This document shows, one piece after another, positions 1 to 64,000 of a stretch of 64,000 bases of DNA (the stretch's first letter is position 1; each line of letters begins with the position of its first letter). The DNA comes from Desulfovibrio sp. Fe33 (lineage in GTDB: Bacteria > Desulfobacterota > Desulfovibrionia > Desulfovibrionales > Desulfovibrionaceae): positions 186,001-250,000 of the forward strand of contig NZ_JAQKGU010000004.1 of the NCBI RefSeq assembly GCF_028532725.1, given 5' to 3'. A model generated the notes under the pieces. It did no database searches and was not told where the DNA came from. It saw only the letters and a program-made list of their open reading frames with translations. A program made the translations under genes and the position numbers.

Positions 1-796
1 GGATGTGGGGCAGCCCGGCCGTGCCGAACATGAGCGCGAGGAGCAGGGAAAGCGTGTCCTTGAGACTGGTCAGCCAGTAGGCCGGGCTGGTGTAGGCCGC
101 ACCGTCGAATTCCTTGCCGGTGATGGGCGCGGGGCCTTTGAATTCATGCAGGAACCTGACCACGTCGGCGTAGGTGTAGCCTTTTACCATGAAGGGGATG
201 AAGGCCAGCAGGAACATGGCTCCGAACAGAATCCAGAATTGGACAAGCTGGTTGACGGTGGTCGCCTTCATTCCGCCCACGGTGACGTAGAAGGTGATGA
301 TGCAGGCGATGATGATGATCGATGTGGCGTAGTCGAGGTTGAGCAGGAGCCCCATGACCTTGCCCGCGCCGAGCATCTGCGGGGCCATGTAGAAGAGGGA
401 GATGAAGAGCACGCCGATGACCCCGAGGACGCGGGCCGGTTTGGAGTGGAACCGCTCCGAGACGAAGTCGGGCACGGTGTACCGCCCGAATTTGCGCAGG
501 GGGCTGGCCAGGAAGAGGAGCAGGGCGATGTAGCCAACGAAGAAGCCCAGCGCGTAGATGATGCCGTCGAAACCGAAGAGGAAGGCCACGCCCGCCACGC
601 CGAGGAAGGAGGCCGCGGACAGGTAGTCCGAGGAGATCGCCGAGGCGTTGATGAAGGAATTGACCTTGCGTCCGGCGAGGTAATAGTCGGCCGAGGTTTT
701 CTGGCTGCGGAACATGAAGGTGGTGACCACCGTGAAGGCCAACATGCACCCGATGAGGATCAGGGCTGTGACCGGTATTTGGTATCCGAGTTCCAT
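1..796 (-). CDS. sodium:solute symporter (SSS family, acetate permease-like), 3' end missing
   Basis: The reading frame enters from the left edge and lacks its stop, so only about 265 N-terminal residues are present. The protein starts MELGYQIPVT and has a long hydrophobic first helix, then SADYYLAGRK and ASAISSDYLSAASFLG, the hallmark of the SSS family near ActP/DhlC. The start ATG at 796-794 has GGAG seven bases upstream. It begins one base after the stop of the small membrane gene at 798, so the two are translated as a pair. Expected role: Na+-driven uptake of acetate or another short organic acid across the inner membrane. The substrate cannot be read from this fragment. Confidence 0.87.
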   Translation of the reverse strand, partial: MELGYQIPVTALILIGCMLAFTVVTTFMFRSQKTSADYYLAGRKVNSFINASAISSDYLSAASFLGVAGVAFLFGFDGIIYALGFFVGYIALLLFLASPLRKFGRYTVPDFVSERFHSKPARVLGVIGVLFISLFYMAPQMLGAGKVMGLLLNLDYATSIIIIACIITFYVTVGGMKATTVNQLVQFWILFGAMFLLAFIPFMVKGYTYADVVRFLHEFKGPAPITGKEFDGAAYTSPAYWLTSLKDTLSLLLALMFGTAGLPHI

Positions 797-797
797 G

Positions 798-1064
798 TTA
801 TTCTCCTTCGATGGTTTCGGCTATTTCGTCTTCGATCCGGTTGGCCTTGCCCACGTACCAGATGAACAGTCCCCAGGTGATGGGATAGATGGCGACGGCC
901 ACCAGCCAATAGTGCAGGGGGAAGCCGAGGATGGATACTCCGGCCGCCCATGCCCCCGCCAGATAGACGAGCAGGAAAATGCCGATGACGAAGGCGAAGT
1001 AGGGCACGCCCACGCCCAGGGCGAACTGAAGTTGCCGTTTTCTGATCCTTTCGATCTGATCCAT
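798..1064 (-). CDS. small membrane partner of the sodium:solute symporter (DUF485/DUF4212-like)
   Basis: An 88-residue protein with a basic N-terminus (MDQIERIRKRQ), two strongly hydrophobic segments at about residues 12-35 and 42-65, and a charged tail. Short two-helix proteins of this kind are routinely encoded directly before SSS symporters and are annotated as symporter small subunits. The ATG at 1064 follows a GGGGG stretch. Longer upstream reading in this frame has no ribosome site. Its stop lies one base before the symporter start, which implies coupled translation. I cannot decide between the DUF485 and DUF4212 families by eye. Confidence 0.75.
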   Translation of the reverse strand: MDQIERIRKRQLQFALGVGVPYFAFVIGIFLLVYLAGAWAAGVSILGFPLHYWLVAVAIYPITWGLFIWYVGKANRIEDEIAETIEGE

Positions 1065-1258
1065 TTTTGTACCCCCGATACGGTTGAAAGTTTGCCGTTG
1101 ATGCCCTTTTAAAGTAGGTAAACAGAGACAAGCACACCTTTTCAGGTAAGCGGTCGAACCCGGACGGTCGCGGGATTCGGGCTTTTCGTGTCTGCGGCGA
1201 ACGGACGGTTTCTTCCGGTCAACGGTCGGCCTTTCGGCCACGGAGCGTGAGGTTGGAC

Positions 1259-2317
1259 ATGATTTTGAACGGAGAAATCCCCGTGAACGGCGAATCGGGC
1301 GTCCCGGACGGCCTTTTCGCCGAATTGCGCGTCATGGCGCGCGAGGGCAAGCTGACCGGCCTCGGCCGGACCCGGCTTGATCTCGTCGGGGAATGGCTCG
1401 ACCATGGGATGTCCGCCGAGGAGACCTGCAAGCGGCTGACCCTATTCAACCGAGAAGTGGCCTCCGCCGTGCTGGAAGCTCATGCCCTGGAGTTTCCATG
1501 GCTTTCGCAGTGCACCTTCATGGAGTTCGGCTCGGGCGGCCGCGGGGAGATGGTGCTCGGCTCCGACCAGGACAACGGGCTGCTCATTCCCGTCAAGGTG
1601 GACGAGGGCGAGGTGGACGACTGTACCCAATCCATTGTCATGGCTCTGGACGGCGCGGGGCTGCCCCTGTGCGACGGCGGGGTCATGGTCAGCAACGCCG
1701 AGTGGCGCGGCGACTTCGACACATGGCTGTCCAGGTTGACCGGCTGGCTTTCCAATCCCGCCGAGAAGGGACCGTGGCAGTCCGGCCTGATCCTCGATTT
1801 CCAGCCGGTGTTCGGCGCGGAGGAGGAGGTCGGGCGGCTGCGCGAGAGGTTGTGGGAGCACGTGCGCACCAAGCCTATCGCGCTGTCTCTGCTGGTCAGT
1901 GAACTGACGGCCTACCGCCTGCCCCTGACCCTGTTCGGGGCGTTTATCACCGAGCGGGAAGGGCCGTGGCACGGCTGGCTGAACATCAAAAATTCAGTCC
2001 TGGCTCATCTGACCAACAGCGCGCGCATCCTTGCGCTCAAGCACGGCGTTCGCCCGCATAATACCTGCGACCGCATCCGGGCCTTGGCCGATGCCGGGCA
2101 CATCGCCGCCAATCACGGCAGTTCTCTCTTGGACGGCTGGGAATATCTCCAGCGCAAGCGGCTCGATATCGGGCTGGACTGCGACCGGAACGGATTGCCG
2201 CCCCACAACTATGTGAATCCCACAGCATTGGATCGGATCGAGCAGCTCCGGCTCAAGGCCGCCATCCATGCGGTGGAGAAATTCGTCAGACTGGTCCAGG
2301 CCGGTTCCGGCCTTTGA
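1259..2317 (+). CDS. DUF294 putative nucleotidyltransferase (GlnD-like fold)
   Basis: About 352 residues. The motif GSGGRGEMVLGSDQDNGLL (near residues 92-110) is the nucleotidyltransferase signature Gly-Ser with two downstream acidic residues, as in the DUF294 family related to the N-terminal domain of PII uridylyltransferase. The C-terminal half, rich in Leu and Arg helices with an NIKNSVLAHLTNSARILAL stretch, matches DUF294_C. In this group such genes often sit beside acetate-type symporters, divergently here. No CBS or cyclic-nucleotide domain precedes the transferase, unlike longer relatives. The ATG at 1259 is preferred because GTGAGG lies six to nine bases before it; a GTG at 1247 is also possible. 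The substrate is unknown. Confidence 0.8.
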   Translation: MILNGEIPVNGESGVPDGLFAELRVMAREGKLTGLGRTRLDLVGEWLDHGMSAEETCKRLTLFNREVASAVLEAHALEFPWLSQCTFMEFGSGGRGEMVLGSDQDNGLLIPVKVDEGEVDDCTQSIVMALDGAGLPLCDGGVMVSNAEWRGDFDTWLSRLTGWLSNPAEKGPWQSGLILDFQPVFGAEEEVGRLRERLWEHVRTKPIALSLLVSELTAYRLPLTLFGAFITEREGPWHGWLNIKNSVLAHLTNSARILALKHGVRPHNTCDRIRALADAGHIAANHGSSLLDGWEYLQRKRLDIGLDCDRNGLPPHNYVNPTALDRIEQLRLKAAIHAVEKFVRLVQAGSGL

Positions 2318-2396
2318 TTCGGCTCCCTTTTTGCAATGTCCTTCCCGTCCGGCGATTTTTCGACGGCGCACCCTGTTATGCCCGAGGATTTGGTTC

Positions 2397-3941
2397 GTGA
2401 ATGTTTTGATTGTCAATTTGACCCGCTTTGGTGATCTCATCCAGACCCAGCCCGTGATCGCCGGTTTCAAGAGCCGGGGCCATGCCGTGGGGCTGGTCTG
2501 CCTGGCCAACTTCGCTCCGGCGGCCCGCCTGCTCGAAGGCGTGGACCGGGTATTTCCCCTTTCCGGCGCGGCGCTGCTCGCGGAGCTGGACGCCGATTGG
2601 CGTCTGGCCGTACGGGATGCCGCCGAGTTCAGGCGGAGCGTGTTCGCCGGGTTCCCGCCGGACGAGACCGTCAACCTGACGCCGTCGGTTTCCTCCCGGT
2701 TGCTTGCCTATGCCCTGACGCCGGAATCCGGGCGTACCACCGGTTTCACCGTGGACGAATTCGGCTTCAACGCGGATACTTCATCCTGGGCCGCATTTTT
2801 GCAAATGGCCGGGGCCAATCGTGGAGCCAGCCCGTTCAACGTTTGCGACCTTTTTCGCCGGGCCGCCGGGCTCGGCCGCGAGGGGAACGAATCCTCCCTG
2901 GCCAGGCCGGATGGGCAGGCGTTTGCCCGGGCCGACGAATTGCTTGCGGGCCGGGAGGGGCCGGGAGGCTTCGCCGCCGTGCAGTTGGGAGCCAGCGAAG
3001 ACCGTCGCCGTTGGCCTGTGGACCATTTCATTAATACGGCCCGGCTGCTTTCTGAGCGTGACGGCCTGACGCCGGTGCTGCTCGGGACCAAAGGCGAGAG
3101 GGGATTGGCGGAACGTTTTGCCGCAGGTTCGGATTTTCCCTTTGTGGACTGCGTCGGCCGAACTTCCTTGACCGAACTGGCCGCCGTCCTGACCCGTTGC
3201 AGGCTGCTTTTGACCAACGACACGGGGACCATGCATCTGGCCGCCGGACTGGACGTGCCTCTGTGCGCGGTCTTTCTGGCCACGGCCCAACCCTGGGATA
3301 CGGGCCCGTACCGGGCGGGCGATATCTGTCTGGAGCCGGACATGGACTGCCATCCTTGCGAATTCGGCGAAGCCTGCGCCACCGGGGAGGCGTGCCGCAG
3401 GGCCGTCACCCCGGAGGCGATGTATGCCTGCGCCGCATCCCTGTTGCGCGGCTGCGAACCGAAGCCCGCGCCGGGCTCGCGCCTGTGGCGCACGAGGACC
3501 GGCTACGACGGGTTCATGGAACTCGAATCACTTTCCGGCCACGACGCCACGGACAGGGCCGTGTGGATAGGGCTTCAGCGGGCGCATTTCCGTTCCTTCC
3601 TGGACGGCGGCGATGCCGTGCGGACCGGCCTTGGACTTCGGCTCGGTCCGGCCTTCAAGTCGGACTTGTCCAAAACTTTGACGAGCGCCAGGGACATGCT
3701 TTTCCTGCTCACCAGACAGGGCGCGCTCCTGCGGGTGAACCCACGGCCTCAGGCCAAGACCAAGTTCCTGGCCTCATGGCAACGGGTGCAGAATATTCTT
3801 TCGTCAAACAATCACTTGAAAGTATTGTCGTTATTGTTGATGTTCGAGAGCCAGCGACGGGGCGGCGACCTCGACTCCCTGCTGGCTGTGGCGGAGCGCC
3901 ATTTGAGGCTTCTTTCCGCGCTGCTGGATGACATGGCATGA
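2397..3941 (+). CDS. glycosyltransferase family 9 (heptosyltransferase-like) with long C-terminal extension
   Basis: 514 residues from a GTG start (VNVLIVNLTRFGDL) with GAGG ten bases upstream. The N-terminus NLTRFGDLIQTQPVIAGFKSR is the GT9 acceptor-domain signature, and VQLGASEDRRRWP plus LTNDTGTMHLAAG (about residues 275-285) form the nucleotide-sugar site of ADP-heptose:LPS heptosyltransferases. A cysteine-rich CHPCEF...CATGEACR segment follows. The usual family length is about 350 residues. The last 130-150 residues are an extra, mostly helical tail of unknown function. It probably adds a sugar to surface polysaccharide at the cytoplasmic membrane; the exact donor is uncertain because heptose and other GT9 donors share these motifs. 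Confidence 0.8.
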   Translation: MNVLIVNLTRFGDLIQTQPVIAGFKSRGHAVGLVCLANFAPAARLLEGVDRVFPLSGAALLAELDADWRLAVRDAAEFRRSVFAGFPPDETVNLTPSVSSRLLAYALTPESGRTTGFTVDEFGFNADTSSWAAFLQMAGANRGASPFNVCDLFRRAAGLGREGNESSLARPDGQAFARADELLAGREGPGGFAAVQLGASEDRRRWPVDHFINTARLLSERDGLTPVLLGTKGERGLAERFAAGSDFPFVDCVGRTSLTELAAVLTRCRLLLTNDTGTMHLAAGLDVPLCAVFLATAQPWDTGPYRAGDICLEPDMDCHPCEFGEACATGEACRRAVTPEAMYACAASLLRGCEPKPAPGSRLWRTRTGYDGFMELESLSGHDATDRAVWIGLQRAHFRSFLDGGDAVRTGLGLRLGPAFKSDLSKTLTSARDMLFLLTRQGALLRVNPRPQAKTKFLASWQRVQNILSSNNHLKVLSLLLMFESQRRGGDLDSLLAVAERHLRLLSALLDDMA

Positions 3942-4019
3942 CCGGCATGAATCTTGAATCGTTAGGGTCACACCGGTACAATCGGCAAATTTTATCTACT
4001 CACGGAGGAGAAGGTCAAC

Positions 4020-4622
4020 ATGATCATCATCGATGGAAAACAATATGATATCGGGGAACATAATTTCGAGAACCTGGAGCAGGTCTTCAACAAGGTGGTC
4101 GAGGACGGCCATCTGGAAGACCGCATCGTGACCGACGTCATGGTCAACAAGGAGCCGTTCACCGAGATCTACCCCCACCAGGCCGAGGATATCGACATAT
4201 CCGAGGTCGAGTCCGTGGAGATCGTGACCATGGCCACCGAGGACATGGCCGTCGAAATCACCCTGGAACTCTACAAGGTCGTCAATCTCATGAGCGAGGG
4301 CGGCAAGCGCGTGGCCGAGCTGTTCCGCCAGGCGGACGACGCCGCTGCGCTGGAGACCTACCAGGATCTCATCGACGTCATGCGCAACTTCCTGAACATG
4401 ATAGGCATCCTGCGCGACGAGTATTCCCTCAAGGACAATCATGTTTACCTGGAGAGCGCCGAGGAATTCAACGCCATGTTTACCGAGATGAGCACCGTGC
4501 TCGAAAACGAGGACTGGATTCTGCTCGCCGATCTGCTCGAATACGAATTCCTGCCCGCGGTGGAAAAATGGAAAAAGGTCATCAAGTCCCTGCGGGACGA
4601 CATCCGCAAAGCGAAAAAGTAG
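4020..4622 (+). CDS. conserved acidic protein of unknown function
   Basis: A 200-residue, acidic, largely helical protein without signal peptide or membrane segments. It starts MIIIDGKQYDIGEH, and residues 1-75 look like a small alpha/beta module, followed by helices rich in Glu, Leu and Asp. CACGGAGGAGAAGGTCAAC gives a strong ribosome site before the ATG. The stop overlaps the spacer of the next gene by two bases, so the two form one transcript. I do not recognise the family. The pairing of an acidic helical protein with a second small helical protein resembles chaperone or export-cofactor pairs, but nothing in the sequence proves that. Confidence 0.75.
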   Translation: MIIIDGKQYDIGEHNFENLEQVFNKVVEDGHLEDRIVTDVMVNKEPFTEIYPHQAEDIDISEVESVEIVTMATEDMAVEITLELYKVVNLMSEGGKRVAELFRQADDAAALETYQDLIDVMRNFLNMIGILRDEYSLKDNHVYLESAEEFNAMFTEMSTVLENEDWILLADLLEYEFLPAVEKWKKVIKSLRDDIRKAKK

Positions 4623-4624
4623 AC

Positions 4625-4981
4625 ATGGCCGAACGCAGGCACATGCTTGACGAGGCCATCGCCATCGGCCGCAGGGAACTTGATTCCCTCGTGGCCGGAG
4701 ACGTGTTCGAGGCCGAAAGGTTCGCCCGGTCCAGGGAGGAGGTTCTGGATGCGGCCGTTCGCGGCCTCTCCAAGGACAACCTGGAGCTTCTTGCCGACAA
4801 GCTCGTGGATATGAAATCTTTGCACGACGAAATTACCGGTGAGGCCAGGAAGCTCAGGCAGACCCTGAAGAACGACTTGACCAGCATGAAGCGGCAAAAT
4901 CGCCGCATCGCCGGATACAGCTTCGGGGCCGGGAATATGTCGAGGCTCGCCAAGGAGCGGTTTCTCAACAAGAAAGGCTGA
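4625..4981 (+). CDS. small helical protein, possibly FlgN/FliT-like
   Basis: 118 residues, starting MAERRHMLDEAIAIGRREL two bases after the preceding stop, so it is translationally coupled to it. Almost the whole chain is predicted amphipathic helix with heptad-like Leu spacing (about residues 5-95), ending in a basic tail KERFLNKKG. The length and all-helical makeup resemble flagellar export chaperones of the FlgN/FliT kind, and the tail GYSFGAGNMSRLAKERFLNKKG is unlike a catalytic domain. This is a weak resemblance, not an identification. A good terminator follows 25 bases later. Confidence 0.65.
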   Translation: MAERRHMLDEAIAIGRRELDSLVAGDVFEAERFARSREEVLDAAVRGLSKDNLELLADKLVDMKSLHDEITGEARKLRQTLKNDLTSMKRQNRRIAGYSFGAGNMSRLAKERFLNKKG

Positions 4982-5006
4982 TTTTTCCCCCGATGAACAA
5001 AGTCCA

Positions 5007-5034
5007 AGCCCCGGCCGTCAGGTCGGGGCTTTTT
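5007..5034 (+). terminator. rho-independent terminator after the 4.0-5.0 kb gene pair
   Basis: AGCCCCGGCC and GGTCGGGGCT pair around a four-base loop (one G-T mismatch) and are followed by TTTT. Confidence 0.85.
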
Positions 5035-5088
5035 GCGTGCGGCGACCGCGCAGAAAGCGTCTTTCGGCTGACCGCAGCCTTTTCCCGG

Positions 5089-6015
5089 CTATAGATTGAT
5101 CCAGTGAAGGCGGCCGGTGTTCCGGTCCGCCTCGGCGGTGGCCGTGAATTCGATGCCCATGCGGGTGAATCCCGGGATGCCGTTTTCGAGCGAGCGGATT
5201 TCGCCCGCGTACCAGTACGGCCGGAACGTCTTTTCCAGAAAATTGAACATGAACAGGTTGACGACCACGGGCGTTGACACGGTGCAGCTCTCGGGGACGA
5301 GGCGGCTGAGCACGGACAGGCCGAGCCCGCCGTCGGAAATGTTGATGACGGCGTTGGCGTTATGGTCGTGCCCGTTCGGGGCGAACGTGTTGACCCCGAT
5401 CTGCGGAGCCGCGTCCTCGAACGCCAGTTCCGAGTCGCCGGGGGAGGCGGTCCACAGTTTGACCCGGATGAACTGCTGGTCGGCCACCCGCTTGCGCTGG
5501 TGCTTGCGGCGCGGAATGAGCGCGTAGTCCGTGGGGCCGGCCAGGATGAGGCGGTCCGTCTTCCGATCCCCGTGATCCGGCTTCAGCAGGGTCGCCGTGA
5601 AGGAGTTGACTCGGCCGCTGCGCGTTTTCATGGGGGCGAAGACGCAGACCAGATCATTGCCCAGCCTGGTCTTGATGGCGTCCAGCCGCTCGATGATTTC
5701 GCATCGGATGCGGTTCGATTTTACGGAGGTTATCACGCAGCGCGCGGCCACGGATTCGTCGTCCGGTCCCGCCAGTATGTCCACGACGACACCCTTGTGT
5801 TGCAGGACGCGCGGGATGCCTGTGCGCGTGGACTCGGAGTTGCGGGCGGGACGCAGCAGGAGCCGCAGGCCGAGGAGCAGCAGGGCGAGGGCTGGAGCGC
5901 CGAGCAGTGCGGCCCCGGCCGGGGCGAGGTGTTCGGGGGAGAGGCCCGGGAAGAGCTGCGTGATGAGCTGGTCCAGTTGCTCCCCGGCGGATGATATGAG
6001 TTCCTGCAAGTCCAT
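5089..6015 (-). CDS. membrane-anchored PilZ-domain protein
   Basis: 308 residues. There is an N-terminal hydrophobic segment at about residues 33-55, then a first beta-rich region, and then the c-di-GMP binding pattern RRKHQRKRV (about 168-176) with NISDGGLGLSVLS about 55 residues later, matching the RxxxR and D/NxSxxG boxes of PilZ domains. It is likely an inner-membrane effector that binds cyclic di-GMP and affects motility or the cell surface. Its stop is 12 bases from the region downstream of mltC, whose gene lies directly upstream on the same strand, so the two are probably cotranscribed. The partner is unknown. Confidence 0.8.
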   Translation of the reverse strand: MDLQELISSAGEQLDQLITQLFPGLSPEHLAPAGAALLGAPALALLLLGLRLLLRPARNSESTRTGIPRVLQHKGVVVDILAGPDDESVAARCVITSVKSNRIRCEIIERLDAIKTRLGNDLVCVFAPMKTRSGRVNSFTATLLKPDHGDRKTDRLILAGPTDYALIPRRKHQRKRVADQQFIRVKLWTASPGDSELAFEDAAPQIGVNTFAPNGHDHNANAVINISDGGLGLSVLSRLVPESCTVSTPVVVNLFMFNFLEKTFRPYWYAGEIRSLENGIPGFTRMGIEFTATAEADRNTGRLHWINL

Positions 6016-6027
6016 GATGCGCGGCGG

Positions 6028-7203
6028 TTAGAAATTGACGAACTGTTTCTTGGCTTCAAGAACCTTGCCAAGATAGCGTTGCGTCTCGGCGAAGGGAAGC
6101 TCCCGGCGCAGGGTGCCGTACACGTCGGCGGGCGGAAGCGCATTGATCTTCTTTACCGCTCGGGTCTTGTTGCCGTCGAAGGTCTTCAGCACGTTGCCCG
6201 CGCCGCCGTTGTATCCGGCGATAACGCAATACTCTCTGGACACCGGGTTGGAGACGCCGCCCAGGAAGCGCGTGTCGAGAAGGTGGAGGTACGCCGTGCC
6301 GTAGGTGATGTTGGCGAGCGGTTCGAACAGGTCCCGGCGCGAGGGCTGTCCGGATTTGCCGTGCAGGAAACGGTATACGTCGCTGCCCGCTGTTGACGGA
6401 ACCACCTGCATGAGTCCCACGGCCGAGGCTGAGCTGACCGCGAACGGGTTGAAGTCGGATTCCACTTTCATGATCGCGTAGATCAGGTTTCGGCTCACCT
6501 GGAACCGCTTGGCGGTACTTTTTACCAGCTCCCGATACTTGGCGGCGCGGACATTGAGGTGGTCCCTGACCATGTGGAAGGTGACGTACCGGGCGGTTTT
6601 CCCCTTGACCTTGCGGGTTTGCAAGGCCGTGTCCACGAGATGGTCCGCGTACTGCCTGGCCCGCCATTCCCAGCGGATGTCCTTGCCGTCCGCGTCCTTG
6701 ACCTCGCCGAGCAGGAAGGGGGTTTCGCCGAGTTTTACCGCGCTGGCCGAATAGAGGTCCACGGAGCGCGGATCGGCGGGAGTGAGAAGGGTGGTGACGA
6801 TGGCGTTGCGCAGGCTCCCGAGGGGATTGTCGTCCGCCACGGTTTCGACCATGATTTGCCCCGTGTCGAAGTCCACGCTCGCCCGAGAGAGATAGTTGTC
6901 GGTGTATTTCACGTACTGTTTGGGAGCGGGTATGCGCGCGTCGTCCTCGCCCCAGACCCCGGCGACGGTCTTGACGAAGGTCTCCACGAGTTCCTTGAAG
7001 TTCTTCAGGTCGTTGCCCAGGGCGGCCGGGTTGGAAGCGTAGCCGATGGCCTTGTCCCGAGCCAGGGCTTCGGCCGCGGCGGCGGGATTGCCTGTCGCCG
7101 CGGCGCGGGCGATACGCACGGCGTCATACCGCGAGCAGGAGGCAGTCAGGGCGGTCAGGGCGGTCAGGGCGAGCAGGGCCAGAAAGAGAAGGGTTCGTGT
7201 CAT
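6028..7203 (-). CDS. mltC: membrane-bound lytic murein transglycosylase C
   Basis: 391 residues. A hydrophobic leader ends in LTASC, so Cys23 is the probable lipid-attachment residue. A DUF3393-type N-terminal domain (about 40-190) precedes the SLT domain. The catalytic Glu is E248 in KVESDFNPFAVSSASAVGLMQ, followed by the GYNGG and AVKKI segments typical of the family. It cleaves peptidoglycan between MurNAc and GlcNAc, forming 1,6-anhydro ends, from the outer membrane. Length and domain order match MltC. It is one of three lytic transglycosylases in this window, with mltA and mltB. Confidence 0.92.
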   Translation of the reverse strand: MTRTLLFLALLALTALTALTASCSRYDAVRIARAAATGNPAAAAEALARDKAIGYASNPAALGNDLKNFKELVETFVKTVAGVWGEDDARIPAPKQYVKYTDNYLSRASVDFDTGQIMVETVADDNPLGSLRNAIVTTLLTPADPRSVDLYSASAVKLGETPFLLGEVKDADGKDIRWEWRARQYADHLVDTALQTRKVKGKTARYVTFHMVRDHLNVRAAKYRELVKSTAKRFQVSRNLIYAIMKVESDFNPFAVSSASAVGLMQVVPSTAGSDVYRFLHGKSGQPSRRDLFEPLANITYGTAYLHLLDTRFLGGVSNPVSREYCVIAGYNGGAGNVLKTFDGNKTRAVKKINALPPADVYGTLRRELPFAETQRYLGKVLEAKKQFVNF

Positions 7204-7322
7204 ATCTTTGTGTTGAATGTTTTGTTTGACAGCGTCATGGCTGTCCTTAGTGTTCGCCGAATCCTACGTTTTTATCGGCACATATTCAACCGGGTGCACC
7301 GTTTTGCACCGAGGATCATGTC

Positions 7323-7631
7323 ATGCCCGAATACCCGGAGGTCGAGCGGATTCCGTCCGACCTGGAAGAATTGCTGGATCGTTTTTTCGTTGTCTGCCGT
7401 CAGGAGGTGGTGCAGATGCGCGACGCGCTGCAAGGCCGGGATTACAATACCCTGGTCCGCCTGGGGCATACCGCCCGCGGAACCGGCAGCGGCTACGGGT
7501 TCAAGGGAATGGGGAGGATAGGCCATGACATCGAACTGGCCGCTCTCGAACAGGATTCGGACGCTCTCGAAAGACATGTGGACAGCCTGGCCCGGTATCT
7601 CGACACCGTCCAGGTGGAATTCGACGGCTGA
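7323..7631 (+). CDS. histidine phosphotransfer (HPt) domain protein
   Basis: 102 residues, a single free-standing HPt domain. His49 in RLGHTARGTGSGYGFKGMG matches the phosphoacceptor site, with the Lys/Arg and Gly positions that follow in HPt proteins. The four-helix pattern fits the whole length. It would relay phosphate between a hybrid sensor kinase and a response regulator, neither of which is in the window. It is divergent from mltC, with a 119-base shared upstream region. Confidence 0.85.
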   Translation: MPEYPEVERIPSDLEELLDRFFVVCRQEVVQMRDALQGRDYNTLVRLGHTARGTGSGYGFKGMGRIGHDIELAALEQDSDALERHVDSLARYLDTVQVEFDG

Positions 7632-7828
7632 TTCCCGTCCGGCCATGCCCCGGCAGGCCGGAATCGTGCGGAGGCGTCCTTCGTCTTTCCTCTTTTCAGG
7701 CATGTTTCGCGTAGGCCGCGCCCGATCGACTTTTCTTCCCGCCATCCGTTTTTATCCAACCCGCTTCAAATAAAACGACCGAGCGTTCCATACACTGCCG
7801 CTTGAAGGCGCGGCTACAGGAAAGTTAT

Positions 7829-7878
7829 GAAAAAAGGGAATGAAGTCCCCGATTCAACGGTTTCTTCATTCCCCTTTT
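7829..7878 (-). terminator. terminator after the ADH synthase gene (bidirectional)
   Basis: GGGAATGAAG at 7836-7845 pairs with CTTCATTCCC at 7864-7873 around an 18-base loop. The minus-strand side ends in a run of T (AAAAAAA on the plus strand at 7829-7835). A T run on the plus side suggests it also works in that direction. Confidence 0.8.
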
Positions 7879-7897
7879 CCGGCTTCGGCGGTTTAGC

Positions 7898-8689
7898 CTA
7901 CAGCAGCTCCATGGCGGCGTCGACATCCCAGCCTTCGTGGACGACCTTGTTGAGGGCGGCCACGATTTTGGCCGGGGTCGGGTGCTGGAAGATGTTCCGG
8001 CCCACGGACAGGCCGCTGCCGCCTGCCTGAATGGAATCATAGACCATCTGAACGAGGTCGCGTTCGCTTTCGAGTTTGGGGCCGCCCGCGATGACCACGG
8101 GCACGCAGCATCCTTCCACCACGCGGGCGAAGGATTCGGGATCGCCGGTGTAGTTGACCTTGACGATGTCCGCGCCGAGTTCAACGCCCACCCGGGCGCA
8201 GTGGGCGACCACCTTGGGATCGTACTCGTTTTCGACCTTGGGGCCGCGGGCATACATCATGGCCAGGACGGGCATCCCCCATTCCGAGGCTTCGGAACAG
8301 AGTTCGCCGAGGTCCGAGAGCATTCTGGGTTCGGTCTCATCGCCGAGGTTGACGTGCACGGACACGGCGTCCGCGCCGAGTTTCAGCGCGTCGGTGACGG
8401 AGCCGACCAGGGTCTTCGCGTTGGGGTGCGGCGAGAGGGAGGTGGAGGCGGAAAGGTGGATGATGAGGCCGATGTCCTTGCCGCCCGCGCGGTGGGAACA
8501 GCGGGGAATCCCCTTGTGCATGAGCACGGCGTTGGCGCCGCCGTCGGCCACCTGGTTGACGGTCTCGCGCAGGTCCACGATGCCGTAGATGGGGCCGACG
8601 GTCACGCCGTGGTCCAGGGGGACCACGATGGTCCGGCCGTCGTTGCGGTTCATGATGCGTTCCATCCGAATGGCTTTTCCGAGATGCAT
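7898..8689 (-). CDS. 2-amino-3,7-dideoxy-D-threo-hept-6-ulosonate synthase (ADH synthase, AroA')
   Basis: 263 residues, a class I aldolase of the DhnA/FbaB family. VVPLDHGVT (Asp26) and [10 protein letters not shown] (Lys177, the Schiff-base lysine) mark the active site, and GGPK and VGRNIF bind phosphate. This size and motif set match the enzyme that condenses 6-deoxy-5-ketofructose 1-phosphate with aspartate semialdehyde to start the archaeal-type route to 3-dehydroquinate, replacing DAHP synthase. A class I fructose-bisphosphate aldolase is the alternative; the Phe-rich leader upstream (8789-8863) strongly favours aromatic biosynthesis. The next enzyme, DHQ synthase II, is not adjacent. 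A terminator lies on each side, so the mRNA is probably monocistronic. Confidence 0.88.
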
Positions 8690-8727
8690 GGCGTTTCTCC
8701 TTGTTGCTTTCGGCTGCGGCGCGGCCC

Positions 8728-8762
8728 AAAAAAAGAGGCCGCGGACTATGCCCGCGGCCTCT
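8728..8762 (-). terminator. attenuator terminator in the ADH synthase leader
   Basis: On the minus strand AGAGGCCGCGG (8762-8752) and CCGCGGCCTCT (8744-8734) form a perfect 11-bp stem with a 7-base loop, followed by seven T. It lies after the leader peptide and 39 bases before the ADH synthase start, so it must be read through to express that gene. Confidence 0.9.
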
Positions 8763-8812
8763 TGGTTTAGATCCCTATTGAATAAAGACTAGCGCACACC
8801 AAGACCGCAGGC
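8750..8812 (-). promoter_or_regulatory. antiterminator arms competing with the attenuator terminator
   Basis: On the minus strand GCCTGCGGTCTTGGT (8812-8798) can pair with ACCAAGAGGCCGCGGGC (8766-8750): six pairs CTTGGT/ACCAAG plus GCC-GCGG against CCGCGGGC with a small bulge. The second arm contains the 5' side of the terminator stem, so the two structures are mutually exclusive. The first arm overlaps the last codons of the leader peptide, where a ribosome at the stop codon would cover it. Confidence 0.75.
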
Positions 8813-8863
8813 GTTCCTGATAAAGCTAAAAAAGAAAAAGAAACGGGCGGTGATGTTGTGCAT
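8789..8863 (-). CDS. phenylalanine-rich leader peptide (attenuation control)
   Basis: A 24-codon frame, ATG at 8863-8861 and TAG at 8791-8789, starts MHNITAR, then FFFFFSF (six Phe in seven codons, residues 8-14), and ends in IRNACGLGVR. Six Phe codons just before an antiterminator arm is the layout of pheL/pheM-type leaders. If charged tRNA-Phe is short, a ribosome stalled on the Phe run leaves the 8812-8798 arm free to block termination. With ample Phe the ribosome reaches the stop and the terminator forms. No clear Shine-Dalgarno is visible. A TTGACA at 8899-8894 with a poor -10 would put the RNA start almost on the ATG, so either the mRNA is nearly leaderless or transcription comes from ridA. 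Confidence 0.85.
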   Translation of the reverse strand: MHNITARFFFFFSFIRNACGLGVR

Positions 8864-8928
8864 GATTTTCAGGTATCCATTTTGCGAAGAGCCTGTCAAG
8901 TAGAGTTTTCGCAACGTGCCGGATCGCG

Positions 8929-9312
8929 TTAGTCGATGACGGCCACGCATTTGAATTCGACCAGGCCTCCCAGGGGCAGGCCCGCCACCTGGATGGCGGC
9001 GCGGGCGGGCTTGTGGCCGGTGAAAAATTCGGCGTAGATGGCGTTGAGGTCGGCGAAACGGCCCATGTCCATGATGAACACGTCCACGGCAAGGACCTTG
9101 TCCAGGGAGGAACCGGTCTCTTCCAGGATGGCCTTCAGGTTTTCCAGCGCCTGGCGGGTCTGGGCCTTGAACCCTTCGGCCAGTTTGCCTTCGGAAGGGA
9201 TGATGCCGAGCTGGCCGGACACGTGGATCATGCCGTTGACGGCGGTTGCCTGGGAGTAGGGGCCCACGGCGGCCGGGGCCTTATCCGTATGGATCAGTTG
9301 GATATCGGACAT
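8929..9312 (-). CDS. ridA: RidA-family enamine/imine deaminase
   Basis: 127 residues, the usual RidA length. GPYSQA (17-22), VSGQLG (31-36), and KPARAAIQVAGLP with the substrate-binding Arg104 are all present, as is the final VEFKCVAVID strand. It hydrolyses reactive 2-aminoacrylate and related imines formed by PLP enzymes, working as a cytoplasmic trimer. The ribosome site AAGGAG precedes the ATG. It follows the Gate-domain gene by 19 bases and precedes the Phe attenuator by 65 bases, so ridA transcription may feed the aromatic leader. Confidence 0.93.
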   Translation of the reverse strand: MSDIQLIHTDKAPAAVGPYSQATAVNGMIHVSGQLGIIPSEGKLAEGFKAQTRQALENLKAILEETGSSLDKVLAVDVFIMDMGRFADLNAIYAEFFTGHKPARAAIQVAGLPLGGLVEFKCVAVID

Positions 9313-9331
9313 GGAGTTCTCCTTGTCGGGG

Positions 9332-10297
9332 TTATTTTTCAGCCCACAGAAAGGCGGTGCGGGCCCGTTCCGGTACGCGGCGGACGACTTGGACGATGAG
9401 GGCCATGGCCAGCACGGCGAAGATCAAACGTCCCCAGAACGCTCCGCTCATGTGTCCGCCTATGAGCGCAATGAGCAGGGTATCTTCGATGAGCGAATGG
9501 CACAAGCCCATGAAAGTCAGGGAATAGAAAACGTCTTCTTTGCTCAGGACGCCGTTGCGCGCTTCATTGATGATGAGTCCGCCTCCGTAGGAGAGCCCCA
9601 TGGTCAGGCCGATGACGGTGATGGCCGAGGCCTTGGGGCCGATGCCGATGAGGTTGAGCACGGGCCGGAGGATGCGGTTCATGAGGTCGATTGCGCCGAT
9701 GGCGCGGAGCACCCGCATGATGGAGATGAGAGCGAAGATGATGCAGAAGATGGACAGCAGATTCTTGGCCTGACCGATCGCCCAAGCCATGAGAGAGCCC
9801 GTTCCCGCGGTCGGGTCGGACTGGAAGAGCATGACCGCCGGGGTGTTCAACGTACCCGTGGCCGAGTAGATCAGGTGAAGCAGCCAGGCTAGGACGAACG
9901 CCCCGGCCATGCGCACGCAGCATTGGAAAAGGAAGCGCGCGCCGGAGCGGTCGGCGATGGCGGTCTCCACGGGCAAGCCGTGCGCCACGAGCATCAGCAC
10001 GCCGAGGACCGTGGCCTGGGCCGAGGTCAGCGGGGCTTCGCCGGTGAAGGACGCCAGGACGATCATGCCGGTGTAAATGTTGTTGATGAGGGTTGTGGCC
10101 CAGACAAGTCCCATCTCGGCGGGCAGCCCGAGGATTCCCATGAGGGGCTCAAGCGGCCAGGCGAGATACTTGATGAGATCGAGTTCCTGGAGAATCTTGA
10201 CCAGGATGAGTATCGGGATCATGACCTTGAACAACTGCAGGCAGGCGTCGGTCGTCTCACGGAAGATGGTTTTTAATATGGAGATCATCTTCTTCAT
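9332..10297 (-). CDS. nucleoside-recognition (Gate) domain membrane protein
   Basis: 321 residues with about eight hydrophobic segments. Two copies of the Gate repeat are visible: one around residues 15-110 (LVKILQELDLIKYLAWPLEPLMG) and one around 195-300 (RILRPVLNLIGIGPKASAITVIG, then LSYGGGLIINEA). Such proteins are inner-membrane and are related to SpmA/SpmB and to the gate of nucleoside transporters; the substrate is unknown. It starts with a Lys-rich MKKMISILKTIF helix. The short spacing to ridA indicates one transcript. Confidence 0.8.
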   Translation of the reverse strand: MKKMISILKTIFRETTDACLQLFKVMIPILILVKILQELDLIKYLAWPLEPLMGILGLPAEMGLVWATTLINNIYTGMIVLASFTGEAPLTSAQATVLGVLMLVAHGLPVETAIADRSGARFLFQCCVRMAGAFVLAWLLHLIYSATGTLNTPAVMLFQSDPTAGTGSLMAWAIGQAKNLLSIFCIIFALISIMRVLRAIGAIDLMNRILRPVLNLIGIGPKASAITVIGLTMGLSYGGGLIINEARNGVLSKEDVFYSLTFMGLCHSLIEDTLLIALIGGHMSGAFWGRLIFAVLAMALIVQVVRRVPERARTAFLWAEK

Positions 10298-10448
10298 TAT
10301 CGGGTTCCTTTTGCCGTGCGGACAATAGAGCCTCCGCCCCGGAAAGAAAAGGCCTGTCTATGGGGTTGCCTCTAGGCCATCCGTCGTTTTCCCTCTCCGT
10401 TCTGGATTCGGCCGGAGGAGAAGAAATTGTCGAGTCGCCTTGTGGAAA

Positions 10449-11582
10449 TTATGCCAAACGTTGCGCCGCGGCTTTCTCCAGGGCGCGGAGCTTGAATCGG
10501 GCCTTGAGGGAAAGCGGTTTGAATTGGGCTTTGATTTTGCGCCGCCAGGAGTGGAAGGCGTTGCTTTTGTCTCCGGTCACGGCGGCGACCAGTTGCTTGG
10601 CGGGGAAGGCGTAGGAGTCGAAGATTTCCAGGGCCTTTTGTTTGTCCTTGCCGCACAGGGCCTGCGCCAGGGGAACGAAATGATTGTCGCATTTGACCTC
10701 GGGCCGCAGGTATTCGTCGGAAAACCAGGACGGGTCCAGCTTGTCGAAGACTTCGAGTCCGAGTTCAAGCCAGCGGTCGCGCCAGTGTCCTTGTTCGGTC
10801 CCGATGGCTATGGCCGCTTTGCGGGTGTCCCGGAAGAAGTTTTCCTGCAGGTATTTGACCAAAGGCTTGTAGAGTCCCTGTTCGAATAAGATTTTCTTGC
10901 AATAGGTGAAGTGGCCCAACTCGTGTTCCATGAGCACTTCCAAGCTGGTGGAGCATGGTTTGTGCTCTTGTCTGAAATAATAAAAGAAATTGGGGCATTG
11001 GGAGAAAGATTTGATTCTCGGGAGCACCTCGAAGTTGAAACAGACGTCCTGCCCCATTTTGAAGTGGGTATGCTGGACGCCCAGAGCGTTCAAGGTCTCC
11101 AGCTTGTAAATCCATCGCCAGACGACCTTGCTTTTCCAGTACTTCGGAGAGGTGGCGAATGTTAAATGCGAGGCACCAGGCTTGTAAAAGTATTGGCGGC
11201 TATTGAACGTCTTGTGGGAGAACACCACGGCATTGCCGCAAACGGCGTCCACGCCGTCCCTGATTGCCGTCCCATGCATGTCGCGGGCGGCATGAATGTC
11301 GAGGAAGTCGTCGGCGTCGAGCCAGGTGACGTATTCGCCGGTGGCGTTTGTTTGTCCCACCATGCGGGCGGAGCCGAGTCCCTTGTTGGGTTGGTGGATG
11401 ACGCGTATCCGGGGGTCGAAAGTCGAGTAGCGATCCGCTATTTCGCCGGAGCGATCCGTGGAACCGTCGTCGACCACCAGGATTTCAATGTCCCGTTCGG
11501 ACTGGGCAAGGCAGGATTCCAGGGCAACGGGGAGGAAAGACTCCATATTGTAACACGGAATGGCAAATGTGACTTTGGGCAT
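10449..11582 (-). CDS. glycosyltransferase family 2
   Basis: 377 residues with a GT-A fold. The N-terminus VTFAIPCYNMESFLPVALES, the nucleotide-binding VDDGSTD (about 36-42) and the DXD-type motif WLDADDFLD (about 89-97) define family 2. The C-terminal 150 residues are rich in aromatic and basic residues and lack membrane helices, so it is likely a soluble or peripheral enzyme adding a sugar to LPS or another surface glycan. The first base lies 108 bases from the nearest neighbour on the same strand. The spacing to the downstream Gate-domain gene is 151 bases, so it may be a separate unit. Acceptor and donor are unknown. Confidence 0.88.
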   Translation of the reverse strand: MPKVTFAIPCYNMESFLPVALESCLAQSERDIEILVVDDGSTDRSGEIADRYSTFDPRIRVIHQPNKGLGSARMVGQTNATGEYVTWLDADDFLDIHAARDMHGTAIRDGVDAVCGNAVVFSHKTFNSRQYFYKPGASHLTFATSPKYWKSKVVWRWIYKLETLNALGVQHTHFKMGQDVCFNFEVLPRIKSFSQCPNFFYYFRQEHKPCSTSLEVLMEHELGHFTYCKKILFEQGLYKPLVKYLQENFFRDTRKAAIAIGTEQGHWRDRWLELGLEVFDKLDPSWFSDEYLRPEVKCDNHFVPLAQALCGKDKQKALEIFDSYAFPAKQLVAAVTGDKSNAFHSWRRKIKAQFKPLSLKARFKLRALEKAAAQRLA

Positions 11583-11773
11583 GTGTGAGGATTGTCCTGT
11601 TTACGTTGCGGCGCACGGAATAATTCGAAATTATATGGTGCATCGCATAAATTGGATTGCTGCAAAAAGCAAGAGACGCGCACTCCGCATGTGACGGTGG
11701 CTTGATGTCCAAGAGGCTGCGATTCGTATCCGTGGAGCCTCCCGAGCTTTGTGTAGCAAGGATTGCCGGATGC

Positions 11774-11803
11774 AAAAAAAGGGAGCCCCGAAGGGCCCCC
11801 TTT
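11774..11803 (-). terminator. terminator after feoB
   Basis: AAAGGGGGCCC pairs with GGGCTCCCTTT on the minus strand around a CTTCG-type loop and runs into TTTTTTT, 23 bases beyond the feoB stop. Confidence 0.85.
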
Positions 11804-11825
11804 GAGTGAGCGTATTTCCCTGGCG

Positions 11826-13961
11826 TTACAGGAACGCCTTGGAGACGTTGTATCCGATGACGGCCATGACGTAGGCCAGGCCGGTGGAGCCTACCACGCT
11901 GAAGGCGGCCCAGCGCCAGCTCGATTCGCGCGCCATGGTGACCACTGTCACGAAGCAGGGCGCGTAGAGCATGGTGAAGATGATGAGGGCTATCGCCGTG
12001 GCCGGGGAGAAGGCCGGATCGGCCACCAGCCGTTCGGACAGCGGTTGGGATTCCTCCGCGTCCACTTCGCCGAGGGAGTAGGCGGTGCCCAGGGTGGAAA
12101 CGATGACTTCCTTGGCCGCGAAGCCGCCGGTCAGGGCGATGTTCACGCGCCAGTTGAAGCCTGCCAGTTCCGAGATGGGTTCGAGCGCGGTGCCGATGCG
12201 CCCGGCCAGGGTGTGGCGGACGGCTTCCTCGGCCTGGGTGTTGTCGATCTCTGCGACCTGCTCTTCGGTCTGGGCGGCGGCGCGTTGCGCTTCATAATGA
12301 GCCACGCGGTCGGCGGGCAGCTCGGGGAAGGTCATCATGGCCCAGATGAGGATGGAGATGCCGAGAATGACGGTACCGGCCTTCTTCATGTATTCCCAGG
12401 TGCGTTCCCAGGTGTGGATGAGCACGCCCTGAAGTGTGGGCATACGATAGGGCGGCAGCTCCATGACGAACGGGGTGGATGCGCCCCGAATGACGGTGGA
12501 ACGCAGCAGCCGGGCCACGAGCAGGGCCATGCCCCAGGCGGACAGGGTGATTATCAGCATGACCGTGGCCGAATCTTCGGGGAAGAACGCGGCGGCCAGC
12601 ATGAGGAAAACGGGCACCTTGGCGCCGCAGGTCATGTACGGGGCCACGAACAGGGTGGCCAGTTTCTCCTTGGGCGAGCGCAGGGTGCGGCTGGCCATTA
12701 CGCCGGGCACGGCGCAGCCGCCGGCGATGCCGCCGGAGACGATGAAGGGGAGCACCGAGGTGCCGTGCAGTCCGAAAATCTTGAAGACGCGGTCGAGCAT
12801 GTAGGCCATGCGGGCGATGTATCCGGAGTCTTCAAGCGCGGAGATCATCAGGAACATGAACATGATGAGCGGCACGAAGCCCATGACGCCGCCCACGCCG
12901 TCGATGATGCCGGAGACGATCAGGGACTGGAGATACCCCTCGGGCAGGAGGTTGGTGGCGGTGTCGCCGATCCAGCCGAAGAGGGCTTCAAGCCAGCCCA
13001 TTGGGATTTCGCCCACGGCGAAAGTCACCTGGTAGATGAGGTAGACGATGCCGAGCATAATCAGGGGGCCGAGGAATCTGTGGGTCAGGACCTTGTCCAT
13101 CTTGTCGGACCGGCTGATGCGGTCCGCGTTGGAGGCGGGGTAGGTGACCACGTTCTTTATCATGGAGGCGATGAACCCGTATCGGTAGTCGGCGATGAGC
13201 GCGTCAGGCCGCATGTTGAGGGTCTTCCGTGTATGGTCGGCAACCTCGGCGGCCATGGCTTCAAGCTTTTCGGAGATCGCGGTGTTGGCCATTCGGCCCT
13301 TGACGATGACGTCCTCGTCGCGCTCCAGGTACTTGATTCCGGTCCAGCGGGCGGGTGCCTTGTCGGTCAAGAACTGCGCCTCTTGGATGATTTTTTCCAT
13401 CTGGCCGAGGACCGGGTCGAGGTCCGGCCCGTAGGAGATATTCAGGGGTTTCCATTCACCGGTCTGTTCTTTGGCCACTTCGAGGGTGGAGGCCAACAGC
13501 TCCTTGGCACCATGGCCGGACCGGGCCACGGTTTCGATGACGGCGCAACCGGAAAGCGCTTGGAGGCGGGCGCTGTCGATCCGTTTGCCGGACTTGCGCA
13601 CTTCGTCCATCATGTTGAGGCCAAGGACCAGCGGCACGCCGAGCTCCATGATCTGCACGGCAAGGTAGAGGTTCCGCTCAAGCGCGTCGGCGTTCATGAT
13701 GTCGATGACCGCCTGCGGCCGGTCATCCACGAGAAAGTTGCGCGCGACCAGCTCTTCCTGGGTATAGGCGGTTAGGGAATAGGTGCCGGGCAGGTCCACG
13801 AGTTCGACGGAGTCTTCCCCCATGTGGATGTGGCCGACCTTCTTTTCGACGGTTACGCCGGGCCAGTTGGCCACGTGTTGCCGTGCCCCGGTCAAGGCGT
13901 TGAACATGGTGGTTTTGCCGCAGTTCGGGTTGCCCGCGATGCCTATGGTGTATTTACCCAT
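11826..13961 (-). CDS. feoB: ferrous iron transport protein B
   Basis: 711 residues. The N-terminal G domain has GNPNCGKTT (10-18, P loop), DLPGTYSL (about 57-64) and NMMDE (about 115-119). A helical GDI-like spacer (about 170-270) is followed by a membrane domain with two Gate repeats, including LPFIVSGGIAGGCAVPGVMASR and GGFAAKEVIVSTLG. This is the GTP-dependent Fe2+ importer of the inner membrane. It starts three bases after feoA, and the gene order feoC-less Cys-rich protein, feoA, feoB is transcribed on the minus strand, probably under Fur control from 14499-14527. Confidence 0.96.
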   Translation of the reverse strand: MGKYTIGIAGNPNCGKTTMFNALTGARQHVANWPGVTVEKKVGHIHMGEDSVELVDLPGTYSLTAYTQEELVARNFLVDDRPQAVIDIMNADALERNLYLAVQIMELGVPLVLGLNMMDEVRKSGKRIDSARLQALSGCAVIETVARSGHGAKELLASTLEVAKEQTGEWKPLNISYGPDLDPVLGQMEKIIQEAQFLTDKAPARWTGIKYLERDEDVIVKGRMANTAISEKLEAMAAEVADHTRKTLNMRPDALIADYRYGFIASMIKNVVTYPASNADRISRSDKMDKVLTHRFLGPLIMLGIVYLIYQVTFAVGEIPMGWLEALFGWIGDTATNLLPEGYLQSLIVSGIIDGVGGVMGFVPLIMFMFLMISALEDSGYIARMAYMLDRVFKIFGLHGTSVLPFIVSGGIAGGCAVPGVMASRTLRSPKEKLATLFVAPYMTCGAKVPVFLMLAAAFFPEDSATVMLIITLSAWGMALLVARLLRSTVIRGASTPFVMELPPYRMPTLQGVLIHTWERTWEYMKKAGTVILGISILIWAMMTFPELPADRVAHYEAQRAAAQTEEQVAEIDNTQAEEAVRHTLAGRIGTALEPISELAGFNWRVNIALTGGFAAKEVIVSTLGTAYSLGEVDAEESQPLSERLVADPAFSPATAIALIIFTMLYAPCFVTVVTMARESSWRWAAFSVVGSTGLAYVMAVIGYNVSKAFL

Positions 13962-13964
13962 GCG

Positions 13965-14207
13965 CTAGTCCTCCAGGGGGGTGACGGTGATGTGGTCGGC
14001 CTCGCTGTTGCGCAAGGTCAGGGTGAAGTCGCGGAGCCGCAGGGCGACGGGATCGCGAAGGGGCGCCTTGCCGATGACCGTGACCTCGGTGCCGGGGATG
14101 AGCCCCATGTCGCGAATGCGGCGGCCGAGCTCGCCGTCTGCGGTTACTGTCCTGATCTTGAGTTTCTGGTTGACCTTGGCTTTGCGTAAACACATGTCTT
14201 GAGCCAT
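13965..14207 (-). CDS. feoA: ferrous iron transport protein A
   Basis: 80 residues with an SH3-like fold. GELGRRIRDMGLIPGTEVTVIGKAPL is the FeoA signature, followed by DPVALRLRDFTLTLR. It is a cytosolic regulator that binds FeoB. The start MAQDMCLRK at 14207 has GAGGAAA seven bases upstream and gives the standard family length; an upstream extension in frame would run through the noncoding spacer. The stop lies three bases from the feoB start. Confidence 0.93.
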   Translation of the reverse strand: MAQDMCLRKAKVNQKLKIRTVTADGELGRRIRDMGLIPGTEVTVIGKAPLRDPVALRLRDFTLTLRNSEADHITVTPLED

Positions 14208-14269
14208 TTCAGTATTTCCTCGAAAAGCGGTTTGGTTGAGAACTGTTATCAATGGTTGGTCAAAAAAAA

Positions 14270-14452
14270 TTAGTGCTGGCCGCAACCGCAGTTGCCGCCC
14301 GGGCCGTCCTTCCCGCCGGAGCAGGAGCCGGACTGGCCGCAACCGCTGCATCCGCAGGAAGGTTGCTTGGCCGTGAATGTCCTCAGCAGCCTGCGCCCCA
14401 CGAAAAAGGCCGCAACCGCAACGATTGCAATGACGACTATGGTGTCGAGCAT
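14270..14452 (-). CDS. FeoB-associated Cys-rich membrane protein
   Basis: 60 residues: one membrane helix (about residues 3-20), an Arg-rich stop-transfer sequence, and a Cys/Gly tail with CGCSGCGQSGSC and NCGCGQ (seven cysteines). Small proteins of this composition are found beside feoA/feoB in many anaerobes (the FeoB-associated Cys-rich family) and are thought to help handle Fe2+. It is the first gene downstream of the candidate Fur-type promoter and lies 62 bases before feoA, so it heads the feo operon. Confidence 0.85.
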   Translation of the reverse strand: MLDTIVVIAIVAVAAFFVGRRLLRTFTAKQPSCGCSGCGQSGSCSGGKDGPGGNCGCGQH

Positions 14453-14498
14453 GACGATTCCCTCAAAGTTTCATCCGACATCAATGCCGGACAACCTC

Positions 14499-14527
14499 GT
14501 GATAGTGATGTTGAGAATCAATGTCAA
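14499..14527 (-). promoter_or_regulatory. sigma-70 promoter with Fur-box-like inverted repeat, feo operon
   Basis: On the minus strand TTGACA (14527-14522) and TATCAC (14504-14499) are 17 bases apart. The spacer holds TGATTCTCAACATCA (14520-14506), an imperfect 7-1-7 inverted repeat with TGAT/ATCA ends like the Fur box. The ATG of the Cys-rich gene lies 47 bases downstream of the -10. Position and target genes support iron control; the match itself is only partial (5 of 7 arm positions). Confidence 0.55.
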
Positions 14528-14692
14528 GCAAGAAGCCTCAAAAAAAGCTTTTCCCGTCTTCGGGTGGAACGACCCGGTATTCCTTGTCTTCCGGTTTTTT
14601 TTATGGTCAGATGCCGATGCTTGGACGCGGATGATAAAGACATTGGCCTCGTCCGGCAACCACTAACCTTGCAACAGTCGCGGAGAGTCCCC

Positions 14693-14911
14693 ATGGATGA
14701 TGGCGGAAAAGAATTCATGCAGTGGATCGATGTCCTCGCCAAGGGCATCATTGCGGGGGCGGCCATCGGCTATCTCTTCAGCTTCACGGGAATGATGGCC
14801 CCGGGCAAGGCCGTGGTTCTCGGCGGGCTTGCCGGTTGCCTCGCGTCCATTACCTTCAAAAATCGCCAGGATGACCGCAAGAATGACCGCAAGGATGACC
14901 CCAAGGATTAG
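14693..14911 (+). CDS. small membrane protein with charged repeat tail, unknown
   Basis: 72 residues, MDDGGKEFMQWIDVLAKG at the start, then two hydrophobic segments at about 17-33 and 39-55, and a tail of DDRK/NDRK/DDPK repeats. CGGAGAG lies six bases before the ATG. The two-helix, Gly-rich layout is reminiscent of AtpI/AtpZ-like small proteins, but there is no ATP synthase operon nearby, so no function is assigned. It is divergent from the feo operon. Confidence 0.6.
   Translation: MDDGGKEFMQWIDVLAKGIIAGAAIGYLFSFTGMMAPGKAVVLGGLAGCLASITFKNRQDDRKNDRKDDPKD
14870..14905 (+). repeat. three tandem 12-bp units inside a coding tail
   Basis: GATGACCGCAAG, AATGACCGCAAG and GATGACCCCAAG follow one another in frame and encode DDRK, NDRK and DDPK. 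Confidence 0.85.
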
Positions 14912-15522
14912 ATCGGCAATTTTTGCACTTTCCTCGACTCGCGTTCTTCTTCATATGTAATGCTTCTTCGTCCGCCCACCAAGTGATCCGCGATTTGGAA
15001 CTGACCGTGGAGACGGCACCCATGCCGGTCTCGCTTCCAAAATAATTGAAGGACATTCGGGCCGCTCCTCTTCGCCGACCATTCCGTTTCAACCGAGAGC
15101 TCTTTATAGGGCATAGTCGAACTCCACGAGTCGGTATGTATTCCTTGGGCTCTTCGGTTTCGTCAATATAGTCGAACAGTTTGAAAAGGGGAGGCGGGGA
15201 AAAAACATGCGTTGTATGGTTCCTCGACATCGCCGCCGCTTCCTGAATCGAAATCGGAACCGTTTTTTTTGAGCCTGCTCCCGGCTACGCGGGATGCGAC
15301 TGCGTCCGAAATTTGTGGTTGTAAGCAAGGAAAAAATTGTGGATATTGTGCGCCGCGCGGCGTGAGGGCGACCTTTCCGCCCTGCCGGACGCTTTTCGGG
15401 AACACTTTCGGACGGACTTTCCGGTTTGGAAAATTCGTGTGACGAGTGCCGATCAATAACGCATTTTCGCAATCAGCCCGGAATCCCTCCGCCTGATAGC
15501 TTGGGAAGTTTGTTTGTTGCTT
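14912..15522. other. 611-base region without a recognisable gene
   Basis: The stretch is less GC-rich than its neighbours and contains stops in all frames at short intervals. Several short open frames occur on both strands, but none has a ribosome site or family resemblance. GGTTCC near 15219 and GGAACC near 15263 followed by eight T could form a long-loop terminator, but the loop is too long to trust. The promoter of the downstream heptosyltransferase should lie here. Confidence 0.4.
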
Positions 15523-16593
15523 ATGGGCTATATGACGAAAGAAGATATCATCACTATTGATCCGCAGCGTATACTTGTCTGTCAATTGAGGCAGATCGGA
15601 GACGTGCTGCTGTCTACTCCCGCAATCCGGCTGCTCAAGGAAAAGTATCCGGAAGCGAAGATAGATATGCTGACCGAAAAAAAGTGCGCGCCGGTGTTGG
15701 AAAACAACCCTCACCTGGACCGGATTTGGCCTATTGATAAAAGGGCCTTGAAGAATCCTCTCACGGCCCTGCGCTATTATGCGAAAGTCGGCGGAGCCGG
15801 GTATGACCTGATAGTGGATTTTCAACAGCTTCCCCGATGCAAGTGGGTGATTCTGTTTTCCCATGCTCCCGTAAAATTGACGTTTACCCCTCCGTGGTAC
15901 AACAAACCTCTCTATACGCACTGGTCGGACATGATGCCCGGTTATGCCGCCAAGGCCAAGGCGAGTGTTCTCGCTCCCCTCGGGATCACGTGGGACAAGG
16001 AAAAACCGGAAATTTTCCTCACCGGCGAAGAACGAGCCGAGGCGTCCCTTTTCCTCGAAAGTGAAGGGCTGTCCGGGGTGCCGTACATCACTGTCGGGCC
16101 AAGCCATCGGCGCGAGACCAGGCGGTGGCCTGCGGAACATTATGCGGGCCTGTTCAAGCTGCTTGAGGAGCGATACCCGAAGTTGAAGGTCTTTCTTCTT
16201 TACGGTCCCGGCGAGAAGGAACTGGCGGAGCGCATTCATTCGGAGAGCGGCGACAATGTCGTGCTTTCCGAGACGATGCTGAGCCTGCGGCAGATGGCGG
16301 CGGTGATGGAGAAAGCCGTGCTGCATCTGGGCAACTGCTCTTCGCCCCGTCATTTCGCGGTGGCCGTCAACACGCCGAGCGTGACCATTCAAGGCGCGAC
16401 CACTAACGCTTGGCGATTCCCCGGCGATGACCATTTGAGTCTCATCCGGCGGGAGGGGTGCTACGGGTGCAACCGGAATGTCTGCAAGCTCGGGACGTTT
16501 GAATGTCTCAAGGAGTATGCGCCCGCGCAAGTGCTCTCCGAATTCTCCGATTTCCTGGAGGACTGCCTGAAGCGCCAGGAAGGCGGAGAATAA
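15523..16593 (+). CDS. glycosyltransferase family 9 (ADP-heptose:LPS heptosyltransferase-like)
   Basis: About 356 residues, the normal family length. ILVCQLRQIGDVLLSTPAIR is the acceptor-side signature, and VGPSHRRETRRWPAEHYAGL with HLGNCSSPRHFAVAV form the donor site. The usual NDSG/NDTG is replaced by GNCSSP, a variation worth noting. The C-terminal cysteines (CYGCNRNVC) match the pattern of heptosyltransferases that end near a CxxC. It is likely a cytoplasmic-face LPS core or O-glycan enzyme. The start is uncertain: ATG at 15523 or 15532 or TTG at 15514, none with an ideal ribosome site. Confidence 0.82.
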   Translation: MGYMTKEDIITIDPQRILVCQLRQIGDVLLSTPAIRLLKEKYPEAKIDMLTEKKCAPVLENNPHLDRIWPIDKRALKNPLTALRYYAKVGGAGYDLIVDFQQLPRCKWVILFSHAPVKLTFTPPWYNKPLYTHWSDMMPGYAAKAKASVLAPLGITWDKEKPEIFLTGEERAEASLFLESEGLSGVPYITVGPSHRRETRRWPAEHYAGLFKLLEERYPKLKVFLLYGPGEKELAERIHSESGDNVVLSETMLSLRQMAAVMEKAVLHLGNCSSPRHFAVAVNTPSVTIQGATTNAWRFPGDDHLSLIRREGCYGCNRNVCKLGTFECLKEYAPAQVLSEFSDFLEDCLKRQEGGE

Positions 16594-16766
16594 AGGATAC
16601 TCTCGGCCGCTGTTTTTTATCTCGTCTTTTCCACAACTTCTTCAGCGCATTCGGCGTCAGTCCTCGCGCGTTCGCAATTGCCTCCCTTCGTTAATGGGAA
16701 AAACTCCGGAATCGTCGGTGTTGCCGTATCCGGGCGAGGGGCCGTATTGTGGAGGTGAGATGTGAA

Positions 16767-16803
16767 CAAGGCCGGAGGGAGTTTCTCCCTCCGGCCTTGT
16801 TTT
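16767..16803 (+). terminator. strong terminator between convergent genes
   Basis: ACAAGGCCGGAGGGAG pairs with CTCCCTCCGGCCTTGT (16785-16800) around a TTT loop, then TTTT. It lies between the heptosyltransferase (plus) and the ABC ATPase gene (minus) in a 311-base spacer that holds nothing else I can support. Confidence 0.88.
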
Positions 16804-16904
16804 GCAGTGCGATGTAAGCTGTTTTCCCGTGCTCAGGGAGACCGCTCAATGGGCCTCGTTGGCGGAGATGCTTTTGTGGAGCCTCTGCCGCCGGGCGGAA
16901 GGGG

Positions 16905-17636
16905 TTACAGTATCTGGCTCAGGAAGAGCTTGGTCCGTTCGTGCTGCGGATCGGTGAAGAAGTGCTCGGGGGTGCCCACTTCGACGATCTTGCCTTCGTC
17001 CATGAACACCACCTGGTCGGCCACTTCGCGGGCGAAGCCCATTTCGTGAGTGACCACGACCATGGTCATGCCTTCCTTCGCCAAGGCCTTCATAACGTCC
17101 AGGACTTCGCCGACCATTTCGGGGTCCAGCGCCGAGGTGGGCTCGTCGAAGAGCATGACCTTGGGGTCCATGGCCAGCGCCCGGGCTATGGCCACGCGCT
17201 GCATCTGGCCGCCGGAGAGCTGGGCCGGGTAGTTGTTCGCCTTGGCGTGGATGCCGACCTTGTTGAGCAGGGTCATGGCCTTTTCCGCGGATTCCCTCTT
17301 GCCGCGTTTGCGCACGGAAGTTTGGCCCACGGTGACATTTTCCAGCACGGTCAGGTGCGGGAAAAGGTTGAAGGACTGGAAGACCATGCCCACTTCCATG
17401 CGGACTTTGTTGATGTTGGTCTTGCAGTCGAGAATGTCCACGCCGTCGATCATGATGTGGCCGGAATCGGCCTTTTCCAGGCGGTTCAGGCAGCGCAGGA
17501 AGGTGGACTTGCCGGAGCCGGACGGTCCGATGACGACCACCACCTCTCCGGGATTGATGTGATAGGACACGTCGTGCAGGGCCTGGACCTCGTGCGGGAC
17601 GAAGAAGGTCTTGTGTACGTTTTTTACGTCGATCAT
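16905..17636 (-). CDS. polar amino acid ABC transporter ATP-binding protein
   Basis: 243 residues. Walker [10 protein letters not shown] (about 37-45), Q loop, signature [15 protein letters not shown], Walker [15 protein letters not shown] and the switch His in VVTHEMGFA are all present. [19 protein letters not shown] is typical of the GlnQ/HisP group. [11 protein letters not shown] starts at the ATG ending two bases before the permease stop, so the two genes abut. It powers uptake of a polar amino acid together with the permease and binding protein just upstream. Confidence 0.93.
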
Positions 17637-17638
17637 GA

Positions 17639-18649
17639 CTAGGCCTCCGCGGTTCGCCTTTCGAGGTATTGGACGAACATGGACAGGGTGAAGGTTATGA
17701 CCAGGTAGAGCACGCCGCATACGAACCAGAGTTCGTAGGGCATCAGGCTGGTGGTGACCGCTTCGCGGGTGGCTTTGGTCAGCTCGCGGATGGCGATGAC
17801 GCCGAGCAGCGAGGAGTCTTTGATAAGGCTGATGAACTGGCCCGCCAGAGGCGGCAGGATGCGCTTGAACGCCTGCGGAAGGATGATCTTGCGCATGGCC
17901 AGGGTCTTGGTCATGCCCAGGGACCGGGCCGCTTCCATCTGCCCTTTGTGGATGGACTGGATGCCGGCGCGGACGATTTCGGCCACGTACGCCCCCGCAA
18001 AGATGGCCAGGGAAGCGATGCCGAACCACAGTTCCGGAATCTGGAACAGCCCCGCCTTGACCAGCAGGTTGTTGATGATCGTGCCGAGCACGAAGTACCA
18101 GATCATGATCTGGACGAGCAGGGGAGTGCCTCGGATGATCTCGATGTAGGTGATGGCCGACATCTTCAGGAACGGGTTGGTCGATATCCTCGACAACCCT
18201 GTGAACAGGCCTATGAGAATGCCGAAGAAGATCGACACGATGCTGACCTCGATGGTGATGATCGTGCCTTCCACCAGCAGGCCCATCCTGCCTTCGGAGT
18301 AGGTGCCGATGGTGTCGCCCATGTACACGGTCTGGCCAACGTCGACCTGGAGGTCGGAACCGGGGATCGTGTAGTATTCGGAGTCTGTTCCGTCGGAGAC
18401 GATGACCACGGAGTCGTCGTCCTTTTTGGTGATGGATGTGACCTCGCCTTCAATCTCGGCGGTCACATTCACATTGTCGATGTAGTAGAAATATTTGGGA
18501 ATACGGTTCCAGCGCCAGATGTAGTCGGTCTGGGTGGTGGCCCAGTAGAAGCCCAGGCATACACAGACTACGGTGACCGCGTATGCCGCCTTCCAAAACA
18601 AGTCTCTGTCGAATTCCTTTTTGGGTTCGACCGTCTTGGTATCATTCAT
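17639..18649 (-). CDS. polar amino acid ABC transporter permease with extra periplasmic domain
   Basis: 336 residues, about 100 more than usual for the HisMQ/GlnP family. One helix at about 19-36 is followed by a beta-rich insert (about 59-122) and then the standard permease core from residue 127 with [24 protein letters not shown] and the EAA loop [25 protein letters not shown]. The insert pattern [10 protein letters not shown]...[14 protein letters not shown] looks like a lipoyl/barrel-sandwich fold. The start ATG follows the attenuating terminator at 18676. A single permease gene suggests a homodimer. Confidence 0.88.
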
Positions 18650-18675
18650 TGCGTGCTCGATGGGATGGATGCGCG

Positions 18676-18709
18676 AAAAAAACCGGGGGCCGCTTGGAGC
18701 GGCCCCCGG
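18676..18709 (-). terminator. terminator between binding-protein and permease genes
   Basis: CCGGGGGCCGCT and AGCGGCCCCCGG pair perfectly around a three-base loop, then seven T on the minus strand. It lies inside the operon, so it should reduce permease and ATPase mRNA relative to the binding protein. Confidence 0.9.
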
Positions 18710-18723
18710 GAATCATTCGGTTG

Positions 18724-19548
18724 TTACTGGACGTCGTTGTACCATTCGTTGGAGCCGAACCACTTGTTGTAGATCCGCTCGTAACGGCCGTCGTTCTTGA
18801 TCTGGACGATGAAGTTGTTCAGCCAGTTCAGGAAATCCGGGTCGCCCTTGTTGATGGCCCATCCGAGCGGCTCGTAGGTGAAGGGCTCGTCCAGGAACTT
18901 CATGCCGGCTTCCTTGCCGTGCTGGGTGTAGAAGATGGAAGTCATGGGCAGGTCGTAGACGGTGGCGTCGGCTTTGCCGTTCATGGTCTCCAGCATGGCC
19001 TGGTCTTCCATTTCAAAAGACTTGTAGGTGGCCTTGGGAAAGAGGCGTTTGGCGGCCTGTTCACCGGTGGTGCCGAGCTTGGAGGTGATGACGACGTCCT
19101 TCTGGTTCAGGTCCTTCCAGGATTTGATCTTGTCGGCGGATTTCGCGGATACCAGCGCGGTCTGGCCGACGACGATGTACGGCGTGGCGAAGTTGACCTT
19201 GAGGTTGCGCTCCTGGTTGATGGTCATGCCGGAGGCGATGAGGTCGTACTTGCCGGAGAGCAGGCCGGGGATGATGCCGTCCCAGGCGGTGTTGATGAGT
19301 TCGAGCTTGACGCCCATGGCCTTGGCCATTTCCCTGACCATGTCGACGTCGAAGCCGACGATGTTGCCCTTCTTGTCGGTCATCTCGAAGGGCATGTAGC
19401 CTGCTTCGAGGCCGACGCGCAGGGTGCCGCGCTGGACGATCTGCTCCAGGGTGGATTTTTTGGCGAGTTCGATGTCGGCAGCCTGTGCGGACATTGCGGC
19501 GCAAAGCAGCACGGACAGTACGGCCACGATGGTAATGATGCGTTTCAT
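18724..19548 (-). CDS. polar amino acid ABC transporter substrate-binding protein
   Basis: 274 residues. A cleavable signal peptide (MKRIITIVAVLSVLLCAAMS, cut after AQA) precedes LEQIVQRGTLRVGLEAGYMPFEM, the start of SBP family 3. DKKGNIVGFDVDMVREMAKAMG and DLIASGMTI (ligand Arg/Ser region) follow, with GTTGEQAAKRLFP near the middle. It captures a polar amino acid in the periplasm; which one cannot be said. The strong GGAGGAAAGG site before the ATG at 19548 decides the start against longer in-frame readings. Confidence 0.93.
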   Translation of the reverse strand: MKRIITIVAVLSVLLCAAMSAQAADIELAKKSTLEQIVQRGTLRVGLEAGYMPFEMTDKKGNIVGFDVDMVREMAKAMGVKLELINTAWDGIIPGLLSGKYDLIASGMTINQERNLKVNFATPYIVVGQTALVSAKSADKIKSWKDLNQKDVVITSKLGTTGEQAAKRLFPKATYKSFEMEDQAMLETMNGKADATVYDLPMTSIFYTQHGKEAGMKFLDEPFTYEPLGWAINKGDPDFLNWLNNFIVQIKNDGRYERIYNKWFGSNEWYNDVQ

Positions 19549-20198
19549 CCTTTCCTCCAATGAAACATAAGTTGGTTGATATCCGCCGCTCTGGTTCCGT
19601 CCGGGTACACGGTTCCAGGGCTCGGGTTCGTCTGTGTCGTTTTTGCATTGAACGATTTTGTTCACAGATCGACAGTCATCCATAGCCTCTATGGTTGGAA
19701 AATTCAAGGGAGCTTTCCATTCCCGCAGTTTGTCCGGCATCATGCAAACAGAATGTTTTGCGGCATTTTTGTTAATTCCCAGAATATGAGTCAGGATGCT
19801 TCGGTTCCATGCCGTGGGAGGGCGGAGGTCATTCGGGAAGGGGCTGGAAAAAGAAAATGCGCGATTAATTGTATCGGTGTTTTCCCCCGGGCGCATAATC
19901 CATATTCAGGAAGTCACGGAGAAGCTCCCGGCCGTCCGGGGAAGAGAACGCGTGTCCGCTTGCGCGATTCCCGTCATAAGGGGCTGCGGCCGGACGGGAT
20001 CGGGCGTCACGCCGAATTTTCGGCGGCGAGTCCGAACCTTCCGCCATGGCGCGGCGGGATGGAAAAGGCGTCCGGCCGTCCCGACGGACGCGTGCGCCGG
20101 GCGGTTGACGTTGACACCGTCGCCGCAATCATACAATCCTTCTTGGCAGACGGAATATATCCTGTATTGCTGTTCCCTCCCATGGAGCCCAAGCGAGT
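19549..20198. other. 650-base divergent spacer
   Basis: It separates the amino acid ABC operon (minus) from the AI-2E-type exporter gene (plus) and must contain both promoters. I find no open frame with a ribosome site. GGCGTCC and GGACGC near 20068-20090 could form a weak hairpin. No convincing -35/-10 pair stands out. Confidence 0.4.
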
Positions 20199-21308
20199 AT
20201 GAGCGAAATCAAAGGACCGACTCCCCTGATCAATGGCGGCATCTATAAGGTGTTCATGATCATTCTCCTGCTGTTTTCCCTGTACCTGGGGTTTTCGCTG
20301 GTGCAGCCGTTCATGCACACAATGATATTCTCCACGGTGTTGGCCGTCCTGTTCACTCCGGTTTTCAACTGGGTCCTGAAGCTGTGCAACGGCCGCCGGA
20401 CCGTGGCCTCGGCCCTGACCGTAGCGATCATCATCTTCGCCCTGCTGTTGCCCATGGCCTTTCTGTTCATGGCCCTCATCAGCCAAGGCGTGGAATCCCT
20501 CGTCGCCCTGAACGCCTGGATCGCCCAGGGAACCTACAAGACCTTTCTCAGCCTTGAGATGCTCGACAAATACGTGGCCTTGCTCCATGAGCAGTTGCCG
20601 TTCCTGCGTATCGACGAGGTCCAGATTCAGGCGGGGATTCTTCAGTATTCCCGTGAGTTCGCCCAATCCATGCTGTCCTTCGGCACATCGCTGGCCAGGG
20701 ACGGGGCGAAGCTCGTTCTGCATTTCCTGCTCATGGTCTTCATCCTGTTTTATTTCATGCGCGACGGCACCAAAATGGTCGCCTACATCAAGCGGCTTTC
20801 GCCTCTGCGGCCCAAGCAGGAGGACTATATCATCGACAGCCTGAAGCGGGTAGCGCGGGGCGTTCTCATGGGGTGTCTGCTGGTGGCGGTCCTTCAAGGC
20901 ATCGCCGGCGGCTTCGGGCTGGCCGTGGCCGGCATTCCCGCCTTCTTCTGGGGCGGCATGATGGCCCTGTCCTCACTCATCCCAGTGCTTGGCACCGGCC
21001 TGGTCTGGGTGCCCGCCGTGATCTATCTGTTCCTTTCCGGGCAGTGGAAAATGGCCATATTCCTGTCCCTGTGGTGCGGACTTTTCGTGGTCAGCATCGA
21101 CACCATCCTGCGTCCGATTTTCATGCGCGAGGCGTCGCGCGTTTCGACCTTCTACATCTTCATCGCCATTCTCGGCGGCATTTACTCCTTCGGTATGCTG
21201 GGCATCTTCTACGGCCCGCTGATCCTGAGCTTTGTCATGGTCATGTTGCAGATATACTTGGAGGAATACGCCGACGACCTGGATGACCACGAAGAGGCTG
21301 CCCAATGA
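20199..21308 (+). CDS. AI-2E family (PerM-like) membrane transporter
   Basis: 369 residues with about eight membrane segments and the AI-2E family arrangement: two helices near the start, another pair around 65-90, a long soluble segment (about 115-160), then four to five helices. FILFYFMRDG and RVARGVLMGCLLVAVLQGIAGGFGLAVAG are diagnostic of the family, as is the GTGLVWVPAVIYLFLSG stretch. Relatives export autoinducer-2, drive Na+ or H+ antiport or act as permeases, so the substrate is open. Its last four bases overlap the mltA start (ATGA), so the two are cotranscribed. Confidence 0.87.
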   Translation: MSEIKGPTPLINGGIYKVFMIILLLFSLYLGFSLVQPFMHTMIFSTVLAVLFTPVFNWVLKLCNGRRTVASALTVAIIIFALLLPMAFLFMALISQGVESLVALNAWIAQGTYKTFLSLEMLDKYVALLHEQLPFLRIDEVQIQAGILQYSREFAQSMLSFGTSLARDGAKLVLHFLLMVFILFYFMRDGTKMVAYIKRLSPLRPKQEDYIIDSLKRVARGVLMGCLLVAVLQGIAGGFGLAVAGIPAFFWGGMMALSSLIPVLGTGLVWVPAVIYLFLSGQWKMAIFLSLWCGLFVVSIDTILRPIFMREASRVSTFYIFIAILGGIYSFGMLGIFYGPLILSFVMVMLQIYLEEYADDLDDHEEAAQ

Positions 21309-22531
21309 TTTCCCGAAAGTTATTCGTTCATTTCATTCTCGTGTTTACGCTCTTGGCTGCCGGTTGCGCCAAGGAAACGCCTCCGCCTCCCGCCGCCGTA
21401 TCCGAGACCCCGGCCTATGCGCCGCTGAGCGAGCGAGAGGCCCGCGGCCTGGTGGCCCAACTTTCGGTCAAGGCGCAGAATCTCGGCTCCTGGACGGCCC
21501 TACGGCCTGGGATTGAGGCGAATTTGCGCTACATCCGCACCCGTTCGCGGGACGCGGTCTGCGTCAGGCGGCCCGGTTTGGTCCTGACCTGGGGGCAGTT
21601 GTACGACTCGGTGAGCGAACTCGCTTCCATGCTCGATCAACTCGACCACGCGCCGAACCTGCTGGCTGAGCGGTTTTCCTGGTTCAAGCTTGAGCCCGGG
21701 ACGCTCCTGACAGGCTATTACGAGCCTTGGCTCAAAGCTTCCCTCACCCAGGACAAGGATTACAAATACCCGTTGTACGGTGTTCCCGGCGACCTCAAGG
21801 TGGCCGATCTGGGCCAGTTCCACCCGCGTTGGGCGGGGCAGAAACTCATCTACCGCGTGGACGGCGACCGTATCGAGCCGTATTACGACCGTTCCGCCAT
21901 CGACGGATTGGGCGCGCTGGAAGGAGGAGGCGACGAGATCGCCTGGGCCGCGGACCCGGTGGACGTGTTCTTTCTGCAGATTCAGGGGTCCGGCAGGCTT
22001 GACCTGCCCGACGGCACATACAAGCATATCCTGTACGGCGGCAAAAACGGCCGCCAATACGTTTCCATAGGCCGCGTGCTCATCGACAAGGGGTTTGTCC
22101 CCAAGGAGGAGATGAGTATGCAGCGCATCCGCAAGTTCCTGAACGAAAACCCGGATGTAGCCAGGGATATTCTGTTTCGGAACCCGAGCTACGTCTTTTT
22201 CAGGCTGGCCGACGAGGGGCCGTTCGGTTCCATCAACGCCATCCTGACCCCGCGGGTCAGCGTGGCCGTCGACCGGAGCATGATCCCGCTCGGGAGCGTG
22301 GTTGCTCTCCAGACGGCGCTCATGGACTACGAAACCGGCGGGTCTGAGCCTTTCTTTTCCCTTGTCCTTGCGCAGGACACGGGCGGGGCCATCCAGGGCA
22401 CGCGCATGGATCTTTTCTGCGGCACGGGCGAGGAGGCCGAGCATCTGGCCGGTCATCTCCAGGAAGGGGCCGTGGTTTACATGCCCCTGAGCAAGCGCGT
22501 CCTCGCGACCCTGCCCGGCGATTCCCAATAA
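21305..22531 (+). CDS. mltA: membrane-bound lytic murein transglycosylase A
   Basis: 408 residues. A lipoprotein signal ends in LLAAGC (Cys21). The MltA domain starts near residue 100 (TGYYEPWLKAS, VYRVDGDRIEPYYDR) and the C-terminal 3D domain carries LAQDTGGAIQGTRMDLFCG with the catalytic Asp pair. It is a peptidoglycan lytic transglycosylase at the outer membrane. The gene overlaps the AI-2E gene by four bases. Confidence 0.93.
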   Translation: MISRKLFVHFILVFTLLAAGCAKETPPPPAAVSETPAYAPLSEREARGLVAQLSVKAQNLGSWTALRPGIEANLRYIRTRSRDAVCVRRPGLVLTWGQLYDSVSELASMLDQLDHAPNLLAERFSWFKLEPGTLLTGYYEPWLKASLTQDKDYKYPLYGVPGDLKVADLGQFHPRWAGQKLIYRVDGDRIEPYYDRSAIDGLGALEGGGDEIAWAADPVDVFFLQIQGSGRLDLPDGTYKHILYGGKNGRQYVSIGRVLIDKGFVPKEEMSMQRIRKFLNENPDVARDILFRNPSYVFFRLADEGPFGSINAILTPRVSVAVDRSMIPLGSVVALQTALMDYETGGSEPFFSLVLAQDTGGAIQGTRMDLFCGTGEEAEHLAGHLQEGAVVYMPLSKRVLATLPGDSQ

Positions 22532-22564
22532 TTTACACCTGTTTTGCACCCAAGGAGGCGGCGG

Positions 22565-22966
22565 ATGCAGTATGTAGCGTTGTTCGAAGAGGAAAAACAC
22601 GGCTTTTCCGCGACATTCCCTGATTTCCCGGAATGCACCAGCTTTGGTGAGGATTTGGACGAAGCCGTGGATAATGCCCACGAAGCTCTGGCGATGTTCG
22701 TTGAAGAGCGGCTTGAGGGCGGCGAAGTCCTTCCCGAGTCCACGAATAAGAAGGTTTTGCTTGCTCAACCCGATAACCAGGGCAAAAAGGCGATCAATAT
22801 CTCGGTTGAAGGGGATGGCAGCGACTTCGAAGAGTTTGAAATGGTCATGCACGTTCATCTTTTGGGCAGAATTGAGAAATATTGCCGGGAATATGGAGTT
22901 TCGCCAGCCGATTTTCTTTCCGCTGCGTCGAGAATGGCGCTCAAGAACGATATTTTCGCCTCCTGA
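22565..22966 (+). CDS. HicB-family antitoxin-like protein, no HicA neighbour
   Basis: 133 residues. MQYVALFEEEKHGFSATFPDFPEC matches the HicB N-terminal half (partial RNase H fold), with the AMFVEERLEGGEVLP loop and a C-terminal helical region likely to bind DNA. AAGGAGG six to eight bases before the ATG is a very strong ribosome site. A toxin HicA would be about 60-80 residues and adjacent, but neither side has one, so this is an orphan antitoxin or a stand-alone regulator. The function is inferred from the fold only. Confidence 0.8.
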   Translation: MQYVALFEEEKHGFSATFPDFPECTSFGEDLDEAVDNAHEALAMFVEERLEGGEVLPESTNKKVLLAQPDNQGKKAINISVEGDGSDFEEFEMVMHVHLLGRIEKYCREYGVSPADFLSAASRMALKNDIFAS

Positions 22967-23085
22967 GTCTTCTAATCCACCATTTCGTAGCCGTTTTTTG
23001 GACGGCCTTTTCTTGTGACGAGAATTAAATTCTCCTGTCATTTGTGGATGCTATGGGTCGGTTTTTGGGGGTTTCTTTTGCTGTA

Positions 23086-23099
23086 TTACAAAATTGTAA
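23086..23099. promoter_or_regulatory. palindrome TTACAA-AA-TTGTAA
   Basis: Six-base arms around two A, in the AT-rich spacer before the glutamate synthase genes; a possible operator. A second one, TTGTAT-9-ATACAA, lies at 23163-23183. Confidence 0.35.
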
Positions 23100-23162
23100 A
23101 ACACCATGAATGCGTTGCGGTTGCAGGTCTTGCGGTTTTGACTTATGGTTAACTTCCGGGAT

Positions 23163-23183
23163 TTGTATCGACACTGAATACAA
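23163..23183. promoter_or_regulatory. palindrome TTGTAT-N9-ATACAA
   Basis: Six-base inverted arms 21 bases in total length, 64 bases after the palindrome at 23086, similar in base makeup; a possible regulator site. No regulator is assigned. Confidence 0.35.
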
Positions 23184-23238
23184 TTCAACGGTAAATAGCT
23201 CCTTGGAAGTTGCATAATTGTGAAAAGTTAGAGCCGAA

Positions 23239-23282
23239 GAGCCTGCCGCGACCGATTCGACGATTGGTCCGCAGGCTTTTTT
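23239..23282 (+). terminator. terminator upstream of the glutamate synthase operon
   Basis: AGCCTGCCGCGACC pairs with GGTCCGCAGGCT around a 14-base loop (one bulge), followed by six T. It may end hicB transcripts or act as an attenuator for the operon starting at 23416. The rest of the 22967-23415 spacer holds only the palindromes listed. Confidence 0.75.
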
Positions 23283-23415
23283 GCCCTTGCCGGATGCGCT
23301 CCATCGAGATGCGGATTTTTTGGGATCATTGGATTTTTTCCGGTGCCGCACTTACGTCCTGCCGATTGCAAGCGGCGCGGGCGAGGGACCTTTAACAGCG
23401 GAGTGAATCGAGACC

Positions 23416-24552
23416 ATGTGCCGTTTGTTTGCGCTCACAAGCCGTGACCCTGTGTCACCCATGCGCGCCATCGATGCCCTGAACGTCATGAAGGAAGGGC
23501 ACGACGGCTCCGGCGTGGGATTGTTCCTGAGCGGTCTGGGAGGACCGTGGGAGGAACTCAAGGAATACCCCATCCTGTCCGGCATCTTTACCGACGAGGG
23601 GCTTTCGCGGATGTCCGACTACATGACCAAGAACGGGTTCCAGCCCAAGTATTCCGCGACGTTCACCCCTGATGTGGAACCGCCTGCCGGGACGCCCCGG
23701 CGCGGCGCCTACGCCTCCATCGCCTTTAAGATTCCCGACGGGTGGAAGGGCATGGCCGAGGAGCAGGTGAGTCAGAATCTGGTCCGGATGCGCCTGGGCC
23801 TGCGGGCCATGGGCGAGGAGTCCGGCGACATCATGGTCTTCTCCTTCTGGCCCGACACCATAATGATAAAGGAAGTGGGCGACCCGCTCGCCATGGCCGA
23901 CTATCTCAAACTCGACCGCGAGGAGCTCCAGGCCCGCCATATCCTGGCGCAGGGCAGGCAGAACACCAACTACGCCATCAACCTGTACGCCTGCCATCCC
24001 TTCTTTATCGAAGGCATTTCCACCATGACCAACGGCGAGAACACCGCCTTCGTGCCCATCCGCGAATACCTCATGTCGCGCGGGGTCACGGGGTATCAGG
24101 GCTATCAGTCCGACTCCGAGGTGTTTACCCACATCGCCCATTACACCACCAAGCGGCTGAGGCTCGACATCAGCGCCTACAAGCACGTCATCACTCCCAT
24201 GAATGACGACGAGATGCGCGATCACCCGGACCGCGAATTCCTGTCCGATCTCAAGCGCGCCTGCCGCAAGCTGATTATCGACGGCCCCAACTGCGTCATC
24301 GGCTGTCTGCCCGACGGCTCCATGTTCATGGCGCAGGACCGCAAGAAGTTCCGGCCCGGCGTGGTCGGCGGCAATCCAGAGCTCGGCATTTACGGGTTTT
24401 CCTCCGAGATATGCGGGCTTAACGCCGCCATCCCCGATCGTGACAGGACCAAGGATTTTCAACCCATGCATCTCGACACGGCGATCGTCGGACCCGATTG
24501 CCGGGAGGTTCTCCAATGCTCCCAGAAAGACCCATTACGCCCTCAACTTTAA
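23416..24552 (+). CDS. glutamate synthase, class II glutamine amidotransferase subunit
   Basis: 378 residues. The protein begins MCRLFALTS, so Cys2 is the N-terminal nucleophile exposed after Met removal. KEGHDGSGVGLFLSG and NTNYAINLYACHPFF are amidotransferase motifs. It hydrolyses glutamine and passes ammonia to the FMN subunit in this ferredoxin-containing, archaeal-type glutamate synthase. The two downstream genes supply the synthase and the electron-input/NADPH side, and the frame overlaps the next gene by 37 bases, implying tight coupling. Confidence 0.9.
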   Translation: MCRLFALTSRDPVSPMRAIDALNVMKEGHDGSGVGLFLSGLGGPWEELKEYPILSGIFTDEGLSRMSDYMTKNGFQPKYSATFTPDVEPPAGTPRRGAYASIAFKIPDGWKGMAEEQVSQNLVRMRLGLRAMGEESGDIMVFSFWPDTIMIKEVGDPLAMADYLKLDREELQARHILAQGRQNTNYAINLYACHPFFIEGISTMTNGENTAFVPIREYLMSRGVTGYQGYQSDSEVFTHIAHYTTKRLRLDISAYKHVITPMNDDEMRDHPDREFLSDLKRACRKLIIDGPNCVIGCLPDGSMFMAQDRKKFRPGVVGGNPELGIYGFSSEICGLNAAIPDRDRTKDFQPMHLDTAIVGPDCREVLQCSQKDPLRPQL

Positions 24553-26150
24553 GCCGCAAGGACCTGCCCTGGCAGATCAAGTGGGACATCAACACCTGCA
24601 CCAAGTGCGGCCGGTGTACTTCGGTCTGTCCCGTCAACGCCATTGAGCTGGGCGTGTTCCGCAAGCGGGACGTCAGGCCGCCCATGGGCCTCAACGCCAA
24701 GCCGACCACGGAATTCTCCACTTATTACGGCATCCGTCAGCGCACGGACCCGGCCTATGCCTGCATCGGCTGCGCCATGTGCAACATGGTCTGCCCGAAC
24801 AACGCCATCGAGCCGAACCGTCAGTACGATTCCACCACGCTCGAGTTCCAGAACAACCGTGGCGGCCAGCCCCGGACCCGCGGCGGACGCAGGAACAATT
24901 CCGAATCCTTGCTCGATCAGATCAAGTTCATCCGCATCTCCATGCTCACGGACCCGGCGCTCGACGCGGGCCGTCACGAATTCGACGTGCGCACCCTGCT
25001 CGGCAGGGTTCTCTCGCCCGAGGCCGAGATCAAGTGCTACCGCGAGAACGGCTGGAAACCGCCGGTTCGCGAAATCTATCCCCTGGTCATCGGCGGTATG
25101 TCCTTCGGCGCGCTTTCTCCGAATATGTGGGAAGGGCTCCAGATGGGCGTGGCCTACCTCAACGAGGAAATGAACATGCCGGTGCGCATGTGCACGGGCG
25201 AGGGCGGCTGTCCGCCGCGCCTGCTGCGTTCCCGCTTCCTCAAGTACGTCATTCTCCAGATCGCATCGGGGTATTTCGGTTGGGACGAGATCATCCACGC
25301 CATCCCCGAGATGAAGGAAGACCCCTGCGCCATCGAGATCAAGTACGGCCAGGGAGCCAAGCCCGGCGACGGCGGCCTGCTCATGTGGTACAAGGTGAAC
25401 AAACTCATCGCCGCCATCCGCGGCGTGCCCAAGGGCGTTTCCCTGCCCAGCCCGCCCACGCACCAGACCAAGTATTCCATTGAAGAGGCCGTGGCCAAGA
25501 TGATCCAGTCCATGTCCATGGCCTGGGGCTTCCGCGTGCCGGTCTATCCCAAGATATCGGCTTCCTCCACCTCGCTCGCCGTGCTCAACAACCTGGTCCG
25601 CAATCCCTATGCGGCGGGTCTGGCCATCGACGGCGAGGACGGCGGTACGGGCGCGGCCTACAACGTGTCCATGAACCACATGGGCCATCCCATCGCCTCC
25701 AATCTGCGCGACTGCTACAAGGCGCTCTGCGTGGCCGGAGCCCAGAACGAGATTCCGCTCATCGCGGGCGGCGGCATCGGCAAACACGGCAATCTGGCCG
25801 CCAACGCCGCAGCCCTTATCATGCTCGGCGCGTCCATGGTCCAGATCGGCAAGTATGTCATGCAGGCGGGCGCGGGTTGCCTCGGCAGCGAAAAGGACCG
25901 TTGCAACGTCTGCAACATCGGCGTCTGCCCCAAGGGCATCACCTCCCAGGACCCGAGGGTCTACCGCCGTCTCGATCCCGAAAAGGTCGCCGAACGGGTG
26001 GTGGACTTCTACCTGAGCTTCGACACGGAACTGCGTAAGGTCTTCGCGCCCCTCGGCCGCTCCACATCCCTGCCCGTCGGCATGTCCGACGCATTGGGCA
26101 TCTCGGACAAGGACGCTGCGGACCGCCTGGACATCAAGTACGTTATCTAA
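24516..26150 (+). CDS. glutamate synthase, FMN/ferredoxin-type central subunit
   Basis: 544 residues. Two [4Fe-4S] motifs near the start (CTKCGRCTSVCP and CIGCAMCNMVCP) are followed by the FMN-binding alpha/beta-barrel with VIGGMSFGALSP, AIEIKYGQGAKPGDGG and DGEDGGTGAAYNVSMNH. The cysteine-rich CNVCNIGVCPKGI segment near residue 470 binds the 3Fe-4S type cluster. It reduces 2-oxoglutarate plus ammonia to glutamate. The ATG at 24516 has GGGAGG seven bases upstream and lies inside the end of the previous gene. Confidence 0.93.
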   Translation: MLPERPITPSTLSRKDLPWQIKWDINTCTKCGRCTSVCPVNAIELGVFRKRDVRPPMGLNAKPTTEFSTYYGIRQRTDPAYACIGCAMCNMVCPNNAIEPNRQYDSTTLEFQNNRGGQPRTRGGRRNNSESLLDQIKFIRISMLTDPALDAGRHEFDVRTLLGRVLSPEAEIKCYRENGWKPPVREIYPLVIGGMSFGALSPNMWEGLQMGVAYLNEEMNMPVRMCTGEGGCPPRLLRSRFLKYVILQIASGYFGWDEIIHAIPEMKEDPCAIEIKYGQGAKPGDGGLLMWYKVNKLIAAIRGVPKGVSLPSPPTHQTKYSIEEAVAKMIQSMSMAWGFRVPVYPKISASSTSLAVLNNLVRNPYAAGLAIDGEDGGTGAAYNVSMNHMGHPIASNLRDCYKALCVAGAQNEIPLIAGGGIGKHGNLAANAAALIMLGASMVQIGKYVMQAGAGCLGSEKDRCNVCNIGVCPKGITSQDPRVYRRLDPEKVAERVVDFYLSFDTELRKVFAPLGRSTSLPVGMSDALGISDKDAADRLDIKYVI

Positions 26151-26180
26151 TCGAAGCCTCAGGACATATCGGAGTACACA

Positions 26181-28511
26181 ATGGCTAAGAAAATACAGCG
26201 CATAAACGGACACGAGAACGGTGTCCGCGTGGAATCCCGCATCCTGGAGGAGCGCATCCAGAACGCGGTCCGTCAGGGGGCGCGCCGGTTGGAGATTGAC
26301 GCCATGGGCCAGCACGGCATCGGAGGCAGGCTCTGGATTTCCAAGGAAGAGCCCATTTCCGTGACCATTACCGGCTCCCCGGGCCAGCGCATCGGCTCCA
26401 AGGGGTTCCCGGGCACGACCATTGAGGTAATGGGGCCCGCCTCGGACGACGTGGCCTGGCTGAACGCGGGCGCGGAAGTCATCGTTCACGGCAACGCCTC
26501 CAACGGCGTGTGCAACGCCATGGCGCAGGGCAAGGTCTTCATCGCGGGCAATATCGGCTCGCGCGGCATGACCATGACCAAGACCAACCCCCGTTTCGAC
26601 GCGCCCGAATTGTGGGTGCTCGGCTCGGTGGGCGACTACTTCGCCGAATTCATGGCCGGAGGCACCGCCGTAGTCTGCGGCCACGAGGCCCAGAACCCCG
26701 GCAACATCATCGGCTACCGTCCCTGCGTGGGCATGGTCGGAGGCCGCATCTTCGTGCGCGGCCCCATCGACGGTTTCTCCCAGTCCGATGCCCTCATGGA
26801 GCCCATCGATGACCCCACCTGGGCGTGGCTGACCGAACATATCGAGCAGTTCCTCAAGAAGATCAAGCGGTCGCGTCTCCTGAAACGGTTGACCCGGCGC
26901 GAGGAGTGGCAGCTCATCCGGGCCAAGACCCCCTTTGAGAAAAAAGGCAGGGTTCGCCGCGCCATGCACGACTTCCGGGTCAATGTATGGGACGCCGAAC
27001 TCGGCAGGGGCGGCATCATCGGCGACCTGACCGATCTCGACCGTTCCCCTGTCCCGCTTATCGTTCACGGCGATCTTCGCCGCCGCGTGCCTGTCTGGGA
27101 GAACCGCAAGTACATGGCGCCGTGCCAGGCCAGTTGTCCCACGGGTATGCCCGTGCAGAAACGCTGGCAGTTGGTCCGCGACGGGCTGGTGGACGAGGCC
27201 GTGGACCTCGCCCTGGCCTACACGCCGTTCCCGGCTACGGTTTGCGGCTATCTTTGTCCGAACCTGTGCATGGACGGCTGCACTCGGTCCACCCAGCAGA
27301 ACATGGCGGCAGTGGACATCACCAAGCTCGGCCGGGAAGGGCACAAGTCCAAGATTCCGGCCCTGCCGCCCCTGTCCGGCAAGCGCGTCGCCGTCATCGG
27401 CGGCGGCCCAGCCGGTATATCCGTGGCGTGGCAGATTCGCATGAAGGGCCATGAAGCCGTCGTCTTCGACATGGCCAAGACCCTGGGCGGCAAGATCGCC
27501 TCGGCCATTCCCTATACCCGCGTGCCCAGGGAGGTCGTGGAAAAGGAGATCGAGCGCGCCGCCAAGGTCATTCCCCATGTCCATCTGCAACAGCAGCTCA
27601 AGACCAAGGAGTTCGAGGAGCTTCGCGAGGAGTACGACTTCGTGATCCTGGCCGTGGGCGCGCAGAAGCCGCGCATGATACCCGTGCCCGGCCATGAGCG
27701 TATCATTCCGGCCCTGACTTTCCTCCAGGAGGTGAAGAAGGGCGAGATGCGCTCCGGCAAGCGCGTGGTCATCATCGGCGCGGGCAACGTGGGCTGCGAC
27801 GTGGCCACCGTGTCCGCCTCCGTGGGCGCCGAGGACATCACCCTCATCGACATCCAGGAACCCGCCTCCTTCGGCAAGGAGCGCAAGGAGGCCGAAGCCG
27901 TGGGCGCGCGTTTCAAGTGGCCCTGCTTCACCAAGGAGATCACCGAAGAGGGCGTCCTGCTCCAGTCCGGGGAACTGCTCCCGGCGGATACGGTCATCAT
28001 GTCCATCGGCGATCAGCCGGACGTGGAATTCCTGCCGGACAACATCGCCCTGGACCGCGGCCACATAGTGGTCAACGACGACTATCAGACCACCGATTCC
28101 CGCGTCTTCGCCATCGGCGACGCCGTGAGGCCCGGTCTGTTGACCCATGCCATCGGACACGGACGCCGCGCCGCCGAAGTGATCGACGACATCTTCAACA
28201 ACCGCCGCCCGCAAAGCGACACCCGCGAGATGATCGATTACACCCGCATGACGCTCGAATACTTCGATCCGCGCGTTATCGAGTTCAGCGACGCCAATCA
28301 ATGCGGCGCGGAATGCTCCAGTTGCGGCTCCTGCCGCGACTGTTACATCTGCGACACGCTTTGTCCGCAGAACGCCATCAGGCGCAATGAGCTGCCCGAC
28401 GGCGGTTTCGAGCGGGTCGTGGACCCCGACAAGTGCATCGCCTGCGGGTTCTGCGCCGACGCCTGTCCCTGTGGTATCTGGGACATGAAAAATCCGGCCC
28501 CCATGGAATAG
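26181..28511 (+). CDS. glutamate synthase GXGXG domain fused to NADPH oxidoreductase (GltD-like) and ferredoxin
   Basis: 776 residues in one chain. Residues 1-250 are a GXGXG repeat domain (repeated GN/GG blocks such as GQHGIGGRL, VHGNASNGV). Residues from 310 on are GltD-like, with cluster cysteines CQASCPTG and CGYLCPNLCMDGC, FAD motif VIGGGPAGISVAWQ and NAD(P) motif VIIGAGNVGCDVATVSA. A C-terminal 2[4Fe-4S] domain follows (CRDCYICDTLCP, CIACGFCADACP). The fusion joins the nitrogen-transfer scaffold to the reductase. It closes the three-gene operon and is followed by a strong terminator. Confidence 0.92.
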   Translation: MAKKIQRINGHENGVRVESRILEERIQNAVRQGARRLEIDAMGQHGIGGRLWISKEEPISVTITGSPGQRIGSKGFPGTTIEVMGPASDDVAWLNAGAEVIVHGNASNGVCNAMAQGKVFIAGNIGSRGMTMTKTNPRFDAPELWVLGSVGDYFAEFMAGGTAVVCGHEAQNPGNIIGYRPCVGMVGGRIFVRGPIDGFSQSDALMEPIDDPTWAWLTEHIEQFLKKIKRSRLLKRLTRREEWQLIRAKTPFEKKGRVRRAMHDFRVNVWDAELGRGGIIGDLTDLDRSPVPLIVHGDLRRRVPVWENRKYMAPCQASCPTGMPVQKRWQLVRDGLVDEAVDLALAYTPFPATVCGYLCPNLCMDGCTRSTQQNMAAVDITKLGREGHKSKIPALPPLSGKRVAVIGGGPAGISVAWQIRMKGHEAVVFDMAKTLGGKIASAIPYTRVPREVVEKEIERAAKVIPHVHLQQQLKTKEFEELREEYDFVILAVGAQKPRMIPVPGHERIIPALTFLQEVKKGEMRSGKRVVIIGAGNVGCDVATVSASVGAEDITLIDIQEPASFGKERKEAEAVGARFKWPCFTKEITEEGVLLQSGELLPADTVIMSIGDQPDVEFLPDNIALDRGHIVVNDDYQTTDSRVFAIGDAVRPGLLTHAIGHGRRAAEVIDDIFNNRRPQSDTREMIDYTRMTLEYFDPRVIEFSDANQCGAECSSCGSCRDCYICDTLCPQNAIRRNELPDGGFERVVDPDKCIACGFCADACPCGIWDMKNPAPME

Positions 28512-28532
28512 CGGTGCGGTTGATACAAACAG

Positions 28533-28566
28533 AAAGCCGACGGGAGTTCTCCCGTCGGCTTTTTTT
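28533..28566 (+). terminator. terminator after the glutamate synthase operon
   Basis: AAAGCCGACGGGA pairs with TCCCGTCGGCTTT around GTTC, continuing into T. Confidence 0.93.
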
Positions 28567-28600
28567 GGGAATTATCCCTTTAACTCCCTGGGGCGAAAAA

Positions 28601-28702
28601 CAGGGATTGAAAGCCGCTTTGCGGCGATAGCCGGATGATTTCGCCTCCGGCGGGCAAGGGTTCGCACCCTTGCATCCCATGTATGCGCCTTCGGCGCGGG
28701 CT
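28601..28702 (-). repeat. 102-bp multi-hairpin repeat, copy 1 (minus orientation)
   Basis: Read on the minus strand it contains four small hairpins in a row: GCGCC-GAA-GGCGC, GCAAGGGT-GCGA-ACCCTTGC, CGCC-GGA-GGCG and GCCGC-AAA-GCGGC. Copy 2 at 34281-34382 is in the opposite orientation; I count 9 mismatches in 102 columns, and none disrupts a stem. No coding frame fits. With the terminator at 28533 it fills the 340-base spacer 28512-28852. Confidence 0.9.
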
Positions 28703-28852
28703 TTTTCGATTCCGCGTCGTCCCGCCGTGAAAGCGGGGGATATAGATTATTTTTGGGGCTTCTCCGAAATTCGTGTTGCCGCCTCCATTGAGGGAGGACG
28801 GCGCAGAAAGAGTTTGGAGTTGAGGGGGTGGAATGGATGGGGAGTGGGGCGG

Positions 28853-29425
28853 CTAAGGATAGCGGCCCATATTCCGTTCTTGTTTGAGGCCGTGCTGGGT
28901 CAGTCTGTCGTAGTCGATCTGATCCTGTTTCATCCTGTCCATGAGCCGCCGGATTTCGGCTCTGACCTCTTTCTTGAAGTTGTCGCAGTCGCCGGGCGGA
29001 AGGTTTTCCAGGGTGTCGCTGATTTCATGCGCGGCCTTGGTGGATATCTCGCCGTGAATGAGTTCGTGGTTCTCAAGCTTGCGGTAGAATTTCTTCCACC
29101 ATTTTCGGGTATCGAAGTCCACGCTGTGCTTGAGCCGGGGATAGAGGTAGGTCAGGTGGAGATGCACGACCACGTTTGTGACCCTGCATTGCCCTCCCTC
29201 CTGTTTGATCTCGTAGGAAGTGCTGATGTCGGTCCGTGTGTTGGCCTGGTATGCCTTGCTCCCTTCGTTCAGGGGGGAGCTGTGCCTGAGGTTTCGGGCT
29301 ATGGTCGAGGGCACAAGGCCTTCCACCAGATAGTATTCCGTGGACACGGTGCGCACCACGTCGGCCAGGGCCGGGACGGCTGTGAGGAGAAGGGCTGCAA
29401 GGGCGACGGACAGTCGTTTCATCAT
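28853..29425 (-). CDS. secreted DUF922-like putative Zn-dependent protease
   Basis: 190 residues with a cleavable signal peptide (MKRLSVALAALLLTAVPALA). LENHELIHGEISTKAAHEIS carries HELIH, a HExxH zinc motif, as in the DUF922 family of predicted secreted Zn-dependent proteases. LHLTYLYPRL and KWWKKFYRKL precede it. It would act in the periplasm on an unknown substrate. The ATG at 29425 (or 29422, since the protein begins MM) has no strong ribosome site. Confidence 0.7.
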   Translation of the reverse strand: MMKRLSVALAALLLTAVPALADVVRTVSTEYYLVEGLVPSTIARNLRHSSPLNEGSKAYQANTRTDISTSYEIKQEGGQCRVTNVVVHLHLTYLYPRLKHSVDFDTRKWWKKFYRKLENHELIHGEISTKAAHEISDTLENLPPGDCDNFKKEVRAEIRRLMDRMKQDQIDYDRLTQHGLKQERNMGRYP

Positions 29426-29657
29426 GTTTTCTGGTCCGTGGGTTGGTTTTTAAATGCCGTGTCCTGGGATCGCATCGGGCGGCATGGCAGGCGGCGCGGC
29501 GTCTGTCGTCCGGCCCGGGATTCGGTCCGTTGCCTGATCGCATGGTATCATCGAAGGCCGGGATGGTCGAGAGGGGGGCTACTGTTTTGCCGGGGCGGGC
29601 CGTAACTGGCCGCCGATTTTGACGAGGCGAAAAAGGAAAAGGTGCGTTGTCCGCCTT

Positions 29658-29696
29658 GGGAAAGGGTTTCCGTGCGGCAAACGGAAACCCTTCCCC
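29658..29696 (-). terminator. large hairpin after the DUF364 gene
   Basis: GGGAAAGGGTTTCCG and CGGAAACCCTTCCC form a stem of about 14 bp with a nine-base loop. On the minus strand it is followed by a pyrimidine-rich tract rather than a clean T run. It lies in the 300-base spacer 29426-29725, which otherwise contains no supported feature. Confidence 0.55.
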
Positions 29697-29725
29697 GCAG
29701 CCGGGGAGGTGATGGAGGAGACCCC

Positions 29726-30451
29726 CTAGCTGCTCTGCGGACAGTAGCGATCAAATCCCATGAGTGCGGCCGCTCCGGCTATGGTCGTGCCGTAGAACAG
29801 CACGGGTTTGCCTGTGAGGAACATGTCGATGGTGCCGTTGGCCAGGGTCGTGCCGGTGACGAGCAACAGGTCGGCCCAGTCGATGGCGTCGGCGGATGTC
29901 TCCCCGCCTTCCACCAGCACGCCGCGTTTGGTTTGCCCTATGTTGTCAGGGTCCAGATCCACCAGCCTCACGTCGGTTTCCGCGTTCACGGCCTGGGCCA
30001 GCGCGGGCTGGAATCCAATGATGGTGACGCGGCATTTGCCGTACCGCTCGTCGATGTACCGGAAGACGCCCTTGGCGCATTCGGCGGGGCCTTTGTCGCG
30101 GCAGTGGACCGTGTTTCCGGTTAACCCCAGGGAGCTGCATACGGCATTGGTGGTGGAGACGAACACGGCGCGGTGGAAGTTGTCGTCCAGGGGAAGCTCG
30201 GCGATTCGGGCCAATGTGCCGGAATAGTTGCCGTAGTGATCGGTGAACGCCTGGCCACGCGCTCCCCGGAAATTGGCCTCCATGAGTTTTTCCTTGCCTT
30301 TTTGGATGGGGAAGTCGTTCCCTTCGGGGGTTCCGATGGCGTCCTTCACGCTCAGGGGGGCGGCGGTCACGGTGATGCTCTCGTTCAGGATATCTTCTTT
30401 GGTCCAGAGTTCGAGGGCTCGTTCATGCACTGTTTCGAGTATGGTTTTCAT
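29726..30451 (-). CDS. DUF364 protein (putative heavy-metal chelation family), mod-linked
   Basis: 241 residues, soluble. MKTILETVHERALELW starts it. The motif GPAECAKGVFRYIDERYGKCRVTIIGFQPALA is shared with DUF364, a family annotated as putative heavy-metal chelators. WADLLLVTGTTLANGTIDMFL is a second conserved block with a Rossmann-like Gly pattern. It follows modB by eight bases and thus belongs to the mod operon; a role in handling molybdate/tungstate or the metal cofactor is an inference from that neighbourhood. Confidence 0.8.
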   Translation of the reverse strand: MKTILETVHERALELWTKEDILNESITVTAAPLSVKDAIGTPEGNDFPIQKGKEKLMEANFRGARGQAFTDHYGNYSGTLARIAELPLDDNFHRAVFVSTTNAVCSSLGLTGNTVHCRDKGPAECAKGVFRYIDERYGKCRVTIIGFQPALAQAVNAETDVRLVDLDPDNIGQTKRGVLVEGGETSADAIDWADLLLVTGTTLANGTIDMFLTGKPVLFYGTTIAGAAALMGFDRYCPQSS

Positions 30452-30459
30452 TGCGTCTC

Positions 30460-31128
30460 CTAGACTGCGGATAGTTTCTTCAGGGCGGCGAAGATGGTCA
30501 GCGAGAACAGGCCGATGACCACGGCCAGGACCATGGCGCGATCGAATTCGCCGCTGAAGACCGCGTTGTAGATTTCAAGGGACAGGGTGTTCGTCTTGCC
30601 GATGATGTTGCCGCCGAGCATGAGCGTGACGCCGACCTCGCCGAGGGATCGCCCGAGGGCCAGGAACCAGCCCGCGGTCACGTTGCGCCGGATGTTGGGC
30701 AGCAGCACCAGCCAGAAGGTTTGCCAATCGTTTTTGCCCAGGACCTGGGATATCTCTCCCAGCCTGCGCACATCGCCCCTGAGGGCGGCCTCCACGGGCT
30801 TGACCATGAGCGGCAGCCCGGACACGAAAGACGCCAGGACCACGCCCGGGAAGTTGAAGACGATGTCCACCGGCGAGTACTGCCCGAGCCATCCGGCCCG
30901 GCCCAGGAGCATGAGCAGGATGAACCCGGTGGCCACGGGCGGAAAGACCAGGGGCAGCGTGACCAGGAAATCCACGGCCGAGCGCAACGGTCCCTTGCCT
31001 GATGTCAGGTAGTAGGCGATGAGCACGCCGCCCACCAGGTGCAGGACGCCGGAAGCGGCCAGCGCCTTCAGAGTGAGCCGGAGTGGGTTGATGGTTTCCG
31101 GCTGGGCCAGTATTCCGAGGAAATCCAT
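30460..31128 (-). CDS. modB: molybdate/tungstate ABC transporter permease
   Basis: 222 residues with about five to six membrane segments. PLVFPPVATGFILLMLLGRAGW and the ABC-permease EAA loop (GRSLGEVGVTLMLGGN at about 170-185) match ModB/TupB. The stop lies eight bases before the DUF364 gene and the start three bases after modA. The operon has no ATPase gene, so its ModC partner must lie elsewhere. Confidence 0.88.
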   Translation of the reverse strand: MDFLGILAQPETINPLRLTLKALAASGVLHLVGGVLIAYYLTSGKGPLRSAVDFLVTLPLVFPPVATGFILLMLLGRAGWLGQYSPVDIVFNFPGVVLASFVSGLPLMVKPVEAALRGDVRRLGEISQVLGKNDWQTFWLVLLPNIRRNVTAGWFLALGRSLGEVGVTLMLGGNIIGKTNTLSLEIYNAVFSGEFDRAMVLAVVIGLFSLTIFAALKKLSAV

Positions 31129-31131
31129 GTG

Positions 31132-31866
31132 TTACAGGCCGTTCGCCCTGACGATGGCCTGGGCCTCGGCGGTCTTGACGAAATCGAGGAACGCCCTGGC
31201 CTGTTCCTTGTTGGCGGAACTTTCAAGAACGGCGGCGATGATGCTGATGGGCGAGTAGTTCTTCTCGTCGATGACCATGTAGCCGCCGAGCTTGTCCTGG
31301 ACGTTGAGGGCGTGGGTCAGATTGATGAAGCCCATGTCCACTTCGTTGGTGGCGAGGTAGGAAAATACCTGGGGCACGGTGGCGACTTCCACCAGTCTCG
31401 GCTTGATGTCCGGGAGCCTGCCGGTCGTCAGCAGATATTCCCGCGCCGCCTTCCCGTAGATGGCCTTGCTCGTGTCGGGCAGGGCGATGCGCCCGGCCTT
31501 GGGATTGTCCAGGTCGGATTCCTTCGAGAATTCGGACCCCTTGGCGAATGCCAGGACCAGTTTGCCCCGGCCCAACTCGGTTTCGTCGGTCACGGGCAGG
31601 GCCGCGCGAACAATGAGGAACTGTCGGTCGCCCAGCACGATGTCCACCTTGCCGCTTTCCTTGGCCAGCGTGGTCACTCTCCCCATGTTTCCGTAAATGA
31701 GGTCCATGGACCGGCCGGTTTTTTTCTCGTAGGCCGCGTTGAGCGCGTTGACCATTTTTTTGTAGCCCGCTCCGGCCGCCAGGACGAGTTTGTCGCCGGA
31801 AAAGGCGCTCGTGGGCAGGGCGAGAAGCAGGGTGAGCATGACGGCACAGATACGAAAGCGGTACAT
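31132..31866 (-). CDS. modA: molybdate/tungstate ABC transporter substrate-binding protein
   Basis: 244 residues. A signal peptide (MYRFRICAVMLTLLLALP, cleavage after AFS) precedes LVLAAGAGYKKMVNALNAAYE, the ModA start. GRGKLVLAFAKG, DTSKAIYGKAAREYL and VDMGFINLTHALN follow the family pattern. It binds oxyanions in the periplasm. It is divergent from the TunR-type regulator gene, with 157 bases between them. Tungstate is an equally good ligand on sequence alone. Confidence 0.88.
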   Translation of the reverse strand: MYRFRICAVMLTLLLALPTSAFSGDKLVLAAGAGYKKMVNALNAAYEKKTGRSMDLIYGNMGRVTTLAKESGKVDIVLGDRQFLIVRAALPVTDETELGRGKLVLAFAKGSEFSKESDLDNPKAGRIALPDTSKAIYGKAAREYLLTTGRLPDIKPRLVEVATVPQVFSYLATNEVDMGFINLTHALNVQDKLGGYMVIDEKNYSPISIIAAVLESSANKEQARAFLDFVKTAEAQAIVRANGL

Positions 31867-32023
31867 GGCGGTTCTCCTTGCGTCGCCGCGCCGAACGCGG
31901 CGGGGTGTGCGGTTCGCGAACGGGTTGTGCCCCGTCGTTAAATTACCTATGTTCTGTGCTGTTATGTCGCAACCAAGTCACGCGAATGGATAAAGGCGTG
32001 ATACTACGGCAGGTGATCGTTTC

Positions 32024-33085
32024 ATGCGAGAAGACAGGGTTTCGGGCAAGGTGTGCCCCCGCGAATTTTTCAGTGTTTCGGATCAAGTGAGTTACCTTGA
32101 GCCGTCGCAGATGAATGCTCTGGAGGAATCCTTCAGGAAATGGAAGGATTCGGCCCGGCGCATGGACAGCGTTCGGGCCAGGACCAGGCTTTGGCTGGTC
32201 TTCCAGCTTGTCCGCCATACCGGCGCCCGCCTCGGGGAAATCCTGTCCCTGGATGATGCCGAAGCGTTCGACGCCAAGGGGCCTTTCGTGCGGTTGGGGA
32301 AGGAGGATCGGGTCCGCGAGGTCCCGCTGCCCGAAGAGTTTTTCGCCGAACTGGCCGCATTCCTGGAAAGCCCCATGGGCTGTGGGCTTCACGGGGAGCT
32401 GTTCAGGGTGGACCCCGGTTATTTCCGGCGCATCTGCTACGAGCGCGGCAAGGAGTGCGGTCTGTCCAAGGACCTTGTCTGTCCCAAGTCCCTGCGCAAC
32501 ACCAGGGCCGTGGAGATGCTGCGCAGCGGCGTGCCCATCACCATCGTCAAAGAGGTCCTGGGCCAGTCCTCCCTGGACTTGACCGCCAACTTCCAGCAGT
32601 TCTCGCCGGGTGATGTACAGTCCATCGTGCGCACCGCCTACGAGGCCATGCGCAGGCGTACTTCGGCCCGCAACTCCTTCCTGGGACACGTCATCGAGGT
32701 CGACACGGACCAGGTCATGGCCCAGGTGGTCCTGGAGACCCGTTCCAATCTCAAGATTTGCGCGGTTATCACCCTGGATTCCTTGCGCAACCTGAAAATT
32801 CAGCCGGGCAGCCCCGTCGTCGCCACGGTCAAGGCCCCTTTGGTCAATGTCCTGCGTCGGGCCGAGCAAATTTCCGGCAGCGCGCGAAATCGGCTGGAGG
32901 CCCAAATTATCCGGGTCACGGATACCCCTGTCCTGACCGAGGTCCTGGGCCGTCTTTCGGACGGCACCGACGTCTGCGCCCTTATTTCCGCCCTCAGCGC
33001 CCGGGACCTGGCGCTTCAGCCCGGCGACGAGGTCGAGTTTTGGTTCAAAGCCATGTCGGTCGTTTTGAATACCGTGCAATTATAG
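32024..33085 (+). CDS. tunR: TunR-type molybdate/tungstate-responsive regulator
   Basis: 353 residues: an N-terminal tyrosine-recombinase-like DNA-binding domain and two C-terminal TOBE domains (about 212-280 and 285-353). The recombinase core keeps box-I Arg69 (RHTGARLGE) and box-II Arg158 (KSLRNT), but the catalytic His is Lys155, the LGH position is Gln181 and the catalytic Tyr is Phe190, so it cannot cut DNA. This architecture is that of TunR, which represses oxyanion transport genes in sulfate reducers. It is divergent from modAB-DUF364, its expected target. AGGTGA precedes the ATG. Confidence 0.87.
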   Translation: MREDRVSGKVCPREFFSVSDQVSYLEPSQMNALEESFRKWKDSARRMDSVRARTRLWLVFQLVRHTGARLGEILSLDDAEAFDAKGPFVRLGKEDRVREVPLPEEFFAELAAFLESPMGCGLHGELFRVDPGYFRRICYERGKECGLSKDLVCPKSLRNTRAVEMLRSGVPITIVKEVLGQSSLDLTANFQQFSPGDVQSIVRTAYEAMRRRTSARNSFLGHVIEVDTDQVMAQVVLETRSNLKICAVITLDSLRNLKIQPGSPVVATVKAPLVNVLRRAEQISGSARNRLEAQIIRVTDTPVLTEVLGRLSDGTDVCALISALSARDLALQPGDEVEFWFKAMSVVLNTVQL

Positions 33086-33434
33086 ACGGTTACGGACGTT
33101 AATCCCATTTCGAGATTGTGCCCGAGCGGCGTTTTGTCGGACACGGCGAATGACCTTTCGGCGCGCCCGGCTGTCCTGCGCTGTTTGGCGTGAGCGGAGA
33201 ATGGGGCCCCGGGTGAATTGGCTAACTCGGCTGGTTTATAAGGAAAGATGCCTCGTTGCAGTCCATATATCCTCAGTCCAGGGGATTCCGTCCAAGGAAT
33301 ATCCGTCGGTTTCCGACTTCAAGAGGATGGCATTCAGCCGACAAAGTAAAGTTTTCTGTTTAAATGTAAAGAAATTCGACGCGTTGTCTTTATTTTTTTC
33401 GTGATAACTAATTGAAATAAAATGGTATTCATTT

Positions 33435-33451
33435 TTGGTATAGTGATTGCT
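33435..33451 (+). promoter_or_regulatory. sigma-54 (-24/-12) promoter of the PEP-CTERM gene
   Basis: TTGGTATAGTGATTGCT fits TGGYAYR-N4-TTGCW: GG at 33437-33438 and GC at 33449-33450 with exactly ten bases between. The ATG lies 44 bases downstream. The 409-base upstream spacer from 33086 is AT-rich near its end and should hold activator sites. Confidence 0.8.
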
Positions 33452-33459
33452 TTAACTGT

Positions 33460-33481
33460 CGGTAGTTGGGGAATACTACCG
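33460..33481 (+). promoter_or_regulatory. 5' untranslated hairpin of the PEP-CTERM mRNA
   Basis: CGGTAGT and ACTACCG pair around an eight-base loop. The predicted sigma-54 start falls at about 33461, so the transcript would begin with this stem; CAGGAGG follows it. Confidence 0.6.
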
Positions 33482-33494
33482 CCAGGAGGCTGCT

Positions 33495-34175
33495 ATGAAT
33501 AAGGTATACTGTGCTGCTACATTGTTCTCTTCATTGGTCATGTGTTTGTTTCTCGTGACGCCTTCCCACGCGCTCGTTCTCGATTTTGAGGGCTTGGGGA
33601 ATCAGGACCAGGTTCTTGATTTCTACAACGGTGGAACAAGTTCCATGGGGTATTCCGGAACGGACTACGGCGTTTCTTTCAGCGACAACGCCTTGAGCCT
33701 CATCGATTCCGACGCGGGCGGCAGCGGCAATTTCGGCAACGAGCCCAGTCCCGACACCATTCTTTTTTTCCTGAACGGTGACGCGGCCGTCATGAGTCTC
33801 GCCGCGGGATTCGATACCGGCTTCTCCTTCTTCTATTCCGCGATCAGCAACCCTGGCCAAGTGAGCGTGTGGAGCGGTCTCGGCGGCACCGGCGACCTGC
33901 TCGCCACCTTGGATTTGGCCATCACTCCGCAGGACGGAGGCGATCCCAACGGCTCCTTCAGCCCCTTCGTGCCCATCGGCGTCGGTTTTGAAGGAACCGC
34001 CTATTCGGTCAGCTTCGCGGGTGTCATCAATCAGATCGGTTTTGACGACATCACCTTTGGCGCCGTTACCCCCGGCGATCCGGGCGCTCCCGTTCCCGAA
34101 CCGGGTTCGTTCATCCTGATGGGAATCGGCCTGCTCGGGTTCCTGGCTTACGCCCGTAAGCGTCGCAACGCCTAG
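33495..34175 (+). CDS. PEP-CTERM surface protein
   Basis: 226 residues. A signal peptide (first ~26 residues, cleavage after SHA) leads to a Gly/Asp-rich beta domain beginning LVLDFEGLGNQDQV. The C-terminus PVPEPGSFILMGIGLLGFLAYARKRR is the PEP-CTERM sorting signal: Pro-Glu-Pro, a hydrophobic helix, then Arg-rich. Such proteins are processed by exosortase and displayed on the surface; no exosortase is in the window. The gene stands alone between a sigma-54 promoter and a terminator. Confidence 0.93.
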   Translation: MNKVYCAATLFSSLVMCLFLVTPSHALVLDFEGLGNQDQVLDFYNGGTSSMGYSGTDYGVSFSDNALSLIDSDAGGSGNFGNEPSPDTILFFLNGDAAVMSLAAGFDTGFSFFYSAISNPGQVSVWSGLGGTGDLLATLDLAITPQDGGDPNGSFSPFVPIGVGFEGTAYSVSFAGVINQIGFDDITFGAVTPGDPGAPVPEPGSFILMGIGLLGFLAYARKRRNA

Positions 34176-34192
34176 TCATTCGAAAAGAATTC

Positions 34193-34226
34193 AAAGGGCT
34201 CCAACTCGTTGGAGCCCTTTTTTTTT
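34193..34226 (+). terminator. terminator after the PEP-CTERM gene
   Basis: AAAGGGCTCCAAC pairs with GTTGGAGCCCTTT around a TC loop region and continues in T. Confidence 0.92.
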
Positions 34227-34280
34227 GAACCTATATATCCAAATCCTTGCTTGCGCGGTGGAACGCCGCGGGACGAAAAT

Positions 34281-34382
34281 AGCCCGCGCCAAAGGCGCTT
34301 ACATGGGATGCAAGGGTGCGAACCCTTGCCCGCCGGAGGCGAAATCACCCGATTATTGCCGCGAAGCGGCTTTCAACGCCTG
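34281..34382 (+). repeat. 102-bp multi-hairpin repeat, copy 2 (plus orientation)
   Basis: Inverted relative to copy 1 at 28601-28702, about 91% identical (9 mismatches counted). The same four stem-loops occur. The third loop GCGA is a GNRA tetraloop on this strand, which suggests the RNA-sense strand is this one. Differences fall in loops or linkers, so stems are preserved. The pair brackets a 5.6-kb block. Confidence 0.9.
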
Positions 34383-35252
34383 ATTCTCCTTTCCAGGAAG
34401 CTGAAGGTAATTCCCTCTTCCTGTCCATCGGGGGAGGCTGCCGCATGGAATGCCTCGTCGGGAAACGACCGCTTTGGCGGGATGATGCCGGATATGGAGG
34501 AATTGAATTTCCCTTAGTCATGCCTTTGCTTTCAAGTCTTTTTCGGCCCCTTGGGGCCGAACCGTCGGTTCAAAAGTGAAATGATGTATTTCGGTCGGCA
34601 TGTCCCGGGGATGAGATTGGTTTTCCCCTCGGGATAGTGCAAGCCGTCCTTGTGTTTTATGTCGTTGTGATTGAAACTGACACGGCGTTTTCCTTCGAGC
34701 CACGAGCTCGGTTTGATGGTTCTTTGCTCTTTTCATCAAAAGAGGGAACCTTTCGTTTTTAAGAGGACTTGTCAGATCAGAACGACTTCAGGTTAAGCCT
34801 CCGCGTCAGCGCATACCATACCATTAAAGTCTGCAAGTGCCCGGCACTGCACGTAACGAGAGAGCCAAGGGAAGTATTCCTTGGCCTGCTGCGTTCGGCC
34901 GAGGTCTTGCGGGCAAGGGCTGTCGCCAAAGACTTGGGGCGGGCTTTTCGGTCGTATTGAATACCTCTTGGGGGACGTCGTTTTATCCCGGCCAAGCCGA
35001 AGCAGATGGCTTGGCTGCGCAGTGGGTTGCCGCAGTGCCGCACGTTTTCAAGATTGAAGCTGTGCGCCTGCAAAAAAAAAGTCCGATTGTTCAGTCTATG
35101 TTGCCTAGGCAACAGACACACTCTGTAATTGGACCTATCGTACAGGCAAGACTAGGCAACTGAACTGCATGGATCTTACAAGCGTTTTGGCAATTTGCTC
35201 AAAATAATGTTGTGGGAAATCAGTAACCTATATGCCAAAAAAGGGAGAGGAA
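34383..35252. other. 870-base non-coding region upstream of the amino-acid catabolic cluster
   Basis: No open frame here has a ribosome site or family resemblance; frames of about 110 residues at 34777-35163 on both strands are not recognisable. TTCGGCCCC-TT-GGGGCCGAA at 34542-34561 is a short hairpin without a T tract. Operator-like palindromes occur at the right-hand end. Confidence 0.4.
35099..35114. promoter_or_regulatory. perfect 16-bp palindrome TGTTGCCTAGGCAACA
   Basis: Inverted half-sites TTGCC/GGCAA. CTAGGCAAC recurs at 35152-35160, 47 bases on. These lie 90-150 bases before nhaC, the first gene of the cluster that contains a Crp/Fnr regulator, whose site type (a TTGxx-type dyad) it resembles. 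Confidence 0.5.
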
Positions 35253-36680
35253 ATGAGTTCAGACGGGAAAAAACCATCTCTACTGTGGGCTTTCTTAACC
35301 TTCGCAGTTCCTGTCGCAATTATTCTGTATGGGACGGTCGTGGTTGGAGTGCGTCCGCCTGTGTTGCCTTTGCTTGTGGCCGTAGCCGTCGCAGGCATCA
35401 TGGCTCTGAAAATCGGTTATAAGTGGGAGGAGTTGCAGGAAGGAATGCTCGCGGCCGTGGGGCGTATCCAAATCGCCGTGGCTATTCTGATGCTTGTCGG
35501 CATGATCATCGCTTCCTGGATGGCGTCCGGCACGATTCCAGCCATCATCTACTGGGGGCTCAAGCTCATCGCCCCGGAACATTTCCTCGTGTCCACCTTC
35601 GTGTTGTGTTGCGTGGCCTCGTTGGCCACGGGAACCTCTTTCGGCACCATGGGCACCATCGGCGTGGCCCTGCTCGGAGTCGGGGGAGCGATGGGATTCA
35701 ACCCGGCGTGGACCGTGGGGGCCATTGTTTCCGGCGCATACTTCGGGGATAAGATGTCGCCCGTGTCCGACTCGACGAACATCACCGCCACCGTTTGCGA
35801 GGTTCCGCTCTTCACGCATATAGCCTCGATGTTGTGGACCACGGTCCCGGCTGCCATCATCTCCATCGCAGGTTACGCCATCCTTGGCTCCATGCACACC
35901 GGGGACCTTGTCAGCGTGGGGAACATCAACACGATCCTCACATCGCTGGAAGCGACCTACTCGCTTTCGCCCATTGCCTTTCTGCCTCCCATATTGATGG
36001 TGGTGCTGGCCTATAAAAGGATGCCCGTCCTGCCCGTCATGGTCATCTGTATTGTCAGCGCATTGGCCATCGCTTTGTATGACGGAGCCTCCATCTCCGT
36101 TTTGGCCAAGCAATTGACGACGGGCTACAAGGCGGCGACTCCCTCCCAGGAATTGAATGCGCTGCTTTCCCGCGGCGGACTTATGTCCGTCATGGTCACG
36201 ATCCTGCTGCTTACCAGCGGTATGGCTTTCGGCGGTATTCTCGAAAAGGCCCGCGTGCTCGAAGTCTTGCTGGACGCGATGCTGCGGGGCGCGAATTCCG
36301 CGCTTTCGCTTGTCGGCGCGACTCTGGGCGCCGCCTACATCATCCTGCTGGGCACCGGCAGCCAGATTCTCGCCGTGGTGGTCCCGGGCAGGGCGTTCGG
36401 CCAGAATTACAAAGACGCGAAGATCGCTCCCCAGGTGCTTTCCCGCACTTGTGAAGACGCCGGTACCCTGGGGTGTCCCTTGGTCCCCTGGTCGGTCCAT
36501 GCCTTTTATATTCTGGGCATACTCGGAGTAGGCGCGGTGGATTACGTTCCCTTCGCCTTTTTTAACGTGACCATTCCCTTCATCTCTCTGGTCTTGGCCG
36601 CAACCGGTTTTGGAATCATGAAGACTGACGGTACTTCTGTTCGTTCGTTGAAGTCCTCGGCCGATTCCGAATCAGCTTAA
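35253..36680 (+). CDS. NhaC-family Na+/H+ antiporter
   Basis: 475 residues with about eleven membrane segments. GTSFGTMGTIGVALLGVGG and AIVSGAYFGDKMSPVSDSTNITATVCEV are NhaC-family blocks, the latter with the conserved KxSPxSDxTN pattern. It likely exchanges Na+ for H+ or a linked substrate (relatives also exchange malate/lactate). GGGAGAGGAA directly precedes the ATG at 35253, which is preferred over a possible upstream ATG at 35232. It heads the same-strand cluster that runs to 47.6 kb. Confidence 0.87.
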   Translation: MSSDGKKPSLLWAFLTFAVPVAIILYGTVVVGVRPPVLPLLVAVAVAGIMALKIGYKWEELQEGMLAAVGRIQIAVAILMLVGMIIASWMASGTIPAIIYWGLKLIAPEHFLVSTFVLCCVASLATGTSFGTMGTIGVALLGVGGAMGFNPAWTVGAIVSGAYFGDKMSPVSDSTNITATVCEVPLFTHIASMLWTTVPAAIISIAGYAILGSMHTGDLVSVGNINTILTSLEATYSLSPIAFLPPILMVVLAYKRMPVLPVMVICIVSALAIALYDGASISVLAKQLTTGYKAATPSQELNALLSRGGLMSVMVTILLLTSGMAFGGILEKARVLEVLLDAMLRGANSALSLVGATLGAAYIILLGTGSQILAVVVPGRAFGQNYKDAKIAPQVLSRTCEDAGTLGCPLVPWSVHAFYILGILGVGAVDYVPFAFFNVTIPFISLVLAATGFGIMKTDGTSVRSLKSSADSESA

Positions 36681-36697
36681 CTCAATAAGGTAGTTCA

Positions 36698-38257
36698 ATG
36701 TCAAAATCCCAAATCAAAAACGTTCTGTTCATCATGCTGGACACCCTACAGTTCAATTACTTGGGCTGTTACGGGAACAAGGAAGTCAAAACGCCGAACA
36801 TGGACAAGTTCGCCGAAGACGGTTTCCTGTTTGAAAACGCGTACAGCGAGGGACTGCCGACCATTCCGGTCCGCCGAGCCCTGCTCACCGGGCGGTACAC
36901 TTTGCCGGAGAGCGGGTGGCGTCCGCTGACCACGGAGGATACCTCCATAACCGACGTGCTCTGGTGCCGCGACGTGCAGACGGCGTTGGTCTATGACACT
37001 CCGCCGATGCGTCTTCCCAAATATGGTTATTCCCGTGGATTCGACTATGTCCGTTTTTGTAACGGCCATGAACTGGATCACGAAACTTTCAGCCATGTTC
37101 CGCTCAAGGCCGAATTCAAGGGAGAGGACTACCTTTCTCCCAACTGGCTCAAGAAGGGCGAGGACGGCGAGTACGACGACTCCAGCAAATCCTTGATCCG
37201 GGAAGCCGAGTGCTATCTGAAACAGCGCCAGAACTGGAACTCCGATGCGGACAACTATGCTTCGGTGGTTATCTCCGAGGCGGACAGTTGGCTGAAGGAA
37301 AAGCGTGATCCCAAACGGCCGTTCTTCCTTTGGCTCGATTCCTTCGATCCCCACGAGCCGTGGGATCCGCCGTCCGTATGGGAGAAAGAGCCATGCCCGT
37401 ACGATCCGGATTACGAGGGCAATCCGCTGCTGCTCGCCCCGTGGACCGAGATCAAGGGGGTCATGACCGAAGAGGAATGCTCCCACATCCGCGCGCTCTA
37501 CGCGGAAAAAGTCACCCTGGTCGACAAGTGGCTCGGCAAGCTTTTCGACTCGCTCAAGGCCCAGGGGCTCTGGGACGATACCATGGTCATCGTCACTTCC
37601 GACCACGGCCAGCCCATGGGAGCCGGCGAACACGGCCATGGCCTGATGCGTAAATGCCGTCCCTGGCCTTATGAAGAGCTGGTGCATGTTCCCCTCATGG
37701 TTCATGTCCCCGGTTTGAAGGGCGGCAAGCGCATCGATTCCTTCGTCCAGAACGTGGATATTACCGCCACCGTGCTCGACGGCTTGGGCCTCGGCACCGA
37801 TGCGGTGGAGCAGACCGGACACGAGGGCATCTCCACTTACGATGCCGACGACATGCACGGCATCAGCCTGCTGCCGATTATGCGCGGCCAGACCGATACG
37901 GTCCGCGACTTCGCCATTGCCGGTTACTATGGCATGTCCTGGTCTATTATTGACCATGATTACAGCTATATACACTGGATACAAAAGGAAATCGACACGG
38001 ACTCCATGAACAAGATATTCTACGATGGTTCCGGTTCCGGCGGCAATGCGGGCGCGCAGTCCGCGAAATTGGAGATGAAAGAGGAAATGTGGACTTGCGT
38101 TCCCGGGGCGAAAGTCTCGGTGCCGCATACCGACGAACTCTTTGATCGCCGCAAGGACCCCTTCCAGTTGGAGAACATCATCAAGAGCAATCCCGAGAAG
38201 GCCAAGGAATTGCTTCAGAAACTGAAATTGTACATCGGGGAACTGCGAACCACCTAA
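36698..38257 (+). CDS. sulfatase-like hydrolase with Thr at the formylglycine position
   Basis: 519 residues, alkaline-phosphatase superfamily. FIMLDTLQFNYLGCYG (Asp15, metal) and ARTALLTGRY-like motif TIPVRRALLTGRY (55-67) start the domain. Where sulfatases have Cys or Ser, this has Thr55 (T-I-P-V-R instead of C-x-P-S-R). FFLWLDSFDPHEPWDPP and VIVTSDHGQPMGAGEHG follow (metal ligands). With Thr no formylglycine can form, so hydrolysis of a phosphodiester or another ester is more likely than classical sulfate removal. 18 bases separate it from nhaC. Confidence 0.85.
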   Translation: MSKSQIKNVLFIMLDTLQFNYLGCYGNKEVKTPNMDKFAEDGFLFENAYSEGLPTIPVRRALLTGRYTLPESGWRPLTTEDTSITDVLWCRDVQTALVYDTPPMRLPKYGYSRGFDYVRFCNGHELDHETFSHVPLKAEFKGEDYLSPNWLKKGEDGEYDDSSKSLIREAECYLKQRQNWNSDADNYASVVISEADSWLKEKRDPKRPFFLWLDSFDPHEPWDPPSVWEKEPCPYDPDYEGNPLLLAPWTEIKGVMTEEECSHIRALYAEKVTLVDKWLGKLFDSLKAQGLWDDTMVIVTSDHGQPMGAGEHGHGLMRKCRPWPYEELVHVPLMVHVPGLKGGKRIDSFVQNVDITATVLDGLGLGTDAVEQTGHEGISTYDADDMHGISLLPIMRGQTDTVRDFAIAGYYGMSWSIIDHDYSYIHWIQKEIDTDSMNKIFYDGSGSGGNAGAQSAKLEMKEEMWTCVPGAKVSVPHTDELFDRRKDPFQLENIIKSNPEKAKELLQKLKLYIGELRTT

Positions 38258-38296
38258 GAATCCGCGCAAGGCAGGCTTCCCCGCACAGGAGACAAT

Positions 38297-38974
38297 ATGC
38301 AGACGCCGCACATAAACGAGTTCTGGCGAATCCAGGTCAATAGTGACGCCTGGAACAAGGTTTTGGGCCTGGGTGTTCGCAAGGAGTTCAAGCACGGTGA
38401 ACATATTGTCTTTGCGGGGGAGCTGGTGACGGAGCTGCGGTATCTTCAGTCTGGCACCGTGTCCATGAAGCGAACGTCCGTGGACGGCAATGAGAAGATC
38501 ATCATGCATGTGGAACAGAATTCCCTCTTCAGTGAAGTGCCCTTTTTCACCAGGGAACCGATCGACAGTTCTTTTATTTGCCACAAGGATGCCGTGGTCT
38601 ACTCCTTCTGCAAGGAGACGGTGGACAGGATGTTGGAAACGCACCCCTGCATTGCGAAGGACATCATCCACACGCTTTCCCATAAGGTGAACGTTCTCAG
38701 CAATCAGTTGGCTTCGCTGGGGCTCGACACTCTGGAGCAGCGGATCGTGAAGTTCGTGCTTCTGCGGTTCAACTCGATGGAGTTGCCTTCAAATGACATC
38801 GTTTCGCTCGGTTCGCTTCGTATGCAGGATATTGCCTCCATATTGGGAGTGCACCGAGCCACTTTGTACAAGACGTTCAAATCGCTGGAGAGCCATGGGC
38901 TCATAAGGATATTGCGCGAGAATAAATTGCAGATCCTGGACATCGATGCCCTTACTGCCATCGCATACCATTAA
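38297..38974 (+). CDS. Crp/Fnr-family transcriptional regulator
   Basis: 225 residues: an N-terminal cyclic-nucleotide-binding fold (about 15-130, with GELVTELRYLQSGTV and NSLFSEVPFF) and a C-terminal helix-turn-helix (LRMQDIASILGVHRATLYKTFKSLES, about 175-200). It has no Cys cluster of the Fnr type, so it senses a small effector instead. It lies inside the cluster and probably controls it; the palindrome at 35099 is a candidate site. 40 bases separate it from the sulfatase-like gene. Confidence 0.88.
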   Translation: MQTPHINEFWRIQVNSDAWNKVLGLGVRKEFKHGEHIVFAGELVTELRYLQSGTVSMKRTSVDGNEKIIMHVEQNSLFSEVPFFTREPIDSSFICHKDAVVYSFCKETVDRMLETHPCIAKDIIHTLSHKVNVLSNQLASLGLDTLEQRIVKFVLLRFNSMELPSNDIVSLGSLRMQDIASILGVHRATLYKTFKSLESHGLIRILRENKLQILDIDALTAIAYH

Positions 38975-38991
38975 CAGAAAAAGATAAAGCA

Positions 38992-39306
38992 ATGAGTGAA
39001 ATAAAAAATATCACAGAGCAGGCCTCTTCCGGGCTTTTCAGTTCCTACAATGACGCCATCGTCATCTTTTTCAAGGAGCTTTGCCCGCACTGCAAGAACA
39101 TGGAAAAGGCGTTGATGAAATTCGGCGACAAGTCCCCTGAAACCGAACTGTACAGCGTCGACAGCGAAGTCAGGGGAGAGCTGATGGCGGAACTTGGTTT
39201 CGAGCGGGTTCCCACGCTGGTCTTCATCCGGAACGGCGAAGTGGCGAACATTCATTCCGGCCTCATGAATCCGCGTGAGCTGAAAGCGCTCCATGCATCC
39301 CTGTAA
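38992..39306 (+). CDS. thioredoxin with CPHC active site
   Basis: 104 residues. FFKELCPHCKNMEKAL has the dithiol C31-P-H-C34, a motif otherwise typical of DsbA rather than CGPC thioredoxins. VPTLVFIRNGEV carries the cis-Pro loop. The length fits a thioredoxin. It lies 17 bases after the regulator gene and 17 bases before the reductase gene, so it is the reductase's natural partner. Confidence 0.88.
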   Translation: MSEIKNITEQASSGLFSSYNDAIVIFFKELCPHCKNMEKALMKFGDKSPETELYSVDSEVRGELMAELGFERVPTLVFIRNGEVANIHSGLMNPRELKALHASL

Positions 39307-39323
39307 TCGCGGCGGAGTCGATC

Positions 39324-40238
39324 ATGAACAACGAATATGACGTGATAATACTTGGCGGCGGCGTCGCGGGCATGACCGCGGCCGTATATGCGGCCCGGGC
39401 GAATCTGGACGTCCTGCTGTTGGATGAAAACGCCTGTGGCGGGCTGGTCAACTGGACAAGAGTGGTGGAGAACATGCCTTCCTATGTCTCCGTCGGCGGC
39501 ATGGAACTCATGGAGAGAATGCAAAATCAGGTGGAATCGTTCGGAGTGACCGTCGAGGAAGCCGCTTGCATCGACTCCATGGAGCTTGCCGGGCGTGTAA
39601 AGAAAATCATGGCGGACGACGAGACCTATACGGCGAAGGCGGTCATTGTCGCCACCGGCCGCAAGCCGGTTCCTCTTCCGGCGGCCGGAGACTGTGAACA
39701 GGTTCATTACTGCGCCATCTGCGACGGTGCGCCCTACGTCGGCAAAAAAGTGCTCATCGTGGGAGGCGGCAACAGCGGGTTCGACGAGGCGATCTCCTTG
39801 CTCGATCTCGGCGTCAGCGAGCTGACCCTGGTGGAAAGAATGGATTGCTTTTTCGCCGCACAGTCCACGCAGTCCGCATTGGCGGCCAGGGGAAACGCCA
39901 CCACGCTGCACTCCACGGAAGTCCTGTCGCTGAACGGAAACGGCAAACTCGAATCCGTTACCCTTCGCGATATGAAGACCGGTGAAAAGAGGGAGCTGGA
40001 ATGTGACGGCGTGTTCGTGTTCCTGGGGCAACAGCCCGGCACCGACGCCTTTTCCGGGCAACTGCTTCTCGACGAACATGGCTATATCATTACGAATGAC
40101 GTCATGGCGACTTCCCTGCCCGGCGTGTTCGCAGCCGGAGATGTGCGGCCCAAGAAATATCGTCAGATCACCACGGCGATGGCGGATGGCACTATAGCGG
40201 CGCTGGAAGCCGAACGCTTCATACACAGTACGCGGTAG
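39324..40238 (+). CDS. thioredoxin reductase-like flavoprotein
   Basis: 304 residues. FAD motif GGGVAGMTAAVYAAR (11-25), redox dithiol C130-A-I-C133 in HYCAICDGAPY, and NAD(P) motif VGGGNSGFDEAISLL are present, ending in the FAD-binding GVFAAGDVR block. It follows thioredoxin by 17 bases and is followed by a small Trx-fold gene after four bases. Electron donor (NADPH, NADH or ferredoxin) cannot be decided by eye. It may not use the usual NADPH. Confidence 0.9.
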   Translation: MNNEYDVIILGGGVAGMTAAVYAARANLDVLLLDENACGGLVNWTRVVENMPSYVSVGGMELMERMQNQVESFGVTVEEAACIDSMELAGRVKKIMADDETYTAKAVIVATGRKPVPLPAAGDCEQVHYCAICDGAPYVGKKVLIVGGGNSGFDEAISLLDLGVSELTLVERMDCFFAAQSTQSALAARGNATTLHSTEVLSLNGNGKLESVTLRDMKTGEKRELECDGVFVFLGQQPGTDAFSGQLLLDEHGYIITNDVMATSLPGVFAAGDVRPKKYRQITTAMADGTIAALEAERFIHSTR

Positions 40239-40242
40239 GTCC

Positions 40243-40515
40243 ATGTCAGGGTTAACGATCACGATCCTGGACCCTGACACAAACCGAGCTGAACGGGCCG
40301 CCAAGCGGCTCCGGAGCCTTCTGAAAAACGAAGGGGTCTCGGTTTGTGTTCGAGTAACCACCTGTTACCTGGAGATAGCAAGGCAGGGGTTGAAAGGTAA
40401 AACGCCTGTTATTTCAGTAGATGGCGCTAACTTCCAATGTAAAAATCTGGACGATTCCCTGCTTGCCGGATTTGCGGCCAAATTGGCTCAATATTTAAAT
40501 CATCATGTAAACTGA
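40243..40515 (+). CDS. small thioredoxin-fold protein without CxxC
   Basis: 90 residues. LTITILDPDTNRAERAAKRL and TPVISVDGANFQC (cis-Pro loop) resemble the small MTH895-type thioredoxin-like family. The usual N-terminal CxxC is replaced by DPDTN; cysteines are at 35, 41 and 66. It is encoded four bases after the reductase, so the two are cotranscribed. It may be a third redox partner or a non-redox regulator; no direct match is known to me. Confidence 0.65.
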   Translation: MSGLTITILDPDTNRAERAAKRLRSLLKNEGVSVCVRVTTCYLEIARQGLKGKTPVISVDGANFQCKNLDDSLLAGFAAKLAQYLNHHVN

Positions 40516-40530
40516 TTTGGAGTTGAGAAA

Positions 40531-41760
40531 ATGAAAGAACTGCTTAAGACCTTTGAACAAAAGCAACCTGAGATCGTTTTCGAATGGAATGATGCCGAGA
40601 CGGAGGCAAAGGGATGGCTCGTCATCAACTCCCTGCGCGGAGGAGCTGCCGGCGGCGGAACCCGGATGCGCAAAGGCCTCGACAAGCATGAGGTCGTTTC
40701 TCTCGCCAAAACGATGGAAATCAAGTTCGCCGTGTCCGGTCCGCAGATCGGGGGCGCCAAGTCCGGCATCGATTTCGACCCGGCGGACCCGCGCAAGGTT
40801 GATGTCCTCAAGCGTTGGTACAAGGCCGTGATGCCGCTGCTGAAGAATTATTACGGGACCGGCGGCGACATGAACATCTGTGAAGTGAAGGACGTTATCC
40901 CCATCACCGAGGGCTACGGCCTCTGGCATCCCCAGGAAGGCATCGTCAATGGGCACTTCCATCCCACCGACATGTTGCGAATTCAGAAGATCAGCCAGCT
41001 CCGCGGCGGCGTCAGTATGCCGGTGACCTCTCCCAAATACGCCCCCGACTCCAAGAAGAAGTATCTGGTCGCCGACCTGATTACCGGATGGGGCGTCGCT
41101 GAATCGGTCCGTCATCTGTACGGCTTCCGCAAGCAGGACCTTGAAGGCAAGCGCGTCATCGTCCAGGGATGGGGGAACGTGGGCGGAACCGCCGCCTACT
41201 ATCTTGCCGCCAATGGTGCCAGGATAGTGGGCATCATCGACCGCAACGCCGGTCTGGTGAAAGAGGAGGGCCTGACCGTGGAAGAGGTCCGGGAACTGCT
41301 GCTCAAGCGGACCGGCAACACTCTCGTCGGGGACGACCTCCTCACTGCGGAAGAAACACAAGCCCGCGTATGGTCGGTCGGAGCGGACATTTTCCTGCCG
41401 TGCGCCGCTTCGCGTCTGGTCACGCGGGCGCAGGTGGAGACCATGAAGGACCACGGCCTCGAAGTCATAGCCTGCGGCGCAAACGTTCCCTTCATCGATG
41501 AAGACATCTTCTTCGGTGAAACGGCGGAGTACGCGGACAGCGTCGTCGACGTCATTCCCGATTTCATCGCCAACTGCGGCATGGCCCGCGCCTTCAACTA
41601 TCTCATGAGCAACAAGGTCGACCTGGATGCGGACGCCATCTTCCAGGACGTGTCGGACACCATTCGCCACGCGCTTGAAGAGACCATGCAGCATGTGCCC
41701 GAGAGGAATCACCTGTCGGCGGCCGCAATGGAAAACGTCCTGCATAAACTGATGGCCTAG
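40531..41760 (+). CDS. Glu/Leu/Phe/Val dehydrogenase family, substrate unassigned
   Basis: 409 residues. Substrate-binding GGGTRMRKG, Lys65 (MEIK) and catalytic Lys77 (IGGAKSGIDFDP) are of the family, with Rossmann VIVQGWGNVGGTAAYYLAANGAR. The GGTRM block resembles Leu/Phe dehydrogenases, whereas GGAKxGI resembles glutamate dehydrogenase, so the amino acid cannot be named. It oxidatively deaminates an amino acid to a 2-oxoacid, which the downstream IOR would take. It lies 15 bases after the small Trx-fold gene. Confidence 0.88.
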   Translation: MKELLKTFEQKQPEIVFEWNDAETEAKGWLVINSLRGGAAGGGTRMRKGLDKHEVVSLAKTMEIKFAVSGPQIGGAKSGIDFDPADPRKVDVLKRWYKAVMPLLKNYYGTGGDMNICEVKDVIPITEGYGLWHPQEGIVNGHFHPTDMLRIQKISQLRGGVSMPVTSPKYAPDSKKKYLVADLITGWGVAESVRHLYGFRKQDLEGKRVIVQGWGNVGGTAAYYLAANGARIVGIIDRNAGLVKEEGLTVEEVRELLLKRTGNTLVGDDLLTAEETQARVWSVGADIFLPCAASRLVTRAQVETMKDHGLEVIACGANVPFIDEDIFFGETAEYADSVVDVIPDFIANCGMARAFNYLMSNKVDLDADAIFQDVSDTIRHALEETMQHVPERNHLSAAAMENVLHKLMA

Positions 41761-41824
41761 CGCGGCTCGTGTTCTCTTCCCCCCAATCATTCGGAGCCGC
41801 AGGCTTCAAACAGGAGATAGAGGT

Positions 41825-44323
41825 ATGAACCCGATAAAACAACTTTGTACCGATGAGGCCGGAAAAGCCAACGTGCTGCAAGGCAACATCGCCTTTGCCG
41901 TGGGGTGTGTCCGTTCCGGCATACACGCCGTCGACGGCTACCCCGGGACCCCGTCCACCGAGGTCATAGACAAGGGCTTGAGCAACGTGCAGGACATGAT
42001 AACCGTGGGCTGGTCCGTCAGCGAAGCGGTCGCGGCCTCCGTGGCGCACGGGCATTCCCTGGCCGGTGAGGACTGCGTCGTCACGATGAAGATTCCCGGA
42101 CTGTTCCAGGCCGGCGACCCGTTTTCGAGCGCCGCGTTCTTCAACGGTGAAAGAGGGGCGCTCGTGTATTATCTGGCGTCCGATTTCACCCCGAGTTCCA
42201 CCCAGCACCTGGTGGACCCCCGTCCCTTCATCAAAAGCTGCTTCACTCCCATTTTCGAGCCGCGCAATCATCAGGAAATGCATGAAGCGGCTGAAATAGC
42301 GGCGGATGTAAGCCGCAAGTACAAGACTCCTTGCGTCATTCTGGCCAGCGGGACCCTTTGCCATTCCGAAGGTCTCGTCCGCCTGTCGGACATCCGGAAG
42401 CGCGATCGCGTCCAGGTGGACACGCCGCTCAAAGCGTTCAACACGCTTCCTCCGCTCGCTCGCGGCAACTACGACAAGGTCGTTACCGAGCGAATTCCCG
42501 CCCTTGAGGAAATGGTTGCGAAAAGCGCGCTCAACAAATGGGAGAAGGGCGGCGGCAAGGTCGGCGTCATCACATGCGGTGCCAGTGAAATGATGGTCAG
42601 GGAATTGAAACAGTCGCTTGGGGAGGACATCGACATCCTTTCCCTCGGCTTCACATTCCCCTTGCCGGAGAGCCTGATCCGCGAATTCCACGGCTCCATC
42701 GACGGCGACGTCTACGTGGTGGAAGACGGCTATCGCTATCTGCAAGGCGAGCTGGAACGCATGGGACTGAAGGTGAAAGGGAAGAAGAGCGACGAGACGC
42801 TTACCGAGTGGACCCCGAGCTCCGTGGCGGGGCTCATGGGATACTGCCTGGAAAAGCCCATGGCCGCCAAGATCGCGCCCCTTGGCCGACCGCCCATGAT
42901 CTGCGCCGGGTGTCCGTACCGTCTGTTCGGGGAAACCGTCCGCCAGATGAGGGCGAAAGGCCATATAGAGGCCGTGTTCGGCGACATCGGCTGCAACACC
43001 TTGCTCTACTTCATGGACGCTCTGGACACCAACGTGGCCATGGGCGCATCCGAAGGCAACCGCATGGGGTTTGTCCAAGCCGATCCCGGCAAGGCTGCAA
43101 AGTGCATTTCCCTTTTGGGCGACGGCACGGAGTGTCATTCCGGCATGGATGCGACCCGGAACACGGTTTTTCGCAAAGTCCCCGGCGTGAAGGTCATTCT
43201 CGACAATTACTGGACCGCCATGACGGGCGGGCAGCCCGGACCTACCTCTCCAGTCAATTTGGCGGGAGATGAGAACGTCTTCGATCTGCAAGCTTCCCTG
43301 GCGGCCCATGGCGCAACCGTCATGACGGTCAGCGGCTATGACCGCAAGGGCATTCGCAAGGGCCTGAAAGAGGCCCTCGCCCTGGCCGAGGAGGGTAAAT
43401 TCGTGACCCTGGTCGTTACAGGGGCCTGCATCCGCAAGGTTCCCAAATCGGCCTGGGGCGTGAAAATGACCGTAGACGCGGACAAGTGCAAACGGTGCGG
43501 CATGTGTCAGATCTGCCCCGGCATCACCGCGGACAAGGATGGTTTGCCCTCCTTCAACAACCTCTGTTCCGGTTGCGTGAGCCAAAACGCCGCCTGCGGT
43601 CAGATGTGTCCTGTTGGAGCCATCTCCGTGGCCGAGCCGGTCAAGGCCGAAGCTGCCGTCCGCGTGGAGCTCCCCGAAGCTCCCGAAGAAATCGCCATGC
43701 CGAAAGCCGGTTCCTATGCAATGCCGGAAAAAATAGCCGTGGCCATCCGCGGCGTCGGCGGCCAGGGCAACCTGTTCTTCGGCAAGGCCCTGACGCAGTT
43801 CGCCTTTCTGGCGGGATACGGCGACACCAATGTCATCAAGGGCGAGACGCACGGCATGGCCCAGATGGGCGGTCCCGTCATCTCCACCTTCAGTTGCGGC
43901 AAGGTCGTTTCGCCCGTCCTGCTGCCCGGGACCGTCGACTGCCTTGTCTCCATGGAGATGAGCGAAGTGCTGCGCCCCGGGTTCGTGGACATGCTGCGTC
44001 CCGGCGGCACGGTGCTGATGGCGGAGACGCGGGTTCTGCCCTATGGCGTGGACGAATCCGCCTACCCGACACGCGAGGCCATTGCCGACGAGCTCAAGGC
44101 GTACAACGTTATCATCGTGGATGTGCTCAAGGCGGCGCTGGAATTGGGCGACGCCACCGGCCGCATCGCCAACGTAATCATGATGGGCGCTTTGTCGACG
44201 CTGTCGCCGTTCAATGGATTCCCGGAAGGACTGTGGCTTCAGGCTCTCAAGAATATCAGCCCGAAACCGGCCATCTGGACCGCCAACCACGCGGCGTTCA
44301 AGGCGGGGACGAGGCTTCTTTAA
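41825..44323 (+). CDS. indolepyruvate:ferredoxin oxidoreductase, fused alpha-beta chain
   Basis: 832 residues. Residues 1-370 hold the pyrimidine-type domain (VDGYPGTPSTEVIDKGLS), 370-545 the thiamine diphosphate domain (MICAGCPYRLFG, GDIGCNT, and GDG-N motif LLGDGTECHSGMDA), 555-610 a 2[4Fe-4S] domain (CKRCGMCQICP and CSGCVSQNAACGQMCP), and 640-832 the gamma/IorB domain (AVAIRGVGGQGNLFFGKAL). IorA and IorB are usually separate. It oxidises aryl or branched 2-oxoacids to acyl-CoA and reduces ferredoxin. It is directly followed by an ADP-forming acyl-CoA synthetase. Confidence 0.93.
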   Translation: MNPIKQLCTDEAGKANVLQGNIAFAVGCVRSGIHAVDGYPGTPSTEVIDKGLSNVQDMITVGWSVSEAVAASVAHGHSLAGEDCVVTMKIPGLFQAGDPFSSAAFFNGERGALVYYLASDFTPSSTQHLVDPRPFIKSCFTPIFEPRNHQEMHEAAEIAADVSRKYKTPCVILASGTLCHSEGLVRLSDIRKRDRVQVDTPLKAFNTLPPLARGNYDKVVTERIPALEEMVAKSALNKWEKGGGKVGVITCGASEMMVRELKQSLGEDIDILSLGFTFPLPESLIREFHGSIDGDVYVVEDGYRYLQGELERMGLKVKGKKSDETLTEWTPSSVAGLMGYCLEKPMAAKIAPLGRPPMICAGCPYRLFGETVRQMRAKGHIEAVFGDIGCNTLLYFMDALDTNVAMGASEGNRMGFVQADPGKAAKCISLLGDGTECHSGMDATRNTVFRKVPGVKVILDNYWTAMTGGQPGPTSPVNLAGDENVFDLQASLAAHGATVMTVSGYDRKGIRKGLKEALALAEEGKFVTLVVTGACIRKVPKSAWGVKMTVDADKCKRCGMCQICPGITADKDGLPSFNNLCSGCVSQNAACGQMCPVGAISVAEPVKAEAAVRVELPEAPEEIAMPKAGSYAMPEKIAVAIRGVGGQGNLFFGKALTQFAFLAGYGDTNVIKGETHGMAQMGGPVISTFSCGKVVSPVLLPGTVDCLVSMEMSEVLRPGFVDMLRPGGTVLMAETRVLPYGVDESAYPTREAIADELKAYNVIIVDVLKAALELGDATGRIANVIMMGALSTLSPFNGFPEGLWLQALKNISPKPAIWTANHAAFKAGTRLL

Positions 44324-44332
44324 CTCCCTTTC

Positions 44333-44359
44333 TGCGGCCGGGGCCACGCCCCGGCCGCA
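44333..44359 (+). other. intercistronic 12-bp hairpin without T tract
   Basis: TGCGGCCGGGGC-CAC-GCCCCGGCCGCA between the IOR and acyl-CoA synthetase genes; likely an mRNA stability or processing element rather than a terminator. Confidence 0.6.
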
Positions 44360-44411
44360 TGTATTTCATGCACTCGCACCGTGAAGAATGAACAACCAAA
44401 AAGGTTTCACC

Positions 44412-46823
44412 ATGGAATTACAGAATAGCGTCTCCATCGACTTTGACGCCATTACCGGCCTTTTCCGCTCCGCCAGAGAGGAAGGCCGCGACTATCTCCT
44501 TGAATACGAAGTATACAACCTGCTGGGCCGGTCGGGGGCGGAAACGCCTCCCAAGTGCATCCTGCTTCCCCGCGGAGCGCGTTCGTCCGATGACGAATTG
44601 AACGCTTTGCCCGGTGAGAAGGTCGTTCTCAAGATCGTTTCTCCTACCATCATCCACAAGACCGAGGTCGGCGGCGTCCGCATTGTTCCCAAGAATCCGG
44701 ACAAAATCCGTTCGGCCGTTCGGAGAATGCTGTACGAGGTCCCGGAAAATTACGCGAATATGATAAATCTCGCCCCCGAGCACGCCCCCGCGGAATACCG
44801 GGGACTCGCCGGAGAGGAGTTGGTCGCCGCCATCAGCAGGGACCTCAAGGGCGTGCTCATGGTCCAGTTCATGCCGCCGGACTCCTCGGCGTTCGGCAAT
44901 GAGCTCATTGTCGGCCTGCGCAATACGCGGGAATTCGGCATGGTCGTTTCGGCGGGCCTGGGCGGCACGGATACGGAACTTTATGCCGAACGCTTCCGCA
45001 AGGGGCAGGCCATCGTGGCGGCCTCCTGCGAGTTGATCGACGGCAACGCCTTCTTCGAACTTTTCCGCAAAACCATTTCCTACAGAAAGCTGGCGGGGCT
45101 GACCCGGGGGCAGCGTCGAGTCGTTACGGATGAGCAACTGGTGGAGTGCTTCTCCTCCTTCATTGAAATGGGCCGCCATTATTCCCCGACGAACCCGGAC
45201 GCCGAATTCGTCATCAATGAAATGGAAATCAATCCATACGCCTTCACGGATTTCCTCATGGTTCCCTTGGACGGTATGTGCAAGTTCGGGACTCCCCGCG
45301 CGCGGGAAAACCAACGTCCCATCGCCAAGATCGACAATCTGCTGCACCCGAAAAAGATAGGCCTGATCGGCGCTTCCACCAAGCGCAGGAATTTTGGCCG
45401 CATCATTCTCGACAACGTCCTGGCCGAGGGATTCGCCAGGGAGGACATCTTCCTGCTTAGGGAGGGCGAGGACGAAATCGACGGCGTGAAGTGCTATCCG
45501 AACCTGGAGGCGCTGCCCGAAAAGATGGACATGTTCGTCGTGGCAGTGGGGGCGAATCAGGTGCCGGATTTGGTGGATGAAGTCATTCGTCTGGACGCCG
45601 CCAATGCCGTCATGCTTATCCCTGGCGGCATGGGCGAGACCGAAGAGAGCCGCGAGCGTGCGCAAAAAGTCATCGAGGCCATCGACGAGGCCCACGGGAA
45701 CGGCGACGGCGGCCCGGTTTTTATCGGCGCAAACTGCATGGGCGTGGTTTCCCGTCCCGGCAACTATGACACCTGGTTTATCCCCGAGGAAAAGCTGCCC
45801 AAGGATCGCGAATCCACATATCGGCGCGCCGCGTTGGTGTCCCAGTCCGGCGCATTCATGCTGCATCGTTCTTCCCAGTGCCCGGAACTGAACCCCGCCT
45901 ACATGATTTCCATGGGCAATCAGACCGACTTGACGCTGGGGGACATGGTCAAACACTTCAAGGATTCCGAAGAAGTGGATGTTATCGCCGTCTACGCTGA
46001 GGGATTCAACGATCTCGATGGGTTGGAATTTTGCACAGCAGTGCGGGAAGCCGTGCTGGCGGGCAAGGAGGTGGTTTTCTACAAGGCGGGGCGCACCCCC
46101 GAGGGTAAAACCGCGACCTCCGGACATACTGCCTCGCTGGCCGGTGATTACATGGTCTGCGAATCATGCGTACGGCAGGCCGGCGCGATTGTGGCCCGCA
46201 ATTTCACGGAATTCCAGGACCTCTTCCTGCTGGCGGAGAACATGGCCGGTAAGCGCATCAACGGCAATCGTCTTGCGGCCGTATCCGGCGCGGGATTCGA
46301 AACCGTCGGCATGGCGGACTCCATTCAATCCGACGACTATCAGATGCAGTTGGCTTCGTTTTCCGAGGAGTCTCATCGAAAGATCACGGCGATCCTGGAC
46401 GCCAAGAGGCTGTCCGGGCTTGTCACCGTACACAATCCTCTGGACATCAATCCTTCGGCCGACGACGAGGCCCATGCCGAGATTGCCGACATCCTCGCGC
46501 ATGACGAGGGCGTCGATGCCGTCGTCATCGGGCTTGATCCGCTTTCCCCGGCCATGCACACGCTGTTGGAGACGGATGTCCCGGCCTTCGACATGAAGGC
46601 GGAAGACGGCATTGTGCCGCGCCTGGCTGAAATAGTCGGCCGCTGCGACAAGCCCGTTATCGGCGTCATAGACGGCGGCAGACTGTATGACCCCATGCGC
46701 GACGCGCTGAACAACAGCGGCGTGCCGATCTTCTCAGTGTGCGACCGAGCCGTGGCGGCATTGTCCCAATATATCGAAGCCCGTCTCTATGCGGAGGCCA
46801 TCCGCATCGGGGTTGGCCGTTAA
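44412..46823 (+). CDS. ADP-forming acyl-CoA synthetase, fused beta-alpha chain
   Basis: 803 residues. The ATP-grasp/beta part comes first (SPTIIHKTEVGGVR at about 78-90, EMEINPYAFTDFL near 272), then the CoA-binding alpha part (KIGLIGASTKRRNFG from 315) and the phospho-His block TSGHTASLAGDY (His572). It converts acyl-CoA, ADP and phosphate to acid, CoA and ATP, closing the route after IOR. AAGG seven bases before the ATG at 44412 favours this start over the upstream ATG at 44388. The acid formed depends on the IOR substrate and is unknown. Confidence 0.92.
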   Translation: MELQNSVSIDFDAITGLFRSAREEGRDYLLEYEVYNLLGRSGAETPPKCILLPRGARSSDDELNALPGEKVVLKIVSPTIIHKTEVGGVRIVPKNPDKIRSAVRRMLYEVPENYANMINLAPEHAPAEYRGLAGEELVAAISRDLKGVLMVQFMPPDSSAFGNELIVGLRNTREFGMVVSAGLGGTDTELYAERFRKGQAIVAASCELIDGNAFFELFRKTISYRKLAGLTRGQRRVVTDEQLVECFSSFIEMGRHYSPTNPDAEFVINEMEINPYAFTDFLMVPLDGMCKFGTPRARENQRPIAKIDNLLHPKKIGLIGASTKRRNFGRIILDNVLAEGFAREDIFLLREGEDEIDGVKCYPNLEALPEKMDMFVVAVGANQVPDLVDEVIRLDAANAVMLIPGGMGETEESRERAQKVIEAIDEAHGNGDGGPVFIGANCMGVVSRPGNYDTWFIPEEKLPKDRESTYRRAALVSQSGAFMLHRSSQCPELNPAYMISMGNQTDLTLGDMVKHFKDSEEVDVIAVYAEGFNDLDGLEFCTAVREAVLAGKEVVFYKAGRTPEGKTATSGHTASLAGDYMVCESCVRQAGAIVARNFTEFQDLFLLAENMAGKRINGNRLAAVSGAGFETVGMADSIQSDDYQMQLASFSEESHRKITAILDAKRLSGLVTVHNPLDINPSADDEAHAEIADILAHDEGVDAVVIGLDPLSPAMHTLLETDVPAFDMKAEDGIVPRLAEIVGRCDKPVIGVIDGGRLYDPMRDALNNSGVPIFSVCDRAVAALSQYIEARLYAEAIRIGVGR

Positions 46824-46832
46824 TCGTCACCG

Positions 46833-46857
46833 GGGCGGCGGACAGTCTCCGCCGCCC
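46833..46857 (+). other. hairpin between acyl-CoA synthetase and membrane-protein genes
   Basis: GGGCGGCGGA and TCCGCCGCCC pair around a five-base loop without a T tract; a second intercistronic stem in the same cluster. Confidence 0.55.
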
Positions 46858-46877
46858 TCCAAAAGCATATCCTCATC

Positions 46878-47582
46878 ATGAAACGATCAGATATTATTGT
46901 TGCGGCAGCCGTTGTCGGCGTTCTCGCCTTTATGGGGCTGGTTCCCGGCGCGCTCGACATCTTTGCCTCTTTGAGCAGGCGCTACGGGTACGGCATGAGC
47001 TTCGTGAAGTTCGCCATACTGGCGACTTTCGGCGAATGCCTCGCCCTGCGCCTTACAACCGGCCGATACAGCAAGCCCGGGTTCGGGCTCCTTCCTAAAA
47101 TGATCGTATGGGGAGGGCTGGGCATGTGCATCAACGCGGCCTTCACCATATTCACCGCGGGAACGCCCCATGTTCTCGCCTCGTTCGGGCTTTTACCGAG
47201 CGTCGACGGCTTGTCCTCCGGATCGCTGGGAACGAAGGCGGCCACTGCGTTCACCATCAGTTGCTTCACCAACATCATCTTCGCCCCCTGGATGATGACG
47301 TTGCACAAGATCACCGACACCCACATCCACGACACCGGCGGCACGCTCGCCGGTGCCCTGTCGCCCGTCGACATGGCGGGAATTCTCCAAAGGATGGATT
47401 GGGGGGTAATGTGGGGATTCGTTTTCAAGAAGACGATCCCGTTCTTCTGGATTCCCGCCCACACGATCACTTTCATGCTCCCCGCCGAGTTCCGCATTCT
47501 GTTTGCGGCCCTGCTGGGCATCGCCCTGGGCCTGATTCTCGCTTTCGCTGGCAGCAAGACGCCGGTTCGTGCGCGGGCATAG
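46878..47582 (+). CDS. integral membrane protein, Mpv17/PMP22-like pattern, unknown
   Basis: 234 residues with about four to five membrane segments. MKRSDIIVAAAVVGVLAFMG starts it. The C-terminal pattern FFWIPAHTITFMLPAEFRILFAALLGIALGLI (about 185-215) resembles the conserved end of Mpv17-like proteins; the first half with FGECLALRLTTGRY is family-specific. It is the last gene of the catabolic cluster, so a role in membrane transport of the cluster's substrate or product is possible, but no function is shown. Confidence 0.65.
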   Translation: MKRSDIIVAAAVVGVLAFMGLVPGALDIFASLSRRYGYGMSFVKFAILATFGECLALRLTTGRYSKPGFGLLPKMIVWGGLGMCINAAFTIFTAGTPHVLASFGLLPSVDGLSSGSLGTKAATAFTISCFTNIIFAPWMMTLHKITDTHIHDTGGTLAGALSPVDMAGILQRMDWGVMWGFVFKKTIPFFWIPAHTITFMLPAEFRILFAALLGIALGLILAFAGSKTPVRARA

Positions 47583-47773
47583 CGCTTGGCGGCGGCTTCA
47601 TGAGTCTGTGAACGCGATCCCGCCGGATCGGCAGCTTTGCACCGGCCATTGGGCGAAGAACAGAACAACTTGGCCCTCGTCGGGCTTGTTCCGTTTGTCT
47701 GAAAAGGAGAGCGGTTGCCATTCCCGAACGGGAAAGAGAAAAACAGGACCGGAACGTTTTCGTTTCTGTCGCA

Positions 47774-47806
47774 GAAAAGCAGTTAGGCCGGGCAACCGGC
47801 CTAACT
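47774..47806 (-). terminator. terminator downstream of the tRNA-Leu gene
   Basis: GTTAGGCCGG and CCGGCCTAAC form a perfect 10-bp stem with a four-base loop, 14 bases past the tRNA 3' end on the minus strand, followed by TGCTTTTCT. Confidence 0.75.
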
Positions 47807-47818
47807 TGTTATGAAAAA

Positions 47819-47905
47819 TGGTACCGGAGGAGGGGGTTGAACCCTCACGATCCTAAGGATCTCGGGATTTTAAGTCCCGTGTGTCTGCCATTCCACCACT
47901 CCGGC
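47819..47905 (-). tRNA. tRNA-Leu (anticodon UAA)
   Basis: On the minus strand the acceptor stem GCCGGAG pairs with CTCCGGT and CCA is encoded. The D arm (GGTGGAATGGCAGACAC), an anticodon stem CGGGA/TCCCG around loop CTTAAAA with TAA at the anticodon, a long variable arm of the class II type, and GGTTCAACCCC as T loop are all present. 87 bases in total. Confidence 0.95.
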
Positions 47906-48165
47906 ATATGGTCGGTATCCGCTCGGGGAAGGAAAATGCGAACCGGCCGGTTCAAGGACCGGCTTGTTTCGCCTATCGGATTTTCCCCCGGCGCGAGGTA
48001 GTTTCAGTATCGTGCAATCCTGCGGCGAGTCAATGCTTTTGGCCGTTTGTGGCCGGGCGGCGAGGCGAAGGGCGGCGTCGGCTTTATCGATGGGATGGAT
48101 TGGAGTATTCTGTCCTCTCACAGGAGCGGGGAAATCCCGGCCGACAGCCGCAAACGGAGCGTGAT

Positions 48166-49482
48166 ATGGTCGTGAAGGACAACAAAATGGGCCTGTGGGG
48201 AGCGGTCTCCATCGGAGTGGGAGGCATGGTGGGCGGCGGCATATTCGCCGTGCTGGGATTGAGCGTGCAATTGGCGGGCGGCGGCACACCCGTCGCTTTC
48301 GCGCTGGCCGGACTGGTCGCCCTCGTCACCGCCTCCTCCTATGCGCGGCTGTCCGTGCGATACGCCGGGGCGGGCGGAACCGTGGTCTTCCTGGATCGGA
48401 TTTTCGGCAACTCCATGCATGTGGGCGCGCTCAATGTGCTGCTGTGGTTTTCCTATGTCGTCATGCTCGCCCTCTATGCCCACGCCTTTGGCTCATACGG
48501 GGTCGTGTTCTTTCCGGAGAACACCGGTTGGCTGGTGCGGCACGGACTGATATCCCTGGCGATCATCGTGCCCGCAGTCCTGAATTTGACCAGCGCCAAA
48601 GTGGTCGGCAAGGCCGAGACCTACGTGGTGGTCGTCAAGATATCCATTTTGCTTTTCTTCCTGGCAGTCGGCGTCAAGGGCGTGGAGCCCGCGCGGCTGG
48701 CCCCGGACACCTGGGTTCCGATGCTGCCCCTGGTGGCGGGGGGAATGATTATCTTCGTGGCCTACGAAGGGTTCGAGCTCATTGCCAATACCGGCGCGGA
48801 AATCCGCGATCCCGAGCGGAACCTGCCGCTCGCCTTCTATCTATCCGTGGGCTTCGTGATCCTGCTTTATGTGGCCATCGCCGTCGTGGTGGTGGGCAAC
48901 CTGCCGCTGGACGCCATCGCGGGGGCCCGTGACTACGCCTTGGCGGAAGCGGCCAGGCCGTTCCTGGGACAGACCGGTTTTACCCTCATCGCCGTAGCCG
49001 CGCTTCTGTCCACGTTCAGCGCGATCAACGCGACCCTCTACGGCTCCTCACGGCTTTGCTACACCATAGCCAAGGAAGGGGAACTGCCGGTTCAGCTTGA
49101 ACGGCAGATGTGGGGCGCGCCCGCCGAGGGCCTATTGGTCACGTCCGCGCTCGCCCTCATTCTGGCCAACGTGGGCGATCTTTCTTTTATCTCCACCCTG
49201 GGCAGCGCGGGGTTCCTGTCCGTGTTCGCCGTGGTCAACGCGGCCAATTTCAAGGATGAGGACGCCGGGGCGGGCCGGACTCTGTCCGCCCTGGGCGTAG
49301 TGGCCTGCGCCGCCGCTTTCGGGGCCATGGTTTGGCAGAGCGTCGGCGACGATCCGGCCAATGCCTGGGTGCTGGCCGCGCTCTTCGGCGGCGCGGGCGT
49401 TCTGGAGGTGACCTACCGGACCCTCGGAACGAAGGGGCCGCGCAAGCGCCGCCGGGAAGCCCGGGTTACTCGCACGCTTTGA
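48166..49482 (+). CDS. APC-family amino acid permease
   Basis: 438 residues with about twelve membrane segments. KDNKMGLWGAVSIGVGGMVGGGIFAVLG is the N-terminal APC signature; LIANTGAEIRDPERNLPLAFYLSV has the conserved E-x-RdPxrnlP segment. GGAG seven bases before the ATG at 48166 fixes the start; the longer frame upstream runs over the tRNA gene. It imports or exchanges amino acids. It overlaps the end of the YcaO gene, which is convergent, by 17 bases. Confidence 0.88.
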   Translation: MVVKDNKMGLWGAVSIGVGGMVGGGIFAVLGLSVQLAGGGTPVAFALAGLVALVTASSYARLSVRYAGAGGTVVFLDRIFGNSMHVGALNVLLWFSYVVMLALYAHAFGSYGVVFFPENTGWLVRHGLISLAIIVPAVLNLTSAKVVGKAETYVVVVKISILLFFLAVGVKGVEPARLAPDTWVPMLPLVAGGMIIFVAYEGFELIANTGAEIRDPERNLPLAFYLSVGFVILLYVAIAVVVVGNLPLDAIAGARDYALAEAARPFLGQTGFTLIAVAALLSTFSAINATLYGSSRLCYTIAKEGELPVQLERQMWGAPAEGLLVTSALALILANVGDLSFISTLGSAGFLSVFAVVNAANFKDEDAGAGRTLSALGVVACAAAFGAMVWQSVGDDPANAWVLAALFGGAGVLEVTYRTLGTKGPRKRRREARVTRTL

Positions 49483-51136
49483 GGTAGTTCCGGTACAGCC
49501 TCGGGCTGATCCGCGAATATTGGTCGAAGTCGGATATCAGCTCCAGCCCGGGAACGATGGCCCGGACCACGGGAATGTTCAGGTCCCTGCGGGTCAGGTC
49601 CACGTATGTGGGCCGGTAGCCGTTGGCCAGGAGCGTCTTTTCCAGCACCATCACATCGCCCTCGGCGCTGCCCGTGGACATATCGGGCAGGTCCTCCAGG
49701 TTGCGGACGGGCAATCCTTCCGGCGCGGGGCCGCTCTTGGGGCCGGGGTAGGGGTAGGCCGTTTCGGTCATGGCCGAGATCAGGGCGGACTTGCCGTTCA
49801 GCGAACAGCCGCCGCCCTTGTTTACGTCGCCGTGCTTGCCGAGCACCACGGATTTGTAGCACGGCACGCCCAGTTCGGTGGTCATGTCCATGAACCAGAC
49901 GTCGATGCCGTCCTCATGGTAGTTTTGCAGGAGCGAGCCGATTTCGGGGTCGCAGCTCCGCACGCGAAAACACCGTTTGGGGTCGAAAAGCTGTGTCGCG
50001 TCCGAGTCACGCTCGATGACTTCGGTGAGGGCCGCGGCCTTGGCTTCGAAGAGGGTGTTGCCCGAAGCGAGACCGGTGGAGCCCAGCGCGCTGAACAGGG
50101 TCTGTTCGTCCAGGTTGCAGAACAGGAACACGAATTGGGCCGGAACCAGAATGGGCTCGCCGCCGTGGCCGTGGCCCTCCATCCAGTGGAGTTTCTGGCC
50201 CGCATAGGGCACTTCCAGACGGATGTCGGCGGGGTTGACGGCGGGTGCGTCCAGTTCGTCGAAGGCGGCGAAGGTCAGCGGATACTCGCGGGCGTAGTTC
50301 AGCACTCCCTTGGGGCCGAAACTGGCGTAGGAGGAAAATCGTTCAGCCATTTCCATGGCGTAGGAGGCATCCGCCCGCTCCATGGAAAGCCCGCGTCCGT
50401 AGCAGGTCTGCAAGCCTTGCAGGGAGTTGGACAGGTTGCCGTTGACCGTGCGCGTCTTGACGGACCAGTGGCGAAGTCGGGCCACGGGCGACAGGGAGGC
50501 CCGGTGCTCCATGGCGGGACCCATGAAGGCGTCGGCCTTGTCCAAGGCGGGCAGGGCCGTGTCTATGGTTTCCTGCAACGGCCTGCGGGCCAGGGGCGCG
50601 GGAAGATCGCCGTCCATTTCGGCTCGGATCGTCGCGGCGTTCACCGGCTCGGTCGCGTCCAGCTCCTTCGCGTCGAAAAGCGGCTCGGGCGCGTCTTCCG
50701 GGGTCGGCAGGGGCGCGAGAGTGAAGATGTTGCGGCCGAAGATGCGGGCCCATTCCCTGTGCCGGGGCTGGTCTTCGAGTAGATGGGAACGGATGTGGAT
50801 GGCCGGTGTATGGTCCAGCAAAAACTCGGGATCAACGCCGTCGAACAGGGGCAGGAGCCGGTTCAGCCGCTGGTGGCAGATGCACGCTTCAAACATGACT
50901 GCGGCGACCGCCGGATCGGATTCGCCTTTGTCGCGCATGATTTCCGTAATCATCTTTTCCAGCTTGCGCGGACGGAATTCCTTGAAGCCCTGGAGCACGA
51001 ATTCGTGCATGTAGTCGTCGAAGGGATGGGCGCGGAGGTGGTCGAGCATCTCGTTGTGGCTCAGGTTCACGTCCGGCAGGGCGGCGAACATCCCCACCCC
51101 GAAATCCGTATTCATCATCTGCAATTTGTAGCGCAT
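49466..51136 (-). CDS. stand-alone YcaO-domain protein
   Basis: 556 residues. The C-terminal half is a YcaO (DUF181) domain: GRGLSMERADASYAMEMAERFSSYA (about 247-271) and AALTEVIERDSDA (about 368-380, Glu372, Glu375, Arg376) are the ATP-binding motifs, followed by PTYVDLTRRDLNIPVVRAIVPGLE. The N-terminal ~200 residues are helical and unlike YcaO partners; the family's proline-rich end is absent. YcaO enzymes use ATP to activate a backbone amide (thiazole, thioamide or amidine formation). GGAGGAAG precedes the ATG. It lies in a minus operon after SGNH; no precursor peptide or TfuA is nearby. Confidence 0.86.
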   Translation of the reverse strand: MRYKLQMMNTDFGVGMFAALPDVNLSHNEMLDHLRAHPFDDYMHEFVLQGFKEFRPRKLEKMITEIMRDKGESDPAVAAVMFEACICHQRLNRLLPLFDGVDPEFLLDHTPAIHIRSHLLEDQPRHREWARIFGRNIFTLAPLPTPEDAPEPLFDAKELDATEPVNAATIRAEMDGDLPAPLARRPLQETIDTALPALDKADAFMGPAMEHRASLSPVARLRHWSVKTRTVNGNLSNSLQGLQTCYGRGLSMERADASYAMEMAERFSSYASFGPKGVLNYAREYPLTFAAFDELDAPAVNPADIRLEVPYAGQKLHWMEGHGHGGEPILVPAQFVFLFCNLDEQTLFSALGSTGLASGNTLFEAKAAALTEVIERDSDATQLFDPKRCFRVRSCDPEIGSLLQNYHEDGIDVWFMDMTTELGVPCYKSVVLGKHGDVNKGGGCSLNGKSALISAMTETAYPYPGPKSGPAPEGLPVRNLEDLPDMSTGSAEGDVMVLEKTLLANGYRPTYVDLTRRDLNIPVVRAIVPGLELISDFDQYSRISPRLYRNYLKACE

Positions 51137-51288
51137 GGGCTTCCTCCGGTTTCCCGCTTCGTTTTTCGCCGCCGTTCCCGTGAGAAGGAGGGGCGCACAG
51201 GGCAAGGCGCTACGCTATGGCATTCCTCGATGGAGTACAAGGGCCGTTCCGGCGGGGGGATACATGAAGCGGCCGGGAAAGACGCCCC

Positions 51289-51334
51289 CTTCCCGGTCCA
51301 TGGTCATCGAAGCGCGCGACCATGGACCGGGAAG
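51289..51334. repeat. perfect 17-bp inverted repeat
   Basis: CTTCCCGGTCCATGGTC (51289-51305) and its exact reverse complement (51318-51334) flank a 12-base loop, in the 244-base space between the SGNH and YcaO genes. No T tract follows on either strand. Confidence 0.85.
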
Positions 51335-51380
51335 AAATTGTCTTGACGATGCGGAAATGGAAACGGGCGGAGAAGTCCGC

Positions 51381-51947
51381 CTACGCCTTGGCGGACACGG
51401 CCAATTCCTCGGCCATGGGAAGCAGGGCGCGGCCGATGGCCGCAGCTCCGGCCGCATTGGGGTGCAGGCCGTCCAGCAGGGTCAGGGACGGGTCGCCCTG
51501 ATACGGAGCGAGGATGTCCGGGAACAGGGGGAGGCCGTACCGCTCGGCCAGGGCCGGGAATACGGCTTCAAAGTCCGTCCGGTAGGCCTCGTCCGGATTG
51601 AGACCGGCGTTTACGCCCACCAACAGAACCGGAATGTTCCGCTTCCTGAACGCCTCGATAAGGAGGGCGAGCCGCGACTCGACATCCTCGGCCGGTTCGT
51701 CCAGAAAGCAATCGTTGGCCCCGAAGGCCAGGATCACGCCGTCCGGGTCGGCCTCGATCACCCGGTCAAGACGGCGCAGCCCGTCTTCGGCGGTATCGCC
51801 GGACACTCCGAAATTGAGACAGCGGGCGTCCACTCCCCGATCGCGCAGGGAGCGTTCCAGCACGGCGGGCAGGGCTTCGTCATGGGCGAGGCCGTAGCCT
51901 TCGGTCAGGCTGTCGCCGAAGCAGGCTATACGGAACGGGGAGGGCAT
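51381..51947 (-). CDS. SGNH/GDSL-family esterase (TesA-like)
   Basis: 188 residues, no signal peptide. RIACFGDSLTEGYGL holds the catalytic Ser12 (GDSL), LAFGANDCF holds the Asn block, and LDGLHPNAAG holds the Asp/His pair. This is the lysophospholipase/arylesterase type of SGNH hydrolase. It begins three bases after the stop of the RdgC-like C-terminal gene, so it is coupled to it. The substrate is unknown. Confidence 0.88.
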   Translation of the reverse strand: MPSPFRIACFGDSLTEGYGLAHDEALPAVLERSLRDRGVDARCLNFGVSGDTAEDGLRRLDRVIEADPDGVILAFGANDCFLDEPAEDVESRLALLIEAFRKRNIPVLLVGVNAGLNPDEAYRTDFEAVFPALAERYGLPLFPDILAPYQGDPSLTLLDGLHPNAAGAAAIGRALLPMAEELAVSAKA

Positions 51948-51950
51948 GGC

Positions 51951-52472
51951 CTAGCCGTTGATCCAGAGCTTCACCCTGGCGGATTCCTCGGCCCAGTCCT
52001 TGCTCAGGCGCAGGTTGAGGAATTGGGTGTAGGCCACGTCGATCATTTCGAGGCAACGCTCCAGCAGGAACATTTTTTCCAGGAACTTGGCGTCCGGGTC
52101 GTCGCCCTCGTCGTCCTTGGTGTTGATCTTCGGAGTCTTCAGGCCGGACAGGCCGAAGTCCGTGGAGTTGACCGTGACCAGCCATTCGTCCTCGTCCATG
52201 GAGAAGAGCAGTTGCGCCTTGTTGACCTTTTTGCCGGTACGCAGGCCGGTCTTGGCCTCGGACAGTTCGCCGGCCGGGCTGGATACCGTGGCCGTGGCCT
52301 TGGTTTCGCCCTCGCCGCCCTGAACGGAGACTTTCTGCTCCATTTGCAGGGTGAAGGTCCGGTTGTCTTCGAGCTTGAAGAGCACGGTATCCTGGTCTGT
52401 CTTGAACCAGAGCCAGGTCAGGAAGTCCTGGCCGAGCAGTGTGTTTTCGCGTTCAACGAGTGAAAGATCCAT
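51951..52472 (-). CDS. C-terminal half of a split RdgC-like protein
   Basis: 173 residues. MDLSLVERENTLLGQDFLTWLWFKTDQDT contains the GxDFLTWLW block of the RdgC C-terminal domain. The rest is a beta-rich segment with KFLEKMFLLERCLEMIDVAYTQFL near the end. It lies nine bases after the gene that carries the N-terminal RdgC-like half, GGAG before its ATG, so both halves are made separately. RdgC normally is one ~300-residue chain. Confidence 0.6.
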   Translation of the reverse strand: MDLSLVERENTLLGQDFLTWLWFKTDQDTVLFKLEDNRTFTLQMEQKVSVQGGEGETKATATVSSPAGELSEAKTGLRTGKKVNKAQLLFSMDEDEWLVTVNSTDFGLSGLKTPKINTKDDEGDDPDAKFLEKMFLLERCLEMIDVAYTQFLNLRLSKDWAEESARVKLWING

Positions 52473-52481
52473 GGCGTGCTC

Positions 52482-53096
52482 CTAAACGAAGATGGTCGGG
52501 TCGAGGTTTTCCAGCCTGGGCGCGGCGTCTTCGCCGAGGATGTCCATGGCCATGAAGAACGGGGTCAGCGGTTCCAGGTGGAGGTCGAAGGTCAGGGTGA
52601 AATGGTCTTCGAACAGGGAACGGACCTTGGCGTTGGTGGTGGACAGGTAAATCCGGTTGGCGGTCGGGTTCCAGATGATGTCGAAGACCGCCGGGATGGG
52701 CAGGGTGCGGGCGCGAAGCTTGAGGGCTACCTGTTCCTTGATCTCGCGTTTGCGGTCGCGGGAGACGAAGTTCTTGCCCTGCTCCTTGTTGTACGCGAGT
52801 TCCTTGTTCACCGCGATGGTGTTGTGCTTCTTGAGCACGGAAGGCGGGATGCGCCGGGTGTCCAGCCGCAGGGAGAAGGCGAAATAGTTGGCCTTTTCCG
52901 GCGGCGACACGGTCCAGTTCATGTCCAGCATGTCGTCGAGGTTGGTCCATCCGAAGGAACGCTCGTCGGCTGTGCCGTCGATGTCCACCATGCAGAATTG
53001 CCTCAGTTTTTCAGGCACCTGCTGAAGAAGTTCGGTAGGCACGTCTTCTATGATGCGGTATCGTGTCAGCCCGAGGCTGGAAGATAGAATGCTCAA
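52482..53096 (-). CDS. N-terminal half of a split RdgC-like protein (TTG start)
   Basis: 204 residues. SILSSSLGLTRYRIIEDVP begins at a TTG (53096-53094) with AAGGAG seven bases upstream; in-frame ATG codons further up would bring in a spacer without a ribosome site. FGWTNLDDML, RRIPPSVLKKH, DRKREIKEQVALKLRARTLPIP and the LEPLTPFF end match RdgC (the nucleoid-associated recombination protein). The downstream gene encodes the rest. Likely a ring-forming DNA-binding protein acting with RecA. Confidence 0.6.
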   Translation of the reverse strand: MSILSSSLGLTRYRIIEDVPTELLQQVPEKLRQFCMVDIDGTADERSFGWTNLDDMLDMNWTVSPPEKANYFAFSLRLDTRRIPPSVLKKHNTIAVNKELAYNKEQGKNFVSRDRKREIKEQVALKLRARTLPIPAVFDIIWNPTANRIYLSTTNAKVRSLFEDHFTLTFDLHLEPLTPFFMAMDILGEDAAPRLENLDPTIFV

Positions 53097-53261
53097 TTCA
53101 GGGCTCCTTGGGAGTTCATGTTCCGGGACCCATTCAGGTAAAACCTCTTGGCCTTCGTGTAAAGCGGATTTAGCTGGGGGAAGACGGCCGCCGTCTTTCG
53201 CGTTCCCTTGTTTTCCAGGAGTTTCGCGGCTATGCTCAAGGCTAAAAATCAGGAGAATATC

Positions 53262-53645
53262 ATGTCCAACAACGGGTTGCCGGAATTGATAGCGTATCTG
53301 GAAAAAGTGAGCGGCGAGGTCGGGCGCATCGAGGCGGAAGGAGAGCGCGCTTTGGCCGGTGAGGGACAGGCCGCCTTCCAGGCCTGCCTGGAACGGAAGG
53401 CAGGGTTGCTGGCCGGACTGGCTGAAAACGCAGGGGAATTCGTGGAGGAGATACCCGGAACGCTGGGCGACGATATAGCCGAGCGGCTTGAGCGGTTCTC
53501 CGCGAGCGCGGCGACGGCCCTTCGCATCGGCAGCGTCTTTTTCATGACGGCGCTGCTCTATCCCGAGGATCACAAGCCGGGCGAGCCCAATGACCTGGAG
53601 GCGTATATTGCTGAATTGCGGGCGCTGAACGGGGGCGAGGGCTAG
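53262..53645 (+). CDS. small helical protein, unknown
   Basis: 127 residues, mostly amphipathic helix with alternating Leu/Ala/Glu (EKVSGEVGRIEAEGERALAG and EIPGTLGDDIAERLERFSA). No membrane segment or recognisable domain. AGGAGAATATC precedes the ATG at 53262. It is divergent from the RdgC-like operon and overlaps the end of the convergent PilZ gene by four bases. Confidence 0.6.
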   Translation: MSNNGLPELIAYLEKVSGEVGRIEAEGERALAGEGQAAFQACLERKAGLLAGLAENAGEFVEEIPGTLGDDIAERLERFSASAATALRIGSVFFMTALLYPEDHKPGEPNDLEAYIAELRALNGGEG

Positions 53646-54205
53646 CTTTTCGTCCCCCTGGCGGCGACCCTGCGGGCGGCGAGCTGTTTTTCGCCTTCCA
53701 GGACGAGGTGGTCAACCGCTTCTTCCTGCTTCCGGTCCATGTCCTTGAATATGCAGCCGACCACGCCGCGTTCGTGGCGCACGACTTCGCAAGGGACGCT
53801 CTCAACCACTCGCCCGCCGTCCAAGAGCAAATCCATTTTGATCTTTGCTCCGGTCTTGATTCGGGGTTTCTCAAAGCGGAAGCCCAGGCCGGACGAGCTG
53901 ATGTCCGTCACCGGATACGTCTTGCCCAACCGGGGGATGAAGACGGCAAGCCCCTTGACCGTGACGCGGAACGCCTTGCGCTTGGTGATCCTGCCGTCCT
54001 TTATGGTGATGCTGAAACCGAGGGCGGCATCGTCGATCGGCTTGGAGTGGGAACTTTCGTTTTCGTGGGACGTTACGGACGGCGGCGCGGCCTTCTTGCT
54101 GCCTTTGCGGTCGGTTGCCGCAAGTTTGACCGTATCGGGCGCGGCCTGAGGACGGTCTTTCCCGGATCGGGAGAATATCTTGCCCAGAGAGTTGAGAATG
54201 CCCAT
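53642..54205 (-). CDS. PilZ-domain protein with charged N-terminus
   Basis: 187 residues. About 70 residues of Lys/Ser/Asp-rich linker precede a PilZ domain beginning RKAFRVTVKGLAVFI (the R-x-x-x-R box) with DISSSGLGFRFEKP (D-x-S-x-x-G) 30 residues later. It should bind cyclic di-GMP. This is the second PilZ gene in the window. No neighbour explains it. Confidence 0.82.
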   Translation of the reverse strand: MGILNSLGKIFSRSGKDRPQAAPDTVKLAATDRKGSKKAAPPSVTSHENESSHSKPIDDAALGFSITIKDGRITKRKAFRVTVKGLAVFIPRLGKTYPVTDISSSGLGFRFEKPRIKTGAKIKMDLLLDGGRVVESVPCEVVRHERGVVGCIFKDMDRKQEEAVDHLVLEGEKQLAARRVAARGTKS

Positions 54206-54458
54206 GCGCTGTCGTTTGTTGAAGGGTTTCGCGTCTGTCGCCGATATTAGGCCAAAGCCCGGATTCTGACAAGCGAACGGCAGCGGGGACTATCGCGGCG
54301 GGGAGCCTGCCGTCTGTCCGCGCCAAGCGGGGGACGGTTGCGGTTCCGTTGCGCGGCGGAGGAATCGCCCAAATGGCGATATGGGGTTGACAACAAGCCT
54401 GTTCGAGGGGCAATAAGGTATATCTTTCAAGTAAATTGGGCGATCGAGGAGGAATAAC

Positions 54459-54602
54459 ATGATTGGCGAACTGCTTCACGGCATGACTCAGAGCACCGGT
54501 GCCGGATTTGTCGGCGTGTCCCTGATTTTCATTTATCTGGCCTGGATTCTCGCCATCGGCGTCATCCGCGTGCGCGAGGCCATGCACGACAGCCACCACT
54601 AG
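54459..54602 (+). CDS. 47-residue single-helix membrane protein, unknown
   Basis: MIGELLHGMTQSTGAGFVG begins it, followed by a hydrophobic helix (about residues 18-36) and an amphipathic tail ending in HDSHH. GAGGAGGAATAAC places a perfect ribosome site before the ATG at 54459. TTGACA at about 54388 could be its -35, though the -10 is poor. A terminator follows at 54652. Such tiny membrane proteins are common; the role is unknown. It is likely missed by length-limited gene finders. Confidence 0.6.
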   Translation: MIGELLHGMTQSTGAGFVGVSLIFIYLAWILAIGVIRVREAMHDSHH

Positions 54603-54651
54603 AACGCAGGAAAACGCGGTTTTCGAATCGCGTATCCGACTCTATTTTTGA

Positions 54652-54685
54652 GAAGCCGCTTCCCTTTGTCGGGGGAAGCGGCTTC
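54652..54685. terminator. bidirectional terminator
   Basis: GAAGCCGCTTCCC and GGGAAGCGGCTTC pair around a seven-base loop, with T-rich flanks, between the small gene (plus) and rmlA (minus). Confidence 0.8.
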
Positions 54686-54712
54686 GTCGTTTTCAAGATT
54701 CGGGAGGGCCGA

Positions 54713-55594
54713 TCAGAACATGCCCTGAGCTTCCTTGGCCACCTCCATGAGGTAGCGGCCATAGTCGTTGTTGCTCATTTCCGAGGCCAGCCGCATGAGC
54801 TGGTCGCGTGAGATGAAGCCCATGCGGTAGCCGATCTCCTCGGGGCTGGAGATGACGTATCCCTGCCGGGCCTGGACCGCGCGCACGAAGCCGGACGCCC
54901 CGTGCAGCGACTCGTGGGTGCCCATGTCGAGCCAGGCGTAGCCCCGGCCCAAGGTCTGGACCTCCAGGTCGCCGCGTTCGAGGTAGAGCTTGTTGATGTC
55001 CGTGATTTCAAGCTCCCCGCGTGCCGACGGCTTGAGCGAGCGAGCCATGTCGATGACGTCGTTGTCGTAGAAGTAGAGGCCCGTGACGGCGTATTTCGAT
55101 TTGGGATTGGCCGGTTTTTCCTCGATGGAGAGCGCCTTGAAGTTCTTGTCGAATTCCACCACGCCGTAGCGCTCCGGGTCCTTGACCATGTAGGCGAAGA
55201 CCAGGCCGCCCTTTTGGAGTCGGCCTGCGGATTTCAGGATGGAGCCGAGGCCGTGGCCGTGGAAAATGTTGTCGCCCAGCACCAGGCAGACGTTGTCGCC
55301 GCCGATGAACTCCTCGCCGATGAGAAACGCCTGGGCCAGCCCTTCCGGTTTGGGCTGCTCGCGGTAGCTCAGGTTCAGGCCGAGTTGGGAGCCGTCGCCG
55401 AGGAGCTTTTGGAAATTGGGCAGGTCGTGGGGGGTGGAGATTATCAGTATGTCCCGGATGTCCGCCAGCATCAGGGTGGACAGGGGGTAGTAGATCATCG
55501 GCTTGTCGTAAACGGGCAGCAGTTGCTTGCTGACTACCCTGGTCAGCGGATGGAGCCGGGTGCCGGAGCCGCCTGCTAGGATGATGCCTTTCAT
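54713..55594 (-). CDS. rfbA: glucose-1-phosphate thymidylyltransferase
   Basis: 293 residues. [37 protein letters not shown] is the nucleotidyltransferase signature with GGSGTRL and the Lys in [21 protein letters not shown] and [13 protein letters not shown] are the sugar-binding loops. It makes dTDP-glucose for dTDP-rhamnose and LPS or other glycan synthesis. AGAGG precedes the ATG at 55594. rmlB, C and D are not adjacent, so the cluster is incomplete here. Confidence 0.94.
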
Positions 55595-55732
55595 GTATGC
55601 CTCTGAGTGCTTTGATTTACTTCGATTTCGAGTTAGGATACATCCCAACTGCGTGAATGTTGCCTTACTATAGGGCCGGGATAAAAGCAAAAGCAACAGG
55701 CCCGGGCGCATCCTCAATACAAGGTGTAGATA

Positions 55733-56464
55733 ATGTATCCGTATTTTCAATATTCCGGCGGCATCCTCCCCGCGTTGCTTCTTCTGGTGGCGCTTTTCTT
55801 TCTGTTCGTCTTTTTGCCCGTGTCTCTGGTGGCCGACGCCTTTTCCAAGCTGGGGCTGACCCCGGCACAGGGAGTGCTCATGTTCATCGCTATCCTGCTC
55901 GGGCGCATGGTCAATATTCCGGTCCATACCAGCGAGCGTCTGGTGGTGGTCAGCAAGCCCCGCACCGTCAGCTTCGGCATGGACGAGGGCGGCCGTCCCG
56001 TGCGCATCGAGGCGGGTGGTGAGAGCGAGCTGAAGAAGCAGGTTTTCGCCATCAATGTGGGCGGTTTTCTCATGCCCCTGCTTTTGAGCATTACCTTCAT
56101 CATACGCCAGCACATGATTTTTCAGGCGGACGGGGTGTACCCGTGGATCGGTTTCGTCATGCTCATGGTCGCGGGCGGGTGCTACGCCATGTCCAAGCCC
56201 GATCCGTTCACCGGCATACGCATCCCCCTGGTTCTGCCCGCCCTGATAACCTTCCTGTGCGTATATTTCTTCGTGCCCCAGGAGTACCGCCCCGTGGCCG
56301 CCTATGTGGCCGGAACCATGGGGGCCGTGCTCGGCGGCAATATCGTCCCGCTTCTGGTGCCGCGCACCCGCAACCAGGTGGGCACGCCGTTGGTCTCAAT
56401 CGGCGGTCCCGGCACTTTCGGCGGCGTGTTCGTGGCCGGTATCCTGTCGGTTCTGTTGGCCTGA
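55733..56464 (+). CDS. DUF1614 membrane protein
   Basis: 243 residues with about six membrane segments. [19 protein letters not shown] and [17 protein letters not shown] match DUF1614, a family of small integral membrane proteins of unknown function. It starts [16 protein letters not shown] with AAGGTG ten bases upstream. The next gene, MoaB-like, begins 16 bases after the stop, so the two are likely cotranscribed. Confidence 0.78.
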
Positions 56465-56480
56465 TAGGCAAAGGAGAATC

Positions 56481-57272
56481 ATGTCCTGCAAGAATCTGAA
56501 TCTGCGGCTGGCGGCCCCCGTACAACGGGGCGGTCTTATTCATCTTTGTTCCGCCGCCGGGGGAGCTTTTCCCGCCCCCCTGGTCATGGATGCGATTCGT
56601 CCCGGCCTGCGCGCGGGCGACCGGCTGACCGGAGAGGGCGGCGCATTCCTGGTCCGTTCGTCGGGATGGCTGCCCGGGGGGGCGGAAGCCGCGTCCCGTC
56701 CCCTGTATCTCGTCGAGGCCCTCGACGACATGACGCCTGGCGAAGGCCGTTTCGAAGTTTCGCGCACCGGCTACGCCCTGGCGTGGATCACCCTGAGCGA
56801 CAAGGGGGCCAGGGGCGAGCGGGTGGACGAGTCCGGCCCGCTGGTGGGCAGACTCGTGGCGGAGGCCTTGGAACTGAATTGCGTGCAGGGATTCGTCATC
56901 CCGGACGAGGAGGGTGAGCTCAAAGCCCTCCTGGCCGATCTGGCCCTGACCCAGGGCTTCGATCTCATCCTGACCACGGGCGGCACCGGAGTAGCTCCTC
57001 GGGACGTCTCTCCCGAAGCTACACTGGCGGTCATCGAGAAAAGGCTGCCGGGCTACGAGCGGGCCATGACCGCGGCCAGTCTGGCCAAGACCCCGCAAGG
57101 GGCCATTTCCCGCGCCGTGGCCGGAACCCTGGGGCGCGCGGTCATCGTCAACATGCCGGGCAGTCCCAAGGCTGTGGCCGAATGCCTCGCGCCGCTGCTG
57201 CCGACCTTCCGCCACACATTGGAGAAGCTTCAGGGCGATCCGTCCGACTGTGCTGTGTTGCGCCGCGATTGA
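56481..57272 (+). CDS. MoaB/Mog-like molybdopterin biosynthesis protein with N-terminal extension
   Basis: 263 residues. From about residue 95 on it is a MoaB/Mog fold: ALAWITLSDKGARGERVDESGPL, LILTTGGTGVAPRDVSPEAT and VNMPGSPKAVAECL. This fold adenylylates molybdopterin or binds the cofactor. About 90 extra N-terminal residues (beta-rich, SAAGGAFPAPLVMDAI) have no known match. AAGGAG precedes the ATG at 56481. The modAB locus in this window gives a molybdenum connection. Confidence 0.83.
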   Translation: MSCKNLNLRLAAPVQRGGLIHLCSAAGGAFPAPLVMDAIRPGLRAGDRLTGEGGAFLVRSSGWLPGGAEAASRPLYLVEALDDMTPGEGRFEVSRTGYALAWITLSDKGARGERVDESGPLVGRLVAEALELNCVQGFVIPDEEGELKALLADLALTQGFDLILTTGGTGVAPRDVSPEATLAVIEKRLPGYERAMTAASLAKTPQGAISRAVAGTLGRAVIVNMPGSPKAVAECLAPLLPTFRHTLEKLQGDPSDCAVLRRD

Positions 57273-57370
57273 CCTTTGGGGTTGCAGCCAGCAAAGAGAG
57301 TTGATAAATAGTTGGATTGATGATTGTTGATGGTTCAACTTAACGTGCAATTTCAGGCAGGAATCCGAAT

Positions 57371-58732
57371 ATGAACCGTACCCGGTTTTTGTTTTTGGCT
57401 TTTATCCTCTCGACCGTCCTGGCTTCGGCCGGCATTGTTTCCGCTCAGGATGCCGATCCCGCCATGAGCAGCGCGGCAACGGACGACATCTCCGGTCCGT
57501 ACGACCTTGAGCGATGCGTTCAGCGGGCCTTGACGGCCAATCCGAACATGCAGGCCATCCGAGCCCAGTTGAAGGGCGCGGAATTCGGCCAGAGGTCCGC
57601 ATTGGGCCAGTTCGGTCCGACTTTGGGCGGCGCTTACGGGTACACCCATTACAATCGGGGCAATAGCTACAGCGGCAAGGAAGATGATTGGGTCGCCTCC
57701 TTGAATCTTTCCCAGCCGATCTTCCAGGGCTTCAACCTCCTGGCCAACTGGCAGAAGGCCAAGTTGAACAGGGAGTCCACCGAGGCTTCGCTGACCAATG
57801 TGGAATTGACCCTGATCGAGTCCGTCCAGGCCAACTTCCTGTCCCTGCTCAAGGCGCGCATGGACGTCAAGAGCGCCGAGGATTCGGTTGCCCGCCTGGA
57901 GTCTCAGCTCAAAGTGACCAACGCTTTTTACGAAGTCGGTCTGCGGCCCAAGGCCGAGGTCCTGGACGCGGAGGTCGACCTGGCCACCGCCAAGCAGTTG
58001 CTTCTCAAATCGCGCAACAATGTCTCCACCCAGGAGGCCCAGCTCAACACCTTGCTGAACATTCCCCTGGAATCCCCGGTTCAGTACGTGGGCGAACTGA
58101 AATACATTCCTTTTGATCTGACCCTGAGGGATTGCCTGACCAGGGCCTACGCGAACCGTCCCGACCTGATTATCGGCCAGAAGAGCGTGGAAATTGCCCA
58201 GAAGGACGTGACCATGTCCGAGAGCAGCTTCTATCCCTCGGTCACCGGTCGTTGGGATTACGTCACCCGCGGCGACGATCCGTCCGTCAGCGGCTCCGGC
58301 TACTACTCCGAATCGGCCAGTGAATACTGGACCGCCGGAGTGGACGCCTCCATGGAAATCTTCCAGTGGGGAGCCGACTACTACGATTCCAAGCGCTACG
58401 ACGAGATGGTCAATCAGATGCAGGCCGACCTGGAAAACACCCGGCTCAACGCAGGGTTCGAGGTCAAGAGCTCCATCCTGAATCTGCAGGAGGCGGCCGA
58501 TCGCATTACCGTGGCCAAGAAGTCCGTGGTGGCTGCCGAGGAGGCCTACCGCATGGCCGTGGCCCGCTATCAGGCGCAGGTCGGCACCAACACCGACGTG
58601 CTCAACGCTCAGGAGCGTCTGAGCCTGGCCGAAGCGCAGCTTTCCCAGGCAATGGCCGATTACGGTACCGCCGTTTCCAAGCTTTACGTGGCCATGGGCG
58701 AGAAGAATCTCGGCCTCAAGGAGGTCAAGTAG
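57371..58732 (+). CDS. TolC-family outer-membrane efflux protein
   Basis: 453 residues. A signal peptide (MNRTRFLFLAFILSTVLASA) and two similar helical halves are visible: DLERCVQRALTANPNMQAI and DCLTRAYANRPDLIIGQK mark their starts, each followed by long helices (for example RESTEASLTNVELTLIES). This is the trimeric outer-membrane exit duct for RND or type I export systems; the inner-membrane partner is not here. It lies four bases before a zinc-ribbon gene. Confidence 0.9.
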   Translation: MNRTRFLFLAFILSTVLASAGIVSAQDADPAMSSAATDDISGPYDLERCVQRALTANPNMQAIRAQLKGAEFGQRSALGQFGPTLGGAYGYTHYNRGNSYSGKEDDWVASLNLSQPIFQGFNLLANWQKAKLNRESTEASLTNVELTLIESVQANFLSLLKARMDVKSAEDSVARLESQLKVTNAFYEVGLRPKAEVLDAEVDLATAKQLLLKSRNNVSTQEAQLNTLLNIPLESPVQYVGELKYIPFDLTLRDCLTRAYANRPDLIIGQKSVEIAQKDVTMSESSFYPSVTGRWDYVTRGDDPSVSGSGYYSESASEYWTAGVDASMEIFQWGADYYDSKRYDEMVNQMQADLENTRLNAGFEVKSSILNLQEAADRITVAKKSVVAAEEAYRMAVARYQAQVGTNTDVLNAQERLSLAEAQLSQAMADYGTAVSKLYVAMGEKNLGLKEVK

Positions 58733-58736
58733 CCGC

Positions 58737-58943
58737 ATGACGTTCGGGCGCAAGCGCACCTGGCTCGCCAAGGGCATGAAATGTGAGAAGTGCGGTCTTG
58801 ACCTGACCACGTACAGGGGATGCCGCGAGGTGACGCTGAAGTGTCCATCCTGCGGCGAGGTCTATGATCTCAGGGAATTCTCGGCCAGGATGGACGAGGA
58901 CTTCGAGGAGGAAATGGGTTTTGTGCCCATGGACCGGATTTGA
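58737..58943 (+). CDS. small dual-CXXC zinc-ribbon protein
   Basis: 68 residues. KCEKCGLDL and KCPSCGEVYDL give four zinc ligands (C-x2-C and C-x2-C). The rest is charged. Small zinc ribbons of this kind are usually nucleic-acid or protein adaptors; its role here is unknown. It begins four bases after the tolC stop and ends 19 bases before the mltB start. Confidence 0.7.
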   Translation: MTFGRKRTWLAKGMKCEKCGLDLTTYRGCREVTLKCPSCGEVYDLREFSARMDEDFEEEMGFVPMDRI

Positions 58944-58962
58944 CTCTCCGCCAAAAAGGCGC

Positions 58963-59874
58963 ATGAAACGCGCGGCCATCGGATTCTCGTTGGCCGCCGT
59001 TTTCATATGCGCCTTCGGCTTGTCCATTGCGGCGGCGGGCGGGTTGTGGGACCCGCTGGTGGATAGGCTCGCGGACGATGGGTTTGAGCGGCGCAAGATC
59101 GCCTACCTGTTTTCCAGCCCCGATCTTGAGTTCCGGCCTGAGATCATGTCCCGCAAGATGAACGTTCTGCTCAATACCCGGCTTTCCTCCAGGGAGCCGG
59201 GGCCGCATCCGGAGCCGCAGGTCATGGACCGATACCTGAATCCGCTGCTCATTGCCGGAGCCTACGCCTTCTATCGCGAGCATCGCGCCGACCTGACCCT
59301 GATCCACGAAAAATACGGGGTGCCGGGCGAGATTCTGACCGCGCTCATGCTGTTGGAGACTCGGCTGGGCATGAGCGTCGGCGACCACAATGGATTCACC
59401 ATTCTGGCCTCCATGGCCCTGGCTGGGGATTTTGATCTCATCAGTGATCGCATCAAGCGGACCGACCTGTCCGACGAGACCGTGGATTGGCTCAGGAAGC
59501 GGACCCGGGAGAAGGGCGATTGGGCCTACGAGGAACTCAAGGCGCTCATTCGCTACGCACAGCGCAACGGGCAGGACCCGCTGACCATCCGCAGTTCGGT
59601 GTATGGCGCTATCGGCCTCTGCCAGTTCATGCCGACCAGCGTGGAGCATTACGGCAGGGACGGGTCGGGAGACGGACGCATCGATCTTTTCGAGACGAGG
59701 GACGCCCTTTACAGCATGGCCAACTTCGTGGCCGAGCATGGCTGGAAGGATTCCATGACGCAGGAGCAGAAGCTCAGGGTCATCTATCACTACAATCACT
59801 CCGAGAGCTACGCCCTGACCGTTCTGGCCGTGGCGGACAGGATCGCCAAGACCCGGGAGCTCTTCGGGGGCTGA
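58963..59874 (+). CDS. mltB: membrane-bound lytic murein transglycosylase B
   Basis: 303 residues. An N-terminal hydrophobic segment (MKRAAIGFSLAAVFICAFGLSIA) precedes the SLT-type domain: HEKYGVPGEILTALMLLETRLGM contains the catalytic Glu, and VYGAIGLCQFMPTSVEHYGRDG is the second block. This is the MltB branch, with no clear lipobox. It cleaves peptidoglycan in the periplasm. The gene overlaps nothing and follows the zinc-ribbon gene by 19 bases. Confidence 0.9.
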   Translation: MKRAAIGFSLAAVFICAFGLSIAAAGGLWDPLVDRLADDGFERRKIAYLFSSPDLEFRPEIMSRKMNVLLNTRLSSREPGPHPEPQVMDRYLNPLLIAGAYAFYREHRADLTLIHEKYGVPGEILTALMLLETRLGMSVGDHNGFTILASMALAGDFDLISDRIKRTDLSDETVDWLRKRTREKGDWAYEELKALIRYAQRNGQDPLTIRSSVYGAIGLCQFMPTSVEHYGRDGSGDGRIDLFETRDALYSMANFVAEHGWKDSMTQEQKLRVIYHYNHSESYALTVLAVADRIAKTRELFGG

Positions 59875-59880
59875 TTCGGA

Positions 59881-60990
59881 TCAGGCGTCTTCCAGAAGAC
59901 TCTGGTAAAGATTCAGCGTCCGCTTGAGGAATTCGTCCAGAGTGAGTTGGGACATGGTCCGCTTCTGGGCGGCCAGCACCTGGTCGCGCAGGTCGGGATC
60001 GGTCGCCACGGCTTCTATGGCGTCAGCCAGCCCATCCGCATCCTCGGGTTTGACCAGCACGGAGGCGTCCACCAGATCGGGCATGACGCCGACGTCGGTG
60101 GAAACCAGCGGCCGTTCGGCGGCCATGATCTCCAGCGCGGAGCGGGCGATGGCCTCGGACCACAGTGAGGCGACCACGCCGATGTCCAGCGCGGAGATGC
60201 AGGCGGCAACGTCGTCGCGCCTGCCGCTGATGCGGGTGATGTCCCCGACCCCGGCATCCCGGATATGCTCTTCGATCTGGTCGGTGGTCATGGCCGTGTC
60301 GAAACCGATGAGCAGGAGGCGGATGTTCTCCATGCCGCGCCGTCTCAGGGCGGCGACGGCCTCGATGGTTTCCTTGTGTCCCTTGACGCGGTCGAACCGT
60401 CCGACCAGCCCCACGACGAGATCGTTCGGGACGAAGCCGAACTCTTCCCGCACCCGGTCGCGTCCGGCCTGGTCGAAATGAAATTTTGCAGTGTCCACGC
60501 CGCCGTGAATGAGCCACAATCCGGGGCCGGGAGTGCGCATTTTTTGCAGGAAATATTCGGCCATGCGCCGGTTGGTGACCACCACGGCGTCGGCTACGCC
60601 CGAATGGAGCCAGCGGTTGACCGCGTCGGAGCGGGGCGGGCGTTGGTCACCCCTGGTGCGCACCAGCCGGTAATGGAAACCGAAGAGCTTGAGCAGCCCC
60701 CACAGGAAAAAGCCTTCGCCCCGGTGGCAATTGACGATTTCAGGGCGGTGCGTCCGCAGGAGTTGTATGATATGCCTTGCGGCGGCGGCGAAACGCAGGG
60801 GGTTGGTGGTGTTCAGGTCGACGGACACGGTTTCGAGCCCGGCCTCACGGGCCATGGCCTCGGACTGCGTTCCGGCCTGGGTCAGGACCAGGACCTCATG
60901 GCCTGCATCGGCCAGGAGTTTGCTCAGGGTGATGGCGTACCACGCCGTCGCGTTGAACCAGCGGACATTGATGACTTGAAATATTCTCAT
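59881..60990 (-). CDS. glycosyltransferase family 4
   Basis: 369 residues with a GT-B fold. MRIFQVINVRWFNATAWYAITLSKLL begins the acceptor domain; the donor domain contains VVGLVGRFDRVKGHKETIEAV and the E-x7-E type motif in EIMAAERPLVSTDVG. It is the family-4 type seen in LPS core and capsule synthesis, at the cytoplasmic face of the inner membrane. An upstream in-frame ATG at 61026 exists, but MRIFQ at 60990 is preferred from the start of the fold. Confidence 0.88.
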   Translation of the reverse strand: MRIFQVINVRWFNATAWYAITLSKLLADAGHEVLVLTQAGTQSEAMAREAGLETVSVDLNTTNPLRFAAAARHIIQLLRTHRPEIVNCHRGEGFFLWGLLKLFGFHYRLVRTRGDQRPPRSDAVNRWLHSGVADAVVVTNRRMAEYFLQKMRTPGPGLWLIHGGVDTAKFHFDQAGRDRVREEFGFVPNDLVVGLVGRFDRVKGHKETIEAVAALRRRGMENIRLLLIGFDTAMTTDQIEEHIRDAGVGDITRISGRRDDVAACISALDIGVVASLWSEAIARSALEIMAAERPLVSTDVGVMPDLVDASVLVKPEDADGLADAIEAVATDPDLRDQVLAAQKRTMSQLTLDEFLKRTLNLYQSLLEDA

Positions 60991-61062
60991 TGATTGCGCC
61001 TGGGTGGACTGTTGGATACACAACATGACAGTTCACGACGGCGAAAGCAAGGGCTCTGATAC

Positions 61063-61923
61063 ATGAAAAACAGTCTGGTATCCATAATCCTGCCCACCTA
61101 CAATCGGGCGGAATTCATAGGCAGGGCGCTCGATTCGGTCCTGTCGCAGACCTACGGCAACTGGGAGTGTCGGATCATCGACGACGGCTCCACGGACGAA
61201 ACCGAAACGGTCCTTTCCGGGTTCGACGACCCGCGCATTCACTATAGCCGCCAGGAAAACCAGGGGGTCTCCGGAGCGCGCAACACGGGTATCGCCGCGT
61301 GTCGCGGCGATGTCGTGGCTCTGCTCGATTCCGACGACGAGTGGATGCCGCGCAAACTTGAAACACAGCTCGCGTATATGGCTGGGAACGGCTATGAGAT
61401 CTGCCAGACCGAGGAAATCTGGTATCGCGGCGGCAGGCGGGTCAATCAGCCCGCGCGTTACGCCAAGCCCGAGGGATGGTTCTTCGAGGCTTCCCTTGAA
61501 ATGTGCCTGATAAGCCCGTCATGCACCATGTTCACCCGGAAGGCGTGGGAGGTGATGGGACCTTTCGATACGGCCATGCCTTCCTGCGAGGATTACGACA
61601 TGTGGCTGCGGGCGTGCCTGAATTTCCCGGTGGGACTGGTTCGCGAAGCCCTGACCATCAAGCATGGAGGCAGGCCGGATCAGCTCTCCGTTTGCGTGCC
61701 CTGCGCGGATTTGCATCGCATTCGGGCGTTGGTAAAAATCCTGCAAAGCCGAAAACTTGACGATGCCTACCGTGGACTTGCCATGGAGTCCTTGCGCAGA
61801 AAGGTAGAGATATACATGCAAGGCTGTGAAAAAAGAGGGAAAAAGGACGAGGCAGAACGCGTTTGGAACCTGTTTTGCATGGTGCGCGACGGGAAAGATA
61901 TTCCCTTGAATACGTTGAGTTAG
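61063..61923 (+). CDS. glycosyltransferase family 2
   Basis: 286 residues, GT-A fold. LVSIILPTYNRAEFIGRALDSVLSQTYGNWE begins it, with IIDDGSTDET (nucleotide) and LDSDDEWMP (DXD). CEDYDMWLRA near residue 185 is the catalytic-base block. The divergent family-4 gene lies 72 bases upstream, so both could add sugars to the same surface glycan. Confidence 0.9.
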   Translation: MKNSLVSIILPTYNRAEFIGRALDSVLSQTYGNWECRIIDDGSTDETETVLSGFDDPRIHYSRQENQGVSGARNTGIAACRGDVVALLDSDDEWMPRKLETQLAYMAGNGYEICQTEEIWYRGGRRVNQPARYAKPEGWFFEASLEMCLISPSCTMFTRKAWEVMGPFDTAMPSCEDYDMWLRACLNFPVGLVREALTIKHGGRPDQLSVCVPCADLHRIRALVKILQSRKLDDAYRGLAMESLRRKVEIYMQGCEKRGKKDEAERVWNLFCMVRDGKDIPLNTLS

Positions 61924-62002
61924 CGCATGGCGCGCGGTCCGGCCGCGCAACATGCTTTGTCCACATGGAGAACGGCGCCCGTCAGCGGCGAGAGGTGACC
62001 CC

Positions 62003-64000
62003 GTGCAGAACATAAGCAAGCTTCTGGAGACCCTGCCCGTCATCAGCCAGTCCCGGCTGGTGGCCTCCGGCTTCGGCATATGGGTGGTCTGGAAGGGCGA
62101 CCTGCACGGCGCGGTGGACAATACGCTTCAGGAATTCGGAGCCTTGTGCGTGGCCCGGGAGGACCAGCAGGCCCTTTGGTTCTGCAACACCGTGGAGGTG
62201 TTCCGGGCCGTCGCAAGGTTGCAGGTCTGGGCAAGGGTCAATCCCATGCCGGTCTTCTGCCAGTTGGTGCCCCTGACTTTTCTGGCGGGCTACGACCTTG
62301 AATATTCCGTGTCCTTGTCCGTGGAGCTGGACCGCCAACGGGTGGCCCCGCCGAACGATTTCGAAGTGGTTGTCCATCCCGGCCTCAAGGAGCGCGTTCA
62401 ATCCGTTGCCGGGCTGTCCACCGAACCCGCCGGGAGCGTGGACGGGCTGGCCAACGTCAAGTGGCTGAAGCTGGTCGTCGACCAGGGGCTCGACTATGAG
62501 TCCGTGCTGCGCTGGTACTTCATCGTCAAGCCGCTGGGGCGCATGTCGGACAAGGAAAGCATCGTTGGTTGGCGTGATTTTTCCACCGATATCATCGAAC
62601 TGCTGCAACGCCTCGGGCTCAAGTACATATCCGACGTCAAGGAAGGGGCGCTCTTCCTGCCTCTCGACAATTTCCGGCTGCTCAAGAGCTTCTGCACGGA
62701 GATGGTGAATCTCATTCGCCGCAACAAGGAAGCCCCGGACAAGAAATACTGGCCGGTGGTCATGGCCGCGGTGCCCCAGGGCGATCTGCATTTTACCGCC
62801 GATCTGCCCCGGAAGGTCGGGCTGGACTGGAACCGTCTCGCCCCTGACTATCCCCATGTGCGCTTCATGGACGGGTTTCTGCTTTCGGCCTGGTTTCGCA
62901 TGAACGAGGCCCGTTACGGGGCCGGGCCGGTTTCCCTGGACTCGTGGTGCACCCTGTCCCTCAGGGACGCCGACGGGGAGACCGGATATGGAACCATGCA
63001 GGTGGCTCTGCCCAATGCGCTGGTGGCTTCCGACGGGGGTGGGGAATGCTTCTATTGCGGGCTCAAGAATCATGAGGTCTCCCATTGTCCGAGCAGAAAT
63101 ATTGCGACTCCGCAACCCCAGGTCTGGCGGTTGTTGGCCAAGGCCGATTTCAACGATTTTTCCGACGGATTCGCCAGCCTTGACGCCGATCTGAGCAAGG
63201 AGGATTTCGTCTCCGGCATCCTCAAGGTCATGGAGTCCCGGGACGACCTGGAGAGTCTCCTGGCGCGGGCGGTTTTCGAAATCAACGTCCCGGTTCAGCT
63301 CAGGACCTTGAAGCTCGTATGGCGCAGCCGGAGCAAGGAGTGGGACGGCGCCTTCAAGCAGTTGGCCCCCCAGGAGGGGGATTACATTTGGGAGGCCCTG
63401 GAGTGCCTGGAGAAGGGCGACATGGGCAATTCGGAACATTTTCTCAAGGACGCCCAGATCAAGTATCCAAGGAGTTATCAGCCTCAATCCCTTTGGGGCT
63501 ACTGGTACCTGGAGAAGGGCGACCCGATTCGGGCCATGTTCCATTGGCAGGAGGCCGAGCGCATGAGCTACACCCCGTTGCAGCAGGGGTGCATGGCTTT
63601 CCTCCAGGCGCGGCTCATGGAGGTCGAGGGGGATTACAAGGACGCCATCAATACCTACAAGCGGGTCAACAGCTTGGCTCCGAGTTGGCTCCAGCCCATC
63701 TATCGGCAAGCGGTCTGCATGGTCAAGATGGGCTTCACCAGCCAGGCCATGGACACGCTCTTCGATCTCATGGACCGCGATCCGAATTACTTCAACCGCA
63801 TTCTCGTCGATCCCGAATTGGACCGGGGCCGGGTGCAGTTGTTGAGCGCCATGTGGGAGAAGTGGAACGATGCCGAGAAGTCCGTGGAGAGCACCCGCAA
63901 GCGGGTGGAGGACCTGACCGACGATATTTCCAGACGGTTCGACGAAAACCATCCCTTTTTCGAAGCGGCCAACGAGGAACTGGACCGGCTGCGCGGATAC
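62003..64000 (+). CDS. large TPR-like protein with CCHC zinc knuckle, 3' end missing
   Basis: 666 codons from a GTG start (VQNISKLLETLPVI) with AGAGG eight bases upstream, open to the window edge. At residues 349-362 the pattern C-F-Y-C-G-L-K-N-H-E-V-S-H-C matches a retroviral-type zinc knuckle (C-x2-C-x4-H-x4-C). From about residue 450 on, helical repeats such as WEALECLEKGD, GYWYLEKGDPIRAMFHWQEAE and EVEGDYKDAINTYKRVNSLAPSW are tetratricopeptide repeats. The first 300 residues are not recognisable. Function unknown; a protein-protein or RNA-binding scaffold fits the parts. Confidence 0.8.
   Translation, partial: MQNISKLLETLPVISQSRLVASGFGIWVVWKGDLHGAVDNTLQEFGALCVAREDQQALWFCNTVEVFRAVARLQVWARVNPMPVFCQLVPLTFLAGYDLEYSVSLSVELDRQRVAPPNDFEVVVHPGLKERVQSVAGLSTEPAGSVDGLANVKWLKLVVDQGLDYESVLRWYFIVKPLGRMSDKESIVGWRDFSTDIIELLQRLGLKYISDVKEGALFLPLDNFRLLKSFCTEMVNLIRRNKEAPDKKYWPVVMAAVPQGDLHFTADLPRKVGLDWNRLAPDYPHVRFMDGFLLSAWFRMNEARYGAGPVSLDSWCTLSLRDADGETGYGTMQVALPNALVASDGGGECFYCGLKNHEVSHCPSRNIATPQPQVWRLLAKADFNDFSDGFASLDADLSKEDFVSGILKVMESRDDLESLLARAVFEINVPVQLRTLKLVWRSRSKEWDGAFKQLAPQEGDYIWEALECLEKGDMGNSEHFLKDAQIKYPRSYQPQSLWGYWYLEKGDPIRAMFHWQEAERMSYTPLQQGCMAFLQARLMEVEGDYKDAINTYKRVNSLAPSWLQPIYRQAVCMVKMGFTSQAMDTLFDLMDRDPNYFNRILVDPELDRGRVQLLSAMWEKWNDAEKSVESTRKRVEDLTDDISRRFDENHPFFEAANEELDRLRGY

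Follow-up and report, generated by a model that had tools for sequence, protein, structure and literature searches.

A probable leaderless phenylalanine attenuator before one of three ADH synthase paralogs in Desulfovibrio

Which signal controls transcription of an ADH synthase gene (2-amino-3,7-dideoxy-D-threo-hept-6-ulosonate synthase, ADHS) that is preceded by a short phenylalanine-rich reading frame and a terminator? The locus lies in a 64,000-nt stretch of Desulfovibrio sp. Fe33 DNA (assembly GCF_028532725.1, NZ_JAQKGU010000004.1, forward strand 186,001-250,000), which as a whole is called the window and in which coordinates count from 1. A sequence-only reading had placed a 24-codon Phe-rich leader, an antiterminator arm inside it and a terminator, in this order, before an archaeal-type ADH synthase. 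All these elements are present in that order on the minus strand (Table 1). The enzyme assignment is borne out by a score of 398.3 bits to TIGR01949 (cut-off 299.45) and by MJ0400 (2qjg) as the closest solved structure. The terminator has its hairpin and its seven T, although the stem counts 12 Watson-Crick pairs followed by a G-U and a C-G pair instead of the perfect 11 bp read before. The genome contains three ADHS genes, designated P1 (the gene in the window), P2 and P3. We conclude with high confidence from the comparative evidence below that the region before P1 acts as a ribosome-mediated transcription attenuator, sensing charged tRNA-Phe and controlling one of the three ADHS isozymes.

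Table 1. Elements of the P1 locus (window coordinates) and related genes elsewhere in the genome
Feature	Position	Strand	Basis or remark
-35 hexamer TTGACA	8894..8899	minus	starts 36 nt 5′ of leader ATG; read from sequence
-10-like hexamer GATACC, weak match, spacer 16 nt	8872..8877	minus	read from sequence
Leader peptide ORF MHNITARFFFFFSFIRNACGLGVR, 24 codons + TAG stop	8789..8863 (ATG at 8863)	minus	kept in 33/33 genus orthologs found
Phe codons 8-12, proposed stall site	8828..8842	minus	sequence + alignment
Further Phe codon, codon 14	8824-8822	minus	sequence
1:2 protector hairpin, nt 3-25 with nt 46-70, Phe run in loop	8794..8861	minus	fold
Arm 2 GCCTGCGGTCTTGGT, antiterminator 5′ strand, within leader ORF	8798..8812	minus	fold + alignment
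Arm 3 ACCAAGAGGCCGCGGGC, antiterminator 3′ strand, common to terminator	8750..8766	minus	fold + alignment
Intrinsic terminator: hairpin 8763-8733, then seven T to 8728	8728..8763	minus	fold + rule
Shine-Dalgarno AAGGAG of ADHS gene	8697..8702	minus	read from sequence
ADH synthase (ADHS), paralog P1, 263 aa	7898..8689	minus	TIGR01949
Rid-family deaminase (ridA), upstream neighbour, outside switch	8929..9312	minus	family search; conserved neighbour
Third ADHS paralog P3 (L094)	G000:C13:11183-11962		no leader
Symporter Phe leader MQTRHNRFGFFFFFSFRFFRSACGFEVCV + terminator	L185 1501-1671, within G000:C3:107751-109416	minus	P1 model
Sodium:solute symporter	L185 2-1342	minus	PF00474

Random 300-mers drawn from the window contain an ATG ORF of 10-45 codons that reaches five or more Phe in 12 residues in 0.18% of cases. 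When aromatic ORFs were defined as ATG ORFs with at least six Phe, Tyr or Trp in 12 residues, ADHS was alone in having one upstream among the 65 stretches before ATG ORFs of at least 200 aa in the window. The RNA corresponding to 8862-8729 (134 nt) folds at -54.9 kcal/mol (z -6.76), an energy as low as which was found in none of 200 shuffles.

Within this RNA, the 1:2 hairpin, the antiterminator and the terminator are three competing pairings. In the antiterminator, GCCUGCGG-UCUUGGU (nt 52-66, 8812-8798) pairs with ACCAAGA-gg-CCGCGGGC (nt 98-114, 8766-8750), confirming the arm named in the sequence-only reading, and the terminator 5′ arm (nt 101-114) lies within the same stretch as the antiterminator 3′ strand. 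The RNA left free behind a stalled ribosome folds as the antiterminator at -27.5 kcal/mol when the 3′ terminator arm is left out, and as the terminator when the RNA is complete (-27.7 kcal/mol versus -24.3 kcal/mol for the antiterminator). As the terminator is slightly the stabler structure, the decision between the two would be kinetic. In the proposed switch, which assumes the usual ribosome footprints on the leader, transcription would start at or adjoining the leader AUG. When Phe-tRNA is plentiful, a ribosome would pass the five Phe codons, reach the UAG (nt 73-75) and cover arm 2; arm 3 would then close the terminator, halting RNA polymerase before the ADHS gene. With scarce Phe-tRNA, the ribosome would stall with its A site on Phe codons 8-12 (nt 22-36) and mask arm 1. 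Arm 2, left free, would then pair with arm 3 ahead of synthesis of the 3′ terminator arm, and ADHS would be transcribed. The leader with its two competing hairpins very probably switches P1 on at low Phe in this way; ribosome stalling and the response to Phe are what we infer from these folds and codons.

To what extent the elements are conserved was determined in a set of 36 genomes of the genus, including that of Fe33. P1 orthologs were found in 33 of them, the remaining three genomes being 81-87% complete. A Phe leader precedes all 33, of which 32 are recognised by an automatic rule (at least five Phe in 12 residues); the last one (L024, MNTMTTRFFCAFIFRNACGHGVR) has four Phe and falls below the rule. 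Phe accounts for 128 of the 130 residues in four columns of the run, its codons varying synonymously between TTT and TTC, and the reading frame is kept. Across the P1 set, 94.9% of the terminator cells are paired and 17 cells show two-sided change, a number reached by none of 500 shuffles; the further pair types do not exceed the shuffles (492 of 500 reach the count). For the antiterminator, 89.1% is paired, five pairs show two-sided change (reached by 3 of 500 shuffles) and sliding the partners by 1-3 columns leaves at most 52.5% paired. The 1:2 hairpin is paired for 87.9%, with two-sided changes that are matched by 215 of 500 shuffles. The stem covariation that the sequence-only reading had proposed to look for is therefore present in the terminator and the antiterminator, but does not rise above shuffles in the 1:2 hairpin. 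That reading would have been contradicted by relatives without the Phe codons or without the stems; all 33 orthologs keep the leader, the terminator and the antiterminator, which supports ribosome-mediated attenuation. By the sequence criteria applied, and with the 1:2 hairpin set aside, the P1 region qualifies as a Phe attenuator.

The sequence preceding the leaders suggests how they are expressed. An exact TTGACA, which is found at 0.2% of random window places, stands before 31 of 33 P1 leaders, 33 of 34 P2 leaders and 18 of 22 leaders from other families of the order, and it begins 36-37 nt upstream of the leader start codon in 30/33 P1 and 30/34 P2 cases. The -10 boxes are poor, with 2-3 mismatches to TATAAT in 26 of the 33 P1 orthologs at the best of three spacings. 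From this position of TTGACA, transcription is predicted to begin at the ATG or no more than a few nt away from it. Before the leader, at least three mismatches to AGGAGG are counted in 30/33 P1 loci; before ADHS itself, AGGAGG is present with at most one mismatch in 33/33. Because TTGACA lies at a near-fixed distance and a Shine-Dalgarno sequence is lacking, the leader is probably translated leaderless, i.e., without a 5′ UTR.

The three paralogs differ in what precedes them. P2 (C8:46359) heads a cluster in which ADHS and DHQS-II were assigned by Pfam, and pheA, aroA, tyrA, trpE, trpG, trpD and trpC were recognised by eye from their translations. Its leader, MKTSIVTSAYFSNFYFWYWYSHARGLGRGAV, mixes Phe, Tyr and Trp, as do the leaders at all 34 P2 loci examined, which come from 34 of the 36 genus genomes. 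At none of the 12 P3 loci examined do the 300 nt upstream hold an aromatic leader. A family search of the Fe33 genome (PF00793, PF01474 and PF01761; assembly 99.99% complete by its own figure) found neither DAHP synthase nor AroB, the sole PF00793 match being rejected as KDO-8-P synthase, and PF01474 and PF01761 giving no match. With ADHS and DHQS-II present, the aromatic route in this genome is DAHP-independent, as had been claimed. The accompanying idea that the attenuator would tie the first committed step to Phe supply needs a qualification: P1 is one of three paralogs and lies outside the aromatic cluster, so that its switch would act on a single isozyme and not on the first step as a whole. 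A link to the Rid-family deaminase encoded next to P1 is conceivable, since DHQS-II catalyses an oxidative deamination. A Rid-family deaminase is also found near Phe-leader ADHS genes in five loci of other genera.

Other explanations of the P1 region have to be weighed against Phe attenuation. The leader may sense more than Phe and work as a general aromatic or translation-speed sensor, like that of the operon paralog P2. Such broader sensing would fit the 16 of 33 genus P1 leaders that hold one or two Tyr codons (one leader holds a Trp codon), as well as the mixture of Phe, Tyr and Trp in P2 and other-family leaders. It agrees poorly with the mean numbers of Phe, Tyr and Trp per leader, which are 6.8, 0.6 and 0.03 for P1 against 3.6, 3.4 and 1.6 for P2 (5.0, 3.2 and 1.1 in the other families of the order), and with the leader in the window, from which Tyr and Trp are absent. 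Response to a wider set of signals is consequently regarded as unlikely.

Still less credit is given to two further readings. If the hairpin were only the terminator of ridA, the Phe ORF would be incidental and ADHS would be expressed by read-through or from a hidden promoter. ridA indeed lies directly upstream on the same strand, ending at 8929, and accompanies the leader in 28 of 33 genus loci. The other five loci have the leader without ridA, however, the exact TTGACA stands just before the leader, the Phe ORF is conserved together with the antiterminator, and the same module is found before other genes, all of which makes this explanation highly improbable. The leader could alternatively encode a nascent peptide that arrests the ribosome, or be a metabolite-binding RNA, as might be suspected from the conserved C terminus of the peptide, NACGLGV. 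Its N terminus is variable, and codons 18-22 (ACGLG) are conserved because they are the antiterminator arm read as protein. In addition, no Rfam family reaches its cut-off on the leader region, the only match being suhB with 18.2 bits (cut-off 41). Arrest or metabolite binding therefore has very little probability, and the ridA-terminator, nascent-peptide and riboswitch readings were all rejected on this evidence.

Phe attenuation of P1 gains context from aromatic leaders outside the genus. For the other families of this order, the best ADHS of each of 24 genomes was taken; one genome is without a match and the other 23 (including G050) all have a leader; neither of two second ADHS copies in these families has an aromatic one. 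The 40 loci compared for other genera of the family are mainly best matches and represent 39 of 139 genomes outside the genus: a leader lies within 300 nt in 37 and within 480 nt in 39 of them. The phylum set consists of 30 loci, best matches only, seven being from the same family and three already counted. Leaders are present within 300 nt in 27 and, when longer ORFs are allowed, within 420 nt in 28; one of the two misses has only 34 nt of upstream sequence. By a single rule, a terminator follows the leader in 33/33 P1, 34/34 P2, 22/22 order, 39/39 other-genera and 28/28 phylum loci, compared to 9 of 150 random window 120-mers. The P2 and other-family terminators carry one stem mismatch; they are seen by folding and by the mismatch-tolerant rule, and missed by a perfect-stem finder.

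The antiterminator was tested in the genus (P1 and P2), order and symporter sets. With the 3′ arm of the terminator cut away, fragments form at least eight pairs between the end of the leader and the terminator 5′ arm in 33 of 33 P1, 33 of 34 P2 and 22 of 22 order loci. The pairing energy is reached by 1.2%, 5.3% and 3.3% of leader-end shuffles, respectively, and the pair number by 17%, 8% and 13%, so that the number of antiterminator pairs by itself is weak evidence. At P2 and order loci (L032, L037-L053), many terminators keep a purine-G mismatch while their 5′ arm still pairs with the antiterminator arm, as if the antiterminator constrained the 5′ arm more than the terminator does. Tandem ADHS pairs with a leader before the first gene were encountered in several genera (L119, L121, L131, L132, L137, L138 and L140). 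In one genome in which no ADHS match was found (G069), a gene resembling prephenate dehydratase by eye has an aromatic leader of its own (L238; C48, ~141245).

How a Phe leader came to stand beside mixed ones is suggested by a tree of 107 ADHS proteins, obtained by a quick search with midpoint root and with 10 of the 33 P1 rows left out. Phe-dominated leaders, a class judged by reading in which some leaders include a Tyr, fall on one group of 31 rows, which comprises 23 P1 proteins together with eight genes of four further genera and has an SH-aLRT of 88 (not starred). Elsewhere in the tree, the sister group included, the rows that were read carry a mixed leader or lack one, with one exception, the Phe-biased L133 in the sister group. 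Since Phe-dominated leaders thus occur mainly on one ADHS clade beside mixed ones, leader codons were probably retuned after duplication, the simplest account being one main change from mixed to Phe.

A covariance model built from the P1 leader and run on the Fe33 genome gave 166 bits for P1 itself, 86 bits (E 1.2e-18) for C3:109250-109416 and 34 bits for P2. From the 23 matches with E of at most 1, the eight strongest were examined: P1, the leader of a sodium:solute symporter (at C3), P2, L187 and L188-L191. L187 was rejected as a further leader, as it is the opposite strand of the P1 terminator, and so were L188-L191 (27-29 bits), which resemble ordinary gene-end terminators without an aromatic ORF. 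By this model, and among the eight matches examined, there is one other strong Phe attenuator candidate in the genome, the one before the symporter. There, TTGACT lies 36 nt upstream of the leader's start codon, and a 44-residue ORF and the symporter follow downstream; the symporter protein scores 180 bits to PutP, below the cut-off of 515.5. A Phe-rich leader was found at 28 of the 30 best symporter loci in the genus, and the other two (L265 and L271) end at contig ends before the leader. As to the remaining genomes of the 36, four have only distant symporter relatives and two have copies of 60-70% identity. All 28 symporter leaders can form an antiterminator, with energies reached by none of 840 shuffles. 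Phe-rich leaders likewise precede the symporter in further genera of this family. In one genome (G114, C13), a pair of symporter paralogs (L227 and L228) carries leaders that lie about 2.5 kb from each other, one Tyr-rich and one Phe-rich. From the codon content of its leader, the Fe33 symporter is predicted to import Phe.

Taken as a whole, the comparison tends to favour, with appreciable room for doubt, a phylum-wide and so far undescribed family of leaderless aromatic attenuators on ADHS. In this bacterial family, the leader of one isozyme would have been retuned to Phe after duplication, giving end-product-specific isozymes by codon content and not by repressors, and the Phe version would also serve a Phe-importing symporter. 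For the DAHP-independent aromatic pathway, which is known chiefly from archaea, a likely regulatory mechanism in bacteria emerges, and a route is suggested by which post-duplication retuning of leaders lets isozymes answer different end products. The codon content of leaders may moreover predict function: here it marks the symporter as a Phe importer, and elsewhere it distinguishes neighbouring Tyr-type and Phe-type copies.

Several known systems resemble parts of this arrangement. E. coli has the DAHP synthase isozymes AroF, AroG and AroH, which repressors and feedback inhibition link each to a different end product. The ADHS paralogs are likewise several first-step isozymes, of another enzyme, that differ in leader codon content. 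The trpL leader of Sinorhizobium is leaderless, its peptide being translated from a 5′ AUG. The P1 leader would share this 5′ AUG start, whereas trpL concerns Trp and alpha-proteobacteria. An attenuator of aroR-aroF in Corynebacterium glutamicum was reportedly presented by Neshat in 2014.

In the passages available, this C. glutamicum attenuator has an aromatic-codon leader before a DAHP synthase gene (PMC11802643) and, like P1, acts on the first enzyme of the aromatic pathway. It differs in the enzyme, in a leader with Phe-Tyr-Phe and in belonging to another phylum, and those passages mention no differently led paralogs. The uORFC-13-1 motif before aroF of Acholeplasma, predicted by comparison only according to the part available (PMC8632094), also combines a Phe uORF and a terminator before the first pathway enzyme; there, the enzyme is DAHP synthase, at least one Phe residue is present and the RBS lies within the consensus. 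The Phe attenuators of E. coli pheL-pheA and pheST, named in the same partial source as aroR-aroF (PMC11802643), share with P1 a leader of Phe codons and regulation by charged tRNA-Phe. P1 differs from them in its target (ADHS, or the symporter), in lacking a leader Shine-Dalgarno sequence and in having no Rfam match; the likeness is one of arrangement, with no sequence relation claimed.

Within Desulfovibrionales, the available part of PMC3766115 covers four Rfam attenuator motifs only (His, Leu, Thr and Trp) and suggests a possible gamma-proteobacterial origin of such attenuators, with which, as far as that part goes, the P1 case fits uneasily. In D. hydrothermalis, joint down-regulation above 10 MPa is described, in the part available, for a cluster in which DHQS, pheA, aroA and tyrA accompany an aldolase of this type (PMC4162548); neither attenuat- nor leader appears in the text of that paper. 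A search by term in the available parts of PMC545781, PMC5764234, PMC4162548 and PMC1262725 found no such attenuator, and none for ADH synthase or a Desulfovibrio aromatic gene was found among the papers listed by an open-access search, with subscription literature mostly outside it. The earlier statement that no Phe attenuator was known to have been described for this enzyme agrees with these searches, while aromatic attenuators of the analogous DAHP synthase gene are already published. As far as the literature was searched, P1 therefore belongs to a known class of mechanism, placed on a new target, ADHS, and in a new evolutionary setting.
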